NCBI RefSeq assembly: GCF_024498175.1
Contig: NZ_CP101823.1
Span: 1,612,001 to 1,676,000, forward strand
Length of the DNA: 64,000 nt
Direction: 5' to 3'
DNA from: Haloplanus salinarum
Lineage (GTDB): Archaea > Halobacteriota > Halobacteria > Halobacteriales > Haloferacaceae
In this document: positions 1 to 64,000 of the stretch, piece by piece
Position numbering within the stretch: the first letter of the stretch is position 1
Layout: the number at the start of each line of letters is the position of its first letter
Position numbers and translations under genes: made by a program
Notes under the pieces: model-generated
Seen by the model: the letters and a program-made list of their open reading frames with translations, nothing else
Told to the model about the DNA's origin: nothing
Databases searched by the model: none

Positions 1-1449
1 GTCTGGCTGTGCGCCCCGACGGACGACGAGACCGGCTACGTCGCTGGCCAACCGGACGGGTACGTCCACCGCCAGCGCAGCGACATCGACAGCCCCGACC
101 CGGTGGGCAGGGCGGCCGACACCGGTGACATACACGTCGCCGACGTCGATCCGAACAGCGATGAGGGGTGGGAAGCCGCGGCTGCCGACCGAGGTATCAC
201 GGCGTGTCTGGCGGTCCCGTTGCACTTTCCCACCGGCAGGGAGTACGTACTCGGGGTCTACACGACGGCACTGGACGGGGTCAGCGAAGCCGAGATCGAG
301 TTGTTCCGAGACATCTCCGAGGCGGTTCCGAACACGGTGGCGGCCATCACGGCCCATCAAGAAGCGAAGGAGTACCAGAAAGCAGTCGAACACGCCGGAT
401 ACGCGATTTTCATCACCGACATCGACGGCGTAATCCGCCACGTCAACCCGGCCTTCGAAGAGATCACGGGGTATACGGCCGACGAAGCGATCGGGAAGAC
501 ACCGCGTATCCTCAAATCCGGCGAGATGGACGAGGAGTACTACGAGCGACTCTGGGAGACCGTTCTCGGTGGCGAGGTGTTCTCGGACGAGATCATCAAC
601 AAGACGAAAAGCGGGGACCGGTACCTCGCCCACCAGACGGCCGCACCGGTCACCGACGAGACCGGAGAACCGATCGCGTTCGTCGCCATCCAGGTGGAAC
701 TGACGGAGGATATCGTCAGAAAACAGCGCCTGTCGGTCTTGAACCGGCTACTCAGACACAACCTCCGGAACAAACTGAACGTGATTTCCCTCCAGATGGC
801 GCGACTCGAGGACCTCTACAAGTCCTCGAGTGATGCCAGCGAACGGGACACACAGGCCCGTCAAGTCGTCCAAGAGGTCCAGCGCGTGACCGAGGAGATC
901 ATGACTCGCTCGGAGAAAGCGCACGAAATCGAGCAGATCTTCGATCGCCTCGACGCGACGGGGGAGTGTATGCCGCTGGCGTCGGCCACGAAGTCGGTCC
1001 GAAGAACGCTGTCCGACACCGAGGCGACCACGACGCTCGACGTCGCCGAGAATCTCGACTGCTACGAGATCACCCCCGAGATTCTGACGATCGTGGACGA
1101 ACTGATAACGAATGCCGTCAAACACAACACGAGTTCCGACCCGACGGTACACGTCGCTGTAACACTCAGCGACGACAGCGAGGTTCGGTTCTCGGTGAGC
1201 GATAACGGCCCCGGGCTATCCGCTCAGGAACAGCACATACTGACGGAGGGGGAGGAAACGCAACTCAACCACAGTAGTGGGCTCGGCCTCTGGATGGTCA
1301 CGTGGATCGTGACGTACTGTGGCGGAATGGTGGCGGCCGAGGTCGACGAGGAGGGGACGACGATCGACGTCTTACTCCCGGTGTGGCCCACGGAAGGTGG
1401 GCGGGAGCGTTCGAGGGTGGGTTCCCCGACCGACGGCGGTCGGGAGTGA
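1..1449 (+). CDS. GAF-PAS sensor histidine kinase (5' truncated)
   Basis: The frame is open from the first base of the window, so the N-terminus lies outside. The visible part starts inside a GAF-like sensor domain of the bacterio-opsin-activator type (roughly the first 120 residues). A PAS domain follows (about residues 125-235), then the H-box LRHNLRN near residue 250, the dimerisation helices, and a HATPase_c domain with the N-box DELITNAVKHN, the G1 box DNGPGL and the G2 box GLGLW. It should autophosphorylate on His and pass phosphate to a receiver protein, probably in trans, since no receiver gene is adjacent. No membrane segment is visible, suggesting a cytosolic sensor unless the missing part holds one. 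It ends at the TGA at 1447-1449. The ligand is unknown. Confidence 0.9.
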   Translation, partial: VWLCAPTDDETGYVAGQPDGYVHRQRSDIDSPDPVGRAADTGDIHVADVDPNSDEGWEAAAADRGITACLAVPLHFPTGREYVLGVYTTALDGVSEAEIELFRDISEAVPNTVAAITAHQEAKEYQKAVEHAGYAIFITDIDGVIRHVNPAFEEITGYTADEAIGKTPRILKSGEMDEEYYERLWETVLGGEVFSDEIINKTKSGDRYLAHQTAAPVTDETGEPIAFVAIQVELTEDIVRKQRLSVLNRLLRHNLRNKLNVISLQMARLEDLYKSSSDASERDTQARQVVQEVQRVTEEIMTRSEKAHEIEQIFDRLDATGECMPLASATKSVRRTLSDTEATTTLDVAENLDCYEITPEILTIVDELITNAVKHNTSSDPTVHVAVTLSDDSEVRFSVSDNGPGLSAQEQHILTEGEETQLNHSSGLGLWMVTWIVTYCGGMVAAEVDEEGTTIDVLLPVWPTEGGRERSRVGSPTDGGRE

Positions 1450-1609
1450 CCCCCCGCGTGGGCAACCCCGAACGTCGTCCCGATTTCGGTCTCCGTATTT
1501 AACGCGCTACTCCTGCCGGGCGTCGACGACACCGGGAGAGCTGTTCCTTGAGGCGTGTTCTCGACCGAAGGAACGCCGCCCTCAAGACAACGTGGCGTGA
1601 AGTAGTGGG

Positions 1610-1855
1610 ATGGATCACGACCGAATTCACGCGCGCCGACCGGCCCACGACCCCGGTCGGTGGTCGACGGGGACTGTCGAGTCGATCACGGACCGCGACG
1701 GTCACTGCATCGTGACCGTCGAAACCGAGGAGGGGGGCGGGACCGAACTCGTTGTCACGGCCGCGATCCGTGAGCTCGTTCTCTCACGGATGGATATCGG
1801 CGAGGGAGAGTCGGCCGTCGGCGAACGGATCTGGTATCGGGAGCGTGGTGGGTGA
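1610..1855 (+). CDS. small conserved haloarchaeal protein, DUF7861-like
   Basis: An 81-residue protein starting MDHDRIHARRPAHDPGRW. It resembles the haloarchaeal DUF7861 family, whose members have an N-terminal R-R-P-x-H-D-P-G-R-W pattern followed by a small beta-rich domain (here residues 20-75, with alternating hydrophobic strands such as HCIVTVET and TELVVTAAI). There is no signal peptide or membrane segment, so it should be cytosolic. Function is unknown. It stands alone between a sensor kinase and a convergent DoxX-like gene. Codon third positions are G/C-rich as in neighbouring genes, which supports translation. Family assignment is from memory of the motif. Confidence 0.65.
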   Translation: MDHDRIHARRPAHDPGRWSTGTVESITDRDGHCIVTVETEEGGGTELVVTAAIRELVLSRMDIGEGESAVGERIWYRERGG

Positions 1856-1913
1856 GCGGGGTCAGTAGGCCACCAGATTGATACACGGTTTCCGATCGCC
1901 GTGCCCCGTGTGC

Positions 1914-2432
1914 TCAGCCTGAGTCCGGTCCGTCTGCGGGTCGCGTATACCAGAGCGCCCAGAGGATCAACACGCCTTGCAGAGGGAGCCGGCCCCAGCG
2001 CACGAAACCGGACGGGTCGCCACCCCCCGGCATCCCTTCGACCACGACACCGTGGGTCGCCATGTAGACGTTCGCCGGAAAGATGGCGACGAGTAACGCG
2101 ACTGCCGTCCACGCCGCGTACCGTCGCGTCCGGGGAAGCAGTACCCCGATCCCGACACCGACCTCGGCAAGGCCGGAAAGATACACGAGAGCGAGCCGTG
2201 CGGGAAATACTGGGGGAACGATCTGGACGTACAGCTCCGGCACCACGAAATGTAACGCTCCCGCGGCGACGTACATCGGCCCCATCAGATAGAGGAGCGG
2301 GCGTTTGACCCGCTGTAGAATCCCGATCACCGGTCGGGGATAGCGCTCGGGCGGTGAAGTAGCTTCTTCATCGGCGCGGCTCACCTCGGGGCTCCCGTCA
2401 CGCACCCCATCGGGGAGACGGTGGTCACTCAT
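1914..2432 (-). CDS. DoxX-like / DUF417-like membrane protein
   Basis: A 172-residue protein with a hydrophilic N-terminal tail of about 45 residues and then four hydrophobic segments: LLYLMGPMYVAAGALHFVV, LALVYLSGLAEVGVGIGVLL, YAAWTAVALLVAIFPANVYM and LPLQGVLILWALWY. The pattern G-A-x-H-F followed by Y-L-S-G-x-x-E-x-x-x-G-x-x-L is typical of DoxX-like proteins (DoxX, DUF417, MauE relatives). These are four-helix membrane proteins, some tied to quinone or thiol redox partners. The first ATG at 2432 is used; an internal start at the second Met of the first helix cannot be excluded. The substrate is unknown. Confidence 0.75.
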   Translation of the reverse strand: MSDHRLPDGVRDGSPEVSRADEEATSPPERYPRPVIGILQRVKRPLLYLMGPMYVAAGALHFVVPELYVQIVPPVFPARLALVYLSGLAEVGVGIGVLLPRTRRYAAWTAVALLVAIFPANVYMATHGVVVEGMPGGGDPSGFVRWGRLPLQGVLILWALWYTRPADGPDSG

Positions 2433-2966
2433 CCAAAGTTGCGCGTGCGGTCCGATCGGGCCGATACGGGATGCTTGCCGCCCGGCGCGCGAGTCCGGGG
2501 ACCGGAGCCAGCGGTCCCTCCGTCGCGGACCCGGTCAGCGGCCCATCACGGAGTCGGTCCGGCGTCCAGGTCGTCCCGTCGCGGCGATAGGAGACGGTGC
2601 CGTCGGCGTCGGTCGCCGATACCGTATGGGTCTTTCACGTTCGCGGCCGGCCTGCACAGACAGGTGAAGGGTGTATCTGATTGGAGAACGACGCGTGATC
2701 TACGACAACAGTTGCCACAAACTCGGTGAACCGGCTGAGCATCGTCTCGACGTTGGTCGACGCCATCGGGTGCCATCGCAGTGGGTGTCGGCCCCCGAGC
2801 GGGCCGGTCTGGGGCTCGTGATCGGCGCTGCAGTCGTCGCGCTCGCGATTCGCTACCCGGTGCCCTCCTCACCCCTGCGTGACGGGGCGCCAGCGGACCT
2901 TCACCCGTCCTCCCCGTGTTGAGACGGTTGGCTGCATCACGAGATTGTGCGATTCGTGCAAAAATC
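2433..2966. other. intergenic region with no convincing gene
   Basis: About 530 bases between the DoxX-like gene and the TrmB-like regulator. Several short frames exist on both strands, but they are Arg/Pro-rich in the way of GC-rich shadows. The most protein-like is a 43-codon minus-strand frame at 2635-2766, listed separately. A plus-strand stretch around 2785-2900 would encode a short hydrophobic run and may be a relic. No tRNA, repeat array or transposase remnant was recognised. Confidence 0.5.
2635..2766 (-). CDS. possible 43-residue small protein
   Basis: A short frame from ATG at 2766 to TGA at 2635. The first half (MASTNVETMLSRFTEFVAT and onward) has mostly G/C-ending codons and a plausible amphipathic-helix composition. 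The second half looks less protein-like. No promoter or ribosome binding site stands out and no family was recognised. It may be a degraded gene end. Listed because it is the only reasonable coding candidate in this gap. Confidence 0.2.
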   Translation of the reverse strand: MASTNVETMLSRFTEFVATVVVDHASFSNQIHPSPVCAGRPRT

Positions 2967-2974
2967 TTTTAATA
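2967..2974 (+). promoter_or_regulatory. TATA box of the TrmB-like regulator gene
   Basis: TTTTAATA lies 28-35 nt before the ATG at 3002, in an otherwise AT-poor region. In haloarchaea transcription starts about 25 nt downstream of the TATA centre, so the transcript would begin at or within a few bases of the ATG, giving a leaderless mRNA. No ribosome binding site is present, which agrees with this. Confidence 0.6.
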
Positions 2975-3001
2975 TCTCAGCGCATACTGTAGACGATTAC
3001 A

Positions 3002-3406
3002 ATGCCGGATTCGATGTCTGAGCAGCTCCGTCGCGATATGGAGTGTGAGGGCCTCTTGGAGTGCTTTCACGGGCTCAAAGAGCTCGACAGGGAGTGCTTC
3101 CGGGTGCTCGTCGAGGCTGAAGAACCACTGACCGTCGACGAGATGGCCGATGCCGTCGAGCGGGAGCGATCAACCGCGTACCGAGCCGTACAGCGGCTAC
3201 TCCAGACGGGCTTCATCGAAAAGGACCAGATCAACTACGATCAGGGTGGGTACTACCACGTCTACTCGCCGACGGATCCGTCGCAGATCGCAGACGGCAT
3301 GCAGCGGATGCTCAACGACTGGTACGCGAAGATGGGCCAACTCATCCAGGAGTTCGAGAACAAATACGAGGGGTCAGAAACTGCGACCACGGCCGTCGAA
3401 GGCTAA
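3002..3406 (+). CDS. TrmB-family winged-helix transcriptional regulator
   Basis: A 134-residue DNA-binding protein. Residues 20-90 form a winged helix of the TrmB/MarR-like type: the helix with LTVDEMADAV, the recognition helix ERERSTAYRAVQRLLQTGF, and the wing with the Tyr-rich GGYYHVYSP. The C-terminal 40 residues are predicted helical (MQRMLNDWYAKMGQLIQEFE) and may mediate dimerisation; no sugar-binding domain is present. Two Cys near the N-terminus (MECEGLLECF) and a third (RECF) could sense redox or metal, an inference only. It is the first gene of a plus-strand run leading to the NosL-like and wHTH genes. Confidence 0.8.
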   Translation: MPDSMSEQLRRDMECEGLLECFHGLKELDRECFRVLVEAEEPLTVDEMADAVERERSTAYRAVQRLLQTGFIEKDQINYDQGGYYHVYSPTDPSQIADGMQRMLNDWYAKMGQLIQEFENKYEGSETATTAVEG

Positions 3407-3646
3407 CGCCCTCCTCCCCACGTCGGCTCCACTACTCCCGGCGGTGTGGTGAGCTTCCGTGGGACGGAGTCGCGACGGATGTCCGACGTGGCCGACCGTG
3501 TCCATAGTGAACACTGCTCGATCGGCGCTGATGTGTCCCTACCGTCGATTGCAACCGGCACTGCATCCATCTTTCGCGTGCCTCGAGCGAGGTCTTTCGA
3601 CGTCTACACCAAGATAGCTAAACCAACGTGTCACCTATCACGAAAC

Positions 3647-4216
3647 GTGAGCGGACCCACGCCAACCGATTCGTCCCGACGGCAGTTCGTGCTGGGCACG
3701 GCGACGATAGCCGCCACCGGCCTCGCGGGCTGTCTGGGCTCGTCGGATCGTCCGGAACCGGTCGCGCTGACCGAGCGGATGAGCTGTGACCAGTGTGGGA
3801 TGGTTATCACTCAGCAGCCGGGCCCGTCCGGTCAGACCTACTACCAGGACAACAGCCCCGAGGGTCACGACCCACCGGCTCGGTTCTGTAGCACGGTGTG
3901 TGCCTACCGTCACCGGTTCGCGACGGGCAACCGGGGCTGGACGCCACAGGTGACGTATCTCACCGACTACGCCACCGTCGACTACTCCGTTCGGGAGGAA
4001 GGCGGTGCACGGGTCATCTCGGCACATTTGGCCGCCGAGAACTTCGCCGTGACGGAAGCGCTCGAGGTGGTGATCGGATCGGGAATCGAGGGTGCGATGG
4101 GCCCGGCCATCGTGCCCTTCGGCACCACCAGCGCAGCCGAAGAGTTCGTGTCGACGTACGGCGGCGAAATCATCGCTGCCGAGGACATCTCCAGCGAACT
4201 CGTCGCCCAGCAGTGA
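3647..4216 (+). CDS. nosL: NosL-like copper-binding lipoprotein
   Basis: The GTG at 3647 is chosen because it gives a short N-terminus, SSRRQFVLGTATIAATGLAGC, which is a Tat signal with a lipobox (LAGC). Upstream in-frame codons encode nothing recognisable and an AT-rich TATA-like stretch (about 3611-3622) lies just before. The mature part has the NosL features M-S-C-D-x-C-G-M (Cys pair and Met as Cu(I) ligands), the later F-C-S-T-V-C, and a C-terminal domain ending PFGTTSAAEEFVSTYGGEII. NosL delivers copper to nitrous oxide reductase outside the membrane. It sits beside nosDFY on the opposite strand, supporting the assignment. About 189 residues. Confidence 0.85.
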   Translation: MSGPTPTDSSRRQFVLGTATIAATGLAGCLGSSDRPEPVALTERMSCDQCGMVITQQPGPSGQTYYQDNSPEGHDPPARFCSTVCAYRHRFATGNRGWTPQVTYLTDYATVDYSVREEGGARVISAHLAAENFAVTEALEVVIGSGIEGAMGPAIVPFGTTSAAEEFVSTYGGEIIAAEDISSELVAQQ

Positions 4217-4280
4217 TCGTCGTTCCCAGAGTCTGGGAAGTGCCGAGACGATATTGTAGACGTAAAACATTACCACTCGT

Positions 4281-4796
4281 ATGAGCGACGTCCGCCGCCA
4301 AGTGCGCGAGCACGTTCGGACGAACCCCGGAGTCCACTTCAACAAACTCGCCCGAACCCTCGACATCGCGACCGGTCAGGCGCAGTACCACCTCCGGCGG
4401 CTCATCCGGCGGGACGAGGTCGTGGCCGAGCGGATCCGGGGTCGGACCCACTACTTCGAACCGGAGTACGACGCTTGGGAGCGACGGGTCCTCGCGCTCT
4501 ATCGGCGCGAGACGGCACGCGAGATCATCACGCTCCTCCTCGACGAGGGAACACTCTCGGCGACCGCGATCGCCGAACGGCTGGATCTCGCCCGCAGCAC
4601 CGTCTCTTGGCACATCGACACGCTAGTGGACGCCGGCATCATCGACCGATGGTACGGCGAGCGCGGGCAGGTCGAGGTGACGCTCGCTCGGCCCGAGGAG
4701 ACGGTTCGGTTGTTGGAGGCGGTCGCGCCGTCGCTCGCGGACACACTCGTCGACCGCTTCATGCGGCTGGTCGACGGTGGTCACCCCAGTGCCTAG
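4281..4796 (+). CDS. tandem winged-helix transcriptional regulator
   Basis: A 171-residue protein with two winged-helix domains in series. The first (residues 5-60) has PGVHFNKLARTLDIATGQAQ and YHLRRLIRRDEVVAE. The second (about 75-130) has TLSATAIAERLDLARSTVS and WHIDTLVDAGII. Such paired ArsR/MarR-like regulators are common in haloarchaea. It is downstream of nosL and its stop overlaps the stop of nosY (tail to tail, 4 bases), so it is a likely local regulator of the nos block; that role is inferred from position. An AT-rich stretch (about 4252-4272) just upstream could be the promoter. Confidence 0.85.
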   Translation: MSDVRRQVREHVRTNPGVHFNKLARTLDIATGQAQYHLRRLIRRDEVVAERIRGRTHYFEPEYDAWERRVLALYRRETAREIITLLLDEGTLSATAIAERLDLARSTVSWHIDTLVDAGIIDRWYGERGQVEVTLARPEETVRLLEAVAPSLADTLVDRFMRLVDGGHPSA

Positions 4797-5611
4797 GCCC
4801 GACGGGAACGGACTGCGAGTGTCGCGACCAGCAGCGAGGCGCCGGTCCACGCGACGAGGCCGGCAGCCGCGACGGGTATCGACACGAAGCCGGTTCGTCC
4901 CGAGAACGCGACGTACAGCACCGTCTCGAACACCAACCCCCGGTACGCGCTCGCGGGCGATAGCCCGAGCAAGATGTCCAGCCCCACGCCGACCCCGCCG
5001 GTCATCGCCTGCAGGACGGTCACGTCGGCACCGACGACCACGACCAGCAAGCCGACGAGCGAGAGCAGTATCGCTCGCCGCCGGGAGTCCGCAAGCGCCG
5101 AGACGGCGACGGCGATGGCGAGCGTCGTGAGCGTGAACGCCGCCGTGAGGGCTATGAACCGGACGAACAGGAGCGGCGAGTCGATGCCCCGGTGTGTGGC
5201 GAACACCGTCGTCGCTGGACCGGCCGACAGCGCCACGGCGACACCGAGGAGGGCGAGGGGGACGAGGACGACCGTTAGCAACACGACCGCGCGCCCGGCG
5301 TAGACACCGATCACGTACGCCCACGGTGGGAGCGGGTAGGTGGCGAGGACGTCGAGCGTCCCACGGACGGCGTCGTCGGTGATGGCGCGGTAGCCGACGG
5401 CGAAGGCCACCGCAGGGACGAGCACCTCCACGACCAGCAACACGTCGACGGTCGTCGGTACGTAGCCGGCAGCGGGCCCGTTGCCGGCCCGTGCGAGGGC
5501 GAAGAGGACCAGCGTCAGCGCGAGCGTGAGGAGGAGATACGTTCGGCTCCGGACGGCACCACGCACCTCGCGGGCGAAGACAGCCCAGAACCCGTCGCCC
5601 GGTCCCCTCAT
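4793..5611 (-). CDS. nosY: NosY-type ABC transporter permease
   Basis: A 272-residue integral membrane protein with about six membrane helices. It has the ABC-2-like N-terminus (FWAVFAREVRGAVRSRTYL) and the segment AITDDAVRGTLDVLATYPLP, which matches the coupling region of NosY permeases. The ATG at 5611 overlaps the nosF stop (ATGA), the third link of a nosD-nosF-nosY operon. NosDFY forms a membrane machine that feeds assembly of the CuZ cluster of nitrous oxide reductase, with NosD outside, NosY in the membrane and NosF as ATPase. Its substrate, thought to be a sulfur species or copper, is not settled. Confidence 0.88.
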   Translation of the reverse strand: MRGPGDGFWAVFAREVRGAVRSRTYLLLTLALTLVLFALARAGNGPAAGYVPTTVDVLLVVEVLVPAVAFAVGYRAITDDAVRGTLDVLATYPLPPWAYVIGVYAGRAVVLLTVVLVPLALLGVAVALSAGPATTVFATHRGIDSPLLFVRFIALTAAFTLTTLAIAVAVSALADSRRRAILLSLVGLLVVVVGADVTVLQAMTGGVGVGLDILLGLSPASAYRGLVFETVLYVAFSGRTGFVSIPVAAAGLVAWTGASLLVATLAVRSRRA

Positions 5612-6327
5612 CGCGTCTCCCCCGTGTGGATCCCCACGCTATCGTCGGCCTGGACGAGACTCGTGAACGTCTCGTGGAGTGGGCCACCCGTCCGCTCGCG
5701 TAACGCCGCCGGCGTGTCGGCCGCGACGGCCTCACCTCGGTCGAGGACGACGATCCGATCCGCCGAGCGCTCGACCAACGGGAGGTCGTGGGAGGTGACG
5801 ACGACCGAGTGGCCGTCCTCGGCCAGCCGGTCGAGGATGTCGAACACCCGTTGGCTCATGCCGGGATCCAGTCCGCTCGCCGGTTCGTCGAGCGCGAGGA
5901 CGGGCGGGTCGCCGGCCAGCGCCTGTGCGATGCCGAGCAGACGCGTCATGCCGCCTGAGAGGGCCTCGACCCGGCGATCCGGCACCCGATCGAGCCCGAC
6001 GCGGTCGAGCAGTTCGTCCGGATCGTCGTCGACCAGACGCGCGTAGAACCCGATCGTTTCGCGGGTGGTGAAGCCGGGACGGAAGGTCGGCTCCTGTGGA
6101 AGGTAGCCGAGCGGGCGTGCCGCGTCCGGCCCGTCGTAGCTCACCTCGCCGTCGCTCGGGGCGAGGAGGCCGGACAGGATCCGCAGGAGCGTGGTCTTCC
6201 CCGAGCCGTTCGGACCGATCAGGGCCACGACGCTCCCCGCCGGAACCTCGATAGAGACGCCGGCGAGCGCGGTAACGTCGCCGAACGTGCGGCTCACGTC
6301 CGTCCCGCGCAGGTACGTCTCCGTCAC
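5608..6327 (-). CDS. nosF: NosF-type ABC transporter ATPase
   Basis: About 239 residues from a GTG start at 6327 that overlaps the nosD stop as GTGA. This start is preferred over longer frames that run back into nosD. Walker A is GPNGSGKT (residues 38-45), the signature LSGGMTRLLGIAQAL, and Walker B VLALDEP, followed by SHDLPL with the switch His. It is a single cytosolic nucleotide-binding domain of usual length that should energise NosY. The 4-base overlaps on both sides (GTGA upstream, ATGA downstream) point to translational coupling and fixed stoichiometry. Confidence 0.92.
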   Translation of the reverse strand: MTETYLRGTDVSRTFGDVTALAGVSIEVPAGSVVALIGPNGSGKTTLLRILSGLLAPSDGEVSYDGPDAARPLGYLPQEPTFRPGFTTRETIGFYARLVDDDPDELLDRVGLDRVPDRRVEALSGGMTRLLGIAQALAGDPPVLALDEPASGLDPGMSQRVFDILDRLAEDGHSVVVTSHDLPLVERSADRIVVLDRGEAVAADTPAALRERTGGPLHETFTSLVQADDSVGIHTGETR

Positions 6328-8237
6328 GCCGAACCCTCCACGCGCGTCTCGTTGCGCGCCGCCGCGAGGCGGTCCGGATTCGACGGACGTGCCAGCGGCG
6401 AGAGATCGATGATACTGGCCCTGCGAAGGCCGGGGGTCGTCCCGCGGAACGCCCGCAGGCCGCGGACGGTGGGCGCGGCGCTCAGCGTCACCGCCGCGTC
6501 GGTTCGGTGGAACCGGCGGTCGAGGTCGTCCGTCGGCGAGTAGGCCCGCTCGAGGGTCGGCGATCCGGGATCCCCGGACAGGTCGTAGGCCCCCTCCCAG
6601 TAGTTGCCACGGCCGTCCTCGGTGTAGATCCGGAGCGGGCCGGGGCCGGCGGTGGCGTGGCGGTCGTTCCCGACGAAGTCGTTGGCGACGACCCGGTTCG
6701 AGGGGACGACCGACGAGGCGGCGAAGCCGACCCGATTCTCGTAGAGGACGTTGTGCTCGTAGGCCGTCTGGGTGGCGTACGACACCAGTCCGCGGTCGGT
6801 GTCGACGACCACGTTGCGAGCGACGTAGCTCCCCGACCCGCCGACGAAGATGCCACCCGTGGCGTGGCGGACGTCGTTGCCGACGATGGCGTTCGCCGTC
6901 GGGCGCGTCATGACGACGACGCCGCTGCCCCGCTGTCCGCGTGCGACGTTGTCCGCGATCAGCGTCTCGGAGGTGTACATGAGGTGGACGCCGAACCGCT
7001 GGTCGAGGAAGGTGTTGTTTCGCACGACGGTGCCCTCGGCGCGGTGGAGGTAGACGCCGTCGCGCCCGCCCTCGACGTACGAGTTCTGCACGACGACGGC
7101 CTCGTTCATCGCGATGACGCCCATGAAGCCGTCGAGCCACTCGTCGGTACCGTACACTCGCAGATCGTCCACGACGGCACCGGGTGCCCGCCGGAGCAAC
7201 ACCCCGTTAGCCGGGGTGTTCATCGTCACGTCGTGGACGTAGAGCCCGGAGACGTTGTGGGCGGCGATCCCGGCGTCGCCGCCGCCGTACCCCTGCTGGA
7301 TCGATTCGTCCCAGTCGCCGCTCTCGGACGCGTTCTCGGCACGCGTCGCGTTGCCGACGCCGCGTATCGTGAGTCCCGTCACCGCCACGTCGTCCGCCCG
7401 AACCTCGATCACCGTCCCGGTACCGCCGCCGTCGAGCGTCGCGTTCTCGCCACGGAGGGTGACCGGCTTGTCGACCGTGACGCGTTCGGCGTAGGTCCCC
7501 GACGGCACGACGACGGTCGTGTTCGGCGGTGCGGCGGTCACCGCCTGCTGGACGGTCGGTGCGTCGCGGCCGACCACGACCGACGTCTCGCGGTCGAGGA
7601 GGGATTCGGCGTCGCTTGCGCGTCGGTCCGCTCGCGTCCGGCGGTCGTCGAGGCTCGATTCCACGCCGGCGGCGCTGGGAACCGCGGGCGGGTCGCGGCG
7701 GAGTTCCGCCCAGTCGACGACCCGGCCGCCACAGTCGTCGGCGAAGGCCGACGCGTCGTCCGCCGCGGAGAAGGGGACGACGACCGACTCGCCGGCGAGA
7801 CTCGCGCGGCTCCCGACGACGAACTGGGCGTCGGTCACTGACACCCAGTCGGGGTTGGTGGCGGACGTGAGCGTGCCGTTCTCACACCGTGGCGAGCGCC
7901 CGGCGTAGTCGGAGGCGTAGACGGCGAGTGGATACCCGAACTGCTGTTCGCGCCCGGGTTCGTCGAGCGCCGACACCGCCCCTGCGACGCCCGCGTACCC
8001 GACCACGTACCGATACTGCGAGTAGAAGACCTCGACGCGTGGGATGGAAGCGCCACGGTGCTGCGACGCCTGTTCGGTTTCGGCGGTGACGCCGAGTTTC
8101 ACCGTGTCCGCGAACGGCACCGGATCGGGGCGCGTCGATCCCAGATCGACGGCGAACGCACCGGCCGCCGTCGTGATCAACAGGAGTGAACACGCTCCCG
8201 CCACGAGCTGATATCTCCGTGTGGCCCCGTCACTCAT
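6324..8237 (-). CDS. nosD: NosD, nitrous oxide reductase maturation protein with NosL-like N-terminal domain
   Basis: A 637-residue exported protein: an N-terminal hydrophobic segment (LVAGACSLLLITTAAGAFAV) and then a domain of about 150 residues ending VVPFSAADDASAFADDCGGR, which resembles the C-terminal part of NosL. A right-handed beta-helix (CASH repeats, about residues 225-560) follows, with rungs such as GVYLHRAEGTVVRNNTFLDQ and PTANAIVGNDVRHATGG. NosD is normally about 400-450 residues, so the N-terminal extension accounts for the extra length. It acts outside the membrane with NosFY in CuZ maturation. First gene of nosDFY; a TATA-like GGTAAATACG lies about 25-35 nt upstream. Confidence 0.9.
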   Translation of the reverse strand: MSDGATRRYQLVAGACSLLLITTAAGAFAVDLGSTRPDPVPFADTVKLGVTAETEQASQHRGASIPRVEVFYSQYRYVVGYAGVAGAVSALDEPGREQQFGYPLAVYASDYAGRSPRCENGTLTSATNPDWVSVTDAQFVVGSRASLAGESVVVPFSAADDASAFADDCGGRVVDWAELRRDPPAVPSAAGVESSLDDRRTRADRRASDAESLLDRETSVVVGRDAPTVQQAVTAAPPNTTVVVPSGTYAERVTVDKPVTLRGENATLDGGGTGTVIEVRADDVAVTGLTIRGVGNATRAENASESGDWDESIQQGYGGGDAGIAAHNVSGLYVHDVTMNTPANGVLLRRAPGAVVDDLRVYGTDEWLDGFMGVIAMNEAVVVQNSYVEGGRDGVYLHRAEGTVVRNNTFLDQRFGVHLMYTSETLIADNVARGQRGSGVVVMTRPTANAIVGNDVRHATGGIFVGGSGSYVARNVVVDTDRGLVSYATQTAYEHNVLYENRVGFAASSVVPSNRVVANDFVGNDRHATAGPGPLRIYTEDGRGNYWEGAYDLSGDPGSPTLERAYSPTDDLDRRFHRTDAAVTLSAAPTVRGLRAFRGTTPGLRRASIIDLSPLARPSNPDRLAAARNETRVEGSA

Positions 8238-8420
8238 CGTTGCGTCGTAGTCGGGGGCCGTATTTACCTCGTCTGGTGTGGGCCTCTAGTTCCGCCTCCC
8301 GATACCCTGCCATCCCACTGCCGCCCTCGTCACCGAGGCGGGAAGGGTCGACGGGGACACGGGGATGTCTTCGAGGACCGAACCAGATGCCTCAAGCGGT
8401 CGTGCCCGTAACGGTGGGAT

Positions 8421-9098
8421 ATGCACCGACGGACGTTTCTTCGGTCGACCGGCGCAGCGGGCGCAGTCGGCGGACTCGCCGGATGTCTCGGGGCAGTCGG
8501 CTTGGGCGACTCGAACCCCGATGTCGTCCTCGAGGAACCCGACCGGCAGTTCGAGAGCGGCGACGTTCCGTATCCCGCGTGGGGCCAACGGGTTCCGGAC
8601 GTGACGCTCCCTGCCCCGATCGAATCCCGGGAAGTTCGCCTCCGAGACGTCGAGACCCCGTCACTCCTGACGTTCTTCTACAGTCACTGCCGGACCGTCT
8701 GTCCCGTGCTCATCTCGACACAGCGGAACGTCCAAGCCCACGCGCTGAACAACGGGTACGGTGACGCCGTTTCGTTCTTCCCGGTGACGTTCGATCCCGC
8801 CCGTGACACCGCAGAACGCCTCCAAACGTACGCCGAGGACATGAACGTCGACCCCGCCGAGGAGAACTGGCACTTTCTCCGGCCGGCCTCGAAGGACCGA
8901 GCGAAGGCCGTCGTCCAGGAGGAGTTCGGGGTCGCCTTCCAGCGAACCGAACCCGAGGACATGGACAGCTACATGTTCACTCACGCGGCACTGACGCTGC
9001 TCGTCAACGCCGACGGGTTCGTCGAGCGCGCGTATCGCTCGAAATCGCCGGACGAGGAGACCATCATCGCCGACCTGAAAGCGGTGAGAGGCGCGTGA
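8421..9098 (+). CDS. SCO1/SenC-family copper chaperone lipoprotein
   Basis: A 225-residue Tat lipoprotein: RRTFLRSTGAAGAVGGLAGC is the signal with lipobox. The mature thioredoxin-like fold carries the SCO copper site CRTVC (CxxxC) at about residues 90-94 after LLTFFYSH, and the conserved distal His in MFTHAALTLLV. SCO proteins deliver copper to, or reduce the Cys of, the CuA site of heme-copper oxidases or NosZ. It is divergent from nosD and leads a three-gene run whose members overlap by 4 bases, so copper-centre assembly outside the membrane is the likely job of the whole operon. Confidence 0.9.
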   Translation: MHRRTFLRSTGAAGAVGGLAGCLGAVGLGDSNPDVVLEEPDRQFESGDVPYPAWGQRVPDVTLPAPIESREVRLRDVETPSLLTFFYSHCRTVCPVLISTQRNVQAHALNNGYGDAVSFFPVTFDPARDTAERLQTYAEDMNVDPAEENWHFLRPASKDRAKAVVQEEFGVAFQRTEPEDMDSYMFTHAALTLLVNADGFVERAYRSKSPDEETIIADLKAVRGA

Positions 9099-9628
9099 AC
9101 CGCCGGCAGACGGTCGCCGCGATGGCCGCAGGACTCGGGCTCACTGGCGGGAGTCTCTGGGTCTCACAGCGCGGTATCCCGGGGGGACGGTCCCGGAGTG
9201 GAGGGCGACTGCCGATCCGCGTAGAGACCCTAGACGCACACGGGTCGACGGCGGGAGAGGCGCTCGTGCCGACACCGGGAACCGTGACCGTCGTCGACCT
9301 CTTCGCCACGTGGTGTGCCCCGTGTGACGACCAACTCGAGGTACTGAACGCGATCCGTCCCGAATACGACGAGGTGTCGTTCGTGTCCGTCACGAACGAA
9401 CGTCCGAGCGAGACGCTGACGAGGGCGGACATCGCCGAGTGGTGGAATCGCAACGGCGGCGCCTGGACCGTCGGTTTGGATCCGGGGAGTGAACTGTTGA
9501 GTGCGTTCGGGGCGAGCGGACTCCCCTACATCGCCATCGTCGACGGGGACGGAACCCGCCGGTTCGGTCACAGCGGGCTCGCCGGCGCGGACACGCTGCG
9601 AGACCACCTCGACGGACTGGTGGAATGA
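9095..9628 (+). CDS. TlpA/ResA-like membrane-anchored thioredoxin
   Basis: 177 residues from a GTG that overlaps the SCO1 stop (GTGA). The N-terminus RRQTVAAMAAGLGLTGGSLW is a twin-Arg-type or anchor signal. The thioredoxin-like domain (residues 60-175) has the active site WCAPC preceded by VVDLFAT, and the cis-Pro loop GLPYIAIVDGDG. TlpA-like proteins reduce disulfides of apo-cytochromes and CuA apo-proteins outside the membrane. Electrons probably come from the CcdA-like protein encoded next, since the stop overlaps that gene's start. Confidence 0.9.
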   Translation: MNRRQTVAAMAAGLGLTGGSLWVSQRGIPGGRSRSGGRLPIRVETLDAHGSTAGEALVPTPGTVTVVDLFATWCAPCDDQLEVLNAIRPEYDEVSFVSVTNERPSETLTRADIAEWWNRNGGAWTVGLDPGSELLSAFGASGLPYIAIVDGDGTRRFGHSGLAGADTLRDHLDGLVE

Positions 9629-10284
9629 TCGAACCGGGAGCCGTTGCGGCGCTGGCCTTCGCCGCGAGCGCGGGCGTCGCGACGTTTTTCGCCCCCTGTG
9701 CCTTCCCGCTCCTGCCGGGCTACGTGGGGTACTATCTGAGCGAAAACGACGGGGACACGGGGATGGTCGCCCCCGCCGTCGCCGCTGCCGGGGGTGCGCT
9801 CGGTGCGTTCGCCGTCCTCACCGTGCTGGTCCTGGCGGTCGGCCGGCCGGTGAAGACCGCACTCCCGATGCTCGAACCGGTCGTCGGCGTCGGGCTGATA
9901 GCGTTCGGCATCCTGACGCTCCTGAATCGAGGGCCGGCGTTCCACGTCCCGCTTCCCGAACGACCGGCGTCAGTAACCGGGTTCGGCGTGTTCGGCGCCG
10001 TGTACGCCGTCGCCGCGGCGGGCTGTGTGGTGCCACTACTGTTCGGCGTGCTGACCCAGGCGCTGGCACTGCCGGTCCACTCCAGTGTCCTCGTCCTGGC
10101 GGTGTACGCGCTCGGGGTGGCACTCCCGCTCGTCGGGGTGACGCTGCTCGCCGGCGCCGGAATCGACTTCTGGAGCTCCGCCGGCAGGTACTCGGGACGG
10201 GTGCGACGGTTCGCGGCCGGTGTGATGATCCTAGCGGGGAGCGGACAGATATACCTCGCAGTGTTCGAACTCGGCGTGGGATGA
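9625..10284 (+). CDS. CcdA/DsbD-like transmembrane thiol-electron carrier
   Basis: A 219-residue, six-helix membrane protein. The two conserved Cys of the CcdA family are visible in FFAPCAFPLLPGY (helix 1) and AAAGCVVPLLFG (helix 4). CcdA moves electrons from cytosolic thioredoxin to extracytoplasmic thioredoxins such as the TlpA-like protein encoded just upstream. The start overlaps that gene's stop (ATGA). With the SCO1 and TlpA genes it forms a compact operon for thiol and copper handling that faces the nos genes; the joint role in NosZ or oxidase maturation is inferred from context. Confidence 0.9.
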   Translation: MIEPGAVAALAFAASAGVATFFAPCAFPLLPGYVGYYLSENDGDTGMVAPAVAAAGGALGAFAVLTVLVLAVGRPVKTALPMLEPVVGVGLIAFGILTLLNRGPAFHVPLPERPASVTGFGVFGAVYAVAAAGCVVPLLFGVLTQALALPVHSSVLVLAVYALGVALPLVGVTLLAGAGIDFWSSAGRYSGRVRRFAAGVMILAGSGQIYLAVFELGVG

Positions 10285-10383
10285 TCGGCGTCGAGACGAC
10301 GGCGACGGATGCGACGCCGCGGGAGGCGTACGTTCCGTTCCCGTTCGTGGTCGCGCTGCGGCCGGAGGCGCCGACGACCGCGA

Positions 10384-10821
10384 CTAGTCGGCGAACAGCG
10401 CGACGGTTTCCCGCTCGAACGTCTCGCCGGTCCACCGCCACGACCCCAGATAGGGGTAGCCGTCGAACGCACAGATGGCGTAGGAGTAGCCGGGCCACGT
10501 CGCGCGGTCGACGTCCGTCCGGCTCGGCTGGACCGGGCCGGCGGGGTGGCTGTGATAGAACCCGACGACCGCCATCCCGTCCGCTTCCACCCGCTCGATG
10601 ATCTCGAACTGCTCTTCGGGATCCATCGCGTACCGGACCTGTGGCTCGTCGGCGACGTTCGTCGCCCGGTGTACCTCGCGAACGACGCTCTCGGTGTCGC
10701 CGTGCTCGCCGGCGAGGACGCCACAGACCTCCTCGTCGCCGCCGTCGTAGCCCTGATGGACGATATCGTCGTAGGCACTCCGCGATAGCCGGAGGACGGA
10801 CCCGGTCACGTCACCCGTCAC
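10384..10821 (-). CDS. JAMM/MPN+ metalloprotease, desampylase-like
   Basis: About 145 residues with a full JAMM zinc site: the upstream Glu in DEEVCGVLAG, then HSHPAGPVQPSRTD (HxH, S and D at standard spacing). Haloarchaeal single-domain JAMM proteins such as HvJAMM1 of Haloferax cleave SAMP ubiquitin-like proteins from targets and release SAMPs for sulfur carriage. The start is unsure: an ATG at 10854 overlaps the upstream rhodanese gene by 44 bases, while GTG codons at 10821 and 10809 give 11-base or no overlap and fit the compact family length. The GTG at 10821 is used here. It is co-directional with the rhodanese gene. Confidence 0.85.
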   Translation of the reverse strand: MTGDVTGSVLRLSRSAYDDIVHQGYDGGDEEVCGVLAGEHGDTESVVREVHRATNVADEPQVRYAMDPEEQFEIIERVEADGMAVVGFYHSHPAGPVQPSRTDVDRATWPGYSYAICAFDGYPYLGSWRWTGETFERETVALFAD

Positions 10822-11134
10822 GTTCGAGTTCGTACTCCCAGGCGTCGTAGCCACCTTTCATGCTGCGAACCGAGCCGGCGTCGTCGACGTCCTCGTAGCT
10901 CCCGATGAGTCGTGCGGCCTGGATCGACGACTGGCCGATCGGACAGGCCACGACGACGTCGTCCGCCCAGTCGATCTCGTCGATCCGACTCGGGAGTTCG
11001 CCCATCGGCACGTTGATCGCGCCGGGAATGTGGCCGGCCGCGAACTCGCGGGGCCCGCGGATGTCGACGATCTGCGGGCTGTCACCCGACTCCAACCGGT
11101 CGTGAAGCTCCTCGGGTGTGACTTCCTCGACCAT
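10811..11134 (-). CDS. rhodanese-like sulfurtransferase
   Basis: A 107-residue single rhodanese domain: VDIRGPREFAAGHIPGAINV near the N-terminus and an active-site Cys loop CPIGQSS (pattern CxxGxxS), ending with GGYDAWEYE. The ATG at 11134 is used because the homologous core begins at once (EEVTPEELHDRL) and the longer frame upstream is unrelated. Single-domain rhodaneses carry persulfide sulfur. The overlap with the JAMM desampylase gene suggests the pair works in SAMP/MOCO or tRNA thiolation chemistry, an inference from adjacency. Confidence 0.88.
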   Translation of the reverse strand: MVEEVTPEELHDRLESGDSPQIVDIRGPREFAAGHIPGAINVPMGELPSRIDEIDWADDVVVACPIGQSSIQAARLIGSYEDVDDAGSVRSMKGGYDAWEYELERDG

Positions 11135-11136
11135 GG

Positions 11137-11337
11137 TTATCGCGTGTGACGGCCGATCCGATAGCGCCCGTTCCCGCGCTTCCGAACGGTGCCGTCCGCG
11201 AGGTCGGCGACGGCCGTCGGGACCGTCTCCGTGCTCGGGACGCGGTCGACGTCCCGTACCGGCAGGTCGCCCGAGGTCGGCCCCTCGATCGCCGCCCCCG
11301 ACCCGACCCGCGGACGCGGGCAGACCGCGACGGTCAC
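11137..11337 (-). CDS. possible 66-residue hypothetical protein upstream of rhodanese
   Basis: A minus-strand frame from GTG 11337 to TAA 11137, which ends 2 bases before the rhodanese ATG. Codon third positions are almost all G or C and it ends GTVRKRGNGRYRIGRH, reminiscent of the wing end of a winged-helix domain. The frame can be extended to 11562, but the upstream part is Arg-rich and doubtful. Another minus-strand frame ends with a TGA that overlaps this GTG (GTGA), so the locus may be a frameshifted older gene. No family recognised. Confidence 0.35.
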   Translation of the reverse strand: MTVAVCPRPRVGSGAAIEGPTSGDLPVRDVDRVPSTETVPTAVADLADGTVRKRGNGRYRIGRHTR

Positions 11338-11568
11338 GCTTCGCCCCCCGGTAGTCGACTCGGAGCGCTCCCCAGCCGTCCCCTCGCCGCGTGGGTCCGG
11401 CGGGTCGACGACGTCCGTACGGCTGCGCCTGACATACCCCCACGAACGCGTCCTGTGGGCATACCCGTTACGAACGTCGCAGACCTCTCCTCTATCTCGG
11501 ACACCGGTTCCCGTTCGACCCCGTCCGGCATCGTTCTCGGCCGGTGGCCCGTCGGGGGTCAACCGCGG

Positions 11569-12306
11569 TCAGGCGAGCGCGTTCGCCGAGGGCGTCGGTT
11601 CGCCACGAAGCTGGACGAACGCGTCCGCGAGGATTCCGTACATCAGGACGACGAGTACCGAATTGACGGCGAGCGACGCGAGCTGTCCGACCGACGGTGA
11701 GACGAAGGAGAACAGTGACCCGACGAGACCGCCGATGCCGCCGAGGACGCCGAACAGGACGACCAGGGCGAGCAACCGCCAGCGGTTACCGCTCGCCAGC
11801 GCCCAACTCCGACGGAGCGCGTCGATCGGGCCGGAATCCTCGACGGCGACGGCGAACAGCGCGAACTGGAGACTCACCGTGAGAAACAGACCGGGGACGA
11901 ACAGGAGCGCGAACCCGAGCGGGATCGCCACGGCGAGAACCACACTGACGACGAGCGCGGAGAGGAACGCGGGGGCGATGCGGCGGGTGAACAGCGCACC
12001 GGGAAGCGTGGCGAGCGCGGAGAGATCACGCGACAGCAACCGCGCGGTCACGAGGAACACGCCGACACCGAGCAACAGCGCCAGGACCCCCAGCGCGGCC
12101 GCGACGTCGGTCGAGAGCGGGAGCGTGAATCCGATCGTCACGTCACCGGGCTGAACGCTCGGCGGGAGTTGGTCCACGACGAGGGTGTTCAGCGATCCGA
12201 CGAAGACGATCTGATACCCGATCGTCAGTACGAGCGCGACGATACCACTGATCGAGAGTGCGCGTCGGGCACCACGCCCGACCGCTTGACCCAATCGGAG
12301 CGCCAT
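11569..12306 (-). CDS. polytopic membrane protein, DUF7847/GPDPase-membrane-domain-like
   Basis: A 245-residue protein with about six hydrophobic helices. The ATG at 12306 (MALRLGQAVGRGARRALS) is chosen because the sequence upstream in the same frame is unlike protein. The pattern of a short amphipathic N-terminus, a helix, a long extracellular loop (DQLPPSVQPGD), then pairs of helices separated by RSWALASGNRWRLLALVVLF is typical of haloarchaeal membrane proteins related to the glycerophosphodiester-phosphodiesterase membrane domain. R-x-S-W-x-L is a recognisable part of that fold. Function unknown. Transcribed away from the wHTH/PQQ pair. Confidence 0.7.
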   Translation of the reverse strand: MALRLGQAVGRGARRALSISGIVALVLTIGYQIVFVGSLNTLVVDQLPPSVQPGDVTIGFTLPLSTDVAAALGVLALLLGVGVFLVTARLLSRDLSALATLPGALFTRRIAPAFLSALVVSVVLAVAIPLGFALLFVPGLFLTVSLQFALFAVAVEDSGPIDALRRSWALASGNRWRLLALVVLFGVLGGIGGLVGSLFSFVSPSVGQLASLAVNSVLVVLMYGILADAFVQLRGEPTPSANALA

Positions 12307-12455
12307 ACGACGCCCTTCGAACACCCGACGTGTGAAACCCGAATCAGCGTTGCTCGCTCGGAAATCACTGGAGGGCCGTCGGTCGTCCATCGAAGCGAGT
12401 TGCACTCGGGGAAACAGTGAGCCACATTGAACGGGGTCGGGAAACATCGACGTTC

Positions 12456-12854
12456 ATGCCCATCTCAGAGACCGAGTGGGACGACGGCGCCCGGGCGGAC
12501 GACGCGTCGGAGGTGGGGACCACCCCAGTCGGCGAGTTCGAGGACGAGACGGAGTTGATCGTCGCCTTCCTCTCGGAAAACGTCGACAACGCGTACACGA
12601 AAACGGAGATCGTTCGTGGCGTCGACTTCGGCAACGACGCCCGCCCGGAGACGATCCGCGAAGTCCTGACCGAGATTCAGGACGAACTGGTCGACGTCGT
12701 CGGCGATATCGTCGCGAGTGGGATGCTCGTCGACGACGTCGACGGGGCGCTCGACGAACTCGTCGCCGAGGGGATGGTCGCGACGAAGGACGTCGAAACG
12801 GGCAACGGGACGACGACGTACTACCGGCTCAACACCGACGAAGCTCGGGAATGA
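12456..12854 (+). CDS. hypothetical winged-helix-like acidic protein
   Basis: A 132-residue acidic protein. The ATG at 12456 (MPISETEWDDG) is chosen over a start 39 bases upstream because M-P-I-S-x-x-E-W-D is the common beginning of this haloarchaeal family. Residues 30-130 are predicted helical with a MarR-like arrangement: ELIVAFLSENVDNAYTKTEI (helix and turn), TIREVLTEIQDEL, then DELVAEGMVATKDVETGNGT and YYRLN as a wing. It probably binds DNA or a protein partner. Its stop overlaps the start of the PQQ lipoprotein gene (ATGA), so the two are co-translated. Confidence 0.7.
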   Translation: MPISETEWDDGARADDASEVGTTPVGEFEDETELIVAFLSENVDNAYTKTEIVRGVDFGNDARPETIREVLTEIQDELVDVVGDIVASGMLVDDVDGALDELVAEGMVATKDVETGNGTTTYYRLNTDEARE

Positions 12855-13972
12855 TACCGCCACGAACGCGTGCCGACCGATCGGACGCCGAATCCGCACG
12901 GATCGAGTCCCAGTGTCCGGTCTCCCGCAGAACGGCACTCCGGTCACTCGGTGTCCTCCTCGCCGGCGGTACTGCCGGCTGTATCGGGGGATCCGGGCCG
13001 TCGTCCGATCGGATCCGGTGGCGCAAACGGATCCGCGGTCAGCCCCTCCTCGACGACGGGACGCTCTACATGATGGGGCGACTGACGCTTCACGCACTGT
13101 CCGCGACCGACGGGAGCAAACGGTGGACGACCGAATACAGCGAGGGCGACTTCGACCAGCGGCTCTGTCTCCGCAGCGACATCGCCGTCGACGGCCGGCG
13201 GGTCTACGTTCCGGGTTGTGACGGCCTCCGGGCCCTCCGGCGGTCCGACGGCGAGCGGAGCTGGTTCGTCGACGCGCCGCTCAGGCAGGGTGTCGGCGTC
13301 GGCGACGGGCGGGTGTACGCGAACGCCGAGGACCTGCTCGCCGTCGACGCCGAGGCCGGCGACGTCGTCTGGCGCGCGGACACTGGTGGTGACCGCCTGA
13401 CGAGGCCGGCCGCGACGGCCGATGGGGTCGTCTTCACCAACCGCGTCGACGGAGTCGTGACGGCGTTCGACGTCGATGGCGAGCGACGGTGGCGGTATCG
13501 GACCGACACCGAGACCCGGGGTCCAACGGTCGCCGGCGACACCGTCTACGTGGCCACGTCGACCGAGCCGGGACTGGCGGGACGGCTGCTCGCCCTGAAC
13601 CGTGCGGACGGCGCCGTTCGGTGGGCGGTCGAGACACCGTCGCCCAAACGCGGGACGCGTCCGGTCGTCGACGGCGACACGGTGTATCTCGGCTGTAGCG
13701 GGCGGGAGCACGGAACCCTCGTCGCACTCGATCGCTCGGACGGCGCCGAACGGTGGTCGTTCACGGACGAGAACAGCACCGTCTACGAACCCGCCGTGAC
13801 CGACCGGATGGTGTACGCCGGATCGAACGACAACCACGTCTACGCGTTCTCCCGGGACGGCGAGCTGCGGTGGCAAGTCGAGACGGACAGCGTCGTCGGA
13901 TCGGTCGTCGCGGGGGAAGAGCTCCTCTATGCGGCGAACAACGAGCGGCTCTTCGCCATCGATCGGTCGTGA
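12851..13972 (+). CDS. PQQ-repeat beta-propeller lipoprotein
   Basis: A 373-residue exported protein. After a hydrophilic leader, SRRTALRSLGVLLAGGTAGC is a Tat signal with a lipobox Cys, preceded by an unusually long n-region of about 25 residues. The mature part is a PQQ-like (BamB-type) propeller with repeats of the form L-x-A-x-D-x-x-D-G-x-x-x-W, for example LHALSATDGSKRWTTEY, LLAVDAEAGDVVWRADTGGD and LVALDRSDGAERWSFTDEN. The conserved Trp of each blade is present. No catalytic quinoprotein residues were recognised, so binding or scaffold work at the cell surface is more likely than dehydrogenase activity. The ATG overlaps the preceding stop. Confidence 0.85.
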   Translation: MIPPRTRADRSDAESARIESQCPVSRRTALRSLGVLLAGGTAGCIGGSGPSSDRIRWRKRIRGQPLLDDGTLYMMGRLTLHALSATDGSKRWTTEYSEGDFDQRLCLRSDIAVDGRRVYVPGCDGLRALRRSDGERSWFVDAPLRQGVGVGDGRVYANAEDLLAVDAEAGDVVWRADTGGDRLTRPAATADGVVFTNRVDGVVTAFDVDGERRWRYRTDTETRGPTVAGDTVYVATSTEPGLAGRLLALNRADGAVRWAVETPSPKRGTRPVVDGDTVYLGCSGREHGTLVALDRSDGAERWSFTDENSTVYEPAVTDRMVYAGSNDNHVYAFSRDGELRWQVETDSVVGSVVAGEELLYAANNERLFAIDRS

Positions 13973-14582
13973 TCGTCCCGTCGACGACCGCTCCCGAGGA
14001 GGTGCACCAGCGCGCTCTCCGTGACCGACACGTTCGTGCTCGGCGGCTTCACCGCCTACGTCCTGTTCGACGGGAACGAATCGGACGGGATCACTTCCTA
14101 CGAGGGGGACCGTCGGGACACGACCATCGGACGAACGATCCTCCGATCCGACCACCGACAGCCACGGAGCAGTGCTCACCGAGACCGGAAGGCAAACGAA
14201 CAGGAGACGCCGGTACGACACAGCCGTTGACTCGGCCTCCGGGCGCCGAAGTGGGGGTGGGGGTCGACACGCTCGGGGGAACGCTCCCGTTCGTGAGCGA
14301 CGACGGCACGACCGTGGAGAGCCGACCCCCGGATCCGGACTGATGGGGGGACGGGCGGGGACCACCGTACGGGCGTTTCCGAGTCCGAAGCAGCGACCGG
14401 AGTTATATTTCCACCGTGGGCATAGCGACAACGGAACAGCTCGACCTATGGAGGCCTTCGCACTGTCGTGTCGGGACGGGCCCCGACGGAACGACGGTCG
14501 CCGGCGACGGGACGTGGTGCTCGCTACCCATCGATCGCACGGTGACCTGACGCGTGACCGGAACCCATCCGAGTGAGCACGC
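13973..14582. other. intergenic region with a possible gene fragment
   Basis: About 610 bases before the 7TM sensor kinase. A plus-strand frame from 14021 to 14230 begins with strongly coding-like codons (VTDTFVLGGFTAYVLFDGNE and about ten more residues), then turns Arg/Gln-rich and unlike protein, so it may be the 5' stub of a decayed gene. A TATA-like TTATATTT sits at about 14403-14410, too far (about 170 nt) from the kinase ATG for a leaderless start; it could serve a long-leader transcript or a short unlisted ORF (ATG at 14448, 42 codons). No RNA gene recognised. Confidence 0.4.
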
Positions 14583-16256
14583 ATGGAGCTCCTGTCGACA
14601 CTCGGGACGGTCAGTCTCAAGGCCGTGGCGACTGCCCTGTTGGGTCGGACGCTGTGGCGAACCGCCCAGTCACGGGAGCAACCGAGTGCGGAGCCGTTCA
14701 TGGCCCTGCTCGGCACCCTGACGCTGTGGGCAGGGTTCGCGCTCGGGGACGAACTGTCGCCTCTCGTCCCCGGCGACGTCGTCTCGACGGTCTGTTCGCT
14801 CGGTCAGTTGGGCGCAGCCATGCTCGTTCCGGGGATCTGGACCGTGTACGCGCTCGGGTACACGGGCCGGGGGACGGGGTTGACGAAGCGCCGGATCGCG
14901 CTGTTTCTCGGAATCGCGTTCCCCGTGGTCATGTCCGGCGTCGCCATCGCCACCACGAACTCGGAGACGGCGATGGTGCGTCAGTTGGCCCCGCTGATCG
15001 GATTCGAGGTATTCTATCTGTTCGGACTGTTCGTCTACGGCACCTACCTGCTGGTCCGTTTCGGCGGCGACCATCCCCGTGTCTCCAACACACAGGTCGC
15101 CGTCGTAACGGGCGGCGTCGCTGCACCGTACCTGATCAGTCTCGACACGTTCGAGACCGTGTGGAACGCCACCGGGACGGGGGGCGGGACGAGTGTCGGC
15201 CTGCTGGTCTCCGGCGTGCTCTTGACGGTGGCCGTCCGTCGTTATCCGGTCACGACCGGCTTCCCGAAGGCCGATCACGTCGCTCGAACGCGCGTCTTCG
15301 AAACCCTCCGAGAGTCGGTGGTCGTCCTCGACTGGAACGACCACGTACTCGACGTGAACGAAGCCACGATCGATCTGTTCGACACGTCGGCCGAGGCCGT
15401 GATCGGGGAACCGATCCGGACGCTCTCCGAAGGGCTCGACGGCCCCGATTTCTCGGCCGGTGCCACCGGAACCGTGTGGCTGCGGACCTCGAAGGGTCGA
15501 CGACAGTTCCAGTTCGGCGTCTCCGCGGTCACCGACACCTCGTCGGATCGGGACGCGCCCGTCGCCAGGACGGTCCTCCTCCGCGACGTGACCGACCAGC
15601 AGACCCGACAGCAACGGCTCTCGGTCCTCAACCGGATCCTCAGACACAACGTCCGGAACGATCTGGACACGGTACTCGCACACACCAACCGGATCGACGA
15701 CGAGGACGTACGCGAGACGCTCAGAACGACCGTGAACGGGACGCTACGGCTCAGCACGAAGGCCAGGGAGGCCGAGGACGTGATGACCGCCGTCACCGAC
15801 ACGCCGGAACCCGTCGATATCGCGGACGTCGCGTCGTCCGTCGCCGAGGCGTTCCGTTCGCGCGACGATTCGAACGACGTGTCGGTCGTGGTGGACGACG
15901 AACCGCAGGTCGTCTCCCACCGAACCGTGCTGCGGCGGGTCCTCCTCGAACTGGTCGAGAACGGACTCGAGCACGCCGAAACCGAGTCGCCACGCGTGGA
16001 AATCCGCGTCCAGCGTGGGTCCGATGGGATCCCCGAGGTCGTGGTGGCCGACCGTGGACCCGGCCTCCCGGAGCGCGAACGGGAGATCTTGGCCGCCGGG
16101 ACGGAGAGCCAACTCAGACACGGGCAGGGTATCGGGCTCTGGTTCGTCCACTGGGCAGTCACGCAGCTTGGCGGTGAACTCACCTTCGACCGGAACGAGC
16201 CGACAGGCAGCGTGATCACGGTGCGACTGTACGACGGCGCGGATGACCGGAGCTAG
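14583..16256 (+). CDS. 7TM-PAS sensor histidine kinase
   Basis: A 557-residue membrane kinase. Residues 1-225 hold about seven hydrophobic helices (the N-terminal 7TM histidine-kinase sensor region common in haloarchaea, for example ALLGTLTLWAGFALGDELSP). A PAS domain follows (about 235-340, VFETLRESVVVLDWNDHVLD), then the H-box LRHNVRND with His near residue 354. The HATPase_c domain (about 425-550) has ELVENGLEHAE, DRGPGLPE and GQGIGLWFVHW. The 7TM part may sense a membrane or lipophilic signal. No receiver gene is directly adjacent, although a HalX regulator lies 1 kb downstream. Confidence 0.92.
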   Translation: MELLSTLGTVSLKAVATALLGRTLWRTAQSREQPSAEPFMALLGTLTLWAGFALGDELSPLVPGDVVSTVCSLGQLGAAMLVPGIWTVYALGYTGRGTGLTKRRIALFLGIAFPVVMSGVAIATTNSETAMVRQLAPLIGFEVFYLFGLFVYGTYLLVRFGGDHPRVSNTQVAVVTGGVAAPYLISLDTFETVWNATGTGGGTSVGLLVSGVLLTVAVRRYPVTTGFPKADHVARTRVFETLRESVVVLDWNDHVLDVNEATIDLFDTSAEAVIGEPIRTLSEGLDGPDFSAGATGTVWLRTSKGRRQFQFGVSAVTDTSSDRDAPVARTVLLRDVTDQQTRQQRLSVLNRILRHNVRNDLDTVLAHTNRIDDEDVRETLRTTVNGTLRLSTKAREAEDVMTAVTDTPEPVDIADVASSVAEAFRSRDDSNDVSVVVDDEPQVVSHRTVLRRVLLELVENGLEHAETESPRVEIRVQRGSDGIPEVVVADRGPGLPEREREILAAGTESQLRHGQGIGLWFVHWAVTQLGGELTFDRNEPTGSVITVRLYDGADDRS

Positions 16257-16492
16257 CGTCGAGACGCGAACCGCCGATGATAAAGAGGATGCCGTTGCTC
16301 GCGTAGTGAGCCGCTCCGAGGAGGCCGTCGTGATACACGAAGCGAACGGGTGTGCCGCGGCCGGCTCGGTCCGGGGAAACGGCACAGCGGGACCACGAGC
16401 TATCGACCGACGGGGGTTCGGAGCGTGATCGGTTCGGGTGTCCCGGAACGGAGACGTGGCACTCAAGACGGCGCCCGGCGAACGCGAACGCA

Positions 16493-17149
16493 GTGACGCA
16501 GGATCTCGTCTCTGCCCTGTTCGGCGACCCGTTCGCAGTGGTGAACACGACCGGGTTGGTCGCGTTCGCGCTCGTCGGCTCGGCAAAGGCGATCCGCGAG
16601 GAGTTCGACCTGTTCGGGGTCGTAGTCGTCGGACTGGCGACGGCCTTCGTCGGCGGCGTCACGCGCGACCTCCTGGTGAACCGGGTGCCGCTCGCGCTCC
16701 AGTCGCCGGTCGAGATCGGTCTGGGACTACTCGGGGTCGGACTGGCCGTGGTGTTGAGCCTCCGCCTGCGGGCCCCGGACGAGCACACCCTCATCGTCGT
16801 CTCGGACGCCGTCGGGCTCGGGGCGTTCGCCACCACCGGTGCCATCGTCGCGAGCGACGTCGTGACCTCGGCGTTCGGCGTCGTCGCCATCGCGACGGTC
16901 AACGCCGTCGGCGGCGGCGCGTTCGCGGACATCCTCCTCGATCGGTCCCCGTTCATCCTGTTCGACGACTTCTACGCGAGCTGTGCGGTGTTGGGCGGCT
17001 GTTCGTACTGGCTCGTAGCGGGTGCCGGCGTGATCGACGGCGGGGCCGCCCTCGCGTGTGCGACGGTGACCGTGGCGGTCCGGCTGGTCGCGGTCACGCG
17101 GGACTGGCAGGTGCCGACGGTCGGGGACCTGCGGAACACGGACGAGTGA
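16493..17149 (+). CDS. TRIC-family (UPF0126/YicG-like) cation channel protein
   Basis: A 218-residue membrane protein with two repeats of three helices plus a last helix, the TRIC fold. Repeat 1 is NTTGLVAFALVGSAKAIREE with AFVGGVTRDLLVNRVPLAL. Repeat 2 is SDAVGLGAFATTGAIVA with NAVGGGAFADILLDRSPFIL. The paired G-G-x-x-R-D/A-D-I-L motifs after the second helix of each repeat are diagnostic. Prokaryotic TRIC proteins form trimeric monovalent-cation channels, although some UPF0126 members are linked to glycine transport. The GTG at 16493 is chosen since homology starts there; the longer frame upstream is not protein-like. Confidence 0.88.
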   Translation: MTQDLVSALFGDPFAVVNTTGLVAFALVGSAKAIREEFDLFGVVVVGLATAFVGGVTRDLLVNRVPLALQSPVEIGLGLLGVGLAVVLSLRLRAPDEHTLIVVSDAVGLGAFATTGAIVASDVVTSAFGVVAIATVNAVGGGAFADILLDRSPFILFDDFYASCAVLGGCSYWLVAGAGVIDGGAALACATVTVAVRLVAVTRDWQVPTVGDLRNTDE

Positions 17150-17267
17150 CGGGACACGGATCCGTTCGGGGGAGTCGACGCGGACGTGACCGGACGGGAG
17201 TCCGAACCACCGGCGGATCGGGAACCGATCCCCATCGTTTAACCCCTCCGGCGTCCGATAGCCTACG

Positions 17268-17843
17268 ATGTCAACAGCGCAGCCGACCGTCCTCCTGGTC
17301 GACGACGAGGCGGACATCGTCGACGTCTACGCTCTCGCGTTCTCCGAGGACTACGACGTCCTGAAAGCCCACGACGGCGAGGAAGCCCTGGAGAAGGTGA
17401 GCGACGCGGACGTGGTCCTGCTCGACCGTCGGATGCCGGGACTCTCCGGGCGGGAGGTACTCGCGGCGATCAGGGAACGGGGGTTCGACGTTCGCGTCGC
17501 GATGGTGACGGCCGTCGACCCCGATTTCGACATCGCGGAGATGCCCTTCGACGCCTACCTGACAAAACCCGTGGGGGAGGCGGAACTCCGGGAGACCGTC
17601 GACGGTCTGCTGACGCTCACCGACTACGACGAACAGGTGCGCGAGCGGTTCGCCATCGCGGAGAAGATGGCGGCCCTGGAGACGGAGAAGGCGGGCGCCG
17701 AACTCGCCGAGAGCGAGGAGTACCAGCGGCTGGCCGAGCGAGCGGCGGAACTCGACGCCGAGACCTCGGAGACGGTCGGCGAGATGGATCCGGAGACCTT
17801 CGAACAGGCGCTCACGGGGATCACGGAACTAGAGGACGAGTGA
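17268..17843 (+). CDS. HalX-domain response regulator
   Basis: A 191-residue regulator: a receiver domain (residues 7-120) with acidic pair DD at 12-13, phospho-acceptor Asp53 in LLDRRMPG and the Lys of LTKPVGE, then a C-terminal HalX domain (about 125-190) with the coiled helices EKMAALETEKAGAELAESEE. HalX is specific to haloarchaeal response regulators and its output target is not firmly known. The gene is convergent with rpo4/F and may be phosphorylated by one of the sensor kinases in the window. A TATA-like GTTTAA lies about 30 nt upstream of the ATG. Confidence 0.92.
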   Translation: MSTAQPTVLLVDDEADIVDVYALAFSEDYDVLKAHDGEEALEKVSDADVVLLDRRMPGLSGREVLAAIRERGFDVRVAMVTAVDPDFDIAEMPFDAYLTKPVGEAELRETVDGLLTLTDYDEQVRERFAIAEKMAALETEKAGAELAESEEYQRLAERAAELDAETSETVGEMDPETFEQALTGITELEDE

Positions 17844-17874
17844 ACGGCCGCCGAGCGGTGCGGTCGGCGCGGGA

Positions 17875-18231
17875 TCAGGCGTACTTCGCCACGACGTTCA
17901 GGATCTCGTCGAGTTCGTCGCCGTCGAGCGAGTAGCGGCCGTGGGCGAACACCGACCGGAGTTCGTCGCGGTCGTACGGGAGGAGGTCCGCGATCTTGAA
18001 CGCCGCCACCTCGTCGACCTGTTCGAGTTCGAGGAGGTTCTCGACGAGTTCGCGGGACTCCTCGGCGTCGAGGACGGCGAAGGTGTTGGCGTGCTCGATG
18101 GCCCGCGCGAGTTCGTATCGCATCTCGCGGTCGACGTCCGCCGCGCGCTCCGCCTCGACTTCGGCGAGGACGTCCTTGACCTCCGAGACGGTGACGAACT
18201 CCTCGTCGAGTTGCTCTTTGAAGATAGTCAT
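17875..18231 (-). CDS. rpoF: DNA-directed RNA polymerase subunit F (Rpo4)
   Basis: A 118-residue Rpb4/RpoF-like protein. It begins EQLDEEFVTVSEVKDVLAEV and carries the family helix ELVENLLELEQVDEVAAFKIADLLP, ending with DELRSVFAHGRYSLDGDELD. Rpo4 pairs with Rpo7 to form the stalk of archaeal RNA polymerase, helping open-complex formation and processivity. It lies 9 bases downstream of rpl21e in the same direction, the standard archaeal rpl21e-rpoF order. Length is normal for the family. Confidence 0.95.
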   Translation of the reverse strand: MTIFKEQLDEEFVTVSEVKDVLAEVEAERAADVDREMRYELARAIEHANTFAVLDAEESRELVENLLELEQVDEVAAFKIADLLPYDRDELRSVFAHGRYSLDGDELDEILNVVAKYA

Positions 18232-18240
18232 CGGGCGACT

Positions 18241-18531
18241 CTACTGCTGGGCCTTGAGGTGGGCCGGTCGTGCGATGACCGTCTTGTCCTTGCCGCCGTC
18301 GTTGATCTCGACTTTGAACGCGCTTCCCTGCGTCCCGACGACTGTTCCGGTGTGCCCGTTGAAGCGGGGGTGGAACCGACCCTCGGAGACGCTCGGGTCG
18401 AGTTTGAGGTGGACTTTCTGACCGACGTCGTACTCCTGAATCGCGCGCTGAGGGGGGGACGCACCGCGGTCCCGCGGGTCGTTCGAGAGCTTACCGCGCG
18501 TCCCGTTCAGCGGACCGTTTGAACTCGGCAT
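18241..18531 (-). CDS. rpl21e: 50S ribosomal protein L21e
   Basis: A 96-residue basic protein beginning [20 protein letters not shown] and holding the L21e core [35 protein letters not shown] and [11 protein letters not shown]. It binds the large subunit near 5S rRNA in archaea and eukaryotes. Length matches the family. It is followed at once by rpoF. An AT-rich tract (18543-18565) just upstream probably holds its promoter, and the EF-1 beta gene lies beyond. Confidence 0.96.
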
Positions 18532-18583
18532 TGTCGTGAAGATGAATACTGCGGTGGCGATTATAAATGGTGCGTTCCGCGGC

Positions 18584-18850
18584 TCAGATGCGGCCGACGT
18601 TCTCGACGGAGACGCTCTCGACGCCGTCGACGCCGGAGAACGACTCCTCGGCGGCCTCCGTCCCGCCCGCGTCGTCCGGAACGATCACGGTGGGCAGGAG
18701 CGCGACGAGGCCGAACGCGACTTCGTCGCGCTCGAAGCCGTTGATCTTCGCGCCCTCCGGGAGCGACGCCTCGAGTCGCTCCTGCAGGTCGTCGAGGTCG
18801 ATGTCGGGACTCTCCGGCATGACCTTGATCTTGGCGGCGACCTTGCCCAT
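18584..18850 (-). CDS. ef1b: elongation factor 1-beta
   Basis: An 88-residue archaeal EF-1 beta (guanine-nucleotide exchange factor for EF-1 alpha). It begins [20 protein letters not shown] and ends with the [12 protein letters not shown] strand, the alpha-beta fold of the C-terminal EF1B domain. The ATG at 18850 sits 2 bases after the stop codon of the zinc-finger gene, so the two are one transcription unit. Longer in-frame starts upstream would run through the zinc-finger gene and are rejected. Confidence 0.95.
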
Positions 18851-18852
18851 GC

Positions 18853-19032
18853 TTACGGCCCCCTGAACCCGCAGTCCGGGCACTCGTAGAGGTTGCTCTG
18901 TTTGCGACATTTCGCACAGCGGTAGATCTGCTGTCCGCAGTCCGGGCATTTGAACGAGGCGGCACTCATCCCGGAGATGTTGATGCCACAGGAGACACAT
19001 TGACGCTCCTGCTTTCCTTCCGTCTGGCTCAT
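18853..19032 (-). CDS. 59-residue four-CxxC zinc-finger small protein (HVO_2753-like)
   Basis: ATG at 19032, TAA at 18853. Four zinc-binding knuckles occur in order: CVSCG (residues 12-16), CPDCG (about 29-33), CAKC (about 39-42) and CPDCG (about 51-55). The protein begins [11 protein letters not shown] and ends GFRGP. Length and motif layout match the 59-residue zinc-finger protein HVO_2753 of Haloferax volcanii, which is needed for swarming and biofilm formation and also lies beside EF-1 beta. It should fold as one or two small zinc-ribbon units, with nucleic-acid or protein binding likely. Confidence 0.93.
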
Positions 19033-19117
19033 ACAGTGACGAACCCGCTCGCGGGTTTTAATCGTTGTCTTTCGGGTTTCGAGGCGCGAGGGCTTCGGGG
19101 CCGGTGCCGGCGGTCGC

Positions 19118-19462
19118 TCACCCGGGTGCCCTGAACGCCTTGAGTCGGAACCGCAACACGACCGTTTCGACGGCGGCGGGATCCCCCTCCCACGTGACGA
19201 GCACCTCCGTCAGTCGGTAGGCACCGACGGGAATCGTCCGGGTGTCGAGCGTCGCCCGCCACCCCGGTCCCTCGACCGTCCGCTCGTCGACCCGTTCGCC
19301 CCCGAGCCCCTCCAGGTATCCGACCGCCTGTGGCACCGAGAGCCCGCGAAATCCCCGGGTGACGCGGAGCCGGTCGCCGATTTCCGACCGCTCGATCGGC
19401 GGAATCGCGTCGAGTGCTGCCTGTCGTTTCCGGTCGGCCCGTGTCAGTGTCAGTGTACTCAT
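19118..19462 (-). CDS. hypothetical haloarchaeal protein
   Basis: A 114-residue protein of unknown function starting [20 protein letters not shown]. No signal peptide or membrane segment. It ends with two amphipathic beta strands ([12 protein letters not shown] and [16 protein letters not shown]), suggesting a small alpha/beta protein. Codon third positions are G/C-rich, so it is translated. It is co-directional with, and 85 bases upstream of, the zinc-finger/EF-1 beta unit, and lies between that unit and the DUF112 permease. No family recognised with confidence. Confidence 0.6.
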
Positions 19463-19552
19463 CGGCGCTCACCCACGTGTTCCTTCGACCTGTGAAGACG
19501 TATACATGAGAGCCGATTCCCCCGATCCGGGAGTCGGCGGCGGCCGGCTCGA

Positions 19553-20770
19553 TCACGACGGGACGACGGCCGGCGCGAGCACCGCCATCAGATGGACCCG
19601 CCTGACGCCGAGTACGACCGGGAGCAGGCCCACGAACGTCGCGAGCGCGAACACCGCCAGCCCGACCACGCCCGCGAACAGGTAGGCGACGGCGACCAGC
19701 AGACACCCGGTCCCGAGCGACACGCGGGTGTAATCGAGGCGGCCGACCGTCCGGAGGTAGGCGTCGCCGACGGAGACGACGAGGGCGAAGCCGGCGGCGG
19801 CCGCGAGACAGGTCGCTCCCACGAGCGGGAGGAGGGGCCCCGTGGCGTCGACTCGCTCCATCGCGACCATCACGCCGGTGCGGGGCGTACCCAGCGCGAC
19901 GAGGGCGAAGAGGGCGAAGACGGTGTTCGCCGTGTTGGCGCCGCTGGAGGCGACGAGGAAGCCGCGCGCGCCGGAGCGACCGGGAACCACCGGGAGGACG
20001 AGGACCGTCCCGACGGCCGCGGAGACGCCCGGGAGGTAGCCGACGAGCGCGCCCGCACCGGCGCCGGCGCCCGCCGTCCCGAGGACCGTCCGCCGGCCGA
20101 GGGAGACCGTTGGTTCGGCCTGTGGCGGGACACCCTCGCCCTCCAGGGCCTCGATCAACACGGGGGCCCCGAACAGCCCGGCGAACAGGGGCGCGAGGAC
20201 GCTCCCGGCGGCGGCCAGTCCGGCCGGATCGAGGGCGAGCGTCGCCCACCCGAGGCCGGCGGCGACGGCGAGGGTTCCCACGGCGGCGAGGCGTCGCCGC
20301 CAGGTGGGTTCGGTAGCGACGACGACGAGCGCCACGCCGGCGAGCACGAGCGGGAGGTGTCGACGGAGCGTCGGGTAGACGGCGTCGACGACGCGGGTCA
20401 ACGGGACGGCGACGGGGAGCGCGACGAGGACGGCGAGCCCGCTCCCGAGCGCGGAGAGTCGGAGCGCCTCCCGTCCCCGGCCGTCGAGGACCAGCCGGTG
20501 GCCGGGGAGCGTGACCGCCGCCGTGGCGGGGTCCGGAACCCCGAGTGCCAGCGCCGGCACCACGTCGAGAAAGGTGTGGACGACGCCGGCCGCGAGCATC
20601 GCCGCCCCCAGGGCGAGCGGCGGGCCGGGGAGGGCGGGCACGACGGACGCGAGCAACAGCGCGAAGTTGTTCGCGTGTAGCCCGGGCGTCAGCCCGCTAC
20701 ACGTCCCGAGGGCGACGCCCACGAGGACGTAGCCGAGCGTGGTGACACCGGCCGGCGTGGCGAGGCCCAT
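19553..20770 (-). CDS. DUF112/TctA-family membrane permease
   Basis: A 405-residue membrane protein with about ten helices. The motif CSGLTPGLHANNFALLLAS near residue 25 is the hallmark of the archaeal DUF112/TctA family, repeated as VGYLPGVSAAVGTVLVLP and SSGANTANTVFALFALVAL in the second half (inverted-repeat carriers). TctA relatives move tricarboxylates with help of TctB/TctC, but archaeal members usually stand alone as here and their substrate is unknown. The ATG at 20770 is chosen because the frame upstream belongs to the complement of the ribosomal operon and a hairpin. Confidence 0.85.
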   Translation of the reverse strand: MGLATPAGVTTLGYVLVGVALGTCSGLTPGLHANNFALLLASVVPALPGPPLALGAAMLAAGVVHTFLDVVPALALGVPDPATAAVTLPGHRLVLDGRGREALRLSALGSGLAVLVALPVAVPLTRVVDAVYPTLRRHLPLVLAGVALVVVATEPTWRRRLAAVGTLAVAAGLGWATLALDPAGLAAAGSVLAPLFAGLFGAPVLIEALEGEGVPPQAEPTVSLGRRTVLGTAGAGAGAGALVGYLPGVSAAVGTVLVLPVVPGRSGARGFLVASSGANTANTVFALFALVALGTPRTGVMVAMERVDATGPLLPLVGATCLAAAAGFALVVSVGDAYLRTVGRLDYTRVSLGTGCLLVAVAYLFAGVVGLAVFALATFVGLLPVVLGVRRVHLMAVLAPAVVPS

Positions 20771-20817
20771 CCCGCGGCGGTGGCCGCGGCATCGGGTTTC
20801 AATCTCCGGGGCGGCGA

Positions 20818-20860
20818 ACCCCCGCGAGCCGCGGACGACGGCCGCGTGGCTCGCGGGGGT
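20818..20860 (-). terminator. strong hairpin downstream of the L1-L10-L12 operon
   Basis: ACCCCCGCGAGCC (20818-20830) and GGCTCGCGGGGGT (20848-20860) are perfect 13-base complements. An inner GCGG/CCGC pair (20831-20834 with 20842-20845) extends the stem, interrupted only by a two-base bulge. It sits 35 bases past the rpl12 stop and 48 bases before the DUF112 start, so it could stabilise the 3' end of the abundant ribosomal mRNA or halt transcription. No T-tract follows directly, so an intrinsic archaeal terminator is not proven. Confidence 0.45.
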
Positions 20861-20894
20861 GGCGTCGCGAAAGAATCGGGTGGTCGTGACCGAA

Positions 20895-21239
20895 TCAGCC
20901 GAAGAGTTCGCCGAGGCCCTCGCCGCTGGCCTCTTCGTCTTCTTCGTCCTCTTCCTCGGCCGCTTCCTCTTCGTCGGCCTCGTCGGCGGCCTCGTCGCCC
21001 TCGTCGTCATCGTCGTCGTCGCCAGCGGGGGCGCCACCGGCGGCGCCGCCGGCGGCGGGCGCGGCGGCGGCCGTGTCGATGGCCTCCTCGATGTCGACGT
21101 CCTCGAGGGCGGCGACCAGCGCCTTCACGCGGGACTGCTCCACGTCGACGCCGGCGGCCTCCAGGACCGCGGTCACGTTGTCTTCGTTGATCTCTTCGCC
21201 GGTCTCGTTCAGGATGAGTGCTGCGTAAACGTATTCCAT
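20895..21239 (-). CDS. rpl12: 50S ribosomal protein L12 (P1-like)
   Basis: A 114-residue archaeal P1/L12: N-terminal dimerisation domain [20 protein letters not shown], an Ala/Gly hinge ([13 protein letters not shown]), a very acidic stretch of Asp and Glu, and the conserved C-terminal tail GLGELFG that recruits translational GTPases. It is the last gene of the L1-L10-L12 operon, 15 bases after rpl10. Multiple dimers bind L10/P0 to form the stalk. A strong hairpin follows the gene. Confidence 0.97.
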
Positions 21240-21254
21240 TGGTTGTCTCCGTAG

Positions 21255-22316
21255 TTAGCCGAACATCGCGCCGAGACCCTCGCCGGCGTCGCCGCCGTCG
21301 TCGTCGTCGTCGTCGGCGTCGGCGTCGGTGTCGGTGTCGGCGTCCGCGTCGTCTTCGTCGCTCGATTCGTCGTCTTCGGCCTCGTCGGCCTCGGTCTCCG
21401 GGGTCGCCGCGGGCGCTTCCACGCCGCGCAGTTCCTCCGGGAGCGCCTCGTCGTCGTCGATGTGTGCCGCGAGGGCGCGCACCTGACTGTCGGCGGTGGC
21501 CACGAGGTCCGGCATCAGCTCGGGGTCCTCGATGGCGGCGTGGAGACCCACCGACTTGGCTTGGCCGGCCGCCTTGGCCAGCAGCGTGCCCGCGGTGCGG
21601 GCGGTCGGGTAGGCCGCGTTGACCGAGAGGTTGCGCGCGGCGGCCGCGGCCGACTCCACGTCGGCGCGGTACTCGTCGACGTCGATGGCGAGTTCCTCGG
21701 GTTCGAACAGGACGCCCTCGGAGTAGACCGCCCGGAGGTCGAGCCCGACTTCCTTGGGCTCGATCCCCAGTTCGCCGAGGACGTTCGCGAGTTCGTCGCT
21801 GACCTCCTCGCCGGCTTCGAGCACCGTCGAGTCGGCGGTCACCTTGATCGACCCGTCCATGATGCGGGCTTCGGCGCCCACCTGCTGGAGCTCGCCGACG
21901 AAGGGACCGGGATCGACCCCCGTGTCGCCCTCCGGGATCACGATGTCGTTGGGGGCGACCTCGCCCGCGTTGATCGGGGCGGGCGTCTTCGAGGCTTCCA
22001 GTTGCTGGAAGAGACCGAACGGGTTGTCGTTGGTGCCGATGAGGGCGACCTGCCCCGAGACGTACCCGGAGAGGTCCTCGTAGCCCTGATCGACCTCGTC
22101 GAGCGCGCGACTGAGAAGCGTGTTCCGGCTCATCCGGACCTCCGCGCTCCCGTGCAGGTCGCGACGCATGTTCTGGAGCTGTCGGCTCGGGATGCCGGTG
22201 ACGCCGACGATCCCCACGCTGGCGTAGGATTCGATGAAGTCGACGAGTTCGTCGACCTCCGCGCGTTTCCACTGCGGGATCGTCTCGGTCTTCCGGGCGG
22301 CCTCGCTCTCGCTCAT
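21255..22316 (-). CDS. rpl10: 50S ribosomal protein L10 (P0)
   Basis: A 353-residue archaeal L10/P0. The rRNA-binding domain includes [20 protein letters not shown] and [20 protein letters not shown]. The C-terminal helical spine that binds L12 dimers is followed by an acidic linker rich in D, E, S and T and the tail GLGAMFG shared with L12. The ATG overlaps the rpl1 stop (ATGA at 22313-22316). It anchors the stalk for GTPase recruitment. Length is normal for haloarchaea. Confidence 0.97.
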
Positions 22317-22951
22317 GCTTCGACCTCCACGGACGGCCCCATCGTCGTCTTGACGAAGATGGAGTCGATGTTGAGCGGTCCTTTCTCCAGGGCCGCCTCC
22401 AGGCGGCGGACGATGACGTCGATGTTGTCCGCGATCTCCTCGGCGTCCATGTCCTCCGCGCCGACGCGCGTGTGGAACGTGCGGCGGTCGCGGCTCCGGA
22501 GCTGAACCGTGTTCTTCATTCGTTCGACCGTCTCGACGACGTCGTCGTCGGGCTGGAGCGGCGTCGGCATCTTGCCGCGCGGCCCGAGGACGGTCCCGAG
22601 ATACCGGCCGATATCCTGCATCATCGGCGCTTCCGCGACGAAGAAGTCGGTCTCGTCGGCGAGGTCCTTCGCGGCGTCGTCGTCGTCCCCGAGGTCTTCG
22701 AGTTCGTCGGGGCCGAGGACGTCGTCCGCGACCTCCTCTGCACGGAGGGCGGTCTCACCGGTTGCGAAGACGACGATCTGCGTTTCCTGGCCGGTACCGG
22801 CCGGCAGGACGACGCTCTCGTCGACGCGATTCGACGGGTCGTTGAGATCCAAGTCGCGCAGATTCACGGCGAGGTCGACCGTCTCGCGGAAGTTCCGCGG
22901 CGGTGCCTCGTCGAGTGCGCGAGAGACTGCTTGCTCTATTGTATCTGCCAT
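22313..22951 (-). CDS. rpl1: 50S ribosomal protein L1
   Basis: A 212-residue L1: N-terminal [20 protein letters not shown], the central domain with [20 protein letters not shown] and [11 protein letters not shown], and C-terminal [19 protein letters not shown]. It binds the L1 stalk of 23S rRNA and helps release deacylated tRNA. In archaea L1 also represses its own operon by binding the mRNA; a structured leader precedes it here. First gene of rpl1-rpl10-rpl12. Unusually, rpl11 is not next to it but 11.5 kb away. Confidence 0.97.
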
Positions 22952-23013
22952 CTTTCACCTCCGTAGTACGCTTGCGCTCCTACGGGTCAGTGAAACAGGC
23001 GTGGGCCTGTCTC
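22952..23013 (-). promoter_or_regulatory. structured 5' leader of the L1 operon, probable L1 autoregulatory site
   Basis: Between the predicted transcription start (near 23013) and the rpl1 ATG two hairpins are visible on the minus strand. One is ACAGGC-CCAC-GCCTGT (22995-23010). The other is CCGTAG...CTACGG (22961-22985) with an inner CGC/GCG pair. The 3' arm of the second runs directly into GGAGGTGA (22955-22962), a canonical Shine-Dalgarno, so folding could hide it. Halobacterium is known to have a similar leader on the L1-L10-L12 mRNA resembling the L1 site of 23S rRNA. L1 binding here is inferred. Confidence 0.6.
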
Positions 23014-23032
23014 ATCGGAAGGTGGAGGATGT

Positions 23033-23046
23033 CGGACTTAAGTCCG
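23033..23046 (-). promoter_or_regulatory. palindromic TATA region of the L1 operon
   Basis: CGGACTTAAGTCCG is a perfect 14-base palindrome whose AT core CTTAAG is the only TATA-like element upstream of rpl1. Transcription would begin about 25 bases downstream, near 23013, giving a leader of about 60 nt. The dyad symmetry may be chance or may allow bidirectional or regulated use. Confidence 0.5.
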
Positions 23047-23109
23047 TCGAAGCACCGACGACGACGACGTCGAAGACGGGCGTTTCGGCGGCGTACGCGA
23101 CCGTCGGAG

Positions 23110-24087
23110 TCAGGCCCTCGGCGCCGCTCGTCGGCAGATGTGGATGTCGCTCTCGGGGAGCGTGAGCCACACTTCGTCGCCGACGGCGGGCGCTCGCTCG
23201 GCGAACGCCTCGACGGTCACGCGGTCGATGGAGACGGTCACGCGGGTGGTCGCGTCCTCGCGGACGGCGCGCTCGACGGTCCCGCGAACGTCGCCGTCGT
23301 CGCCGATGCCGACCGATTCGGGCCGGATCGTCACCACGTCGTCGCCCCCCACGTCGAGCGCCGAGCGGAGCGACGGCGCGTCGTCGAGGTCGATCACGTT
23401 CGATCCGGTGAACCGGGCGACCATCGGCGACTCCGGCCGGTGGAATACCTCCTCGGGCGTCCCGCTCTGGACGACCCCCCCGTCGTTCATGACGACGAGG
23501 CGATCCGCGAGAGCACGCGCAGTCGTCCGGTTGTGCGTCACATAGATGGCCGTCGCGTCCGCCAGCACGTCCGCGAGATCGTCGCGGAGCGCCTGTCTGG
23601 TCGGTACGTCGAGCGCCGCCAGCGGCTCGTCGAGCAGCATGACCTCGGGTCGTATCGCGAGCGCCCGGGCCAGTGCCACCCGCTGTTTCTCGCCGCCCGA
23701 GAGCGTGGGCGGGTAGCGGTCGGTCAGTCCGGACACGCCGAGTTCCGCGAGCAGGGCGTCCGGGTCGCGGGTGTCGTCGTGGTAGCGACTCCCGAAGTCG
23801 ACGTTCTCGCGGACGGTCATGTGCGGGAAGAGCGCGTAGTCCTGGAAGACGAACCCGAAGTCCCGGTTTTCGGGGTCGGTGTCACTCACCCGCGCCCCGT
23901 CGAGCGTGACGGGGCCATCGTGGCGATGAAAGCCCGCCACGGTCTCCAGCAGGAGCGTCTTTCCGCTTCCGCTGGGGCCGAGAATGACGAGGCTCTCGCC
24001 CCGTTCTACCTCGATTTCGGCGTCGACGTGGAAGGAGTCCGCCCCGTCGGCGGAGAACATCGCCGACACGTCGGCGTGGAGGCTCAT
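23110..24087 (-). CDS. wtpC: tungstate/molybdate ABC transporter ATPase
   Basis: A 325-residue ATPase: Walker A GPSGSGKT, Q-loop FGFVFQDYALFPHMTV, signature LSGGEKQRVALARALAI, Walker B VMLLDEPLAALD, H-loop VTHNRTTA. A C-terminal TOBE-like domain (about 240-320, VVTIRPESVGIGDDGDVRG) is typical of oxyanion and ModC/WtpC-type transporters and may bind the oxyanion for feedback inhibition. The start overlaps the permease stop (ATGA). Last gene of wtpA-wtpB-wtpC on the minus strand. Confidence 0.9.
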   Translation of the reverse strand: MSLHADVSAMFSADGADSFHVDAEIEVERGESLVILGPSGSGKTLLLETVAGFHRHDGPVTLDGARVSDTDPENRDFGFVFQDYALFPHMTVRENVDFGSRYHDDTRDPDALLAELGVSGLTDRYPPTLSGGEKQRVALARALAIRPEVMLLDEPLAALDVPTRQALRDDLADVLADATAIYVTHNRTTARALADRLVVMNDGGVVQSGTPEEVFHRPESPMVARFTGSNVIDLDDAPSLRSALDVGGDDVVTIRPESVGIGDDGDVRGTVERAVREDATTRVTVSIDRVTVEAFAERAPAVGDEVWLTLPESDIHICRRAAPRA

Positions 24088-25064
24088 ACGACGCCTCCGG
24101 TCGTCGTGCTGTCGGTGGTGAGATAGCGGATGATCAGGAAGATGAGCGCGGAGACACAGAGCAGGATGAACGCGACCGCACCGCTCTCGGCGAGGCCGCC
24201 CTGCAGGTACGTCCCGTAGACGAACACGGGAGCGTGCTGGGTCGTCACCTCACCGCCGGACGGCGGGTAGAAGAAGGAGACGGAGTAGGCGACGACGGCG
24301 ACGGCGCCGAACTCGGAGACGGCGCGTGCCCACGCGAGGACGCCGCCGGTGATCATCCCCCGAATCGCGAGGGGGGCCGTCACCCGGCGGAACGTGTCCC
24401 AGCGGTTCGCGCCGTGGATGCGCGAGGCGTACTCCAGCCGGTCGTTGATCGACTCGAACGCCTCGCGCGTAGCGTTGACGGCGTAGGGGGCGCTCACGAA
24501 CGTCATCGCGAGCACCATCCCGATCATGCTCCCGAGGACGGTGACGTTCGGGAAGGCGCCGCCCTTCCCGAAGCCGAAGAGGATGAGGATGCCCGCGACG
24601 CTGTGGGGGACGACCAGCGGCAGGTCGACGAGACTCTCGACCAACTGTTGGCCGGCGAACCCCTCCGAGAACAGGTGTGCGAGCGGGATGCCGAACGCCA
24701 GGCTGACGATGGCTGCCAGTAGCGGACCGTAGATGCCGAGATAGAGCATCCGATGGACGTCTGAACTGAGCGCCTTCTCGACGACGATGGACGGCTGTTG
24801 TCGCGCGACGAACATGAACAACGGGAGTCCGAGCGCGACCATCAGGATGCTCCCCATCGTCGCAGCGGCGACGACGAAGGAGTCGCGCCGGAGCAGGTAC
24901 GCCGTGACCGCCGTACTGCCGATCATGAAGAAGGCGTACCACGTCGATCGACCGATGGTGTACGCGCCGGCGAAGGCGAGTCCCTGTATCACGACGAACG
25001 CCACGGCCAGCGATACGCGCCCGACCCCGTCCAACGAGAATCGCGCCTCAGTACTCGTAGCCAT
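24084..25064 (-). CDS. wtpB: tungstate/molybdate ABC transporter permease
   Basis: About 326 residues with some eight hydrophobic helices and the binding-protein-dependent transport motif EYASRIHGANRWDTFRRVTA (EAA loop) near residue 230. Segments VDLPLVVPHSVAGILILFG and RAVSEFGAVAVVAY are typical of the ModB/WtpB/CysT permease group. The ATG at 25064 (MATSTEARFS) is preferred; another in-frame ATG at 25082 would add six residues. It is 53 bases downstream of wtpA and overlaps wtpC. Confidence 0.9.
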   Translation of the reverse strand: MATSTEARFSLDGVGRVSLAVAFVVIQGLAFAGAYTIGRSTWYAFFMIGSTAVTAYLLRRDSFVVAAATMGSILMVALGLPLFMFVARQQPSIVVEKALSSDVHRMLYLGIYGPLLAAIVSLAFGIPLAHLFSEGFAGQQLVESLVDLPLVVPHSVAGILILFGFGKGGAFPNVTVLGSMIGMVLAMTFVSAPYAVNATREAFESINDRLEYASRIHGANRWDTFRRVTAPLAIRGMITGGVLAWARAVSEFGAVAVVAYSVSFFYPPSGGEVTTQHAPVFVYGTYLQGGLAESGAVAFILLCVSALIFLIIRYLTTDSTTTGGVV

Positions 25065-25117
25065 TGCTATCGTTATTTCCATTCAGAAACATAGCTGTGT
25101 CGGAGCGGGGAGCTCCG

Positions 25118-26281
25118 TTACAGTTCGAGCGGACCGAGGTTGCTCTTCGCGCTGGCCACGTTCATCACCCGATCAGGCACGGCGTCCTGACCGCTCTGGG
25201 GGACGACGATGGGGTCGACAGGGACGAGCCCCAACTCTTCGAGCACCGACTGACCGGCGTCGCTGCCGAAGTACTCGATCCACGCGGCGCCCGCTTCGGG
25301 GTTGGGCGCGACGTTCGGGACGGTCATCCCGTACGCAATTGGGGCGCCGGTGAACGTCCCGCTGTCGGTTTCGACTTCCGCCTTCGCGTAGTGTTCCGCG
25401 TACTCGCTCGTCGCCTGCGAGAGGTCGACCTGGGGCTGGAGGTCGATGTAGGGCATGTCCGCCGTACTGGAGATGGACTGGTAGTAGAAGGCGTAGTCGA
25501 GGGCACCGGACTCCAGTTGCCCTTTGAGCTTCGTCTCCGTTCCCGTCGGCACGGTGGAGTTCTCGCGGAGCTTCTCGTAGGTGGACTGGTCGTAGAGCGA
25601 CGACCCGTCGAACTCCTCGGCGCCGAGTTGCTGGGTCATGACCGCACGGTAGCCGCCGGGGTCGACCGCGGGGTCGGAGTGGCCGATGGTCACGTCGTCG
25701 CGCGACAGGACTTCCCACCAGTTGTCCTTCGAGATTTCGTCCGCGCCCGGCGAGTCCTCGCGGTACTGGATCGACATCGAGTTCGTCGTGAAGATGGTGT
25801 ACCAGTCGCCGTAGTCGGGGACGATTCGGTCCCGAATGAGCCGGAAGTCGGAGGTTCCGAGGACGGACGCACGGCGACCCTGCTGGGTGATCTTCTGGGT
25901 CGAGGCGACCGATCCCTTCGGTTCGCGGTTCACGTCGACGCCGTACTCCTCCTCGAACGTCGGTTCGGCCTCGCTGAACGCCGCCGCGAGGCTACCGGCG
26001 TGGAAGATGGTCATCGAACCGCTGACTTCGGACTCCGGCGTGCTGGTCTCGGTCGGCGTGTCCGTCGCCTCGCCGCCGGAGTCCATCGACTCCTCGGTCG
26101 CCGTCGCAGTTGCCGTCGGATCGCTACCGCCACCACCGCCGCCGGAACAGCCGGCGAGCCCCGCCATCCCGGCCGCGCCGAGCCCCTTCAGCACGTCGCG
26201 GCGCGATCGTCCCCGAACGACCTGCTTCCAGTGCTCTTTTTGTGCTTGCAGCCAGCTCGGCGCATCTTTCCGTTGTTTCAT
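25118..26281 (-). CDS. wtpA: tungstate/molybdate-binding lipoprotein
   Basis: About 387 residues. An extended n-region carries the twin-Arg GRSRRDVLKGLGAAGMAGLAGC with lipobox, then a Gly run and a Thr/Glu-rich linker, then the binding domain starting SMTIFHAGSLAAAFSEAEP, the WtpA/ModA signature in which the Ser contacts the oxyanion. GTSDFRLIRDRIVPDYGDWY and SQTYYQ-like elements follow. The ATG at 26281 is chosen because it sits right behind the promoter; a GTG 9 bases upstream is possible. First gene of wtpABC, divergent from a ModE-type regulator and behind a ModE-like palindrome. Confidence 0.9.
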   Translation of the reverse strand: MKQRKDAPSWLQAQKEHWKQVVRGRSRRDVLKGLGAAGMAGLAGCSGGGGGGSDPTATATATEESMDSGGEATDTPTETSTPESEVSGSMTIFHAGSLAAAFSEAEPTFEEEYGVDVNREPKGSVASTQKITQQGRRASVLGTSDFRLIRDRIVPDYGDWYTIFTTNSMSIQYREDSPGADEISKDNWWEVLSRDDVTIGHSDPAVDPGGYRAVMTQQLGAEEFDGSSLYDQSTYEKLRENSTVPTGTETKLKGQLESGALDYAFYYQSISSTADMPYIDLQPQVDLSQATSEYAEHYAKAEVETDSGTFTGAPIAYGMTVPNVAPNPEAGAAWIEYFGSDAGQSVLEELGLVPVDPIVVPQSGQDAVPDRVMNVASAKSNLGPLEL

Positions 26282-26287
26282 TGTTAG

Positions 26288-26302
26288 CACAACGGCGTTG
26301 TG
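26288..26302. promoter_or_regulatory. 15-bp perfect palindrome before wtpA
   Basis: CACAACG-G-CGTTGTG is a perfect 7+1+7 inverted repeat between the wtpA TATA box and its ATG, at about the expected transcription start. A factor bound here would block initiation. It shares its right arm with the ModE-like site, so a dimer could bind either arrangement. No function is proven. Confidence 0.45.
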
Positions 26303-26319
26303 TTTTATGTGATATAACG
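26296..26319. promoter_or_regulatory. ModE-like operator overlapping the wtpA TATA box
   Basis: On the plus strand CGTTGTGT, 8 bases, then ATATAACG: two half-sites that are 6/8 complementary and match the bacterial ModE pattern (CGTTATAT-spacer-TAACG). The minus-strand TATA element of wtpA (GTTATATCA) lies inside the right half. Binding would exclude TBP, so oxyanion-bound regulator could repress uptake. The divergent gene encodes a ModE-type protein, which strengthens the call. Confidence 0.55.
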
Positions 26320-26381
26320 TCTTTGATCGCCGCCGGGATGGTCACGACAACACCTTTTTGAACGGCCCCCGTGCGGAACGT

Positions 26382-27077
26382 ATGGAGTTCTCGACCGAGT
26401 TCGACGCCCGGATCGGACGGGACGACGTGACACTCGCCGAGCGCGACGTCGTCCTCCTGCGGGCCATCGACGACCACGGGTCGATCAACGCCGCCGCGAC
26501 GGAACTCGGCCGCTCGTACTCGCGGGCCCAACAGCGGATCGTCGAACTGGAGGGGGCCTTCGGCGACCTGGTGGCACGCAAGCGGGGCGGGTCGGGTGGG
26601 GGCGGCAGCCACCTGACGGACCTCGCACGGGAGCTACTGAACCGGTACGATCGGCTCAGCGCCGAGTTCAGCGGCGTCGCCGAAACCGAGGAGACCGTCC
26701 TCTCGGGACGGATCGTCGACCGCGACGGGGAACTGGCGACCGTCGAGACGGCGGCGGGGACCCTCGGGGCGCTCGTCCCGCGGAGCGACGACGGGAGCGA
26801 GGCCCGGCTAACCCTCCGCGCCGACGCAGTGACGTTACAGAGTCCCTCCCGATCGCCCGACGAGGATCGGACCAGCGCCCGCAACCGCCTGGAGGGGACC
26901 GTCCTCGCCGTCGACCGGGGCGAGGCCGTCGCTCACGTCACCGTCGAGGTGGGCGAGGGGGTGTCGCTCGCGGCCCTCGTCACCGTCGCCAGCGTCGAGG
27001 AACTGAACCTCCACCGCGGCACGCCGGTCGTCGCCTCGTTCAAGGCCACCGCCACGCGGGGCGTCCGGACGGCCTAG
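26382..27077 (+). CDS. ModE-type LysR-fold regulator with TOBE domain
   Basis: A 231-residue regulator. The N-terminal winged helix (about residues 10-100) has the ModE pattern RDVVLLRAIDDHGSINAAAT followed by ELGRSYSRAQQRIVELE and GGSGGGGSHLTDLA. The C-terminal part has one or two TOBE/molbindin-like segments (about 105-160 and 170-230, LEGTVLAVDRGEAVAHVTVE), which bind molybdate or tungstate in this family. The ATG at 26382 is used since family homology starts just after it; another ATG at 26358 is upstream. Divergent from wtpABC. The stop overlaps the stop of the UspA gene. Confidence 0.88.
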   Translation: MEFSTEFDARIGRDDVTLAERDVVLLRAIDDHGSINAAATELGRSYSRAQQRIVELEGAFGDLVARKRGGSGGGGSHLTDLARELLNRYDRLSAEFSGVAETEETVLSGRIVDRDGELATVETAAGTLGALVPRSDDGSEARLTLRADAVTLQSPSRSPDEDRTSARNRLEGTVLAVDRGEAVAHVTVEVGEGVSLAALVTVASVEELNLHRGTPVVASFKATATRGVRTA

Positions 27078-27877
27078 GGACCGACGACCATGGTCGGTAC
27101 GGGCGCCGTCCGGACGGTCCGCTCGGCGACACTGCCCAGCAGGACCCGTTCGACGCCGGTTCGGCCGTGGGTCCCCAGGACCACCAAGTCGGCCTCGACG
27201 GTGTCGGCGTAGGCGACGATAGCCTCGTGTGGACGCCCGGTGCGAGCGGTCGCGGTGGCCTCGATTCCGACGTCACGAGCCCGGTCGGCGAGGCGCCGGG
27301 CCGGCGTGTCGTCGTCGTCGACGGTGAGGGTGTGCAGCCGCGCACCGGTGGCCGTCGCCACGGCGATACCGTGCTCGCCCGCGCGCTCGGCGCCCTCGCT
27401 CCCGTCGGTGGCAACGACGATGTCGGCCAGTTCCGGCTCGTCGACGTCGCCGTCCCGAGTCACGAGCACGGGAACGCCGGCAGTCCGAAGCGTGTGCTCG
27501 GCGAGGCTCCCCAGCAGGTAGCGGTCCACGCCGGATCGCCCGTGGGTCCCCATGGCAACGAGGTCGATGTCCCGTTCCCGGATAGCCGTCGCCAGCACCC
27601 GCCGCGGGCGCCCCTCGACGACGTGTGTCTCGACTGGAACGGGGGCCAACGCCGCAACCTCGTCGACGACCCCGTGGGCCCGGTCGTGGAGGCGGGACTG
27701 CTGGCGGCGGACTAGGTCGTCGACGTCACCCACGATGTCGGTCCCGTAGCGGTCCGGATCGACCACGGAGAGGACGTGCGCCGTGGCGCCGGTCCGTTCG
27801 GCGAGGAACAGCCCGTAGCGGGCGGCGGTCGTCGCGGCGTCGCTGCCGTCGGTCGGGATTAGGATGTTCTCGTACAT
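27074..27877 (-). CDS. tandem universal stress protein (UspA)
   Basis: A 267-residue protein made of two Usp domains. Domain 1 (1-140) has ILIPTDGSDAATTAARYG and GTHGRSGVDRYLLGSLAEHT. Domain 2 (148-267) has IVVATDGSEGAERAGEHG and GTHGRTGVERVLLGSVAERT. The G-x-x-G-x9-G-S/T ATP-binding pattern is complete in both, so each should bind ATP. Cytosolic. It lies just downstream of the RND exporter gene (2-base gap) on the same strand and is probably co-transcribed with it. Its signal or client is unknown. Confidence 0.92.
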   Translation of the reverse strand: MYENILIPTDGSDAATTAARYGLFLAERTGATAHVLSVVDPDRYGTDIVGDVDDLVRRQQSRLHDRAHGVVDEVAALAPVPVETHVVEGRPRRVLATAIRERDIDLVAMGTHGRSGVDRYLLGSLAEHTLRTAGVPVLVTRDGDVDEPELADIVVATDGSEGAERAGEHGIAVATATGARLHTLTVDDDDTPARRLADRARDVGIEATATARTGRPHEAIVAYADTVEADLVVLGTHGRTGVERVLLGSVAERTVRTAPVPTMVVGP

Positions 27878-27879
27878 GA

Positions 27880-30231
27880 TCAGTTCCCCGCCGGATCGGC
27901 GGGCGTGGTCGACTCGCCCCGTTCGATCAGCCGAACCGTTACCAGCGCCGCCGGCAGGATGCCGAAGGCGGCGACGAGCGATAACGCGATGGCGAAGACC
28001 GTCGTCACCCCGAAGTTCGCGAGCACGGGGAACTGCGATATGGTGAGGACGCCGAACCCGAAGATGGTGGTGAAACTCGACCCGAGCACCGGCCTGGAGA
28101 GCTTCGCGACCGCCGTCGTCGCGGCATCGACCCGCGACCGTCCCCGTTCGGCCACCTCGTATTCGAAGCGCTCGAACACGTGGACGCCGTAGTCGATGCC
28201 GATCCCGAGGGTCAACGACGACATCGTGATCGTCAGGGGGTTCCAGGGGACGCCGACCAGATACATCGCTCCCGTCACCAGCAACGCGGCGCTGCCGGCG
28301 ACGGCGGCGATCAGGGTCGCCGAAATCTTCACCGAGCGGAAGGCAAAGGCCAGGAAGACGAACCCGAGCGTGAAGCTCAACAGCGTCATCGGCGTCAGTC
28401 CGGCGGTCACGTTCTCGATGACGTTCCGGTTGAGGACGGGCTTGCCCGTCACCTGCACCTGATCGGCCGTCGTCAGGGTGTAGTCGGCGTTGCCGTGGAA
28501 CTCGTCGATCAGCGTCCGGACCGGCTCGCCCTCCACGTCGTCGACGTAGAAGGTCAAGAGCAGTTTACTCGGCTGGTCCGCCGGATCACGGATCGCGTTC
28601 GGTCCCTCGCTTGCGGCCTCGAGACTACCGTCGAGTCGGTGCTGGGTCTCGGGGATCGATCCGCCGTTTTCCATCCGAACGGTCGTCACCGGGCTTCTCA
28701 CCGCATTCACGTTCGGATTCTCCAGCATCAACCGCTGGTAGGTGGCCACCTCCCGGAACGTCTCGGGGGTGTACGCCTGATCTGTTTCGACGACGACGTA
28801 GATGACTTTCGACCCCTCGACGGTGTCCTCCAGGCGCTCCAGATCCTCCTTGGCGTCGAGGTTCTGGGGCCAAAAGTCCATCATCTGCTGGCGAGGTTCG
28901 ACCTGCGGGTAGGCGTAGGCGCCCCCGGAGACCAGCAGGAAGGCGATCAGGAGCGTCACCAGCGGCCGCCCGGCGGTCACTCGTCGGGTCACCGCCCCCA
29001 TCGCGGCTTCGAGCCGGTCGTACTCCGTCTCGCCGTCCGTGGCGTCCCGTGTCCCCGTCTCGGACTCGCTCGCGCCCGCATCGAATCGGACCAGCAAGGC
29101 CGGCAACAGGGTCACCGAGAGGAGCATACTCGCGGCGACGCTGACGGCGCTCGTGACCCCGAACTGCTGGACCGGGGGCACCGCGGAGACGAGCAGCGAG
29201 CCCAGCCCCACCACGGTGGTGCCCATCGCGATCAGCAGCGCCCGGCCGGTGGTCCGAGTGGCCTGCCCCGCCGCCTCGACGGGCGCCCGACCGTTCGACC
29301 GCTCTTCGAGATAGCGGGTCTGGATCTGGAGGCCGTAGTCGATACCCAGACCGAGCGCGATGGGCATGACACCCAGCATGATGGCGTTGAAGTTGTAGCC
29401 GAGTACGCCCATCGCGCCGGTCATGTAGATCAGCGCGGTCATGGCCGTCCCCAGCGGGAGGAAGACGTGCCAGCCACGCTCGACCTTCGAGCGCATGACC
29501 AGATAGACGACTCCGAAGATGAGCGCGAACGCGCCCGCGAACAGCGTGATCATCTCCGGTAACATGAGCCCGAAGGCGGCGTTCTCGAAGACGGGCTGGC
29601 CGGTGATGGTCACCGACAGTCCGGGCGGGAGCGCGGCGAGTTCCGTCTCCTCTTGGATCTCGCCGTAGACGATGTCGGCGCCACGCTGGGGGAGCAGCCG
29701 CCCCCGATCGAACGTCCCGACGTCGCCGTAGTCGGCGAGGATGATCGTCGTGCCGGCCTCGGGGACGACCTGCCGTTCCATTCCCGCCAGTTCGGGGTTC
29801 CGGTCGGTCGCCCGATCGAGTGCGCGGCGGACGCCGGTCTCCGTCTCGGGAATCCGCCCGTCGTTGCCTGCCCGAACGAGGTCGGCGAGGCTGATCACCC
29901 GAGTCGTCTCGTCGAGGCCGGTGTATCGTCGGTCCAGCCGGTCGATAGCCCGTATCGTCTCCGGATCGTACAGCCGATCGGATTCGACGACGACGAAGAC
30001 GTTGTTCCCCGTCTCGAAGTCGTCTTTCAGCCCCTTCCACTCCGTTGCAGTCTGCGAGTCGTCGTCGATGTAGAGGGTCATCCCCATACTCATCTGGAGC
30101 GAGGTGGCTGCGACCCCACCCGAGAGGAGGATCAGGACGACGACGACGGCGACGACCGGCCGGGGGTCGCGGGCACTCCGCTCACCGAGCCGTTCGAGAC
30201 CGTCCCTGACGCGGGTGCCGATGTCGGACAT
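27880..30231 (-). CDS. RND/MMPL-family exporter
   Basis: A 783-residue membrane transporter with two homologous halves: helix 1, a large extracellular domain (about 40-235), helices 2-6, a loop, then helix 7, the second extracellular domain (about 445-620) and helices 8-12. The family motif G-x-x-I-D-Y-G occurs twice, in ALGLGIDYGLQIQTRYLEE and TLGIGIDYGVHVFERFEYE, within helices 4 and 10, where proton-relay Asp residues lie. Archaeal members are grouped with MmpL/HAE2 exporters of lipids or hydrophobic compounds; the substrate here is unknown. It abuts the secreted CARDB-like gene with no gap. Confidence 0.9.
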   Translation of the reverse strand: MSDIGTRVRDGLERLGERSARDPRPVVAVVVVLILLSGGVAATSLQMSMGMTLYIDDDSQTATEWKGLKDDFETGNNVFVVVESDRLYDPETIRAIDRLDRRYTGLDETTRVISLADLVRAGNDGRIPETETGVRRALDRATDRNPELAGMERQVVPEAGTTIILADYGDVGTFDRGRLLPQRGADIVYGEIQEETELAALPPGLSVTITGQPVFENAAFGLMLPEMITLFAGAFALIFGVVYLVMRSKVERGWHVFLPLGTAMTALIYMTGAMGVLGYNFNAIMLGVMPIALGLGIDYGLQIQTRYLEERSNGRAPVEAAGQATRTTGRALLIAMGTTVVGLGSLLVSAVPPVQQFGVTSAVSVAASMLLSVTLLPALLVRFDAGASESETGTRDATDGETEYDRLEAAMGAVTRRVTAGRPLVTLLIAFLLVSGGAYAYPQVEPRQQMMDFWPQNLDAKEDLERLEDTVEGSKVIYVVVETDQAYTPETFREVATYQRLMLENPNVNAVRSPVTTVRMENGGSIPETQHRLDGSLEAASEGPNAIRDPADQPSKLLLTFYVDDVEGEPVRTLIDEFHGNADYTLTTADQVQVTGKPVLNRNVIENVTAGLTPMTLLSFTLGFVFLAFAFRSVKISATLIAAVAGSAALLVTGAMYLVGVPWNPLTITMSSLTLGIGIDYGVHVFERFEYEVAERGRSRVDAATTAVAKLSRPVLGSSFTTIFGFGVLTISQFPVLANFGVTTVFAIALSLVAAFGILPAALVTVRLIERGESTTPADPAGN

Positions 30232-31821
30232 CTACAGACCCAGGAAACGCAGGATGGACGCGAGCAGGCCACCCTGCCGATCGGTCACTTCCACGGCGGT
30301 CGGTTCGACGTTCGTGACGACGGTCCGGTCGAAGGAGTTGTCGTACTTGATCGTCGTATCGAGCGAGTAGGCCTTGGACGTGGCCGCGTCGTCGACGCTC
30401 ACGGTGAAGGTGACCGTCCGCGACTCGCCGGGCGCCAACTCGCCGATATACGCCGTATCGTCGTCGGTCTCGAACGGCGTGTTGGCGTTGATGCGAGCGA
30501 CAGCGTCGTGCATCGTCCCGTCACCGGTGTTGGTGACGGTCACCTCGACCGTCTCGGTCGAACCGGCGGCCACCGTCGGCGACCCCGACGTCTCGAAGGT
30601 CATTTCCGGGCCGACTTCGACCGGGATGGTCAACGGGTCGCTCTCCACGGGGTCCTGGTACGTGTCGTCGTAGACGACGGTGAACGCGAGCGGATACTCC
30701 TGGGGGATCGCTCGGTCGGCAACCTCGAGTTTGAACCGCGCCGTTGCCGTCTCTCCAGGATCGAGCGTGCCGAGGCTGGCGTCGGTCGAGAGGGGCGAGA
30801 ACGGCTCCGACGGACGCAACACGGCCCGTGCGTTGGGCACCGGGCGGTCGCCGGTGTTGGTCACGGACAGGGCCACCGCGCCCGTCGAGTCGACGTAGAG
30901 ATCGGTCGTCGTCGCCGAGAGATCGAAGCTCGGCGCGTCCCGGATGGTCACTTCCCCGGTGCGGACCTGTGACTCCCGGACGACGCCGTTGCTGTCCTCG
31001 TACCGCAGTCGGAACGGAACGGTGTACGTGTCGGTCGACCCCGTGTCGGCAACGCCGACGCGGAAGGACGCGGTTCCCGTCTCGCCCGGTTCCAGCGTGC
31101 CCAACGAGAGGCCGTTGGTCCGCGGGGTCAACTGGTCGCTCTCCCCGAGAACGAGTTCGGCGTCGCTCGCCGTCTCCGAGCCCTCGTTGCGGACGGTGGC
31201 CACGACGCGACCGTCCTCCTTGGCGTTGAGGCTCTCGCCGTCGAGCGATTCCACGCCGAGCCTGACGGCCGGTTCGATCCGGACGGTCACGTAGGTCCGG
31301 GTCGTCTGATCCCGGCGGGTGACGTACGTGTCGTCGTCGTCGACGCTGACGGCACGGACGTACTGAAAGTCGAGCGTGACGGGCAGTCGGTAGGTGCCGG
31401 GACTCGCATCCTCGGCCACTTCGAGTTCGAGCGAGGCCTGCCGCGTTCCGTCGGGTGAGATGGTTCCGACCGGCTGCTCGCCAGTTCGGAGGGTGACGGG
31501 AGCGGACCCCGACTCGACGGACGCCGTCGTGGCCATCGCGGCCCCCGGCGTCACGCCCGCCGTCCGGAAGGCGTCGGCGAGCTTCGACGTCTCACCCTGG
31601 GAATTCGTCACTGCGGTGCCGCGGTTCTGGACCCCGACCTGCAGGGTCGTCGTCTCGCCGGGTGTGAGCACGTTCGATCCCTGGACCGACGTCACCAGTT
31701 CCGGCTCCTGATTCTCGCTGTACGTCGCGGCAGCAGCCGGGGTGGCGACCACGGCGGACATCACGAACAGCACCACGAGCGCCGTCACTGCGGCGCGTCC
31801 GTCTCGACCGATTGAACTCAT
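30232..31821 (-). CDS. secreted COG1361/CARDB-like S-layer-type protein
   Basis: A 529-residue exported protein. A Sec signal (AAVTALVVLFVMSAVVATPAAAA) precedes at least four NEW3/CARDB-like immunoglobulin-fold repeats with the pattern L-x-P-G-E-T-x-x-x-x-x-x-V-x-N-x-G-x-x-x, seen as VLTPGETTTLQVGVQNRGTA, SLGTLEPGETGTASFRVGVA and SLGTLDPGETATARFKLEVA. It ends LLASILRFLGL, a short hydrophobic tail. The ATG at 31821 is chosen over one 21 bases upstream. The stop is directly followed by the RND ATG, so it is probably an extracellular partner of the exporter; this is inferred. Confidence 0.85.
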   Translation of the reverse strand: MSSIGRDGRAAVTALVVLFVMSAVVATPAAAATYSENQEPELVTSVQGSNVLTPGETTTLQVGVQNRGTAVTNSQGETSKLADAFRTAGVTPGAAMATTASVESGSAPVTLRTGEQPVGTISPDGTRQASLELEVAEDASPGTYRLPVTLDFQYVRAVSVDDDDTYVTRRDQTTRTYVTVRIEPAVRLGVESLDGESLNAKEDGRVVATVRNEGSETASDAELVLGESDQLTPRTNGLSLGTLEPGETGTASFRVGVADTGSTDTYTVPFRLRYEDSNGVVRESQVRTGEVTIRDAPSFDLSATTTDLYVDSTGAVALSVTNTGDRPVPNARAVLRPSEPFSPLSTDASLGTLDPGETATARFKLEVADRAIPQEYPLAFTVVYDDTYQDPVESDPLTIPVEVGPEMTFETSGSPTVAAGSTETVEVTVTNTGDGTMHDAVARINANTPFETDDDTAYIGELAPGESRTVTFTVSVDDAATSKAYSLDTTIKYDNSFDRTVVTNVEPTAVEVTDRQGGLLASILRFLGL

Positions 31822-31823
31822 TG

Positions 31824-31842
31824 TTGTGCTCAATATACACAA
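31824..31842. promoter_or_regulatory. inverted repeat in the promoter of the CARDB/RND operon
   Basis: TTGTG (31824-31828), 9 bases, CACAA (31838-31842), just upstream of the ATG at 31821. A TATA-like TTATTAGG on the minus strand (about 31847-31854) lies about 30 bases before the start. The inverted repeat sits between the two, where a repressor would act. Short half-sites make this tentative. Confidence 0.3.
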
Positions 31843-31962
31843 TACTACCTAATAAGGCCGTCGCAATCGACGCTATATCCCCCTCTATAATGTGAGTATT
31901 TTGCACTACCACTGAGCAGTACGCTCGTCGATTTCGATACGCGTATCGGCCTCGATGTCCAC

Positions 31963-33072
31963 GTGACGGACGTGACAGCAGACCTCTTCACACCGCTCGA
32001 GCTACGCGGCACCGAGGTTCCGAACCGAGTGATGGTCTCGCCGATGTGTCAGTACTCCTGTGAGGGTCGGGACGGACTCCCGACGGACTGGCACCACACC
32101 CACCTAGCCAGTCGGGCCGTCGGCGGCGCGGGCTTGGTGATGACCGAGGCGACGGCCGTCGAGGCCCGCGGGCGGATCACGCCCCACGACCTCGGAATCT
32201 GGAGCGACGCCCACGCCGACGCCCTCGCCGACGTCACCGCCTCGATCCGGGACCAGGGGAGCGTCCCCGGCATCCAACTGGCCCACGCCGGTCGCAAGGC
32301 CTCCAAGACCCGTCCGTGGGAGGGGAGTCGGCCGCTGACCGGCGGCGACGGCTGGGAGACGGTCGCCCCTTCGGCCGAGCCGTGGCCCTACGAGGAGGGC
32401 GAGACGGCGACACGACGGATGACCGACGACGATATCGGCGACGTGATCGACGCCTTCCGCGCGGCCGCGGAGCGCGCCCACGACGCCGGCTTCGAGGTCG
32501 CCGAGATCCACGCCGCACACGGCTACCTGCTCCACGAGTTCCTCTCGCCGGTCGCGAACGACCGCGACGACGACTACGGCGGGTGCTTCGAGGATCGGAC
32601 CCGCCTCCTCCGCGAGGTGGCGAGCGCGATCCGCGAGGTGTGGCCCGACGACGACCCGCTGTTCGTCCGGATCTCCGCGACCGATTGGCTCGACGACCGC
32701 GACTCCTGGACCGTCGCGGATTCGATCCGTCTGGCCGACGACCTGGCGCCCCTCGGCGTCGACCTGATCGACGTGAGCGCCGGCGGCATCCACCCCGATC
32801 AGTCGATCCCCTCGACCGGACCGGGCTATCAGGAACGCTACGCTCGACGGGTCAGACAGGAGTCGGAGGCCGATATCGCGGTGGGTGCCGTCGGCGGCAT
32901 CACGACCGCCGAACAGGCCGACGCCCTGATCCGGAACGGTCGCGGGGACCTGGCCATCGTCGGCCGCGAACACCTCCGCGACCCGTACTTCGCGCTGCAC
33001 GCGGCCCGGGAACTCGACCGACTCGACGCCGACGGCATCGAGGTGCCGGTCCAGTACGACCGCGCCTTCTGA
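31963..33072 (+). CDS. NADH:flavin oxidoreductase, old yellow enzyme family
   Basis: A 369-residue FMN-dependent TIM-barrel enzyme from a GTG start. Family landmarks: LELRGTEVPNRVMVSPMCQY near the N-terminus, GIQLAHAGRKAS, the catalytic EIHAAHGYLLHEFLSPVAN with two His, NDRDDDYGG and the phosphate-binding VGAVGGITTAEQAD, GRGDLAIVGREHLRDPY. The Cys in the first motif (SPMCQY) marks the YqjM-like class. It should reduce activated alkenes with NAD(P)H; the physiological substrate is unknown. Transcribed singly and convergent with the LarA-like gene. Confidence 0.95.
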   Translation: MTDVTADLFTPLELRGTEVPNRVMVSPMCQYSCEGRDGLPTDWHHTHLASRAVGGAGLVMTEATAVEARGRITPHDLGIWSDAHADALADVTASIRDQGSVPGIQLAHAGRKASKTRPWEGSRPLTGGDGWETVAPSAEPWPYEEGETATRRMTDDDIGDVIDAFRAAAERAHDAGFEVAEIHAAHGYLLHEFLSPVANDRDDDYGGCFEDRTRLLREVASAIREVWPDDDPLFVRISATDWLDDRDSWTVADSIRLADDLAPLGVDLIDVSAGGIHPDQSIPSTGPGYQERYARRVRQESEADIAVGAVGGITTAEQADALIRNGRGDLAIVGREHLRDPYFALHAARELDRLDADGIEVPVQYDRAF

Positions 33073-33086
33073 GCGGGCGAGCCGTC

Positions 33087-34418
33087 TCAGTCCTCACCGG
33101 GCGTCGGCGCCACGAACTCGCCGCCGTCGTCGAACGCGAGTGCCGCCGGCTCGGCGATCACCCGCAGGTCGTCGCGGTCGCGCGCCGCCTCGATCAGCGG
33201 TTCGGAGGCGTAACATCGCTGCAGTCGCATCGTGTCGGTGACCCGCAGGACCCGCGCCTCGTCGCCGGCGACGGGACCGATGGTCCCGAGCGCCCCCCGG
33301 AGCCCCGCGCGGTCGTTCTCGACGACCGGCGGCAGTCGGACGCCGCGGACGGTGCTCGCGGTGATGGCGTTGATGAGCGCCTTCGGCCAGTCGAGTCCCG
33401 CCTTCACGTCCCGGTGGACGAAGTCCGCCTGCCCCATCCCCATGGCGTTACCTTTCGTCTTCTCGGTCAGCCCCCGGAGATAGATGCGCTTCACGTCGGG
33501 CGATTCGGGTTCGGGCTCGTTGATCGTGAAGTGGCGGCGGCCGGTGACGTTCGTATCCATTCCCTGTCCGCTAATGTCCTTGCCGATCCGGTCCACTACG
33601 AGCACGTCCAGGTCGTCGAACGGGAGTTTGGGCATCCGCCGCTCGGCCGTCTCCAGCAGTTCGCGCTCGCGTTCCAGAAAGCCCGAGGCGGGGACGCCCT
33701 CGAGCAGCGTCGTGTCGTCGTGTTCGTCCTCGACGATGGCGACGCCGCCGGCGACGGGGAGCGCCTCCAGCAGTTGGCTCGCGATCTCGGGCAGCATGTT
33801 CCGAAGGCTCCAGTCGACGGCCCAGTCGTGGGCCATCTTCGCCCCGCGCTGTTTGCCCATGCCGATGACGAGCATCTTCGAGAGGCCGCTCTCCACCTCG
33901 CCCCCGAAGTCCGTGTGGGGTTTGATCCGGTTGACCATTACGATGGCGTCGGCGGCGACGGCGTTGGCGTCGGCGTACACCGGCACGCCCCGTTCGGGCG
34001 TCTCGCCCACCGTCTCGACGTCCATCGTCGCCCGGATCTCGCAGCCGACGGTCTCCTCGCTCACCCCGAGCGTGTCGAGTTTCTCGCGTTGTCCCTCGGC
34101 GGTCGCCCCGCCGTGGCTCCCCATGGCGGGGAAGACGAACGGCTCGTATCCCCGGTCACGGACGCCCGCGACGACGCCGCTGACGATGCTCCCGAGGTTC
34201 GCGATGCCGCGGCTACCGGCGCCGATGGCGACCTCCCCGCCGTCGGGGACGTCCGAGAAGTCGAGGTCGTCGACGGCAGCCGCGGCCCGTCCCTCGATTT
34301 CCTCGATCGGGATGGGGTCGGTCTCCCAGATCTGCTCGATCACGCCCATGCGGGGGAACGTCGTCTCGCCGACGGCGGTCGCGACGGTGTCCTCCGGGAC
34401 GACGAGGGAATCGTTCAT
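33087..34418 (-). CDS. LarA-like lactate racemase domain protein (DUF2088 family)
   Basis: A 443-residue protein. The ATG at 34418 (MNDSLVVPEDT) is chosen since the longer frame has no homology. Family features: a Rossmann-like N-terminal part with VAIGAGSRGIANLGSIVSGV and VFPAMGSHGGATAEGQREKL, the central VNRIKPHTDFGGEVESGLSK with MLVIGMGKQRGA, and DVLVVDRIGKDISGQGMDTN. LarA racemases use a nickel-pincer nucleotide, but many relatives lack lar maturation genes and have unknown substrates; none are seen here. Upstream of rpl11's 3' end on the same strand. Confidence 0.85.
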   Translation of the reverse strand: MNDSLVVPEDTVATAVGETTFPRMGVIEQIWETDPIPIEEIEGRAAAAVDDLDFSDVPDGGEVAIGAGSRGIANLGSIVSGVVAGVRDRGYEPFVFPAMGSHGGATAEGQREKLDTLGVSEETVGCEIRATMDVETVGETPERGVPVYADANAVAADAIVMVNRIKPHTDFGGEVESGLSKMLVIGMGKQRGAKMAHDWAVDWSLRNMLPEIASQLLEALPVAGGVAIVEDEHDDTTLLEGVPASGFLERERELLETAERRMPKLPFDDLDVLVVDRIGKDISGQGMDTNVTGRRHFTINEPEPESPDVKRIYLRGLTEKTKGNAMGMGQADFVHRDVKAGLDWPKALINAITASTVRGVRLPPVVENDRAGLRGALGTIGPVAGDEARVLRVTDTMRLQRCYASEPLIEAARDRDDLRVIAEPAALAFDDGGEFVAPTPGED

Positions 34419-34494
34419 ACCGGGGATAGCGCGGACGTGGAAAAGAAACCCGCGGTGTCCGCGCCGATCGGCCGGACGCGACGGTGTGTCCCGA

Positions 34495-34983
34495 TTACGC
34501 GGCCGCTTCGTCCGCGAACTGGTCGTCGTACTCGCCGTCGTCGATGCGCTCTTTGAACTGCCGGGGGTCGTTCCCCTCGATGGTGACACCGAGCGTGACG
34601 CAGGTGCCGACGACTTCCTTCGCGGCGTTTTTCAGATCGTAGGCGAGCAGGTCGGACTGTTTCTGCTCGGCGACCTTCTGCACCTGGTCGACGGTCAGGT
34701 CGGCGACGAAAGTCTCCTGGGGTTCGCCGCTTCCCGTCTCGAAGCCGGCCTCGTCCTTGATGAGTTCGGCCGTCGGCGGGACGCCCACCTCGATGGTGAA
34801 CGAGCCGTCGTCGTCGTAGTCGACGGTGACGGGGACTTCCATGCCGTCGAACGCGTCGGTTTCGTCGTTGATCTGCTGGACGACGGCCTGTACGTCGACC
34901 GGCGTCGGACCGAGTTCCGGCCCGAGCGGCGGGCCAGGGGTGGCCTCGCCGCCGGGAACGAGCACTTCGATAGTTCCAGCCAT
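34495..34983 (-). CDS. rpl11: 50S ribosomal protein L11
   Basis: A 162-residue L11: N-terminal Pro-rich PGGEATPGPPLGPELGPT, the region that meets GTPase factors and thiostrepton-type drugs, and the C-terminal rRNA-binding domain with DLLAYDLKNAAKEVVGTCVT and LGVTIEGNDPRQFKERI. A TATA-like GTTAAAAG (about 35011-35018) lies about 30 bases upstream, giving a nearly leaderless mRNA. It is separated from rpl1-rpl10-rpl12 by about 11.5 kb. A stop-codon-linked repeat of the M42 gene lies just upstream. Confidence 0.97.
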   Translation of the reverse strand: MAGTIEVLVPGGEATPGPPLGPELGPTPVDVQAVVQQINDETDAFDGMEVPVTVDYDDDGSFTIEVGVPPTAELIKDEAGFETGSGEPQETFVADLTVDQVQKVAEQKQSDLLAYDLKNAAKEVVGTCVTLGVTIEGNDPRQFKERIDDGEYDDQFADEAAA

Positions 34984-35047
34984 ACCGAATCAAACCCGGG
35001 GGCGACTTTTAACGGTTTTCTTTCGGTTCACGGCCGTGTCCCCCTCT

Positions 35048-35132
35048 CATACTGTTTATTGTGAGTCATTACCGGTGGTTCGCCGAGACGGTCCGGCGAA
35101 CCACCGGCAACCAGTCACAATGATCCGTATCA
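35048..35132 (-). repeat. 85-bp palindromic repeat, copy 1 (after the M42 peptidase gene)
   Basis: Read on the minus strand it starts TGATACGGATCATTG, has the hairpin arms CCGGTGGTTCGCC and GGCGAACCACCGG, and ends CACAATAAACAGTATG. It begins 8 bases after the TGA of the M42 gene (35141-35143), the only copy whose first triplet is not the gene's own stop. It fills the gap upstream of rpl11. Confidence 0.9.
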
Positions 35133-35140
35133 CGGGGCGA

Positions 35141-36211
35141 TCACACGTCGACCGCGAAGTCCTCGAGATCGTCCGCTCGCTCGGCCATCGCGCCGAGCAA
35201 CGCCCCCAGATCGCGGAGGTCCACCTCGTCGATCACCTCGACCGGCGTGTGCATGTAGCGGTTCGGCAGGCCGAGGCTCAGCGACGGCGTCCCCCCGCTC
35301 GCCGTGTAGAAGGCGTCGGCGTCGGTGCCGGTGCGGGTGCCCGTCGCCTGCAACTGGACGTCCACGTCCGCGTCGTCGGCGACCGTTCGCGCCAGGTCGA
35401 CGAGGACGGGGTGGTTGGCGCTCCCCCGCGACACGACGGGTCCCTCGCCCAGTTCGACGGGACTCCGCCGCTTCTCGGGGATGCCCGGCGAGTCGGTGGC
35501 GTGGGTCACGTCGACCGCGACCACCGCGTCCGGTGAGAGGTCGACCCCGACCATCCGCGCGCCCTGCAGGCCGACCTCCTCCTGGATCGTGCTCACGGCG
35601 TACACCGTCGCGTCGACGTCGGCCGCGGCCGCGCGCCTGAGCGCCTCGGCGGCCGCCCAGACGCCGATCCGGTTGTCGAGGCCGCGGGCCGCCACCCGCG
35701 ACCCGTGGAGCTCCTCGACCGTCGTCGAGAACGTGACCGGGTCGCCGACCGAGACCAGGTCGCGGGCCTCGTCGCCGTCGGTCGCCCCCACGTCGACGGA
35801 CTGTTCGCCGATGTCGTCGTAGCTCTCCTCGCCGGTCTCGCGGAGGTGGATCGCCGTCTGCCCGACAACGCCGGGCACGGGGTCGTCGCCGTGGACGGTC
35901 ACGTGTTGGCCCTTGGAGACGGTGCGGTCGGCGCCGCCGATGGCGCCGATGCGGACGTAGCCGTCGTCGTCGATCCGGCGGACGATGAATCCGATCTCGT
36001 CGGCGTGGCCGGCGACGGCAAAGGACGTATCGACGTCCGGATCGCCGCGGTGGATCGCCACCGCGTTGCCGTAGTCGTCGGTCCGCACCTCGTCGGCGAA
36101 CTCGTCCACGTAGTCCAGCCAGACGCGCTGCCCGCGCGTCTCGAAGCCCGAGGGACTCGGCGTCTCCAAGAGGCGGTGCAGGAACGCCCGGCGGTCCGGG
36201 TCGAGTGACAT
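35141..36211 (-). CDS. M42-family glutamyl aminopeptidase/endoglucanase-like metallopeptidase
   Basis: A 356-residue M42 peptidase. Di-metal ligands appear in order: His in AVAGHADEIGFIV, Asp in VAARGLDNRIGVW, the catalytic and ligand Glu pair in TIQEEVGLQGARM, Asp in VAVDVTHATDSPG and His in NRYMHTPVEVIDEV. M42 enzymes assemble as hollow dodecamers (TET) that trim peptides made by the proteasome. The ATG at 36211 (MSLDPDRRAFLHRLL) is chosen; a longer frame would translate part of a repeat element upstream. The 3' end is followed by repeat copy 1. Confidence 0.93.
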   Translation of the reverse strand: MSLDPDRRAFLHRLLETPSPSGFETRGQRVWLDYVDEFADEVRTDDYGNAVAIHRGDPDVDTSFAVAGHADEIGFIVRRIDDDGYVRIGAIGGADRTVSKGQHVTVHGDDPVPGVVGQTAIHLRETGEESYDDIGEQSVDVGATDGDEARDLVSVGDPVTFSTTVEELHGSRVAARGLDNRIGVWAAAEALRRAAAADVDATVYAVSTIQEEVGLQGARMVGVDLSPDAVVAVDVTHATDSPGIPEKRRSPVELGEGPVVSRGSANHPVLVDLARTVADDADVDVQLQATGTRTGTDADAFYTASGGTPSLSLGLPNRYMHTPVEVIDEVDLRDLGALLGAMAERADDLEDFAVDV

Positions 36212-36315
36212 ATCTCCCGGTACGGGGGTGCAGGCAAGAACCCAGCGATCCGGCGGCTCGGATCGTTCCTCGGCGGGCCCGTCGGGAGCGCCGCCACCGG
36301 CGACGACGCCCGTCT

Positions 36316-36400
36316 CATACTGTTTATCGTAAGTCATTACCGGTGGTTCGCCGAGACGTTCCGGCGAACCACCGGTAACCAGTTACAATAATCCGTATCA
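36316..36400 (-). repeat. 85-bp palindromic repeat, copy 2 (on the herA-like stop codon)
   Basis: On the minus strand the first triplet TGA (36398-36400) is the stop codon of the HerA-like gene. It continues TACGGATTATTGTAAC, with arms ACCGGTGGTTCGCC and GGCGAACCACCGGT and the end TTACGATAAACAGTATG. Copies 1 and 2 differ at only about seven positions, fewer than most other pairs. Confidence 0.95.
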
Positions 36401-38218
36401 GTCGCCGTGTCGGGTCACGCAGGTCGGCAGGCCCGTGAGTTCGACGGGTTCGGAGTTGTCCGGGGAGTAGACGACCATCTGCCCTTTCTCCATGTAGGGC
36501 ACCTTGTCCTCCAGCGTCGAGGGGATGTTGACGCTGCTGATCGCGTCCTCGTCGCCCAGATTGAGCACCAACTTCGTGTTCACTTGCTTGAACACCGAGT
36601 CGGCGATGTCCTGTGGGTCCTGGGTGATGAGAAAGAGGCCGAGTCGCTCCTTGCGGCCCTGCTTTGCCGCCTCGGTGAACTTCCCGATGACCTTCCGGGC
36701 CTGGACGCTCTCGGCGTCGGTCAGGAAGTTGTGTGCCTCGTCCATCCCGACGATCAGCGGCGTCTCCTTGATCCGCTCGTGGTCCGGGTCGTTCGACAGT
36801 TTCTCGTCGACCAGCAGGCTGGACACCGCGAGGACGACCAGTTCGGTCGCGCGCGAATCGGTGACGTGGTACGTGGGAACGACCGTCAGGCCACCGGGGC
36901 GGACGAGTTCGTGGACCAGATCGGTCACGGGGCGGGCGTCGCGGTCGAACACCCGGGCGAACGCGGACCCGAGCGCCCGCCGGCGGACCGCGTCGAAGGT
37001 GGCCTCGTGGATCCGCCCGGACTCGTCGAGTTCCTCCCGGAGGCCGGGGTCGTCGAGAAAGGAGGTGAAGGCGTCGTAGGTCGCTTCGTCGCCGTAGTCG
37101 CGGAAAAAGCGGTCGAGGAGGTAGTCGAGCGCCTGGTACTGGTTGTCGTTGAGACGGGCACCCGCGACCAGCCACGGCCGCCGACGGACCATCCGGAAGG
37201 GGACGGTGAAGGGAACCTGCTCGGCGCGGTGGGTGGCGCCGTCGTACGACGCCCCGTTGACTTCGGGGACGAGGGCCACGGTGTCGTCGTGGCCGCCGTG
37301 GGCCACTCCCTCACGGTCCAGTCGCCGGGCGAAGTCGTCGTCCATCGACGGGTTGTCGTCGTGCATCTGGGCGTACTCGTCCTGCGGGTCGAACTGGACC
37401 ACCGCCGTCCGCACCTCGCGGCCGTCGTCCATCGGGTACGACGAGTCGAGATACTGCCGGAGGACGTTCTTCGAGGCGTGGGTCTTCCCCGACCCCGTGC
37501 CGCCGGCGACGAGGGTGTGCCGGAAGACCAGCGGGTCGCCGTCCGCGTAGTCGTCCGTGAGTCGGTAGTCGATGGTCGGCGGCCTCGCCGCCGTCCGCAC
37601 CGTCTCGCCGCCGACCGCGAGGTGCCCGAGGAAGACGCCGTCGGCGGGGATGGCCAGCCCCGTCTTGATCTGTTCGGCGTCGGTCGCCTCGCTCACGACC
37701 GCCCCCGGCTTCGGCACCCGGTCGGTCATCCGGCGTTTCAACTCCCCGCCCTCCGAGAACAGCACCGCGACGGGATCCAGCGCCGCCACGAACTTGTAGT
37801 CGCGCTCGGCGAAGTCGTCGCGGCGCATCGCCCGCCTGGCGTGGATTTCGGTGGCGTCGTCGGCCTCGAACTCCTGGGCGTACTCGAGGGCCGTGATGCG
37901 ACAGAAGAGCGTCTCGTCGTCCGGATAGGGGACGATCACGTACTTCCCGAGGCGGACCGACTCGCGATTGTCGCTGGTGATGAAGGCCTTCAGCGCCGTG
38001 TCGTCGCCGTCTTCCGCGACGCGGAGCCCCTGGGAGACGGAGATGGAGCCGAGGCCGTGGTCGGCGCCGCTCGGCGAGACGTCGTAGGTGTCGAAGTCGT
38101 CGGCCGTCGCGTCGTCGGTCGCCCGCGACGCCTCGGCCGTCGTCGCCTCGTCGGTTGTCGCCTCGTCGTCCGGCGAGTCGCCGGGCGACACCTCCGTGAA
38201 ATCCCCGAGGTCGGACAT
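36398..38218 (-). CDS. HerA-like DNA-translocase ATPase with HAS-barrel
   Basis: A 606-residue protein. After a disordered acidic N-terminus (residues 1-50) comes a HAS-barrel-like beta domain (about 55-200) and a FtsK/HerA ATPase core with Walker A GGTGSGKTHASK near residue 242, the C-terminal Walker B LIVGMDEAHNFL and the sensor-like LGLFLITQDPQDIAD. The ATG at 38218 (MSDLGDFTEVSPG) starts the homologous region. HerA hexamers pump DNA and team with NurA nuclease in end resection. A NurA gene is 12 kb away, not adjacent. The stop codon is part of repeat copy 2. Confidence 0.88.
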   Translation of the reverse strand: MSDLGDFTEVSPGDSPDDEATTDEATTAEASRATDDATADDFDTYDVSPSGADHGLGSISVSQGLRVAEDGDDTALKAFITSDNRESVRLGKYVIVPYPDDETLFCRITALEYAQEFEADDATEIHARRAMRRDDFAERDYKFVAALDPVAVLFSEGGELKRRMTDRVPKPGAVVSEATDAEQIKTGLAIPADGVFLGHLAVGGETVRTAARPPTIDYRLTDDYADGDPLVFRHTLVAGGTGSGKTHASKNVLRQYLDSSYPMDDGREVRTAVVQFDPQDEYAQMHDDNPSMDDDFARRLDREGVAHGGHDDTVALVPEVNGASYDGATHRAEQVPFTVPFRMVRRRPWLVAGARLNDNQYQALDYLLDRFFRDYGDEATYDAFTSFLDDPGLREELDESGRIHEATFDAVRRRALGSAFARVFDRDARPVTDLVHELVRPGGLTVVPTYHVTDSRATELVVLAVSSLLVDEKLSNDPDHERIKETPLIVGMDEAHNFLTDAESVQARKVIGKFTEAAKQGRKERLGLFLITQDPQDIADSVFKQVNTKLVLNLGDEDAISSVNIPSTLEDKVPYMEKGQMVVYSPDNSEPVELTGLPTCVTRHGD

Positions 38219-38264
38219 GTCCACTACCACGGAGGTGGGGATGAAACCCCTTTCGGCGAGGGTG

Positions 38265-39428
38265 TCAGATGTCGTCGTCCGTATCCCCCGTGTCGCCGTC
38301 GTCCTCGACTGCCTCCGCCGTGCTGTCGCCCTCGAGAATCGTATCGAGGCCGCTCGTCGGCGGTTCGCACACGTACAGGAGGCCGTCGTCGGCGACGTAG
38401 AAACTGCCGTCCTCGGGGTCCTCGAACACGCGGGCGTCGAGGTCGATGGCCGTGTCGACGAGACCTTCCAGTCCGTCGACTTCGACCCGGGGACGGTCGC
38501 TGACGGTCGCGGGGAGCCGTGCGGTCGTGATCCAGTCGTCGAACTCCTCGCGAGTCGATCGGAACTGCAGTGTCGCACGCTCGGCTTCGGAGACGGCGAA
38601 CAGATCGTCGTACCGTCCGTACGCAAGGCCGGCGAGGCCAAGGAAGCCCACGATCAGCGCGGCCGGGCCACCGATCCGGTACGCCGGTCCGTACGTCCGC
38701 TGCCGGGTGAACGGTTCGGTCGTCGATCCGTCGAGCGATTCACCCTCGACGGCGCCGACCTGATAGGTGGTCCCACTGACCGAAACGGGGAGCCGGTAGT
38801 CCGCCGTCCGCGCCACGTCGTTCCCGTTGACGGTGCCCTCGAACTCGACCGTCGAGACGACGAGCATCTGAATCGTACCGGGCGTCCCGCCGAGCCGCTC
38901 CGAGATGTTCGTCATCCGGTTGTACGTCCGGTTGACGTTGCGTTCGAAGGTGAGTTCGGTCGATTCGCCCGGTTCGATGCCGGTCGTGCGCGTCGTCCCG
39001 AGTGGTTCGGTGAGCCGCCAGAACTCGATACGTTCTTCCCCGCTCTGAGTCGGCTGGGATTCGACCGCGCGGAGTATCAACGTCTGCTGGACGGTCACGT
39101 CCACGCTCCCACCGTCGGTCGCCTGGTAGCCGAACCGGAACGTCCCCTCGACGAGCGGACTGATGGAGAGGAAGTACGCGGGTCGATTCGAAAGCTCGGT
39201 GCCGACCGAATACAGCGGGTTCGGCTCCGTCACCGTTGCCCTCGTCTCGTAAGTTCCGTTGGCCTCCCACGAGGAGACCTGTCGCTGCTCGGTCGTCGTT
39301 CCGGGAGCCTCGTAGGCTGTGTACGTCGCGTACCCGCCGACCGCCATCAGTACCACGCCGACCAGGACCAAGACCGCGAACCACTCGTCCAGCAGGATCC
39401 GTCCGCGCACCCCCCACTCCCGTGACAT
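38265..39428 (-). CDS. DUF5305 membrane protein
   Basis: A 387-residue bitopic protein: a short cytosolic start, helix 1 (WFAVLVLVGVVLMAVGGYATY), a large extracellular beta-rich domain (about 45-265, including SPLVEGTFRFGYQATDGGSV), helix 2 (GGPAALIVGFLGLAGLAYG) and a cytosolic tail ending in an acidic run. This layout and T-Y-x-A-Y-E-A-P-G match DUF5305, which in haloarchaea typically sits beside a signal peptidase I gene and small secreted DUF1102 proteins, as it does here (signal peptidase 50 bases upstream). A role in processing or assembling those proteins is inferred. Confidence 0.85.
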   Translation of the reverse strand: MSREWGVRGRILLDEWFAVLVLVGVVLMAVGGYATYTAYEAPGTTTEQRQVSSWEANGTYETRATVTEPNPLYSVGTELSNRPAYFLSISPLVEGTFRFGYQATDGGSVDVTVQQTLILRAVESQPTQSGEERIEFWRLTEPLGTTRTTGIEPGESTELTFERNVNRTYNRMTNISERLGGTPGTIQMLVVSTVEFEGTVNGNDVARTADYRLPVSVSGTTYQVGAVEGESLDGSTTEPFTRQRTYGPAYRIGGPAALIVGFLGLAGLAYGRYDDLFAVSEAERATLQFRSTREEFDDWITTARLPATVSDRPRVEVDGLEGLVDTAIDLDARVFEDPEDGSFYVADDGLLYVCEPPTSGLDTILEGDSTAEAVEDDGDTGDTDDDI

Positions 39429-39478
39429 GTGGCGCTTTTTCCCGATACCCCTACAAGAATCTTGAGGAGGCGGCGGGA

Positions 39479-40636
39479 TTACCCGTACCGCCTCAACAGT
39501 CGCCGGAGGGTCGAGACGCCGTCACGGGAACGGGAGCGAGAGCGGAGCCGGCCGGAGCCGACGAGCGACATCCCGAACAAGTAAAAGGGGACGCCGATGA
39601 CGGCGTCGACGACGAAGATCGGCAGCCACGGGTGGACTCGGTAACAGGCGTCGATCACCGACGGAGGCAGAACGGCGAGGTAGCGATACTCCGAAACGTA
39701 CCGACGGTAGTACCCCGTCTCCGGGGGAGCGGACAGCGTCAGCGTCGCGTTCGCGCTCGATCGACCGGGGACGCGAAGCCGTTCGGGAGTCGTCTCGACA
39801 CCCTCGCTGGCGGGCGTCAGATAGACCACGACGGGGACGACGCCGGCGTTGGGGACGCGGTAGGTGAGGGACTCGGCGGTCCCCTGTCGGATGATCGTCG
39901 GATTCTTCGAGTCGAAGTCCGCGCTCACGACGCCGAACTCTTGGGTTCCCGCGGGAACCACCATCGACGCCGTCGCGGTGAGAACGATCAGCGCCGCGAG
40001 TCCGGCGACGATGACCCTCGACGACAGCCCCCGGTCCCGACTGCGGGATCGGCTTCGGTCGCGGTCCGTTCCGTCGGTCACGAACAGATCGAAGAGGTAC
40101 AGAAGCACCGAGAGACCGAGCAACAGGTACGTGAGTCCCTGGGTCCCGAGCAAGGATCGGCTCCCCGTCACCGACGCGAGCGTCCGCTGGGTGTCGGTGA
40201 CGGCGCTTTGGAGACCCATCACCGCCGTCCCGAGGTGTGGAATCACGACGACCGAGCCGCCGACTTGCCACGCCTTGGCGACGATTTGGGCATCCTTCAC
40301 CGGTGGCTCGTTGCCGTCCTGATCGGTGAATGGATTGGCGTCACCGCGGGTGACGTAGCCCCGCTCCGTCTCGCCGACGATCCGATGGGTCGTGAGACCA
40401 CCACCCTGGATCTGTTCGGCCCGAAAGACGATCACGTCACCCTCCTCGACGTCGCCGTCGATGGCCGTCGGGATGGCGACGAACCCATCGCCGGGGTTCA
40501 ACGTCGGCTCCATGCTCCCGGTTTCGACGAACCCGAGCAACACCGGATAGCCGAGCGCCTGTCCGGCGACGAGCGCGACGACGACGACGATGGCGAGGAC
40601 CTCCCCCGCGACCGAGAGCATGCGTCGGGGAGACAT
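39479..40636 (-). CDS. signal peptidase I, archaeal/ER type
   Basis: A 385-residue S26B protease. The N-terminal anchor helix (EVLAIVVVVALVAGQALG) is followed by the catalytic GSMEPTLNPGD with Ser41, then GDVIVFRA, TTHRIVGE with the catalytic His (replacing Lys of bacterial enzymes) and TRGDANPFTDQD with the Asp. The protein is twice the size of a housekeeping archaeal enzyme, since it adds two more membrane helices around an extracellular beta domain (about 230-345) and a C-terminal basic tail. Location within a cluster of DUF1102 genes suggests a dedicated SipW-like protease for those substrates. Confidence 0.93.
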   Translation of the reverse strand: MSPRRMLSVAGEVLAIVVVVALVAGQALGYPVLLGFVETGSMEPTLNPGDGFVAIPTAIDGDVEEGDVIVFRAEQIQGGGLTTHRIVGETERGYVTRGDANPFTDQDGNEPPVKDAQIVAKAWQVGGSVVVIPHLGTAVMGLQSAVTDTQRTLASVTGSRSLLGTQGLTYLLLGLSVLLYLFDLFVTDGTDRDRSRSRSRDRGLSSRVIVAGLAALIVLTATASMVVPAGTQEFGVVSADFDSKNPTIIRQGTAESLTYRVPNAGVVPVVVYLTPASEGVETTPERLRVPGRSSANATLTLSAPPETGYYRRYVSEYRYLAVLPPSVIDACYRVHPWLPIFVVDAVIGVPFYLFGMSLVGSGRLRSRSRSRDGVSTLRRLLRRYG

Positions 40637-40710
40637 TCGATTCACCGGACGATTACGTCGAGCCGATAAAAAACCTCTCCGCTCACCCCGTCTGCCGTCA
40701 CCGATCGCCA

Positions 40711-41574
40711 CTATCCGGTCGATCCGTCGGTATCGAACAGCTCCAGCACCAGACACACGTACGGGCCGATGAATCCGAGACAGAACCCGAGTAGATGGAC
40801 GTAGTCGTTCGGAACCGTCGCCGACCCGGTGGCACCGGCACCGAACCCGACGAACGGGAATCCGACACACAGGAGGGTCGCGACGACGAGGAGGTCGAGC
40901 CAGCCCCGCGTCGATCCCGCCGTCTCTACACCCCCAGCTCGTCGGCGGTCCGTCTCGAGAGCGTGGACGTAGTACGTTCCGAGCACCCCACAGGTCAGCG
41001 TGATTCCCAGACTCGTCGTCGAGGGGGGGAGGGCGACGACGGGTGTGATGGCGATGACGACGAAAAACACGGCCGGTGCGTGCCGGAACTCGATCCACGA
41101 GGCGAGTCTCGCCCGGGCATAGATCGGAATCAGGAGAGCGAGAAGGCCAGCGAACGCAGCGTTCACGCCCGAAAATCCGTACCCGACGGCACGGCGGGGA
41201 AGGGCGAGGTTCAACGCGGAGAGCACGGGGGGGAGTGCTAGCAGGAAGGTTCCCGTCGCGGCCCCGAACAGTCGCCGCCGACCGGCGAGTACCGCGAGCA
41301 GATACGCGACACCGGCGAACACTCCGTACCCGAGCAGATTCGAGGCGAGATGTGTGACCCGGAAGTGGACGAAGTGTGCGGCGAACGCCGTCGTGAGAGT
41401 GGGCGAAGCGTAGAGAAAGGTCAGCGAGCGGCGACTCGATTCCGGTAACAGGAAGATGCCGAGCAACGCTGCCGGGACGGCTGCGAGCGCCAGGCAGTCC
41501 CGGACCCGAACGAGGTCGACGACAACGGCGCCGAACGGCGGATCGTCGGTCGAGCGGAGCGACACGACAGTCAC
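40711..41574 (-). CDS. rhomboid-family intramembrane serine protease
   Basis: About 287 residues from a GTG (41574) that overlaps the stop of the upstream gene (GTGA). It has about seven membrane helices. The rhomboid motifs are HFRVTHLASNLLGYGVFAG (the H-x-x-x-N helix), GYGFSGVNAAFAG with the nucleophile Ser in G-F-S-G, and VHLLGFCLGFIGPY with the catalytic His and G-x-x-x-G. So the catalytic dyad is intact. It should cleave membrane-anchored proteins; coupling to the PGF/CARDB surface protein gene suggests that protein, or its neighbours, as substrate. That is inference. Confidence 0.85.
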   Translation of the reverse strand: MTVVSLRSTDDPPFGAVVVDLVRVRDCLALAAVPAALLGIFLLPESSRRSLTFLYASPTLTTAFAAHFVHFRVTHLASNLLGYGVFAGVAYLLAVLAGRRRLFGAATGTFLLALPPVLSALNLALPRRAVGYGFSGVNAAFAGLLALLIPIYARARLASWIEFRHAPAVFFVVIAITPVVALPPSTTSLGITLTCGVLGTYYVHALETDRRRAGGVETAGSTRGWLDLLVVATLLCVGFPFVGFGAGATGSATVPNDYVHLLGFCLGFIGPYVCLVLELFDTDGSTG

Positions 41575-43079
41575 CCTCCGCCGGTTCCACCGCGTCGACG
41601 GCGGATCAGTAACGCTACGAGCGAGATCGAGATGATCCCGGACAGCCACGCGATCGACGACGGGTCGAGTGTCGCGGGTTCGCTGACCGACGCGTTCGTC
41701 CGATCGGCAGGGGTCGGTGACGGAAGGGTCGAGGACTGGGTCGGCGATTCGCGTTCCGTGCCGTCCTCGTCGACCGGTGTGGCACCGGACGGGGCGTCCG
41801 TCGTCGGGGCCGCGACGACGAACGTCCCGGCGTCGACCCCGTCGACGCCCACCGCGTACCGCCCCGGCGACCGTGGCTGGACGGTGAACCGAACTCTCGC
41901 CGTCTCGCCGGGTGCCAACTCGACGGCGCGCGTGTCGATTCGCTCGCCGTCGATCGACAGACTGATGTTTCGCTCCCCGGCCGCGAGGCCGTCGTTCCGG
42001 ACAGACACCGCGACCGTCGAGGACTCGCCTGGCACGACGGTCGAGCGCTGCGGACCGGCGTCGACGATCCGAAGGTCGGGGGTTCGGACGCCCACCACGA
42101 ACGTCGAGAACCCGGGCGACTCGGCTTCGAACACCGCACGGCCGTTCTGCATGCCGACGTACCTCGCGTCGAGTGAGTGCCAGCCGCCACCGTCGCTGTG
42201 TCGGACCACGAGATGGTCGGCGGTGGTTCCTCTGGCCTCGAGATACGCCGGCGCGGCACTGAATCGGAGCGTGGCGGACTCGACCGAACCACCGTCCGTC
42301 ACTTCGACTGCCCCGAGGGCACTGATCCCGGTGTTGGCGTCCGGTCGCTCCGTCCCCTCGAGCACCCGGACATCGACCGACATCGAGCCGCCGTCGCCGG
42401 TCACGACCAACTCGTCGAGGGTGAGCGTCTCCGTCTCGATGGCGTCGACCACCAGTCGGTCCGTATCGAGCGTGACCGGCGCCCCGGCCGGCGCGTTCGT
42501 TACGGTGAACTCCCGAGCGTCGTCGCTCGGCGCGTAGGAACTGACCGAACGGTTGTCGTCCGACGTGGCGGCTCCCCCGGTGGCCTCGGCGTCGACGTCG
42601 CCCGGTTCGGCGACCCGCGCGTGGACGGTCAGGTCCTCCAACAGCCCGTCGGTGGTTCCGGTCGTGTCGACTCGCATCCCGACGGTCGTCGATCCGTTGG
42701 CCGGCAGGACGACGGCGTTGGCCTCGGACTGGATCGGCCGACCGTCCGCCCGGAGAGTGACCGACTCCGAACCGTGCGTGATCCAGATGCGTGCGAACCG
42801 CTCGCCGCCGTAGTGGACGACGAACACGTCGTCGAGAATCGTGACGGCGTCGACGCCCACACCGTCGCCCTCGAGGTTCGGATTGGCCGCGGTGAGGTCG
42901 ACGACGAGTTCGCCGTCGGCGAGGTAGGCATACCCCCCGTTCGGTCCCGACGACGGGGAGAGTGACACCTCCTCCCCGACGGGATCCGACGCTCCGGGGA
43001 AGGCGCCGGTCCCGACGGCGAAGGTGGCGGCGGACAGTATCAGAACGCCCACGGCGAGACGCGCGATGACTCGGCTCAT
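41571..43079 (-). CDS. surface protein with PGF-pre-PGF and CARDB-like domains
   Basis: A 502-residue secreted protein with a C-terminal anchor. The N-terminus LAVGVLILSAATFAVGTGAF carries a G-x-G-A-F motif like that of the DUF1102 proteins nearby. The middle (about 150-355) ends with AVFEAESPGFSTFVVGV, the hallmark of the PGF-pre-PGF domain, followed by a CARDB-like repeat (STVVPGESSTVAVSVRNDGL), a Thr/Ser/Pro-rich stalk (about 430-475), a membrane helix (AWLSGIISISLVALLI) and a basic tail RRRRGG. It would stand on the cell surface on a glycosylated stalk. The stop overlaps the rhomboid GTG. Confidence 0.8.
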   Translation of the reverse strand: MSRVIARLAVGVLILSAATFAVGTGAFPGASDPVGEEVSLSPSSGPNGGYAYLADGELVVDLTAANPNLEGDGVGVDAVTILDDVFVVHYGGERFARIWITHGSESVTLRADGRPIQSEANAVVLPANGSTTVGMRVDTTGTTDGLLEDLTVHARVAEPGDVDAEATGGAATSDDNRSVSSYAPSDDAREFTVTNAPAGAPVTLDTDRLVVDAIETETLTLDELVVTGDGGSMSVDVRVLEGTERPDANTGISALGAVEVTDGGSVESATLRFSAAPAYLEARGTTADHLVVRHSDGGGWHSLDARYVGMQNGRAVFEAESPGFSTFVVGVRTPDLRIVDAGPQRSTVVPGESSTVAVSVRNDGLAAGERNISLSIDGERIDTRAVELAPGETARVRFTVQPRSPGRYAVGVDGVDAGTFVVAAPTTDAPSGATPVDEDGTERESPTQSSTLPSPTPADRTNASVSEPATLDPSSIAWLSGIISISLVALLIRRRRGGTGGG

Positions 43080-43258
43080 CGGACGACAGCGGAACATCGA
43101 ACTCCCGACCCTTCAGTATAGGGTGTTTGAACCGGGTATCATACCGATTGAAACGGTCGCCACCGCCTCAGTTCTTGCCGCTGATAATTCGCCCGCGCGA
43201 CTTTTACGTCTTCAGGTAGACAGTTTCGCCGAGAACGACCGATCGATTTCCCCCCACG

Positions 43259-43738
43259 ATGAACGCGTTACGAACCGAAGACAGAGGCGTATCGAACACC
43301 GTCGGCGTCGTGTTGTTGGTCGGCATGGTCGTCCTATTGGCCGCGACGCTGTGGGTATTGGTGTCTGGACTGGCCGGATCGCTCGGGCCGGCCCCACCAC
43401 AGGCCGCCTTCGATTTCGAGTACGAGACGGGCGTCAGCGACCCCAACTGTGCGAGCGATCCCTGTGAGGTCGTCCGCGTCGTCCACACGTCGGGCGATAC
43501 GTTCGACCCCGAGCAGGTCGAGGTGGTAGTGTACTACATGGACGGCGGAACGGAACAGCGGTACGCGACCGACTGGGTCGACGTCGTCGTCGATCCGGTC
43601 GACGCGGGTGAGCGGGTCCGCGTTTGGACGAACAGCCCCATCGACACGCTCGCGACCGCCCGGATCGAACTGCTCTGGACGAGCGAGGACGGCCAACACA
43701 GCGACGTGATCGCGCGGTGGGAAGGGCCGTCGGCGTGA
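43259..43738 (+). CDS. type IV pilin-like protein (archaeal Pilin_N)
   Basis: A 159-residue protein whose N-terminus is an archaeal class III signal: a short basic leader ending DRG, then VSNTVGVVLLVGMVVLLAAT, so PibD-type prepilin peptidase would cleave just before the hydrophobic helix. The helix forms the pilus core or an anchor. The rest is a beta-rich head domain with one Cys pair (NCASDPCEVV). It is on the opposite strand from the surrounding surface genes. An AT-rich stretch about 55 bases before the ATG may be its promoter. Subunit of an adhesive pilus or a pseudopilin. Confidence 0.85.
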   Translation: MNALRTEDRGVSNTVGVVLLVGMVVLLAATLWVLVSGLAGSLGPAPPQAAFDFEYETGVSDPNCASDPCEVVRVVHTSGDTFDPEQVEVVVYYMDGGTEQRYATDWVDVVVDPVDAGERVRVWTNSPIDTLATARIELLWTSEDGQHSDVIARWEGPSA

Positions 43739-43796
43739 CACGTTGCCCCCGGTCGTACGTCCGATCCGACGGTCCCGGCCGGACCCCGGAGACTCC

Positions 43797-44689
43797 TCAC
43801 TCCGCCGTCGCCGGAAACTGAACGGTCGTCAACCCCACGAACGAGCCCGCGGAGTCCTCGTCGGCGGCACTCAGGGTGACAGTGATGGGTCCTTCGACGA
43901 TCCGATCCGTGAACAACCCGACTTCGAAGTTCGAGCGCTCCGGCGCCCCCGAGTCCGGTCCGTCGGGCAGATGTTCGAAGGAATCCGTGGCGCCGTCGTC
44001 GCTGGTCGCCTCGACTCGGAACCCGGTCACGTCGCCGTCGTCGGTGTCGGCGACTTCGACCTTGTAGTAGAGGCCAGTGATCCCGCCGTCCGTGAACGTC
44101 GCCGATCCCTCGAACCGCTCCACGTCGAACCGGTCGGCGGGTAGTTCGACGTCGCCCCCGTCGCCCGGTCTTCGACCGTCACGCCGAAGTTCTCCGCAAC
44201 CGCGGTGATTTCGTTCTGGGTGAGCGTGTCGGCCAACCACTCCGGGTCGGTCCGCAAAATGCCGCGGGTCGTCCGGTCGAGGATCTCGTTCGGCGTCGAC
44301 TCCTCGAAGGTCTGCCAGTTAGTGCCGGGGATGCCCTCGTTCTGCTGGTAGACCGCCCGCATCGGCCCGTGTCTGTCGGGCATTACGGCGCCACCCCCGA
44401 GCGGGCATCGTGGCTGCGTCCGTGCTGACGTCCTGGCCACCCGCGCCCTGGCGTTCGTGAGGTTGATACCTAACTGCCCGTTGCTCGTGTCCGTGTCGTC
44501 CGCCGTCGACATCGCGAACACGCCGTTCGGCCCGGGTCCCACACTCAGACCGAGATACGAGCCGGCGTCGTCGGCGACGCGCACGGTCACGTCGCGGTCG
44601 GCGCTGGTGCTCGTGAACGCGCCCGAACTAACGATGCTCACCCCGCCGGTCGTAGCTCCTATGCCGAGCATCAGTTGTCGTCGTTTCAT
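43797..44689 (-). pseudogene. frameshifted DUF1102-type secreted protein
   Basis: The 5' part (from ATG 44689) reads MKRRQLMLGIGATTGG, then SSGAFTSTSADRDVTVRVAD, the signature of the neighbouring DUF1102 genes. The frame stays open to 44027, but after the segment ending VTVEDRATG (about 44160) it becomes Ser/Arg/Thr-rich. The homologous continuation, starting VELPADRFDVERFEG and ending VQFPATAE, is in another minus-strand frame to 43797. A one-base indel near 44150-44170 explains this. A second anomaly near 44380-44455, where the Arg-rich run has a better reading (GAGGQDVSTDAATM) in the third frame, suggests another indel. Sequencing error is an alternative. Confidence 0.65.
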
Positions 44690-44731
44690 GTCATGTCTCC
44701 CGCCTCGGTTTGACCGATCCCTCGATCAAAG

Positions 44732-44770
44732 CCCACCGACTGAGTCGAACCGTCGAAATGCCGACGTGGG
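44732..44770 (-). promoter_or_regulatory. shared leader motif upstream of the broken DUF1102 gene
   Basis: On the minus strand GACGGTTCGACTCAGTCGGTGGGC closely matches the sequence upstream of the DUF1102 gene at 45901-46425. A TATA-like CGATATAGCC (about 44776-44785) lies just upstream. The motif looks like a tRNA T-arm with the end of an acceptor stem, though here the stem has mismatches. It marks the two promoters as paralogous. Confidence 0.4.
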
Positions 44771-44865
44771 GTATTGGCTATATCGTAGCGTCCTGTCACC
44801 GCTGACGACACGGTTCGTTAGTGAGCAGTCGAAGAGTAGGTGAGTGTCCTACTCATGCCCTGCTG

Positions 44866-45900
44866 CTATCCGAGATACGTGCTGTTTGCTCCAGCAGATG
44901 TGGTCGTAACCCCGCCAGTCGTATCGAACGTATTGTTGCTCTTAACGGGACTCAGTGCGATTTTCTCACCGTCGCCAGATGGGGTAGGTAGGGAAACGTC
45001 CTCCCTGTCAACACTGAACACGAAGATCCCAGCACCGTCACTGAAGTCGTTCCCTGTGACGGTTACATCGAGGCTTTCAGACTCGTACACTGCGAGACAG
45101 TATCCGTTGGTGTCGAACTGGTTACCTGTAATCGATGCGCTGTAGGATAGCGGCTTATCTGTCGCATCAGTTCCACCGAAGGCAATCCCCAGCTCCGTCT
45201 CAATTACATTATCACTCACCGTCAGGTTCTCGATATTCGAGACGTACCGAGTGATTCCGATCGTGTCAGCGCTAGCGTCAGCCGGTGAGATCACGTTATC
45301 GCTGATTGTGACGTCGTCTGCGCTTTCAATCGCGACACCACCGAGGCTGGCATTTTCACCGTCGTTGTCGTTCGGGGTGATGACGTTGTTGGCTATCGTC
45401 GTACCGTCGGCCGGTTTTCCAACTGCTCCCACCTGTATCACGCCTTTCTGGGTGAGGCTACCACTAGCTTCGCGCTCGAGAGCGAATCCGTCGATGGTTA
45501 CCCCTGTAGCATCGACTGCAACCAAGCTATCGACCGTCGCTTCCGCCCCACGGTCGCCGTCACCGGCGACACCGGCGTTCGGCCCGAACAGCGTGATGTC
45601 GTCTTTATTGTTTTCCTCGTCGGTGGTTATGTCGAATCCACTGTACGATCCCGATTCGACGGAGATCACGGAGCCGGAATCGACGTTGTCGATCGCATTC
45701 TGGATCGAGGTGTAGTCGCCGCTTCCGTCCGCGTTGACGACGGCGTCGTAGAGGTCGCCCGCGGGACCGGATGGGCCGCCCTCCTCGCCGGTCAGATCCG
45801 CCAGCGCCCCGTTCAGTCGCTGGCGAACGTTCGGGGGGATATCCTCGACGGTGAGTTGCCCACTCGCCTGATCGACGAAGTCCTGGATATCGAGTGTCAT
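44866..45900 (-). CDS. low-GC right-handed beta-helix protein
   Basis: A 344-residue protein of parallel beta-helix type. Rungs are visible as short repeats: GSGDYTSIQNAIDNVDSGS (the pectate-lyase/NosD-like entry), DGTTIANNVITPNDNDGEN, DVTISDNVISPADASADT, NLTVSDNVIETELGIAFG and DVTVTGNDFSDGAG. No cleavable signal is present at the N-terminus (MTLDIQDFVDQASGQ), unlike its neighbours, although it is immediately downstream of a secreted-protein gene with no gap between stop and ATG. GC content is clearly lower than the window (many A/T-ending codons), so recent transfer is likely. Perhaps a surface or bound enzyme; no catalytic residues recognised. Confidence 0.8.
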   Translation of the reverse strand: MTLDIQDFVDQASGQLTVEDIPPNVRQRLNGALADLTGEEGGPSGPAGDLYDAVVNADGSGDYTSIQNAIDNVDSGSVISVESGSYSGFDITTDEENNKDDITLFGPNAGVAGDGDRGAEATVDSLVAVDATGVTIDGFALEREASGSLTQKGVIQVGAVGKPADGTTIANNVITPNDNDGENASLGGVAIESADDVTISDNVISPADASADTIGITRYVSNIENLTVSDNVIETELGIAFGGTDATDKPLSYSASITGNQFDTNGYCLAVYESESLDVTVTGNDFSDGAGIFVFSVDREDVSLPTPSGDGEKIALSPVKSNNTFDTTGGVTTTSAGANSTYLG

Positions 45901-46425
45901 CTACGGAGCCACCCCCGAAACCGTGATGGTGTCGTCGACGCTCGTGTTCGTGCCGCCGGGATACACGTCCACGACGAGGCTGTACGTCTCGGCGTTCCCC
46001 GGGGAGAGATTCACCGTCGGGAAGTTCGTGTCGGGGACGACCAACACGATGAGCGTGTTGCCCGAGTTCGTGTCGACGAACGTCAGCGGGGTCACCGACA
46101 CGTCGACGGCCTGGGTCCCCTGATTCCGGACCTCGAAGAGGTCCTCGATGACGGTGACGGCGTCGGTGTTGACGCCGGACCCGCCGCCGCTGGTCGTGTT
46201 GCCTCCGTCGAGGTCGATACCGAACTCGCCGTTGGCGTCCTCGGTGACGTACTCGGCGTTGTCGTTCCCGGTATCGTCGATGGCGAGATACGCCAGTGCG
46301 TCGTCCGTGACCGACACGGACACGTCGCGGTTCGCCTGAACGGTCGTGAACGCACCCGTCCCGTTAACGACCGCACCACCGCCGCCGATGGCCCCGATTA
46401 TCGCCAAGAGCTGTCTCCTGTTCAT
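45901..46425 (-). CDS. DUF1102-type small secreted protein (TasA/camelysin-like)
   Basis: A 174-residue exported protein: N-terminus MNRRQLLAIIGAIGGGGAV, then the signature GTGAFTTVQANRDVSVSVTDD right after the hydrophobic segment. The body has the pattern F-E-V-R-N-Q-G-T-Q-A-V-D-V-S-V, shared with two genes upstream, and predicted all-beta structure. The ATG at 46425 is preferred to a GTG 9 bases upstream. The beta sandwich, N-terminal signature and nearby signal peptidase I resemble TasA/camelysin, which polymerise into extracellular fibres. The stop (45901) directly precedes the beta-helix gene ATG. Confidence 0.82.
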   Translation of the reverse strand: MNRRQLLAIIGAIGGGGAVVNGTGAFTTVQANRDVSVSVTDDALAYLAIDDTGNDNAEYVTEDANGEFGIDLDGGNTTSGGGSGVNTDAVTVIEDLFEVRNQGTQAVDVSVTPLTFVDTNSGNTLIVLVVPDTNFPTVNLSPGNAETYSLVVDVYPGGTNTSVDDTITVSGVAP

Positions 46426-46450
46426 GAATGTCACCGCCCTCTCAGGCGAG

Positions 46451-46496
46451 GCCCACCGGCGGAGTCGAACCGCCGAGAACCGTGGAATGAACCACG
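46451..46496 (-). promoter_or_regulatory. double-hairpin leader of a DUF1102 gene
   Basis: On the minus strand CGTGG-TTCATT-CCACG (46481-46496) and GGCGG-TTCGACT-CCGCC (46458-46474) form two perfect 5-bp stems. The second is followed by GGTGGGC and looks like a tRNA T-arm. A TATA-like AATTAAT (about 46520-46528) upstream would start transcription near 46500, placing both hairpins in a leader of about 75 nt. A related sequence precedes the broken paralogue at 44732-44770. Confidence 0.45.
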
Positions 46497-46524
46497 ATTC
46501 GCGCCTGCGTGGGTATGGGATTAA

Positions 46525-47079
46525 TTATGTAGTGATGATTGAGCCACCACCGCTCGCATCGGCGCTAATTGTTGTCGTACTACTAACATCTTTGAACTGC
46601 GCGCTGGCGCTCAGATCGATAGCGACGCCGATGTTGGCGCTGCTCCCAGTCGAGAGTTCAAGATCGTTCGTGTGGAGTGGCTGACTAGGGGTACTCCCCT
46701 CGTAGAACGTGATCGCCACGTCGCCACTCTGTTGGTCTATCTTGTCAATAGACACGAAATACGTCTGCGTGCCCTGATTCGAAACCTCGAACACGTTGTC
46801 GAATTCGTAGTCCGAGCGCACACCTGGGCCTGAGCCGGAAACGTTGGGCCCGGCTCCGTTGAAGTCCAAGAACAGCTCGTTTGCGCTTGTTTGGGAGGCG
46901 AACGAATCGCCGTTATCAGAGTTTAGCGGCTTCAGTCCGAGGTACGCGTTGTTCTCGTCGGCAACTTGGACAGCCACGGTTCGGTCGGCTGTTACGCTCG
47001 TGAACGCGCCGGTGCCGATGGTGGCCGCCCCACCGCCCATGAGCGTCCCGAGTCCGGCTAACGCCTGTCTTCGTTTCAT
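46525..47079 (-). CDS. DUF1102-type small secreted protein (TasA/camelysin-like)
   Basis: A 184-residue exported protein: MKRRQALAGLGTLMGGGAA, the signature GTGAFTSVTADRTVAVQVAD, and the core segment FDNVFEVSNQGTQTYFVSI. Predicted all-beta after the leader. It follows the next paralogue by 13 bases, so the two are one transcription unit. GC content is moderately lower than housekeeping genes. It lacks Cys, and has many Ser/Asn/Asp residues typical of haloarchaeal surface proteins. Assignment as fibre-forming is by analogy with TasA/camelysin proteins. Confidence 0.82.
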   Translation of the reverse strand: MKRRQALAGLGTLMGGGAATIGTGAFTSVTADRTVAVQVADENNAYLGLKPLNSDNGDSFASQTSANELFLDFNGAGPNVSGSGPGVRSDYEFDNVFEVSNQGTQTYFVSIDKIDQQSGDVAITFYEGSTPSQPLHTNDLELSTGSSANIGVAIDLSASAQFKDVSSTTTISADASGGGSIITT

Positions 47080-47092
47080 AATCCTTCAGCTC

Positions 47093-47647
47093 CTACACGG
47101 CGTCTGCCTCAACCGTGAGGGTGAGACCACTGAGATCGCTCGTGCCCGAGTCGACCGCGAAATCGACGTCCACCTTCTCACCCTCGTCAAGTTCGACCGT
47201 ACCATCCGTGTCGCCGTCGTCGGTGCTGAGCGCAGCGGCGACACCATCACCGCTTATACCGTCAACATCGATATCGCCCGGGTCTTGGATGGTGATGCTA
47301 GGGGAGCTAGAGGAGGAGAGGTCGACTTCGACGTTCTGTGTGCCCTGGTTCTCGATCTGGAACACCTCCTCAAAGACGGTCTCTGCGTTCGGGTTCACAC
47401 CCGAACCCGAACCGGGGCTCCCGGAGCTGTCGAAGTCGATGGTTATCTCATCGCTCGAACTTCCACTGGCGAACTGACCGTTCGGGTCCGAGGTGGCCCG
47501 CAGCCCGACGTACGCGTTCGTGTCATCCGCCACGTTGACGTTGACCGTCCGGTTCGCCTCAACACTCGTGAATGCGCCAGTACCCACCGTCGCCGCCCCG
47601 CCGGCAGCGATCGATCCCATCGTCGCGATGAACTTTCGCCGTTCCAT
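47093..47647 (-). CDS. DUF1102-type small secreted protein (TasA/camelysin-like)
   Basis: A 184-residue exported protein: MERRKFIATMGSIAAGGAA, the signature GTGAFTSVEANRTVNVNVAD, and the core segment FEEVFQIENQGTQNVEVDL, close to the same positions as in the paralogue downstream. The two are 13 bases apart. Strongly acidic C-terminal half (DDGDTDGTVELDEGEKVDVD). It is divergent from the DUF7344 regulator gene (240-base gap), which may control it. Probably surface-exposed and processed at the hydrophobic leader. Confidence 0.82.
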   Translation of the reverse strand: MERRKFIATMGSIAAGGAATVGTGAFTSVEANRTVNVNVADDTNAYVGLRATSDPNGQFASGSSSDEITIDFDSSGSPGSGSGVNPNAETVFEEVFQIENQGTQNVEVDLSSSSSPSITIQDPGDIDVDGISGDGVAAALSTDDGDTDGTVELDEGEKVDVDFAVDSGTSDLSGLTLTVEADAV

Positions 47648-47887
47648 AGTTGGTCACGTGCCCCGTCGGGAGCACGTCTCACCCCTGTACATCCATCCAC
47701 CTTGTTGTGAGGCGATTGAAACGACGAAAACGAAGTCGTAGAACCGGTTCAACGGCTCGATTGACGGGAGCCAACGACCGTTTGACGTCGTTTCAAGCCG
47801 GGATTGAGTGGGTGTTGGACGGGCCTGAAAGACCCGTCGGCGGCGGTTACTTATGTGACAGGGGGATGTGACGTTAGTTCGATACGT

Positions 47888-48445
47888 ATGGGGGGTACGT
47901 CGAACGGAACGAGTCTCGCACGGGACGACGTCTACGAGGTACTGAGCAACCGACGACGGCGGTTCGTCATCCACTACCTGCAGCGGAACGGGCCGCGGGC
48001 GGCGCTGGGGACGCTCGCGGAGCACGTCGCCGCGTGGGAGAACGGCATCGACGTCGCCGCGGTGGGGTCGGACGCGCGCAAGAACGTCTACACGTCGCTC
48101 CAGCAGTTCCACCTCCCGAAGATGGAGGACCTGAACCTGGTGATCTTCGACCAGCGCGCCGGCGAGGTAGAGCTCACCGACGACGCGGACGACGTCGACC
48201 TCTACCTGGAGGTCGTTCAGGGTCGGGACGTGCCTTGGAGCCTCTACTACCTCGGAGTGGGGACGTTGACTGGGGTGGTGACGCTCGGTCACGCGCTCGA
48301 CCTGCCGGTGCTGGCTGGGATTGGCGACGCCAGCCTGGCGATGTTCACGATCGTCGCCATCGCCACACTGGCGCTGGTTCACACCTACTACACCCGCGGG
48401 ATGCGACTGGGCTCGGAGGGACCACCGCCGGAAGTCGAGGGATGA
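47888..48445 (+). CDS. DUF7344 winged-helix protein with C-terminal membrane helices
   Basis: A 185-residue protein. Residues 10-105 are a winged helix with the haloarchaeal pattern VYEVLSNRRRRFVIHYLQ, TLAEHVAAWENG and KNVYTSLQQFHLPKMEDLNL. Then come two membrane helices (LYYLGVGTLTGVVTLGHALD and ASLAMFTIVAIATLALVHTY). This is the DUF7344 architecture, a membrane-tethered DNA-binding protein often found beside DUF1102/signal peptidase clusters. The ATG at 47888 follows a TATA-like TTACTTATG (about 47849-47858). The stop overlaps the start of a secreted DUF1102-like gene (ATGA). Likely local regulator of the surface cluster. Confidence 0.85.
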   Translation: MGGTSNGTSLARDDVYEVLSNRRRRFVIHYLQRNGPRAALGTLAEHVAAWENGIDVAAVGSDARKNVYTSLQQFHLPKMEDLNLVIFDQRAGEVELTDDADDVDLYLEVVQGRDVPWSLYYLGVGTLTGVVTLGHALDLPVLAGIGDASLAMFTIVAIATLALVHTYYTRGMRLGSEGPPPEVEG

Positions 48446-48966
48446 GCCGTCGACGCCGACGGATCGTGGCGGTGCTCGCGCTGTGCGTAGCGGCGAGCAT
48501 GGCCCTCGGTGTCGGCGGATACTCCGCCGCCTCGGCGGACCGGAGCGTGAGTGTCACCGTCGCCGAACCGTCGGAGGCGTATCTGGCACTCGACGGCAGC
48601 CTCCAGTGCGGGATGGGCCGCGGCGTCGGCAACAACAAGGGCTTCGTTCACAACCGGTTCCCCGAGAACACCACCGTCGAACGGATCGACGTCACGGTCA
48701 CGGCGGTCGACGGCTACGTCCGTGTCGGTACCGGCGGGCAGGCCGAACAACTGGGGCCGGGCGAGTCGGCCGACCTGACCTTTTGGGGACCGTACGATTC
48801 CGGTGACTCGGCCGGAATACAAGTGAAACCACCCACCGCCAACAACGTCTCCGGTGCCGACTCGTTGCACGTCGAAATCGACTCGGCAACCGGACCGAAC
48901 GTCGGCGTCTCCGGGGCGACACGAACGTACGAGGTCGACTGCCCCGGAACGTACGGTCGCAACTGA
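48442..48966 (+). CDS. DUF1102-like secreted protein coupled to the DUF7344 regulator
   Basis: A 174-residue exported protein: RRIVAVLALCVAASMALGVG, then GGYSAASADRSVSVTVAEPS, a divergent form of the signature of the four DUF1102 genes on the other strand. The body is predicted beta-rich with Gly (TFWGPYDSGDSAGIQV). Two Cys (LQCGMGRG and EVDCPGTY) may form a disulfide. Its start overlaps the regulator's stop (ATGA), so expression is coupled. It may be a minor or anchoring subunit, or a signal read by the regulator; both are inference. Confidence 0.78.
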   Translation: MSRRRRRIVAVLALCVAASMALGVGGYSAASADRSVSVTVAEPSEAYLALDGSLQCGMGRGVGNNKGFVHNRFPENTTVERIDVTVTAVDGYVRVGTGGQAEQLGPGESADLTFWGPYDSGDSAGIQVKPPTANNVSGADSLHVEIDSATGPNVGVSGATRTYEVDCPGTYGRN

Positions 48967-49045
48967 GCTGTCGGTGGGGGGTGACGAAGAGGGAGCGAAA
49001 GCGGACTGGCCGGGCGTCGGTCGACGAACGACTCGACGCCGGGAG

Positions 49046-49055
49046 TTTATAGTAA
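49046..49055 (+). promoter_or_regulatory. TATA box of the esterase unit
   Basis: TTTATAGTAA is a good haloarchaeal TATA box. Its expected start of transcription (about 25 bases on) falls at the ATG of the 12-codon leader ORF (49077), so the mRNA would be leaderless with respect to that ORF, not the esterase GTG. Confidence 0.6.
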
Positions 49056-49076
49056 CGCGGACCGCTCCACCGAGCC

Positions 49077-49115
49077 ATGACACTCGCCTGCACCTCGCGG
49101 AGTGATCGCCAGTGA
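49077..49115 (+). CDS. 12-codon leader ORF overlapping the esterase start
   Basis: ATG at 49077 to TGA at 49113-49115 encodes MTLACTSRSDRQ. The stop overlaps the GTG start of the esterase gene (GTGA), and the ATG sits at the expected transcription start, so ribosomes would load on this ORF first and reinitiate on the esterase. Alternatively the annotated GTG is wrong and a frameshift joins the two, but the esterase frame has no homology upstream of the GTG. Confidence 0.4.
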   Translation: MTLACTSRSDRQ

Positions 49116-50062
49116 CCGGCCGCGCTCCCGACCTCCACCCCGAAGCGGAAACGATCCTCGACCGCGTCGATCTGCCGCCGACCGCCTCGCTCTCGGTCGA
49201 GGGCGCCCGGGAGGCGCTCCGGGACCTGCTGGTCGCCGAGGAGCCGCCGGACGACGACCTCACGGTCCGTGACCTCTCGATTCCCGGACCCGGGGACGAT
49301 CCGGAGACGTCGCTGCCGATCCGGACCTACACGCCGCCCGATGGAGGGGCCCGACCGGTGTTCGTGTACCTCCACGGCGGCGGGTGGGTCCGTGGCGACC
49401 TGGACACCCACGACGGACTCTGTCGTCTGCTCGCCGAGGCGGCCGACTGTGTCGTCGTCTCGGTCGACTACCGACGGGCGCCGGAACACCGCTTCCCGGC
49501 GGCGGTCCACGACGCCTACGCGGCGACGGCGTGGGCGGCCGAGTACGCCGAAATCGTCGGCGGCGACCCGGACCGGGTGGCGGTGGGGGGTGACAGCGCC
49601 GGCGGTAACCTGGCGGCCGCGGTGACGCTGCTAGCGCGGGAGCGCGACGGGCCGGAACTCGCCCACCAAGTGTTGCTCTACCCGGTGACCGACTACGCGT
49701 TCGACACGTCGTCCTACGACGAGAACACGGCGGGATACCTGCTCTCCCGGGCGAGCATGCGTTGGTACTGGGAGCGCTATCTGGGCGACGATATCGACGG
49801 CGCCAACCCCTACGCGTCGCCGCTCCGGGCGCGGGATCTGTCGGGACTGCCGTCGGCGACGGTGATCACCGCCGGCTACGACCCGCTGCGGGACGAGGGG
49901 GCGGCGTACGCGGACCGCCTGCGCGAGGGGGGCGTCTCGGTCACCCACGAGAACTACCCGGGGATGGTCCACGTGTTCGCCTCGTTCCCGGACCTCGACC
50001 GGGCGCGGGACGCACGGCGGGTGATCGCCGACGGACTGGCGACCGCCTTCGGCCGGGACTGA
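49112..50062 (+). CDS. alpha/beta hydrolase, hormone-sensitive-lipase-type esterase
   Basis: A 316-residue esterase from a GTG start. The oxyanion motif is FVYLHGGGWVRGDLDTHDG, the nucleophile elbow GGDSAGGNLAAAVTL, the catalytic Asp lies in AGYDPLRDEGAAYAD and the His in GMVHVFASFPDLD. The HGGG plus GDSAG pair puts it in esterase family IV. Cytosolic, with no signal. It should hydrolyse short acyl esters; natural substrate unknown. The start overlaps a 12-codon leader ORF. The stop codon TGA is the first triplet of repeat copy 3. Confidence 0.93.
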   Translation: MTGRAPDLHPEAETILDRVDLPPTASLSVEGAREALRDLLVAEEPPDDDLTVRDLSIPGPGDDPETSLPIRTYTPPDGGARPVFVYLHGGGWVRGDLDTHDGLCRLLAEAADCVVVSVDYRRAPEHRFPAAVHDAYAATAWAAEYAEIVGGDPDRVAVGGDSAGGNLAAAVTLLARERDGPELAHQVLLYPVTDYAFDTSSYDENTAGYLLSRASMRWYWERYLGDDIDGANPYASPLRARDLSGLPSATVITAGYDPLRDEGAAYADRLREGGVSVTHENYPGMVHVFASFPDLDRARDARRVIADGLATAFGRD

Positions 50063-50144
50063 TACGGATTATTGTAACTGTTCACCGGTGGTTCGCCAGG
50101 ACAGTCCGGCGAACCACCGGTACTGACGTACAATAAACAGTATG
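50060..50144 (+). repeat. 85-bp palindromic repeat, copy 3 (on the esterase stop codon)
   Basis: TGA at 50060-50062 is the esterase stop. It continues TACGGATTATTGTAACTG, then the arms ACCGGTGGTTCGCC (50083-50096) and GGCGAACCACCGGT, and ends TACAATAAACAGTATG. The outer parts TTATTGTA and TACAATAA also pair, so the whole element folds into one long imperfect hairpin. Confidence 0.95.
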
Positions 50145-50213
50145 AGGCGGCGATTCTCGCCGCCGATAGCCGCCACACACGTCTTTTATGTCACGCACGC
50201 GTATTCGACGGTA

Positions 50214-50552
50214 ATGTTACTGATCCGCGGGACGGGTGGGGACACGACGCTCACGGGGACGGTCTACGAGCGGGGTGAGCGGGCGCCGAGCTTCCGTGGC
50301 GCGCCCGACGAGGACGCAGCCTACGTCTGGGTCTGCGACGAGTTCTACGAGGTCGAGAGCGGCGGGTCGACCACCCGCATCGACGGTGAGGAGATCCAGG
50401 TCGCCTTCGAGTCGCCGATGCCGCGCGGGTTCGACACCCGGGAGCAGGCCATCGAGGCCGCGAAAGAGCACCTGCGGACCCAGTTCGCGCGGGTCGGCGT
50501 CCCCGAGTCGACGGTGTCGATCGAGATGGAGAAAGCCGATCCGATCGACTGA
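50214..50552 (+). CDS. DUF7113 family protein
   Basis: A 112-residue cytosolic protein starting MLLIRGTGGDTTLTGTVYER, with AYVWVCDEFYEVESGG in the middle and an amphipathic helix (TREQAIEAAKEHLRTQFARV) near the end. It resembles the haloarchaeal DUF7113 family, whose function is not known. The ATG at 50214 is chosen because a TTTTATG TATA element lies about 26 bases upstream (leaderless) and family homology starts there. The TGA stop is the first triplet of repeat copy 4. Confidence 0.8.
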   Translation: MLLIRGTGGDTTLTGTVYERGERAPSFRGAPDEDAAYVWVCDEFYEVESGGSTTRIDGEEIQVAFESPMPRGFDTREQAIEAAKEHLRTQFARVGVPESTVSIEMEKADPID

Positions 50553-50630
50553 TACGGATTATTGTCACTGTTCACCGGCGGTTCGCCGGACTGTCCTGAC
50601 GAACGATCGCTAACGACTCGTCATCGTATG
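50550..50630 (+). repeat. degenerate palindromic repeat, copy 4 (on the DUF7113 stop codon)
   Basis: TGA at 50550-50552 is the DUF7113 stop. The 5' half is well kept (TACGGATTATTGTCACTG, CCGGCGGTTCGCCGG) but the 3' arm is decayed (CTGACGAACGATCGCTAACG) and no longer pairs fully, while the end still reads CGTATG. The element is 81 rather than 85 bases long. Confidence 0.85.
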
Positions 50631-50647
50631 AGTGCGCGCTGACGGAC

Positions 50648-51886
50648 TCAGAACTCCTCGCCCCAGCGGTGGTCGTCGTAGGTCCGGACGAAGGGCGAGT
50701 CGAGTCGTTCCTCGAACTTGCGCCGGAGCGCGGCCTTCTCGTCGACGCCGATTCGGGCCAGCGCGTCCGCCCGCTCGACGACCGGGGGCGGGCCGCGGGC
50801 GGTCGCTACGTCCCGGAGGATCTGCCGCGTGAGTCGATCCCGGGCGTCGGGGTCGCGGGTGAGGCCGGCGGGGGCCTCGACGCGATAGCAGAGGTCCTCG
50901 CGGGGGTCGTAGACGACGAAGAAGGTCACCTCGTAGTCGGCCGGGTCGCGGCGTCGGTCGACGCCGAGGGCGTCGCCGTCGGCCGCGAGCGTTCGGTCGG
51001 ACCCCCCTCGGGACCGGAACCAGTTGGTGAAGGTGAGTCGATCCGTCGGTCGGCCCTCGTCGCCGTCGGGTTCCAGCAGGCGCGTGAAGAGGGCGGTGTC
51101 GTCGACCCACGGCGCGTCCACGCCGTTCTCGCGGAGCGTCCGGGTGATCAACTTCGGCGAGGGGTTCTTGACGAATCCCGCGACGGCGACGTCCCGGTCC
51201 AGGAGTCGCTCGACGAGGCGGACGTAGTTCTCGACGATCGCTCGGGGTTTGGCCTCCGTCGCCAGCGCGCCGAGTTCGGCGTCCCGGTCCTGCCAGTTGA
51301 GGAGTTCCTTCGGGTAGAGCGGACCGTCGAGGAGCAGACAGTCGTCGACGACATCGGCGTGTTCGAGGGCGTGGGAACTCTCAGCGAGGTAGAGCGCGAG
51401 GGCGTGGACGACCCCCTCGGCGTAGCGGTTCACGCGCGGGGCGTGCAGGATCTTGTTCCGGAAGTAGCCCTCGTCGCGGCGCGCCCAGTCGGTCCCGAGC
51501 GCGAGCGTCGGATCGTTCGCGTGGACGGTCGTCACCAGACTCCGGGCGCGGTGCAGGTCGAGGTCGGACGGCTCGGCGGCCATCGCGGCGTGGGCGACGT
51601 CGAGAACCAGTCCGTTCTTGAACGTGGTCGGGTTGATGGTGCCGGAGTCGAGGCCGTGGACGGTCGGGTAGGGCGAATCGATCAGCGCGACGTCGTCGAC
51701 GGGGACCGAGCGGAGACGGCGCTCGCCGAGCGGATCGATCACCGTCCGGCCGTCGGCCCGGAGGGGGTCGAGGAACTCCTCGAACGCCGTCCGCGCCAGG
51801 TCGTCGTGGTCGGTGTCGTCGACCCGGCGAGCGAGGCGGCCGGCCAGGTCGGCGATACCGTCGACGTGGACCGGATCGAGGGTCAT
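50648..51886 (-). CDS. nurA: NurA-domain nuclease
   Basis: A 412-residue NurA-like protein. The ATG at 51886 (MTLDPVHVDGIADLAGRL) starts the family region. Acidic metal-binding residues are in VALIDSPYPTVHGLDSGTIN (first motif) and LLLDGPLYPKELLNW (second motif), with FVKNPSPKLITRTLRENG near residue 250. NurA is a dimeric Mn-dependent 5'-3' nuclease that partners HerA in resecting DNA ends. HerA is usually adjacent in archaea, but here the HerA-like gene lies 12 kb upstream. Convergent with DUF7113; 17 bases separate it from repeat copy 4. Confidence 0.88.
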   Translation of the reverse strand: MTLDPVHVDGIADLAGRLARRVDDTDHDDLARTAFEEFLDPLRADGRTVIDPLGERRLRSVPVDDVALIDSPYPTVHGLDSGTINPTTFKNGLVLDVAHAAMAAEPSDLDLHRARSLVTTVHANDPTLALGTDWARRDEGYFRNKILHAPRVNRYAEGVVHALALYLAESSHALEHADVVDDCLLLDGPLYPKELLNWQDRDAELGALATEAKPRAIVENYVRLVERLLDRDVAVAGFVKNPSPKLITRTLRENGVDAPWVDDTALFTRLLEPDGDEGRPTDRLTFTNWFRSRGGSDRTLAADGDALGVDRRRDPADYEVTFFVVYDPREDLCYRVEAPAGLTRDPDARDRLTRQILRDVATARGPPPVVERADALARIGVDEKAALRRKFEERLDSPFVRTYDDHRWGEEF

Positions 51887-51987
51887 GGGGAACCAACCGG
51901 ACGGGGACACAAATACCCACCCGATCGGGCCGGCCGCGGGCCGTCGAAGGCGGCACGCTCATACGCCTCGCCCGGATAGGCGACGGT

Positions 51988-52641
51988 ATGGATACGGCCG
52001 CGGTGGCGTTCGACCTCGACGACACGCTCGCGGTGACGAACGTCGACCGCGAGACGTTGCTGGCGTCGGCGCTTCGGGCGGTCGACGCCCCGGCCCGCTC
52101 CCGGGAAGCGTATCTCGACGCCCACGCCGACAACCTGACTGCACGGAGTCGGGAACCGGTGTTCGAGACCCTCCTCGACGGGACGGACGTCGACCCCGCG
52201 GCGCTGGCCCGGGCGTATCGCGAGCGGGTGAACGAGGCGCTATCGCCCGTTTCCGGCGTCGAATCGATGCTCACGAGGCTCGCACGGCGGTACCGACTCG
52301 GCCTGCTGACGAACGGGCCGGTCGTCGCACAGCGGTCGAAGCTCCGGGTCCTCGGGTGGAGCGACCGGTTCGACGCCGCGCTGGTCACCGGCGATTTGAG
52401 CGCGGGCAAGCCCGACGCGGCCGCCTTCGAACGGCTCCTCGACGCCCTCGACACGGACGCCGCGGCGACGGTGTTCGTGGGCGACGACGTCGAGGCGGAC
52501 GTGCGGGGCGCGTCGGCCGCCGGCCTCGACGCGGTGCAGGTGACGTTCCCCGGCGGCCCCGACCCCGATCCGGCGGCCATCGCACACGTCGAGCGCGACG
52601 AGTTGGCGGCACGGCTCCCGCGGATCCTGTCCTCGCGGTAG
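51988..52641 (+). CDS. HAD-family hydrolase
   Basis: A 217-residue HAD-superfamily phosphatase. Motif I FDLDDTLAVTN (nucleophile and general-acid Asp pair), motif II LLTNGP, motif III with Lys in SAGKPDAAAFERLL and motif IV VFVGDDVEADVRGASAAG are all present. The helical cap (about residues 20-90) marks subclass IA, like phosphoglycolate phosphatases. The substrate cannot be told from sequence. An AT-poor promoter region precedes; the gene is divergent from nurA and convergent with the next short gene. Confidence 0.92.
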   Translation: MDTAAVAFDLDDTLAVTNVDRETLLASALRAVDAPARSREAYLDAHADNLTARSREPVFETLLDGTDVDPAALARAYRERVNEALSPVSGVESMLTRLARRYRLGLLTNGPVVAQRSKLRVLGWSDRFDAALVTGDLSAGKPDAAAFERLLDALDTDAAATVFVGDDVEADVRGASAAGLDAVQVTFPGGPDPDPAAIAHVERDELAARLPRILSSR

Positions 52642-52647
52642 CCCGGG

Positions 52648-53022
52648 TCAGCGGGCGGCCACCGCGCGCTCGAAGACCGACAGGACGCGCTTCACCTCGG
52701 CGCCGTCTTCGACGAAGACGACCGTTCGCGGCGGCTCGACGGCCTTCGGGCGGACTCGCAGACCCGCCTCGTCCGCGGCCTCGACGACGGACTCGTGGGC
52801 GAGCCGGAAGTTGAGGCGGACGCGTTCGGGGTGGACGAACGCCGTCGCCAGCGGGTCGTCGCCGGCGCGCACCACGTACGCGCGGCTACCGTCGGTCGTC
52901 GGGTCGACCTCGGGGTCGGCGTCGGTCACCGACACGGTCGCGAGGCGGCCCTCGTGGCCGACCAGATCGGAGGCGAGCAACTGTGCGATGCGGACGCCGT
53001 CCGCGAGCGTGGAGTCGACCAT
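52648..53022 (-). CDS. hypothetical haloarchaeal protein
   Basis: A 124-residue acidic protein of unknown function. It starts MVDSTLADGVRIAQLLASDL and has alternating strands and helices: RLATVSVTDADPEVDPTTDG, AYVVRAGDDPLATAFVHPER, VRLNFRLAHESVVEAADEAG and RTVVFVEDGAEVKRVLSVFE. No signal or membrane segment. It lies between a convergent HAD gene and a divergent IMPDH-family gene. Codon use fits the genome. No family recognised with confidence. Confidence 0.65.
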   Translation of the reverse strand: MVDSTLADGVRIAQLLASDLVGHEGRLATVSVTDADPEVDPTTDGSRAYVVRAGDDPLATAFVHPERVRLNFRLAHESVVEAADEAGLRVRPKAVEPPRTVVFVEDGAEVKRVLSVFERAVAAR

Positions 53023-53120
53023 GGGTCGAACACGGGCCGGAGCCGTTTCAAGGCTCCCCGTTCCGGCAAGCGTACCGCGACGAGGGGTTTATGCCTCCGC
53101 GCGGCCTTCCTTGTAGGGGA

Positions 53121-54227
53121 ATGAACGACCTTCGAACGGGGCTGAGTTACGGCGACGCCCTGCTGGTGCCGAAGCGATCCCCGGTGGACAGCCGGGACGA
53201 TGTCGACCTCGCGACGGCGTTCACGCCAGGGGTCGAACTGGCGACGCCGCTCGTCTCCGCGGCGATGGATACGGTCACCGAGGCGGAGATGGCGACCGAA
53301 CTCGGGCGCGCCGGCGGTCTCGGCGTGATCCACCGCTTTCTCTCCCCCGAGAAGCAGGCCCGAGAGGTCGAGCGAGTCGTCGACGCGGGCGTTCAGGTCG
53401 GCGCCGCCGTCGGCCTCGACGAGGATTACGTTTCGCGGTGTGAGCGGCTGGTCGAGGCCGGCGTCGACGTCCTGGTCGTCGACGTCGCACACGGCCACCT
53501 CGAACGCGCGCTCGCCGCCGTCGAGCGGGTCGCGGCGGCGTTCCCCGACACCGACCTGGCGGCGGGCAACGTCGCGACGCCCGCGGGCGTCGAGGACCTC
53601 GCGGCCGCGGGGGCCGACTGCGTGAAAGTCGGGATCGGTCCGGGGTCACACTGCACGACGCGGAAGGTGGCCGGCGCCGGGGTGCCACAGCTGACCGCCG
53701 TCGACGACTGTGCGCGGGCCGCCGCGGACCTAGACGTGCGGATCTGTGCGGACGGTGGCATCCGCAACTCGGGCGACGCGACCAAGGCGCTGATGGCCGG
53801 GGCGGACACGGTGATGCTCGGCAGCCTGTTCGCCGGAACCGACGAGGCCCCGGGAGCCGTCGTCGAAGTCGACGGCACGCGGTACAAGCGCTCCCGAGGG
53901 ATGGCCACCACCGCCGCGGCGGAGGACCGCGACGACAAGGGAGCGGACGTCGATGCCGACGAGGGCGTGGAGGCGCTGACGCCGTACAAGGGACCCGTGG
54001 CGGACGTCGCGAGGGAGTTCCTCGCCGGCGTCCGGTCCGGGCTCTCCTACTGCGGCGGCCACACGATCCCGCACGCTCGGGACCGGGCCGAGTTCGTCCG
54101 CGTCGCTGCGAGCGCGCGGGAGCGCGAAGGGTTCCACGCGGACCACGACTGGGAGGGCGTCTCGGTGGAGAGCGAGGCGAGCGGTGCCCGCGCGTCGGGG
54201 GCCGAAGCCGCCGACGGCGACGACTGA
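53121..54227 (+). CDS. IMP dehydrogenase/GMP reductase family protein lacking CBS domains
   Basis: A 368-residue TIM-barrel protein. The ATG at 53121 ([20 protein letters not shown]) starts the family homology; a TATA-like TTTATG (about 53088) precedes it. Landmarks: [37 protein letters not shown] with the catalytic Cys, [20 protein letters not shown] and [17 protein letters not shown] normally has two CBS domains after the first 100 residues; here [11 protein letters not shown] follows directly, so this is the CBS-less form found in GMP reductases and some archaeal GuaB-like proteins. Activity toward IMP or GMP cannot be decided. The stop is part of repeat copy 5. Confidence 0.9.
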
Positions 54228-54309
54228 TACGGATTGTTGTAACTGTGTACCGGTGGTTCGCCGCACTGTGCTGGCGAACCACCGGTACTGACTTACAATA
54301 AACAGTATG
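54225..54309 (+). repeat. 85-bp palindromic repeat, copy 5 (on the IMPDH-family stop codon)
   Basis: TGA at 54225-54227 is the stop of the IMPDH-family gene. It continues TACGGATTGTTGTAACTG, arms ACCGGTGGTTCGCC and GGCGAACCACCGGT, and ends TTACAATAAACAGTATG. The loop differs from other copies (GCACTGTGCT), but the arms are identical to copies 2 and 3. Confidence 0.95.
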
Positions 54310-54324
54310 ACGGATCGGCGACGA

Positions 54325-54804
54325 TCACGCGGAGTCGGCGTCCGACTCCGACTCGGTCCCCTCCCGGAGGTCGGCGAGGGCGCGGTCGGCGGCGGCGTCG
54401 ACGTCGATTCCCCGGCGGCGGGCGTAGAGGACGGCCGCGGCCTCGATGGTGACGCCGAGTTCGCGCTGTCGCTCGTTGATCGCCGCGACGGCCTCCTGTT
54501 TCTCGACGCCGGCCTCGACGAGTGCGGCGAGTACGCGCTCGAACGCGGACTGCTCCCGAAGGACGGACTCGTCGGGGACGAACCCGGAGGGGATGGTGAC
54601 GGCGGAGGGGTCGAACGACGCGACCAGGTCGTCGCCCTCGCGGGCGAGGAGGCCGCGGCCGGCCGCCACGTCGACGAGGCGCTTGGCCTGATCGGGCGTG
54701 AACCAGTCCCGGTCCAAGGAGAGGGCGACGACGAACTCCCCCTCGTCGAGTCGGGACCGCCCCCGGTCGCGGAACGGCGCCGCCACCGCGGTTTCGAGGC
54801 TCAT
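54325..54804 (-). CDS. DUF2240 family protein
   Basis: A 159-residue cytosolic protein: MSLETAVAAPFRDRGRSRLD, FVVALSLDRDWFTPDQAKRL, then VDVAAGRGLLAREGDDLVAS and FDPSAVTIPSGFVPDESVL. It matches DUF2240 of haloarchaea, which has a winged-helix-like N-terminus (DRDWFTPDQAKRLVDVA as helix-turn-helix) and a helical C-terminal half with IEAAAVLYARRRGIDVD. Function unknown; nucleic-acid binding is possible. It is convergent with the IMPDH-family gene and ends 15 bases past repeat copy 5. It is divergent from rps8e. Confidence 0.85.
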   Translation of the reverse strand: MSLETAVAAPFRDRGRSRLDEGEFVVALSLDRDWFTPDQAKRLVDVAAGRGLLAREGDDLVASFDPSAVTIPSGFVPDESVLREQSAFERVLAALVEAGVEKQEAVAAINERQRELGVTIEAAAVLYARRRGIDVDAAADRALADLREGTESESDADSA

Positions 54805-54896
54805 GCCCCAGAAGGCGGGGGGCGGCCCACTAAACCCTATCCGTTCCGGCTCCGCGTTCCGAGCGATTCAAGTAGCTGCTAGGACTGGATAGCCGT

Positions 54897-55268
54897 ATGA
54901 AAGACCAGGGACGCTCCACGCGCAAGCGGACGGGCGGCCGCCTCCGGCCGTTCCGAAACAAGAAGCGGTACCAGCTGGGCCGTCAGCCGGCCGAAACGAC
55001 GGTCGGCGAACCCCGGTTCCAGACCATCGACGCCCGCGGGACGGAGACGAAGACGCGGGCGCTCGCCACGAACGTCGCCCAGGTCGCCGACAGCGGCGAG
55101 ACCGTCGAGGCCGAAATCGAGAACGTCGTCGAGAACCCCTCGAACACCAACTACGCCCGGCGAAACATCCTCACGAAGGGCGCCATCATCGAGACGAGCG
55201 AGGGTCGGGCCCGCGTCACGTCCCGTCCCGGTCAGACCGGTCAGGTCAACGCGGTTCTGCTGGACTGA
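54897..55268 (+). CDS. rps8e: 30S ribosomal protein S8e
   Basis: A 123-residue S8e: MKDQGRSTRKRTGGRLRPF, then KKRYQLGRQPAETTVGEPRF, the NPSNTNYARRNILTKGAIIE segment and the C-terminal TSRPGQTGQVNAVLLD. A small-subunit protein of archaea and eukaryotes, of usual archaeal length. It is monocistronic and divergent from the DUF2240 gene. The TGA stop is the first triplet of repeat copy 6. Confidence 0.97.
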   Translation: MKDQGRSTRKRTGGRLRPFRNKKRYQLGRQPAETTVGEPRFQTIDARGTETKTRALATNVAQVADSGETVEAEIENVVENPSNTNYARRNILTKGAIIETSEGRARVTSRPGQTGQVNAVLLD

Positions 55269-55349
55269 GACGGTTATCGTAACTGTTTCCCGGTGGTTCG
55301 CCGGGGAAGTCCGGCGAACCACCGGTGATGACTTACAATAAACGGGATG
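55266..55349 (+). repeat. 84-bp palindromic repeat, copy 6 (on the rps8e stop codon)
   Basis: TGA at 55266-55268 is the stop codon of rps8e. The outer end is diverged (GACGGTTATCGTAACTG), the arms CCGGTGGTTCGCC and GGCGAACCACCGG are intact, and it ends TTACAATAAACGGGATG, next to the 3' end of the convergent phoU-like gene at 55359. Confidence 0.93.
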
Positions 55350-55358
55350 AGACGCCGG

Positions 55359-56360
55359 CTACGGCGTCGGTGCCGCCTTCTGCAGTGCCGTCTCGGCGAT
55401 GTTGCCCCCGTAGTCGGCGCTCCGTGACAGCGAGTCGACGACCAGCCCCAGTAGCTGTGCCCGCGTCGGGTCGAGTTCCCGCAGGAGTTCGTCGATGGAG
55501 CGGGCGTGCCCATCGATGCCCTGAACCGACTCCCGAGCCTCGTTGGCGCGGCGCGTCGACTCGTCGCTCTCGTCGAGGAAGAGCGCGTCCATCGCGGCGT
55601 CGGTCACGGCCGAGGCGTCGTCGTGAAGCTCGTCGAGGGCGGCGGCGACGTCGTCCGGAACCGGCTCCTCGAACTCGAGCGAGAGGTGGGCGATCTTGGT
55701 CGCGTGGTCGGCGATGCGTTCGAGCTGTCGGGCCGCGGACTGGTAGTCGAAACACACCTCGCGGGTGACGCCGAGTTCTTCGGCGGCACGGGGGCTCCGG
55801 AGGGTCGCCCGGAAGATACGGGAGACGACCATCCAGAGACGGTCGACGTCGTCGTCGCGCTGGATGACGTCGCGGGCCAGGTCGGCGTCGAGGTCCACCA
55901 GCGCCCGCACGGCGTCCTCAAGCATCGAGAGCGCGATGAGTCGCATCCGGGTGACGGCGTTGTTGATCGACAGCTCGGAGGAGTCGAGCAGGTCGCGGAT
56001 GACCACCCGGTCACGGGTCTCCTCCAGGACTTCCAGGCCGACGAGGCTCTGGGTCGCCTGCCTGATCGTTCGCCGCTGGTCGGTCGTGATGCGGGTACTC
56101 TCCAAGGCGATAATGTCGAATCCACTGACGTACATCGTCATCACGGCCCGGATGAGCTCCTCGCCGTCCAGATCGCCGATGTCGAGGGTCCCCTCGGTCC
56201 GCTCCTCGCCGGTCCGGGGCGTCATGAAAAGCGAGTCACCCTCGGGGTAGAAGGCCACCTCACTTCCCGCGGAGACTCCGTTGTCGGTCGCCCAGTCTTT
56301 CGGGATCGATACCGTGTACGTCGATCCGCCCGTCACCTGCACCTTGCGGGTCTCAACCAT
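55359..56360 (-). CDS. AbrB-PhoU phosphate uptake regulator
   Basis: A 333-residue protein. Residues 1-50 form a SpoVT/AbrB swapped-hairpin DNA-binding domain (ETRKVQVTGGSTYTVSIPKDWA), then two PhoU-like helical bundles (about 110-215 and 225-325) with the metal-binding pattern E/D-x-x-x-D in VIQRDDDVDRLWMVVSRIF and RQLERIADHATKIAHLSLE. The ATG at 56360 (MVETRKVQ) starts the homology. It is divergent from pstSCAB, so it is likely to adjust Pst transport or pst transcription to phosphate level. Two TATA-like tracts lie in the 308-base shared region. Confidence 0.9.
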   Translation of the reverse strand: MVETRKVQVTGGSTYTVSIPKDWATDNGVSAGSEVAFYPEGDSLFMTPRTGEERTEGTLDIGDLDGEELIRAVMTMYVSGFDIIALESTRITTDQRRTIRQATQSLVGLEVLEETRDRVVIRDLLDSSELSINNAVTRMRLIALSMLEDAVRALVDLDADLARDVIQRDDDVDRLWMVVSRIFRATLRSPRAAEELGVTREVCFDYQSAARQLERIADHATKIAHLSLEFEEPVPDDVAAALDELHDDASAVTDAAMDALFLDESDESTRRANEARESVQGIDGHARSIDELLRELDPTRAQLLGLVVDSLSRSADYGGNIAETALQKAAPTP

Positions 56361-56668
56361 ACGCGAAGGAAACCGGCGGGGAGAAATAAAACCATCCATA
56401 TCTATATACTCCTCTAACCGAGCGTGCTGGATCGCCACTCCACCAGGGGTGACGGCCCGTACGGGTGGCCGCTACCGAGCCACATATCGCCCTATAGGCG
56501 GAGTAACCGGAATAAGGCTCCGAGATTCTCGTCGATCGGATATCGAGCTGTGGCTCGCGAATCCGGCGGCGAGCGCCCCGGATGGGACCATCGTCATCGG
56601 TTGCCGTACGTAGATCTATATAGTTATAATAGAAGGGTACTTACGTCACAGTCGGCCACTGACGGGTG
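56361..56668. promoter_or_regulatory. divergent promoter region of the phoU-like and pst genes
   Basis: The 308-base gap has AT-rich islands only at its two ends. Near the phoU-like gene the tract 56398-56410 (TATCTATATACTC) and GAAATAAAA (56381-56389) provide TATA boxes on the minus strand. Near pstS the tract 56612-56632 (AGATCTATATAGTTATAATAG) holds a TATA box about 45 bases before the ATG. The latter also holds AGATCT and TATATA palindromes where a phosphate-responsive factor could bind. The middle (56415-56600) shows no gene. Confidence 0.5.
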
Positions 56669-57676
56669 ATGACTGACGAACCCGCAGGTGGGTCCGCATC
56701 GCGCCGAAAGTTCCTGACCGCGGCCGGCTCGGCCGGTGCGCTCGCCCTCGCCGGTTGTACGCAGAGCGGCGACGACGGTGGCGACGGTGGCGACGGCGGC
56801 GACGGGGAGCTCTCCGGCACCATCGACATCGCGGGTAGTTCGACCGTCTTCCCGCTGGCGACGGCGATGGCCGAGCGATTCCAGCAGGAACACTCCGAAG
56901 TCAACGTCAACATCCAGTCGACCGGTTCCGGTGGCGGGTTCGCGAACCACTTCTGCCCCGGTCGGACGGACTTCAACAACGCCTCCCGCCCGATCCAATC
57001 CGCGGAGGAAGAGGCGTGTTCGGAGAACGACATCACGCCGGTCGAGTTCACCGTGGCCACGGACGCACTGACGATCGTCGTCAACAACGAGATGGACATC
57101 GACTGCATCACCGTCGAGGAACTCCGCCAGATCTGGTCGGCCGAGGATCCGCCGACCAACTGGAGCGACGTGAACGACGACTGGCCGGACCAGGAACTGG
57201 AGCTCTACGGCCCGACCGACGCCTCGGGGACCTACGACTACTTCATCGAGGCCATCATCGGCGAGGAGGGCCCGGGCCACCGCCAGGACTACTCCGCGAC
57301 CGAGCAGGACCGCACGATCATCCAGGGCGTCGAGGGCTCGGAGAACGCCATCGGCTATCTCGGCTTCGCGTACTACTCCCAGAACCAGGACCGCGTGACG
57401 GCCCTCGGCGTCGACGACGGGAGCGGCTGTACCGAGCCGTCGCTGGAGACCGCTCGAGCCGGCGAGTACACGCCCCTGTCCCGGCCGCTTTTCACCTACG
57501 CCAAACAGGAGTCGCTGGCCGAGGAACACGTCGCCGAGTTCGCCCGCTACTGGATCGAGAACTCGACCAGTCAGGAGATCGTCGCCGACGAAGTCGGCTA
57601 CGTCCCCCTCAGCGACGAGGATCAGCAAGCCGCGATGGACGCCCTCGAATCGGCCATCGAGAACGCGCAGGGTTGA
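56669..57676 (+). CDS. pstS: phosphate-binding lipoprotein PstS
   Basis: A 335-residue Tat lipoprotein: SRRKFLTAAGSAGALALAGC with lipobox, a Gly/Asp linker, then IDIAGSSTVFPLATAMAERF, the PstS phosphate-loop motif, and STGSGGGFANHFCPGRTDF. A later segment DASGTYDYFIEAI completes the phosphate site, and NAIGYLGFAYYSQ is the typical hinge strand. The ATG at 56669 is used; a GTG 3 bases upstream is possible. It binds phosphate outside the membrane and feeds PstCAB. First gene of pstSCAB. Confidence 0.95.
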   Translation: MTDEPAGGSASRRKFLTAAGSAGALALAGCTQSGDDGGDGGDGGDGELSGTIDIAGSSTVFPLATAMAERFQQEHSEVNVNIQSTGSGGGFANHFCPGRTDFNNASRPIQSAEEEACSENDITPVEFTVATDALTIVVNNEMDIDCITVEELRQIWSAEDPPTNWSDVNDDWPDQELELYGPTDASGTYDYFIEAIIGEEGPGHRQDYSATEQDRTIIQGVEGSENAIGYLGFAYYSQNQDRVTALGVDDGSGCTEPSLETARAGEYTPLSRPLFTYAKQESLAEEHVAEFARYWIENSTSQEIVADEVGYVPLSDEDQQAAMDALESAIENAQG

Positions 57677-57730
57677 GCGACGCCCGAACGAAGGGTTTTT
57701 CGACCGAGCGTGAATCCGACCACACACTAG

Positions 57731-58690
57731 ATGAGTACGGACGACCTGACACAGGACCTCACCCGGCGGACGGAGAACGCGCCACAGGAGCTGTTGACGC
57801 GCTCGTTTTTCTTCCTGTGTGCGGTGCTGTCCATCGTCACCACGGTCAGCATCATCGTCCTGTTGACCACCGAGGCGGCGAAGTTCTTCACCGTGACTGC
57901 CCCGCTGATGGGCGTCGAGGGAGCGACCGCGTCGGTCGTCGACTTCCTCACCGGCACGGAGTGGGTGATCAACAACGAACAGTTCGGCGTCCTGCCGCTG
58001 GTGTCGGCGACGCTCGCGATCACCATCGGCTCCGCGGCCGTCTCGCTTCCCCTCGGCGTCGCGACGGCCATCTACCTCAGCGAGTATGCGACCCCGCGTG
58101 CGCGCTCGGTGTTGAAGCCCGCACTGGAGGTACTGGCCGGGGTGCCGACGGTCGTCTACGGCTTCTTCGCCGTCGTCTACATCACGCCCGCACTCAAGAC
58201 GATCATCCCCGGGCTGGGCACGTTCAACATGCTCTCTGCGAGCATCGTCGTCGGCATCATGATCATTCCGATGGTGGCCTCGATCAGCGAGGACGCGATG
58301 TCGGCGGTGCCCGACTCGCTGCGGCAGGCCGGCTACGGGATGGGCGCGACGAAGTTCGACGTCTCGGTCGGCATCGTCGTTCCCGCCTCGCTCTCGGGCA
58401 TCTTCTCCTCCTTTATCCTCGCGCTCTCGCGAGCCATCGGCGAGACCATGGCCGTCACCGTCGCCGCGGGCTCACAGGCGAACCTCCTCAATCCACTCAA
58501 TCCCGCCGCGTACCTGGAGGGGGCACTCCCGATGACGGCCGCGATGGTGAACCTGCTGACCGGCGACATCACCGGGGGCGGGGTCGCCTACCGGAGCCTC
58601 TTCGCCATCGGCCTCACCCTCTTCGTCATCACGCTCGTCATGAACGTCATCAGCGACCTCGTCGCACAGCGGTACCGGGAGGAGTACTGA
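57731..58690 (+). CDS. pstC: phosphate ABC transporter permease PstC
   Basis: A 319-residue permease with six helices. The inner-membrane EAA-like coupling loop is DSLRQAGYGMGATKFDVSVG, followed by IVVPASLSGIFSSFILALSR and AIGETMAVTVAAGS, all typical of PstC. The extracellular loop between helix 1 and 2 is short. It pairs with PstA, encoded 1 base after its stop. Third-position GC and start spacing are normal. 54 bases separate it from pstS. Confidence 0.95.
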   Translation: MSTDDLTQDLTRRTENAPQELLTRSFFFLCAVLSIVTTVSIIVLLTTEAAKFFTVTAPLMGVEGATASVVDFLTGTEWVINNEQFGVLPLVSATLAITIGSAAVSLPLGVATAIYLSEYATPRARSVLKPALEVLAGVPTVVYGFFAVVYITPALKTIIPGLGTFNMLSASIVVGIMIIPMVASISEDAMSAVPDSLRQAGYGMGATKFDVSVGIVVPASLSGIFSSFILALSRAIGETMAVTVAAGSQANLLNPLNPAAYLEGALPMTAAMVNLLTGDITGGGVAYRSLFAIGLTLFVITLVMNVISDLVAQRYREEY

Positions 58691-58691
58691 G

Positions 58692-60290
58692 ATGGCGACC
58701 GAACGTGGCAAGATCGAGGATTTCGGCCACGTCAGCCGGACCGTGGGCACCGTCTTCCGGTATCTCCTGCTCGCGGCGACGCTGTTCGGCATCGTCGCGC
58801 TGACGGTCCTGCTGATCTACGTCGCGAACGACGCCATCCAGCCCCTGACGGCCGATCCGGGGTGGCACCTCACCTTCCTCCTGACGCTCGTCCTCCCGAC
58901 GCTCGCCGTCGGGGCGTACCTCTTCCGGACCGACCCGGCCTCCTTCCGGTTCGGCGGGGCCGTCGTCGGCACGCTCGCCGTCAGCACTATGTTCGCGGGC
59001 GGCGTGGCGATGCTCTTCGTCGATATCGTCGAACCGATCACCTGGTTCGCCTACGTCTTCGCCCTCTGTCTCGCGTTCGTCGGCGTCGTGGGCATCGAGC
59101 GCTTGGACCGGCGGCTTCCCTTCCTCGCACGCTTCGTCGCCGCCGGTGCGGCCGTCCTCCTGTCGGTGCTGTTCGTCCCCGGCCTCGTCACGTCGCTCCC
59201 CGTCTACCCGAGCGACGGCGTGTTGCTGACGCTATCGGTCGGCACGCCCATCGCACTCGTCGTCGGCCGCTACGCCGCCGTCGATGACGGCCGGCGTCGG
59301 CGGCTGGCCGCGGTCGGCGTCGCCCTCGCCGCCGTCGGCCTCGGCGCGTTCGTCGGGCCGCTCGTCGGCGTCACGCCGGTGCCGGCGACGGTCGTCCTGG
59401 CGGTCGCCATCGTTCCGACCGGCGGCTACGCCATCGGCCACGTGCGCCGCTTCCCCGAGCGACGCGCCGGCCTCGGGTTCGCCGCCGTGATCCTCGGCGG
59501 GACGGTGGTGGGAGCCGCCGCCGTCGACGCCCTCGGGTTCGCCGGCCCCCAGTCGTGGGTCGACTGGGGGTTCCTCACCAGCGCCCACAGCGGAACCGCC
59601 GCCGACGCCGGCCTCTATCCGGCCATCGGCGGCTCGATCCTGCTGATGGTGACCGTCGCCGCCCTCTCTTTCCCGCTCGGGGTCGGCGCCGCGGTGTACT
59701 TGGAGGAGTACGCTCCCGACAACCGCCTCACCCGCTTCATCGACGTCAACATCTCGAACCTGGCGGGCGTCCCCTCCGTCGTCTACGGGTTGCTCGGGCT
59801 CGGCGTGTTCGTCACGTACCTCGGTCAGCCGACCGGGACCGTCCTGATCGGCGGGGCGACGCTCGCGCTCCTCATCCTCCCCATCGTCATCATCTCCGCG
59901 CGCGAGGCGCTCCGGAGCGTCCCGGATTCCATGCGCCAGGCGTCGTACGGGATGGGGGCGACCCGCTGGCAGACGATCAAGAACGTCGTCCTCCCGCGGG
60001 CGTTCCCGGGAATCCTGACGGGGACCATCCTCGCGCTCGGCCGGGCAATCGGCGAGACGGCGCCGCTCATCATGATCGGCGCGCCGAACGTCCTCTTCTC
60101 CCTGCCGACGGAGCTCTCCTCGAAGGTGAGCGCGATGCCCCTGCAGGTGTACGCCTGGGCGAGCCTCTTCGCCAGCGACCCGTTCTATCAGGCGGCCGTC
60201 CCGGCCGGCGTGGTGGTCCTCCTCGTCGTCCTGCTCAGCATGAACTCCATCGCCATCGTCCTCCGAAACAAGTACCAGAGCGACCGGTAA
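58692..60290 (+). CDS. pstA: phosphate ABC transporter permease PstA with extended N-terminus
   Basis: A 532-residue permease. The C-terminal 270 residues are the PstA core: FPLGVGAAVYLEEYAPDNRL, NLAGVPSVVYGLLGLGVFV, the EAA loop DSMRQASYGMGATRWQTIKN and ALGRAIGETAPLIMIGAPN. The N-terminal 250 residues add about six further hydrophobic helices in pairs, with no transport motif, which makes the protein nearly twice the bacterial length; such extensions occur in haloarchaeal PstA. Its function is unknown, perhaps regulation or lipid contact. 1 base after pstC, 6 before pstB. Confidence 0.93.
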   Translation: MATERGKIEDFGHVSRTVGTVFRYLLLAATLFGIVALTVLLIYVANDAIQPLTADPGWHLTFLLTLVLPTLAVGAYLFRTDPASFRFGGAVVGTLAVSTMFAGGVAMLFVDIVEPITWFAYVFALCLAFVGVVGIERLDRRLPFLARFVAAGAAVLLSVLFVPGLVTSLPVYPSDGVLLTLSVGTPIALVVGRYAAVDDGRRRRLAAVGVALAAVGLGAFVGPLVGVTPVPATVVLAVAIVPTGGYAIGHVRRFPERRAGLGFAAVILGGTVVGAAAVDALGFAGPQSWVDWGFLTSAHSGTAADAGLYPAIGGSILLMVTVAALSFPLGVGAAVYLEEYAPDNRLTRFIDVNISNLAGVPSVVYGLLGLGVFVTYLGQPTGTVLIGGATLALLILPIVIISAREALRSVPDSMRQASYGMGATRWQTIKNVVLPRAFPGILTGTILALGRAIGETAPLIMIGAPNVLFSLPTELSSKVSAMPLQVYAWASLFASDPFYQAAVPAGVVVLLVVLLSMNSIAIVLRNKYQSDR

Positions 60291-60296
60291 CTACCC

Positions 60297-61172
60297 ATGA
60301 CAGACAACCCGAACCAGGAGTACGCGGCCGACGAATCGACCGACGATCCGACGACCGACGACATGGCCATCCGGACGGACGTAAGCGAGAGCGTCGCCGC
60401 GTCCGGCCCGACGATGAGCGGCGACCCCGTCGTCCGCGCCGAGAACGTCGACGTCTGGTACAACGACGATCAGGCGCTTCAGGACATCAGCCTCGAAATC
60501 CCGGAGAATCGGGTGACGGCCATGATCGGCCCCTCGGGCTGTGGGAAGTCCACCTTCCTCCGGTGTATCAACCGGATGAACGACATGATCGACGCCGCAC
60601 GCGTCGAGGGCGACCTCTATCTGCGCGGGAAGAACGTCTACGACGACGACGTCGACCCCGTCGCGCTCCGTCGGCGCGTCGGGATGGTGTTCCAGTCGCC
60701 CAACCCCTTCCCCAAGAGCATCTACGACAACGTCGCCTACGGCCTGAAGATCCAGAACAAGGACGGCGACTACGACGAAATCGTCGAGGACTCCCTGAAG
60801 CGGGCGGCGCTGTGGGACGAGGTCAAGGACCAACTCGACACGTCCGGCCTCGACCTCTCGGGCGGGCAGCAACAGCGGCTCTGTATCGCCCGGGCCATCG
60901 CCCCCGACCCCGAGGTGATCCTGATGGACGAACCCGCCTCGGCGCTCGACCCGGTCGCCACCTCCAAGATCGAGGACCTCATCTCCGAACTCGCCGAGGA
61001 GTACACGGTCGTCATCGTCACCCACAACATGCAACAGGCCGCCCGCATCTCGAACAAGACCGCCGTCTTCCTCACCGGCGGCGAACTCGTCGAGTTCGAC
61101 GACACCGAGAAGATCTTCGAGAACCCCGACAGCCAGCGGGTCGAGGACTACATCACCGGGAAGTTCGGCTGA
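60297..61172 (+). CDS. pstB: phosphate ABC transporter ATPase PstB
   Basis: A 291-residue ATPase. After an acidic N-terminal extension of about 45 residues (rich in D, E, S and T) comes the PstB domain: Walker [29 protein letters not shown] (the Pst-specific Q-loop), signature [16 protein letters not shown], Walker [13 protein letters not shown] and the H-loop [13 protein letters not shown]. The C-terminus [16 protein letters not shown] is the family end. Last gene of pstSCAB. A TATA-like CTTATTAC follows (61196-61204), belonging to the next gene. Confidence 0.96.
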
Positions 61173-61229
61173 TCGTCGGGCACCATCGGGGAATCACTTA
61201 TTACGGACGTGTGACTCGGTCCGGCAGGG

Positions 61230-63998
61230 ATGGCCGATCCGGGGACACGCGCACGGTGGACGCGGCGAGACACGTTGCAGACGGCGACCGGGGCGTTCGT
61301 CGGTGGGACGCTGGTTTCGGGACTGTCGGACACGGCGAGCGCACAGAGCGGGGAGTCGTGGCCGCAGTTCGGGTACGACGACGCGCGGACGGGACATGCG
61401 CCGGGGAACACGGGGCCGGTGGCGAACGTGGCGGAGCAGTGGCGTTTCGTAACGGAGGGCGCCGTCGGAACGTCGCCCACAGTGGTCGAGGACGTACTCT
61501 ACGCCGGGAGCGAAGACGGAAACGTCTACGCACTGGAAACGGGGTCGGGTGACGAACGGTGGCGCTTCGAAACGGAAGGACCGGTGGTTCTCTCGTCGCC
61601 GACGGTGGTCGACGGCACCGTCTACGTGGGTAGTTACGACGACAACGTCTACGCCCTGGCGACGGGGTCGGGTGACGAACGGTGGCGCTTCGAAACCGGG
61701 GGTTTCGTTGATTCGTCGCCGGCGGTGGTCGATGGCACCGTCTACGTCGGAAGTTTCGACGGCTACGTCTACGCACTGGACGCCGAAGCGGGCGGCGAAC
61801 GGTGGGGCTTCGAGACGGGCGATGCGGTCGTGACGTCACCGACGACGGCCGACGACACCGTCTACGTCGGGAGTCAGGACGACAACGTCTACGCGCTGGA
61901 CGCCGAATCGGGCGACGAACGGTGGCGCTTCGAGACGGGGCGGACCGTGAATTCGTCGCCGGCAGTGGCCGACGGTACCGTCTACGTCGGGAATCGCGGC
62001 GGCGACGTCTACGCGCTGGACGCGGAGTCCGGCGACCAACGGTGGCGCTTCGCGACGGGTGAGCCCGTGTTCTCGTCACCGACGACGGCCGACGACACCG
62101 TCTACGTCGGGAGTCAGGACGACAACGTCTACGCGCTGGACGCGGGTTCGGGCGACGTACGATGGCGCTTCGAAACCGGGCTTGGCGTAGAGTCGTCACC
62201 GGCGGTGGTCGACGGCACCGTCTACGTCGGAAGTTACGACGGCGACGTCTACGCGCTGGACGCGGAGTCCGGCGACCAACGGTGGCGCTTCGAAACCGGG
62301 GATGGCGTTCGATCGTCTCCGGCGGTGCTCGACGGCACCGTCTACGTCGGGTCCAGCGACAACAGCGTCTACGCGCTCACCGGCGACACGCCGACGCCCA
62401 CACCCACGTCGACACCGGCCCCCACGACCACCTCGATAGCCACCGATACCTCCGGGAGTCCGGACGACGACACCGATACCGACGACGACGCCTCGCTGCC
62501 GCTCCTCCCCGTCGCGGGCGCGGCCGCCGCGGCCGGCGCCGGCGGCCTCTGGTACTGGCGGAACAACGGCGAGGACGCCGCCGGCACCGGCTCGACCGCC
62601 GCCGACCCGTCGGACGACGGCGGCGGTGGCCCGGTGCGGCGGGGAACGCAACGTGCGAGCGAGGTGTCCGAATCCGGCTCGGACGATACCGGCCCCACAC
62701 CCGATGCGGTCACCGACCCGCTCGATCGGGGAGACGACCACCGAGAAGCGGCGACCGAGCACGCCGAGGCCGGCGAGTACGACCGCGCGCTCTCGGCGCT
62801 CGACGACGCTCGCGAAGCGTACCGCGAGGCCCGCGAGGCGGCGGGCGAAAGCGAGGCGGTCGACGGCGAGGGGATCGAGGATCGGTTGGCGACCCTCGAC
62901 GATCGCCGGCGAGAGGTGCGCCGGGAGCGATTGGCGTCTCGCCACGATGCGGTACGGGACGACCTCGACCGCGCGGGATCCCTCGTGGAGACCGATCCGG
63001 AGACGGCCCGTCGCCAGCTGATGGACCTCGAAGACGATATCGGCGACCTCGCGTCCCGGGCAGCCGGCCGCGGGTTCGACGACCTCGCCGACCGAGCGGC
63101 CACCCTGGAATCCGAGCGGGTCGACCTGCTGGCCCAGACCGAGCGTGCGGGACATGAGGGCCCGCCCGAGTCGATCCCCGAGGCACCCGACGTCACGGTC
63201 GACTACGAGGCGCTGGCCGACGAGGAACCCATCGGCGGTGGCGGCAACGCCGACGTGACGAGAGCGACCCTGCCGACGCCCGAGGGCGACGTGGCCCTCG
63301 CGATCAAGCGCCCGCGGATGCAGGGGACGCTCCACACCGACGCCGTCGAGCGACTCATGCAGGAGGCCGAGACGTGGGACAAACTCGACGACCACGACCA
63401 CGTGGTCGGCGTCATCGACTACGGAGCCGAACCCCTCCCCTGGATCGCCATGGAGTACATGGACGCCGGGCATCTCGGGGAGCGGGCGGGCGGCCTGGAC
63501 TTCGAGCAGGCGCTCTGGACGGCGATTTCGATCACGAAGGGTGTCCGGCACGCCCACCGCCGGGGCGTCGCTCACCTGGATCTGAAGCCGGCGAACGTCC
63601 TCTTCCGCGGGGTCGAGGGAGCGTGGGACGTCCCGAAAGTCGCCGATTGGGGGCTCTCGAAACACCTGCTGGACCACTCGAAAAGTGTCGAAGGTCTGTC
63701 CCCGCAGTACGCCGCCCCCGAACAGTTCGATACGGATCGGGGTGCGGCCGACGACCTCACGGACGTCTACCAACTCGGTGCGGTCCTCTACGAACTCTTC
63801 ACCGGGGAACCACCGTTCGATGGTTCTCCCGCGGAGGCGATGCACCGGGTGTTACACGAGGAGCCGACGCCGCCAAGCGAGGTGGCGGGCCTGCCGCCCG
63901 CGTTGGACGACGTGTTGCTGACGGCGCTCGAAAAGGAGCGATCCGACAGATACGACGGCGTTTTGCTGTTGCGCGAGGCGTTGCAGGGCCTCCGGTGA
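61230..63998 (+). CDS. extracellular PQQ propeller-transmembrane-Ser/Thr kinase fusion
   Basis: A 922-residue receptor-like protein. Residues 1-40 hold a Tat-like signal (TRRDTLQTATGAFVGG). Residues 50-390 are eight or so near-identical 40-residue PQQ-like blades (VDGTVYVGSYDDNVYAL type) forming a propeller outside the cell. A Thr/Pro-rich stalk (about 390-420), a membrane helix (LPVAGAAAAAGAGGLWYW) and a charged coiled coil (about 500-640) follow. Residues 660-920 are a Hanks-type kinase: Gly loop GGGNADVTRA, Lys in LAIKRPR, catalytic HLDLKPANVLF, DWGLS in place of DFG, and APEQF. So it could signal from a surface ligand to cytosolic targets. Leaderless promoter CTTATTAC at 61196. Confidence 0.92.
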   Translation: MADPGTRARWTRRDTLQTATGAFVGGTLVSGLSDTASAQSGESWPQFGYDDARTGHAPGNTGPVANVAEQWRFVTEGAVGTSPTVVEDVLYAGSEDGNVYALETGSGDERWRFETEGPVVLSSPTVVDGTVYVGSYDDNVYALATGSGDERWRFETGGFVDSSPAVVDGTVYVGSFDGYVYALDAEAGGERWGFETGDAVVTSPTTADDTVYVGSQDDNVYALDAESGDERWRFETGRTVNSSPAVADGTVYVGNRGGDVYALDAESGDQRWRFATGEPVFSSPTTADDTVYVGSQDDNVYALDAGSGDVRWRFETGLGVESSPAVVDGTVYVGSYDGDVYALDAESGDQRWRFETGDGVRSSPAVLDGTVYVGSSDNSVYALTGDTPTPTPTSTPAPTTTSIATDTSGSPDDDTDTDDDASLPLLPVAGAAAAAGAGGLWYWRNNGEDAAGTGSTAADPSDDGGGGPVRRGTQRASEVSESGSDDTGPTPDAVTDPLDRGDDHREAATEHAEAGEYDRALSALDDAREAYREAREAAGESEAVDGEGIEDRLATLDDRRREVRRERLASRHDAVRDDLDRAGSLVETDPETARRQLMDLEDDIGDLASRAAGRGFDDLADRAATLESERVDLLAQTERAGHEGPPESIPEAPDVTVDYEALADEEPIGGGGNADVTRATLPTPEGDVALAIKRPRMQGTLHTDAVERLMQEAETWDKLDDHDHVVGVIDYGAEPLPWIAMEYMDAGHLGERAGGLDFEQALWTAISITKGVRHAHRRGVAHLDLKPANVLFRGVEGAWDVPKVADWGLSKHLLDHSKSVEGLSPQYAAPEQFDTDRGAADDLTDVYQLGAVLYELFTGEPPFDGSPAEAMHRVLHEEPTPPSEVAGLPPALDDVLLTALEKERSDRYDGVLLLREALQGLR
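61440..62397 (+). repeat. eight 120-bp tandem repeats encoding propeller blades
   Basis: Units start at about 61440, 61560, 61680, 61800, 61920, 62040, 62160 and 62280, with an exact period of 120 bases, all within one reading frame. Identity is high at the DNA level, including third codon positions: a stretch of about 67 bases beginning at 61846 and at 62086 is the same in both places (GACACCGTCTACGTCGGGAG is part of it). This indicates recent duplication or gene conversion between blades. Confidence 0.85.
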
Positions 63999-64000
63999 GT

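Follow-up and report, generated by a model that had tools for sequence, protein, structure and literature searches.

The segment from position 38265 to 48966 of the analyzed window, a 64,000-nt stretch of Haloplanus salinarum DNA, is a single conserved haloarchaeal locus, and every gene named in the initial annotation was found where that annotation had placed it (Table 1). The Taf genes of the locus are three intact ones for small secreted proteins (taf1 to taf3), a broken copy that was rightly counted among them, and a divergent copy in the TafC position. In addition to the matches listed, taf2 matches TafE (E=8e-14) and the Taf profile (E=3.4e-42), and taf3 matches the Taf profile (E=1.2e-37).

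Table 1. Genes and sequence features of the locus, with coordinates in the window and the basis of each assignment.
Feature	Position	Strand	Assignment and basis
DUF5305 membrane protein	38265..39428	-	PF17231 E=1.1e-51
Signal peptidase I	39479..40636	-	archaeal/ER (SipW-like) type; TIGR02228 62.8 bits, over cut-off
Divergent rhomboid protease	40711..41565	-	GTG start inferred; catalytic motifs conserved
TafF-position protein	41571..43079	-	DUF1102 PF06510 28 bits; CARDB; PGF-pre-PGF TIGR04213
C-terminal signal of TafF-position protein	41574-41684	-	SEPATLD-TM-RRRR
Type IV pilin-like gene	43259..43738	+	PF07790 E=3e-13; judged a bystander
Broken Taf copy (pseudogene)	43797..44689	-	Taf-like for ~80 codons (TafE 43 bits), then frame lost
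Right-handed beta-helix protein	44866..45900	-	leaderless; weak PF13229/NosD matches
taf3	45901..46425	-	small secreted fibre protein; MNRRQLL...GTGAFTTV; TafE E=4e-16
taf2	46525..47079	-	small secreted fibre protein; MKRRQAL...GTGAFTSV; DUF1102 E=1e-7
taf1	47093..47647	-	small secreted fibre protein; MERRKFI...GTGAFTSV; TafE E=2.3e-20
DUF7344 regulator	47888..48445	+	winged-helix, membrane-bound; PF24035 E=1.8e-28
Divergent Taf (TafC position)	48442..48966	+	weak TafC/TafA/TafE matches; 4-base overlap with DUF7344 gene

The leader segments read GTGAFTSVEANR in taf1, GTGAFTSVTADR in taf2 and GTGAFTTVQANR in taf3, with SSGAFTSTSADR in the broken copy and GVGGYSAASADR in the divergent one. The motif GTGAFTSV that had been proposed to follow these leaders is confirmed, with one substitution in taf3, and the proposed NQGTQ core occurs in taf1, taf2 and taf3. 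The initial annotation missed that the small Taf proteins have twin-arginine leaders (MERRKFI, MKRRQAL and MNRRQLL). An RR pair is found in 101 of 102 Taf homologue leaders, and G-AF followed by T or S stands at the expected cut in 83 of the 102, where the search pattern itself required G and then A-F/Y/L/W. A profile comparison of Taf with DUF5305 found no relation between the two.

The signal peptidase is of the Ser-His-Asp type (GSMEPT, LTTHRI and RGDANPFTDQD), consistent with the archaeal catalytic type originally assigned to it; the GSM, THR and GDxNPF motifs are invariant. It carries an added extracellular C-terminal domain with a transmembrane helix, and the genome contains no other close copy. 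The DUF5305 protein, likewise confirmed, has two transmembrane helices around a long-stranded beta domain in its AlphaFold2 model (pLDDT 92.4), giving a layout of helix, extracellular beta domain, helix and cytosolic module. A fold search with this model returned weak arrestin-like and Spo0M matches, whose TM over the query stayed under 0.25 and which were set aside. The DUF7344 gene and the divergent Taf gene form a pair that also occurs, as DUF7344 and TafC, in true TafA loci.

The TafF-position protein has a non-RR leader with GTGAF, followed by the domains in Table 1, a spacer and the C-terminal signal. It had been described as a PGF surface protein; its PGF-pre-PGF domain and GTGAF start agree with that description, and it has a weak DUF1102 match as well, but it lacks a PGF-CTERM archaeosortase tail. 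The PGF-CTERM model (TIGR04126) matches neither this protein nor eight related tails, and the PGF-CTERM/archaeosortase reading of the 'PGF' protein was ruled out because the tail model was not matched. The beta-helix protein, overlooked in the initial annotation, belongs to the fibre genes: its ATG lies directly 3′ of the taf3 stop codon, and at two other loci (L052 and L090) a beta-helix is fused in frame to Taf domains.

Gene-neighbourhood statistics, proposed earlier as a check, show that the neighbourhood is kept across haloarchaea far above control regions. In particular, among 60 DUF5305-centred regions of 19.5 kb, drawn from 145 genomes of the class, the signal peptidase occurs in 57, Taf/DUF1102 in 55, DUF7344 in 51 and the rhomboid in 21; in 20 control regions from the same genomes, there are no signal peptidases, DUF7344 proteins or rhomboids, and at most one Taf protein by any Taf profile. 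A second set of 65 signal-peptidase-anchored loci from named genomes, searched with a signal peptidase alignment, contains DUF5305 (63/65), Taf (65/65), DUF7344 (62/65) and the rhomboid (43/65). At almost every locus, DUF5305 and the signal peptidase are adjacent; DUF5305 was detected in 118 of the 145 genomes sampled, so the fibre locus is very widespread among these haloarchaea. The flanking HerA and esterase genes occur at few other loci (at most 3/61 and 2/80) and are ruled out as parts of the locus, and the original boundaries are therefore correct. The type IV pilin-like gene, formerly counted in the system, lies on the strand opposite to most of the fibre genes, is found at 0/60 and 2/65 loci and is ruled out on conservation; for a reading as type IV pili, the genes scanned include this one non-conserved pilin gene but neither a pilus ATPase nor a membrane platform.

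The kind of system is already known. A 2025 publication (Galeva et al., iScience 28:111793, as cited in PMC12687288) reports haloarchaeal Tat-fimbriae (tafi), NCBIfam already holds the families TafA, TafC, TafE and TafF, and a pilus has been solved (PDB 9P0A, labelled 'Natrinema sp. J7-2 Tafi pilus' in Foldseek); the earlier statement that the full assembly had not been described as one system was largely wrong. The gene for 9P0A (100% identity, genome G092) stands in the order DUF7344 / pilin, TafF-like protein, signal peptidase and DUF5305. The Natrinema locus (L212) and a TafA locus (L069) match the window locus in gene set and order, and the latter has TafA, TafC, TafE and TafF over the NCBIfam cut-offs together with signal peptidase, DUF5305 and DUF7344. 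None of the window proteins passes these curated cut-offs, the best being TafE at 73 of 155 bits; the solved Natrinema tafi pilin passes none of them either (76.5 of 155 bits), which implies that the cut-off marks the Haloarcula type and not tafi as a whole. The letters B and D of the Taf series may, as a guess, denote adjacent genes, for example those of DUF7344 and the signal peptidase. The Taf family profile matches the solved subunit (9p0a_C) with E=2e-25, and the taf1 sequence alone does so with E=6.3e-16. The family assignments, conservation, gene order, kinship to the solved pilus and tail–rhomboid association, all computed here, indicate with a probability of about 85% that the locus is a tafi biogenesis locus.

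The rhomboid protease named in the initial annotation is, as judged from its sequence, divergent but catalytically complete. Its HxxxN, GxSG and terminal His are conserved at 93% or more (73 sequences). No Pfam or NCBIfam model scores above its cut-off, with no Pfam match at all and a best NCBIfam match, to the rhombosortase model TIGR03902, of 16.3 out of 84 bits. Where the TafF-like protein carries a C-terminal tail with E-P-x-G-F/I, then a hydrophobic helix and then arginines, the rhomboid adjoins it in 61 of 66 loci; such a tail occurs in 0 of 793 control frames. The exceptions include two genomes with a rhomboid elsewhere (G135 and G023) and a locus with a broken rhomboid (L052). The window tail is the sole significant match to the tail profile in its genome (E=9.7e-16), the window tail itself being in the profile. 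At the genome level, the co-distribution of tail and rhomboid has a Fisher p=7e-4, obtained with a loose tail pattern that was set after the fact and gave two false positives (L074 and L082); a stricter pattern missed true variants, the window tail included, and both patterns were composed after the tails had been viewed. These associations suggest that tail and rhomboid are a dedicated, rhombosortase-like pair in archaea; the rhomboid is the part of the locus that may be new. The pair may serve to fix the fibre to the cell or to release it. The rhomboid is absent from a third of signal-peptidase-anchored loci, so tafi in general cannot depend on it.

It is possible, though rather doubtful, that the tail is instead handled by an archaeosortase-type enzyme or is a plain membrane anchor, with the rhomboid as a chance neighbour or a quality-control protease. 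The tail has the same three-part layout as PGF-CTERM, one off-locus rhomboid (L225) adjoins a PGF-like tail, and neighbouring tails share ancestry, so that the association is not independent. However, of the tails tested, none scores above cut-off with TIGR04126 or another sorting model, the pairing holds in nearly all tail-bearing loci with the exceptions given above, and next to off-locus rhomboids the same tail recurs on large, unrelated surface proteins (L222 and L226). A less probable explanation is that the substrate of the rhomboid is not the TafF-like protein but membrane-bound DUF7344, whose regulated intramembrane proteolysis would free the winged-helix domain and switch the operons. 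Two hydrophobic stretches lie near the DUF7344 C-terminus in the window sequence, and several rhomboids outside Taf loci adjoin DUF7344 genes (L216, L221 and L228); yet nearly every locus has DUF7344, against a third to two thirds with the rhomboid, and rhomboid presence tracks the TafF tail instead, including at the single Natrialbaceae locus (G046) seen with both rhomboid and tail.

The predicted taf1 fold has 9p0a as its top match (Foldseek E 7.9e-4, prob 1.00) and also matches other donor-strand pili, in a single-chain comparison with a moderate model (pLDDT 76.9, TM 0.47/0.41). The proposed kinship to SipW-TasA/camelysin is supported, since the Taf profile matches the solved tafi subunit and the best PDB fold matches include 9P0A and 7UEG; TasA itself is absent among the top matches listed. 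The Taf copies are numerous and divergent (21–43% identical to taf1), and DUF1102 has no assigned function, both of which would fit small Taf proteins that are soluble matrix or S-layer-associated proteins sharing a fold. That the subunits do not form filaments is nevertheless very improbable: the solved pilus is formed by a protein from a locus of this type, and the best-conserved portion of Taf is the N-terminal AFTSVxAxRxV segment, as expected of a donor strand. A direct TasA/camelysin (SipW) system of bacterial origin can practically be dismissed in spite of its shared leader logic and signal peptidase type and of the camelysin-type genes adjoining DUF5305 in other archaea, because the window subunits match Taf and DUF1102 models and neither PF12389 nor TIGR04088; the leaders are also Tat and not Sec-type, and the locus is present across archaea.

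For the tafi reading, we infer the export route, the cleavage site, donor-strand assembly and the protein roles as follows. The taf1 to taf3 subunits would fold in the cytosol and exit by the Tat pathway, and the dedicated Ser-His-Asp signal peptidase would cut them just before A-F-T/S; 9P0A has 215 residues of which 188 are resolved, which fits a loss of 26–27 residues, up to GTG/AF. The cut would free the hydrophobic N-terminal strand AFTSVxAxRxVxV, which would be donated to the beta-sandwich of the following subunit and complete it, in the manner of TasA and archaeal bundling pili. With its own Taf-like domain and membrane tail, the TafF-position protein is probably the cell-proximal or anchoring subunit, and the rhomboid would, like rhombosortase, cut its tail and so release the anchor or transfer it to a different one. 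In the membrane, DUF5305 may partner the signal peptidase or the assembly site, and DUF7344 would regulate the divergent operons.

A broader proposal, whose chances are evenly balanced, is that haloarchaea have a rhombosortase-like system in which a divergent rhomboid subfamily cuts the E-P-x-G-F/I, helix and arginine tail in a nearly one-to-one relation, mainly in the TafF-like subunit of Tat-fimbriae and, in addition, in large surface proteins. Alongside archaeosortase, this would give archaea a further way to anchor or release proteins by their C-terminus, with DUF5305 and the signal peptidase as an old archaeal module common to tafi and TasA/camelysin-type fibres. If the rhomboid pairing is right, the tail would be an archaeal C-terminal sorting signal modelled in none of the databases searched, and it would explain how a Tat-fimbria is fixed to the cell or let go.

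Among known systems, rhombosortase with GlyGly-CTERM (PMC3237569, PMC6219818) likewise pairs a rhomboid with a C-terminal signal of motif, helix and arginines, and has a G beside the helix; the window pair differs in being archaeal and nearly one-to-one instead of many-to-one, in its E-P-x-G-F/I motif, in scoring far below TIGR03902 and in having no TIGR03501 match. The fold of taf1 resembles the Pyrobaculum calidifontis bundling pilus (PDB 7UEG, Foldseek E 3.4e-3) and the Sulfolobus threads (7PNB, E 3.3e-2), whereas a PDB sequence search gives no match to these at E<=1. TasA-TapA-SipW/camelysin of Bacillus shares with the window locus a dedicated ER-type signal peptidase and a Phe after the cleavage site, which in the window proteins is a predicted one, and has a donor-strand beta-sandwich that the window subunits may also form (PMC9674648, PMC10269814); in TasA, which is cut by SipW, the Phe is at P2′ (PMC10269814). 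A dedicated ER-type (Ser-His) peptidase stands alongside the window subunits, which differ by predicted Tat instead of Sec export, by having no PF12389 or TIGR04088 match, and by their partners, which are DUF5305, the rhomboid and DUF7344. True SipW-dependent/camelysin proteins have DUF5305 and signal peptidases as neighbours in other Halobacteriota, and archaeal relatives of the locus match both PF12389 and TIGR04088; the shared signal peptidase–DUF5305 module ties the fibre locus to TasA/camelysin fibres. The known tafi have the same Taf fold, twin-arginine leaders ending in GTG-AF, and the same gene order, which takes in DUF7344, the TafF-like protein, the signal peptidase and DUF5305. Compared with them, the window locus is without a true TafA or full-length TafC and has several Taf paralogues, with subunits below the Haloarcula-type cut-offs, and it adds the rhomboid, the tail on the TafF-like protein and the beta-helix protein.

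The window carries a Tat-fimbriae (tafi) locus, because its small secreted fibre proteins (Taf) match the subunit of a solved tafi pilus and its genes recur, in the same order or as the same set, at two other tafi loci. In particular, 9p0a chain C ('Pilin') is the only solved structure matched convincingly by a profile built on 91 Taf proteins (E=2e-25), and taf1 alone matches it at 6e-16; Foldseek with the taf1 model (pLDDT 76.9) returns 9p0a, named there as the Natrinema sp. J7-2 tafi pilus, as its first match and the Pyrobaculum bundling pilus as its third. The 9p0a gene occurs at 100% over 186 residues in genome G092, where its locus (L212) has the window's order of DUF7344, pilin, TafF-like protein, signal peptidase and DUF5305. 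The NCBIfam models nearest to taf1-taf3 are TafE, TafA and TafC, all below cut-off; at a Haloarcula-type locus (L069), TafA, TafC, TafE and TafF all exceed their curated cut-offs, accompanied as in the window by a signal peptidase, DUF5305 and DUF7344. The initial annotation's extracellular-fibre interpretation was right in substance, and its claim of an undescribed system mostly wrong, as Tat-fimbriae are already in the literature (Galeva et al. 2025, cited in PMC12687288). What keeps its interest is the rhomboid with its associated tail, together with the shared module of DUF5305 and signal peptidase.

The genome holding the window (3.45 Mb, one contig) contains six Taf matches, all inside this locus. 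The minus strand encodes taf1, taf2, taf3, a beta-helix protein, a broken taf, the TafF-position protein, a rhomboid, a signal peptidase and DUF5305; the plus strand encodes DUF7344 and a divergent Taf gene, which overlap by four bases, and a type IV pilin gene, also on the plus strand, lies among these genes. The HerA-like and esterase genes on either side recur at very few loci besides this one, which makes the borders first proposed the natural ones. The broken copy keeps about 80 Taf-like codons before its frame is lost. Frames at both flanks terminate in a similar peptide, pointing to a short DNA repeat dispersed behind genes.

Coordinates of features in the window and at related loci
Feature	Position	Remark
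Locus	38265-48966	
HerA-like gene	38218	start; flank
Signal peptidase, C-terminal part	39479-39980	minus strand
Rhomboid	40711-41565	minus strand
TafF-like protein	41571-43079	minus strand
Broken Taf copy	43797-44689	minus strand
Beta-helix protein	44866-45900	minus strand
Esterase gene	49112	start; flank
Similar frame ends	36324-36400, 50050-50136	LIRIIVT..RWFA.T.RRTTG
Beta-helix relatives / Taf-beta-helix fusions	L052:6375-11539, L090:13247-14734	
Housekeeping-type signal peptidase	G000:C1:283962-284975	= L234:846-2084
Large surface proteins with tail	L222:1-6315, L226:7711-14001	off-locus rhomboid adjoining

Neighbourhood statistics over haloarchaea confirm the observed gene cluster. Profiles built from the window's proteins were applied to 60 DUF5305-centred regions of about 19.5 kb, spread over genera, and to 20 control regions elsewhere in the same genomes. 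The signal peptidase was found in 57/60 regions versus 0/20 controls, Taf proteins in 55 versus 0-1, DUF7344 in 51 versus 0 and the rhomboid in 21 versus 0; the beta-helix gene occurs in 2 of the 60 and the type IV pilin in none. In the usual order, Taf0 and DUF7344 diverge from one or more Taf genes, followed by the TafF-like gene, optionally the rhomboid, the signal peptidase and DUF5305. A second set of 65 long loci from named genomes, anchored on the signal peptidase, contains Taf in 65, DUF5305 in 63, DUF7344 in 62 and the rhomboid in 43, though the two sets have genera and some genomes in common and are not fully independent.

DUF5305 is present in 118 of 145 Halobacteria genomes and, beyond this class, in further families of the phylum. 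In non-haloarchaeal Halobacteriota (L235-L243), its neighbours are one or two signal peptidases plus proteins bearing SipW-dependent leaders of the classical kind (GSGTLAYFSDTETS) that exceed the cut-offs for TIGR04088 and camelysin PF12389; therefore, the comparison with TasA made initially is right in kind, although by sequence the window's proteins do not belong to TasA/camelysin. Two further loci (L244, L245) combine Taf, DUF7344, signal peptidase and DUF5305. The C-terminus of the genome's housekeeping-type signal peptidase is a DUF5305 cytosolic module (PF17231, 39.7 bits). We take DUF5305 to be a regular partner of such signal peptidases.

Leaders with RR are present in 101 of 102 small Taf proteins, and 83 of the 102 have G|AF[TS] where cleavage is expected, although the search pattern itself demanded G-A followed by an aromatic residue or Leu. 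The 9P0A structure resolves 188 of its 215 residues, consistent with a leader of 26-27 residues that is removed up to GTG|AF. TasA likewise has Phe at P2'. Its dedicated ER-type peptidase, SipW, cleaves it, bacterial LepB does so very poorly (PMC10269814), and the N-terminal strand thereby released completes the subunit that follows (PMC9674648). The window's signal peptidase has a Ser-His-Asp core in which GSM, THR and GDxNPF are invariant; the genome has no other close copy, and its housekeeping-type enzyme is distant. The C-terminal part of the window's enzyme, outside the matched signal peptidase models, is an extracellular domain with a conserved YRYLAVLPP...HPW. Taf subunits would be exported via Tat, have their leaders cleaved by the locus signal peptidase and join by donor-strand assembly; the TafF-like protein, with Taf-type, PGF-pre-PGF and CARDB domains before a C-terminal helix, would be the fibre's natural anchor.

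The beta-helix protein lacks a leader, and its start codon lies directly 3' of the taf3 stop. A stand-alone relative in L052 is likewise directly 3' of a taf3-like gene, and L052 and L090 have in-frame fusions in which a beta-helix domain follows a Taf domain. The protein is probably a fibre-bound add-on and, as a guess, may be co-exported with taf3 through Tat.

The rhomboid falls under Pfam and NCBIfam cut-offs; its HxxxN, GxSG and last His are nevertheless conserved. When TafF-like ends were compared, most rhomboid loci had a tail of E-[PAL]-x-[GA]-[FI]..., a helix and then arginines, and most rhomboid-free loci, Natrinema's included, had different ends. A stricter pattern matches 66 loci and 0 of 793 control frames, and a rhomboid adjoins in 61 of the 66; of the remaining five, those of G135 (L047) and G023 (L066, L133) come from genomes with strong rhomboids at another place, the rhomboid of L052 is broken, and L174 is a contig from a metagenome. 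Conversely, a strict tail frame lies within 1.5 kb of 57 of the 81 distinct rhomboids, and looser variants account for some of the remaining 24, including the window's, whose SEPATLDPSSI...RRRR is a weak form. In Natrialbaceae, G046 has both rhomboid and tail, and the other loci examined have neither. Across seven genomes, a tail profile gave one strong match each in G000 (the window's genome), G011 and G124, and two or more in G135 and G026, five of the matches being themselves in the profile; of the rhomboid-free genomes, G043 gave none and G107 one weak match (4e-4).

Off-locus rhomboids in G026 and G135 have as neighbours surface proteins that run to about 2100 residues or more and carry the same tail; those in L222 and L226 are at least 2100 residues long, and one of them contains VWD and trypsin-like domains. 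Others of the same subfamily (L216, L221, L228) adjoin DUF7344 genes, so that rhomboid and regulator may also be related in function. Because the tail pattern was defined after the fact and neighbouring genes share ancestry, we give one chance in two that rhomboid and tail form a dedicated pair, which is what they look like when set beside bacterial rhombosortase (PMC3237569, PMC6219818).
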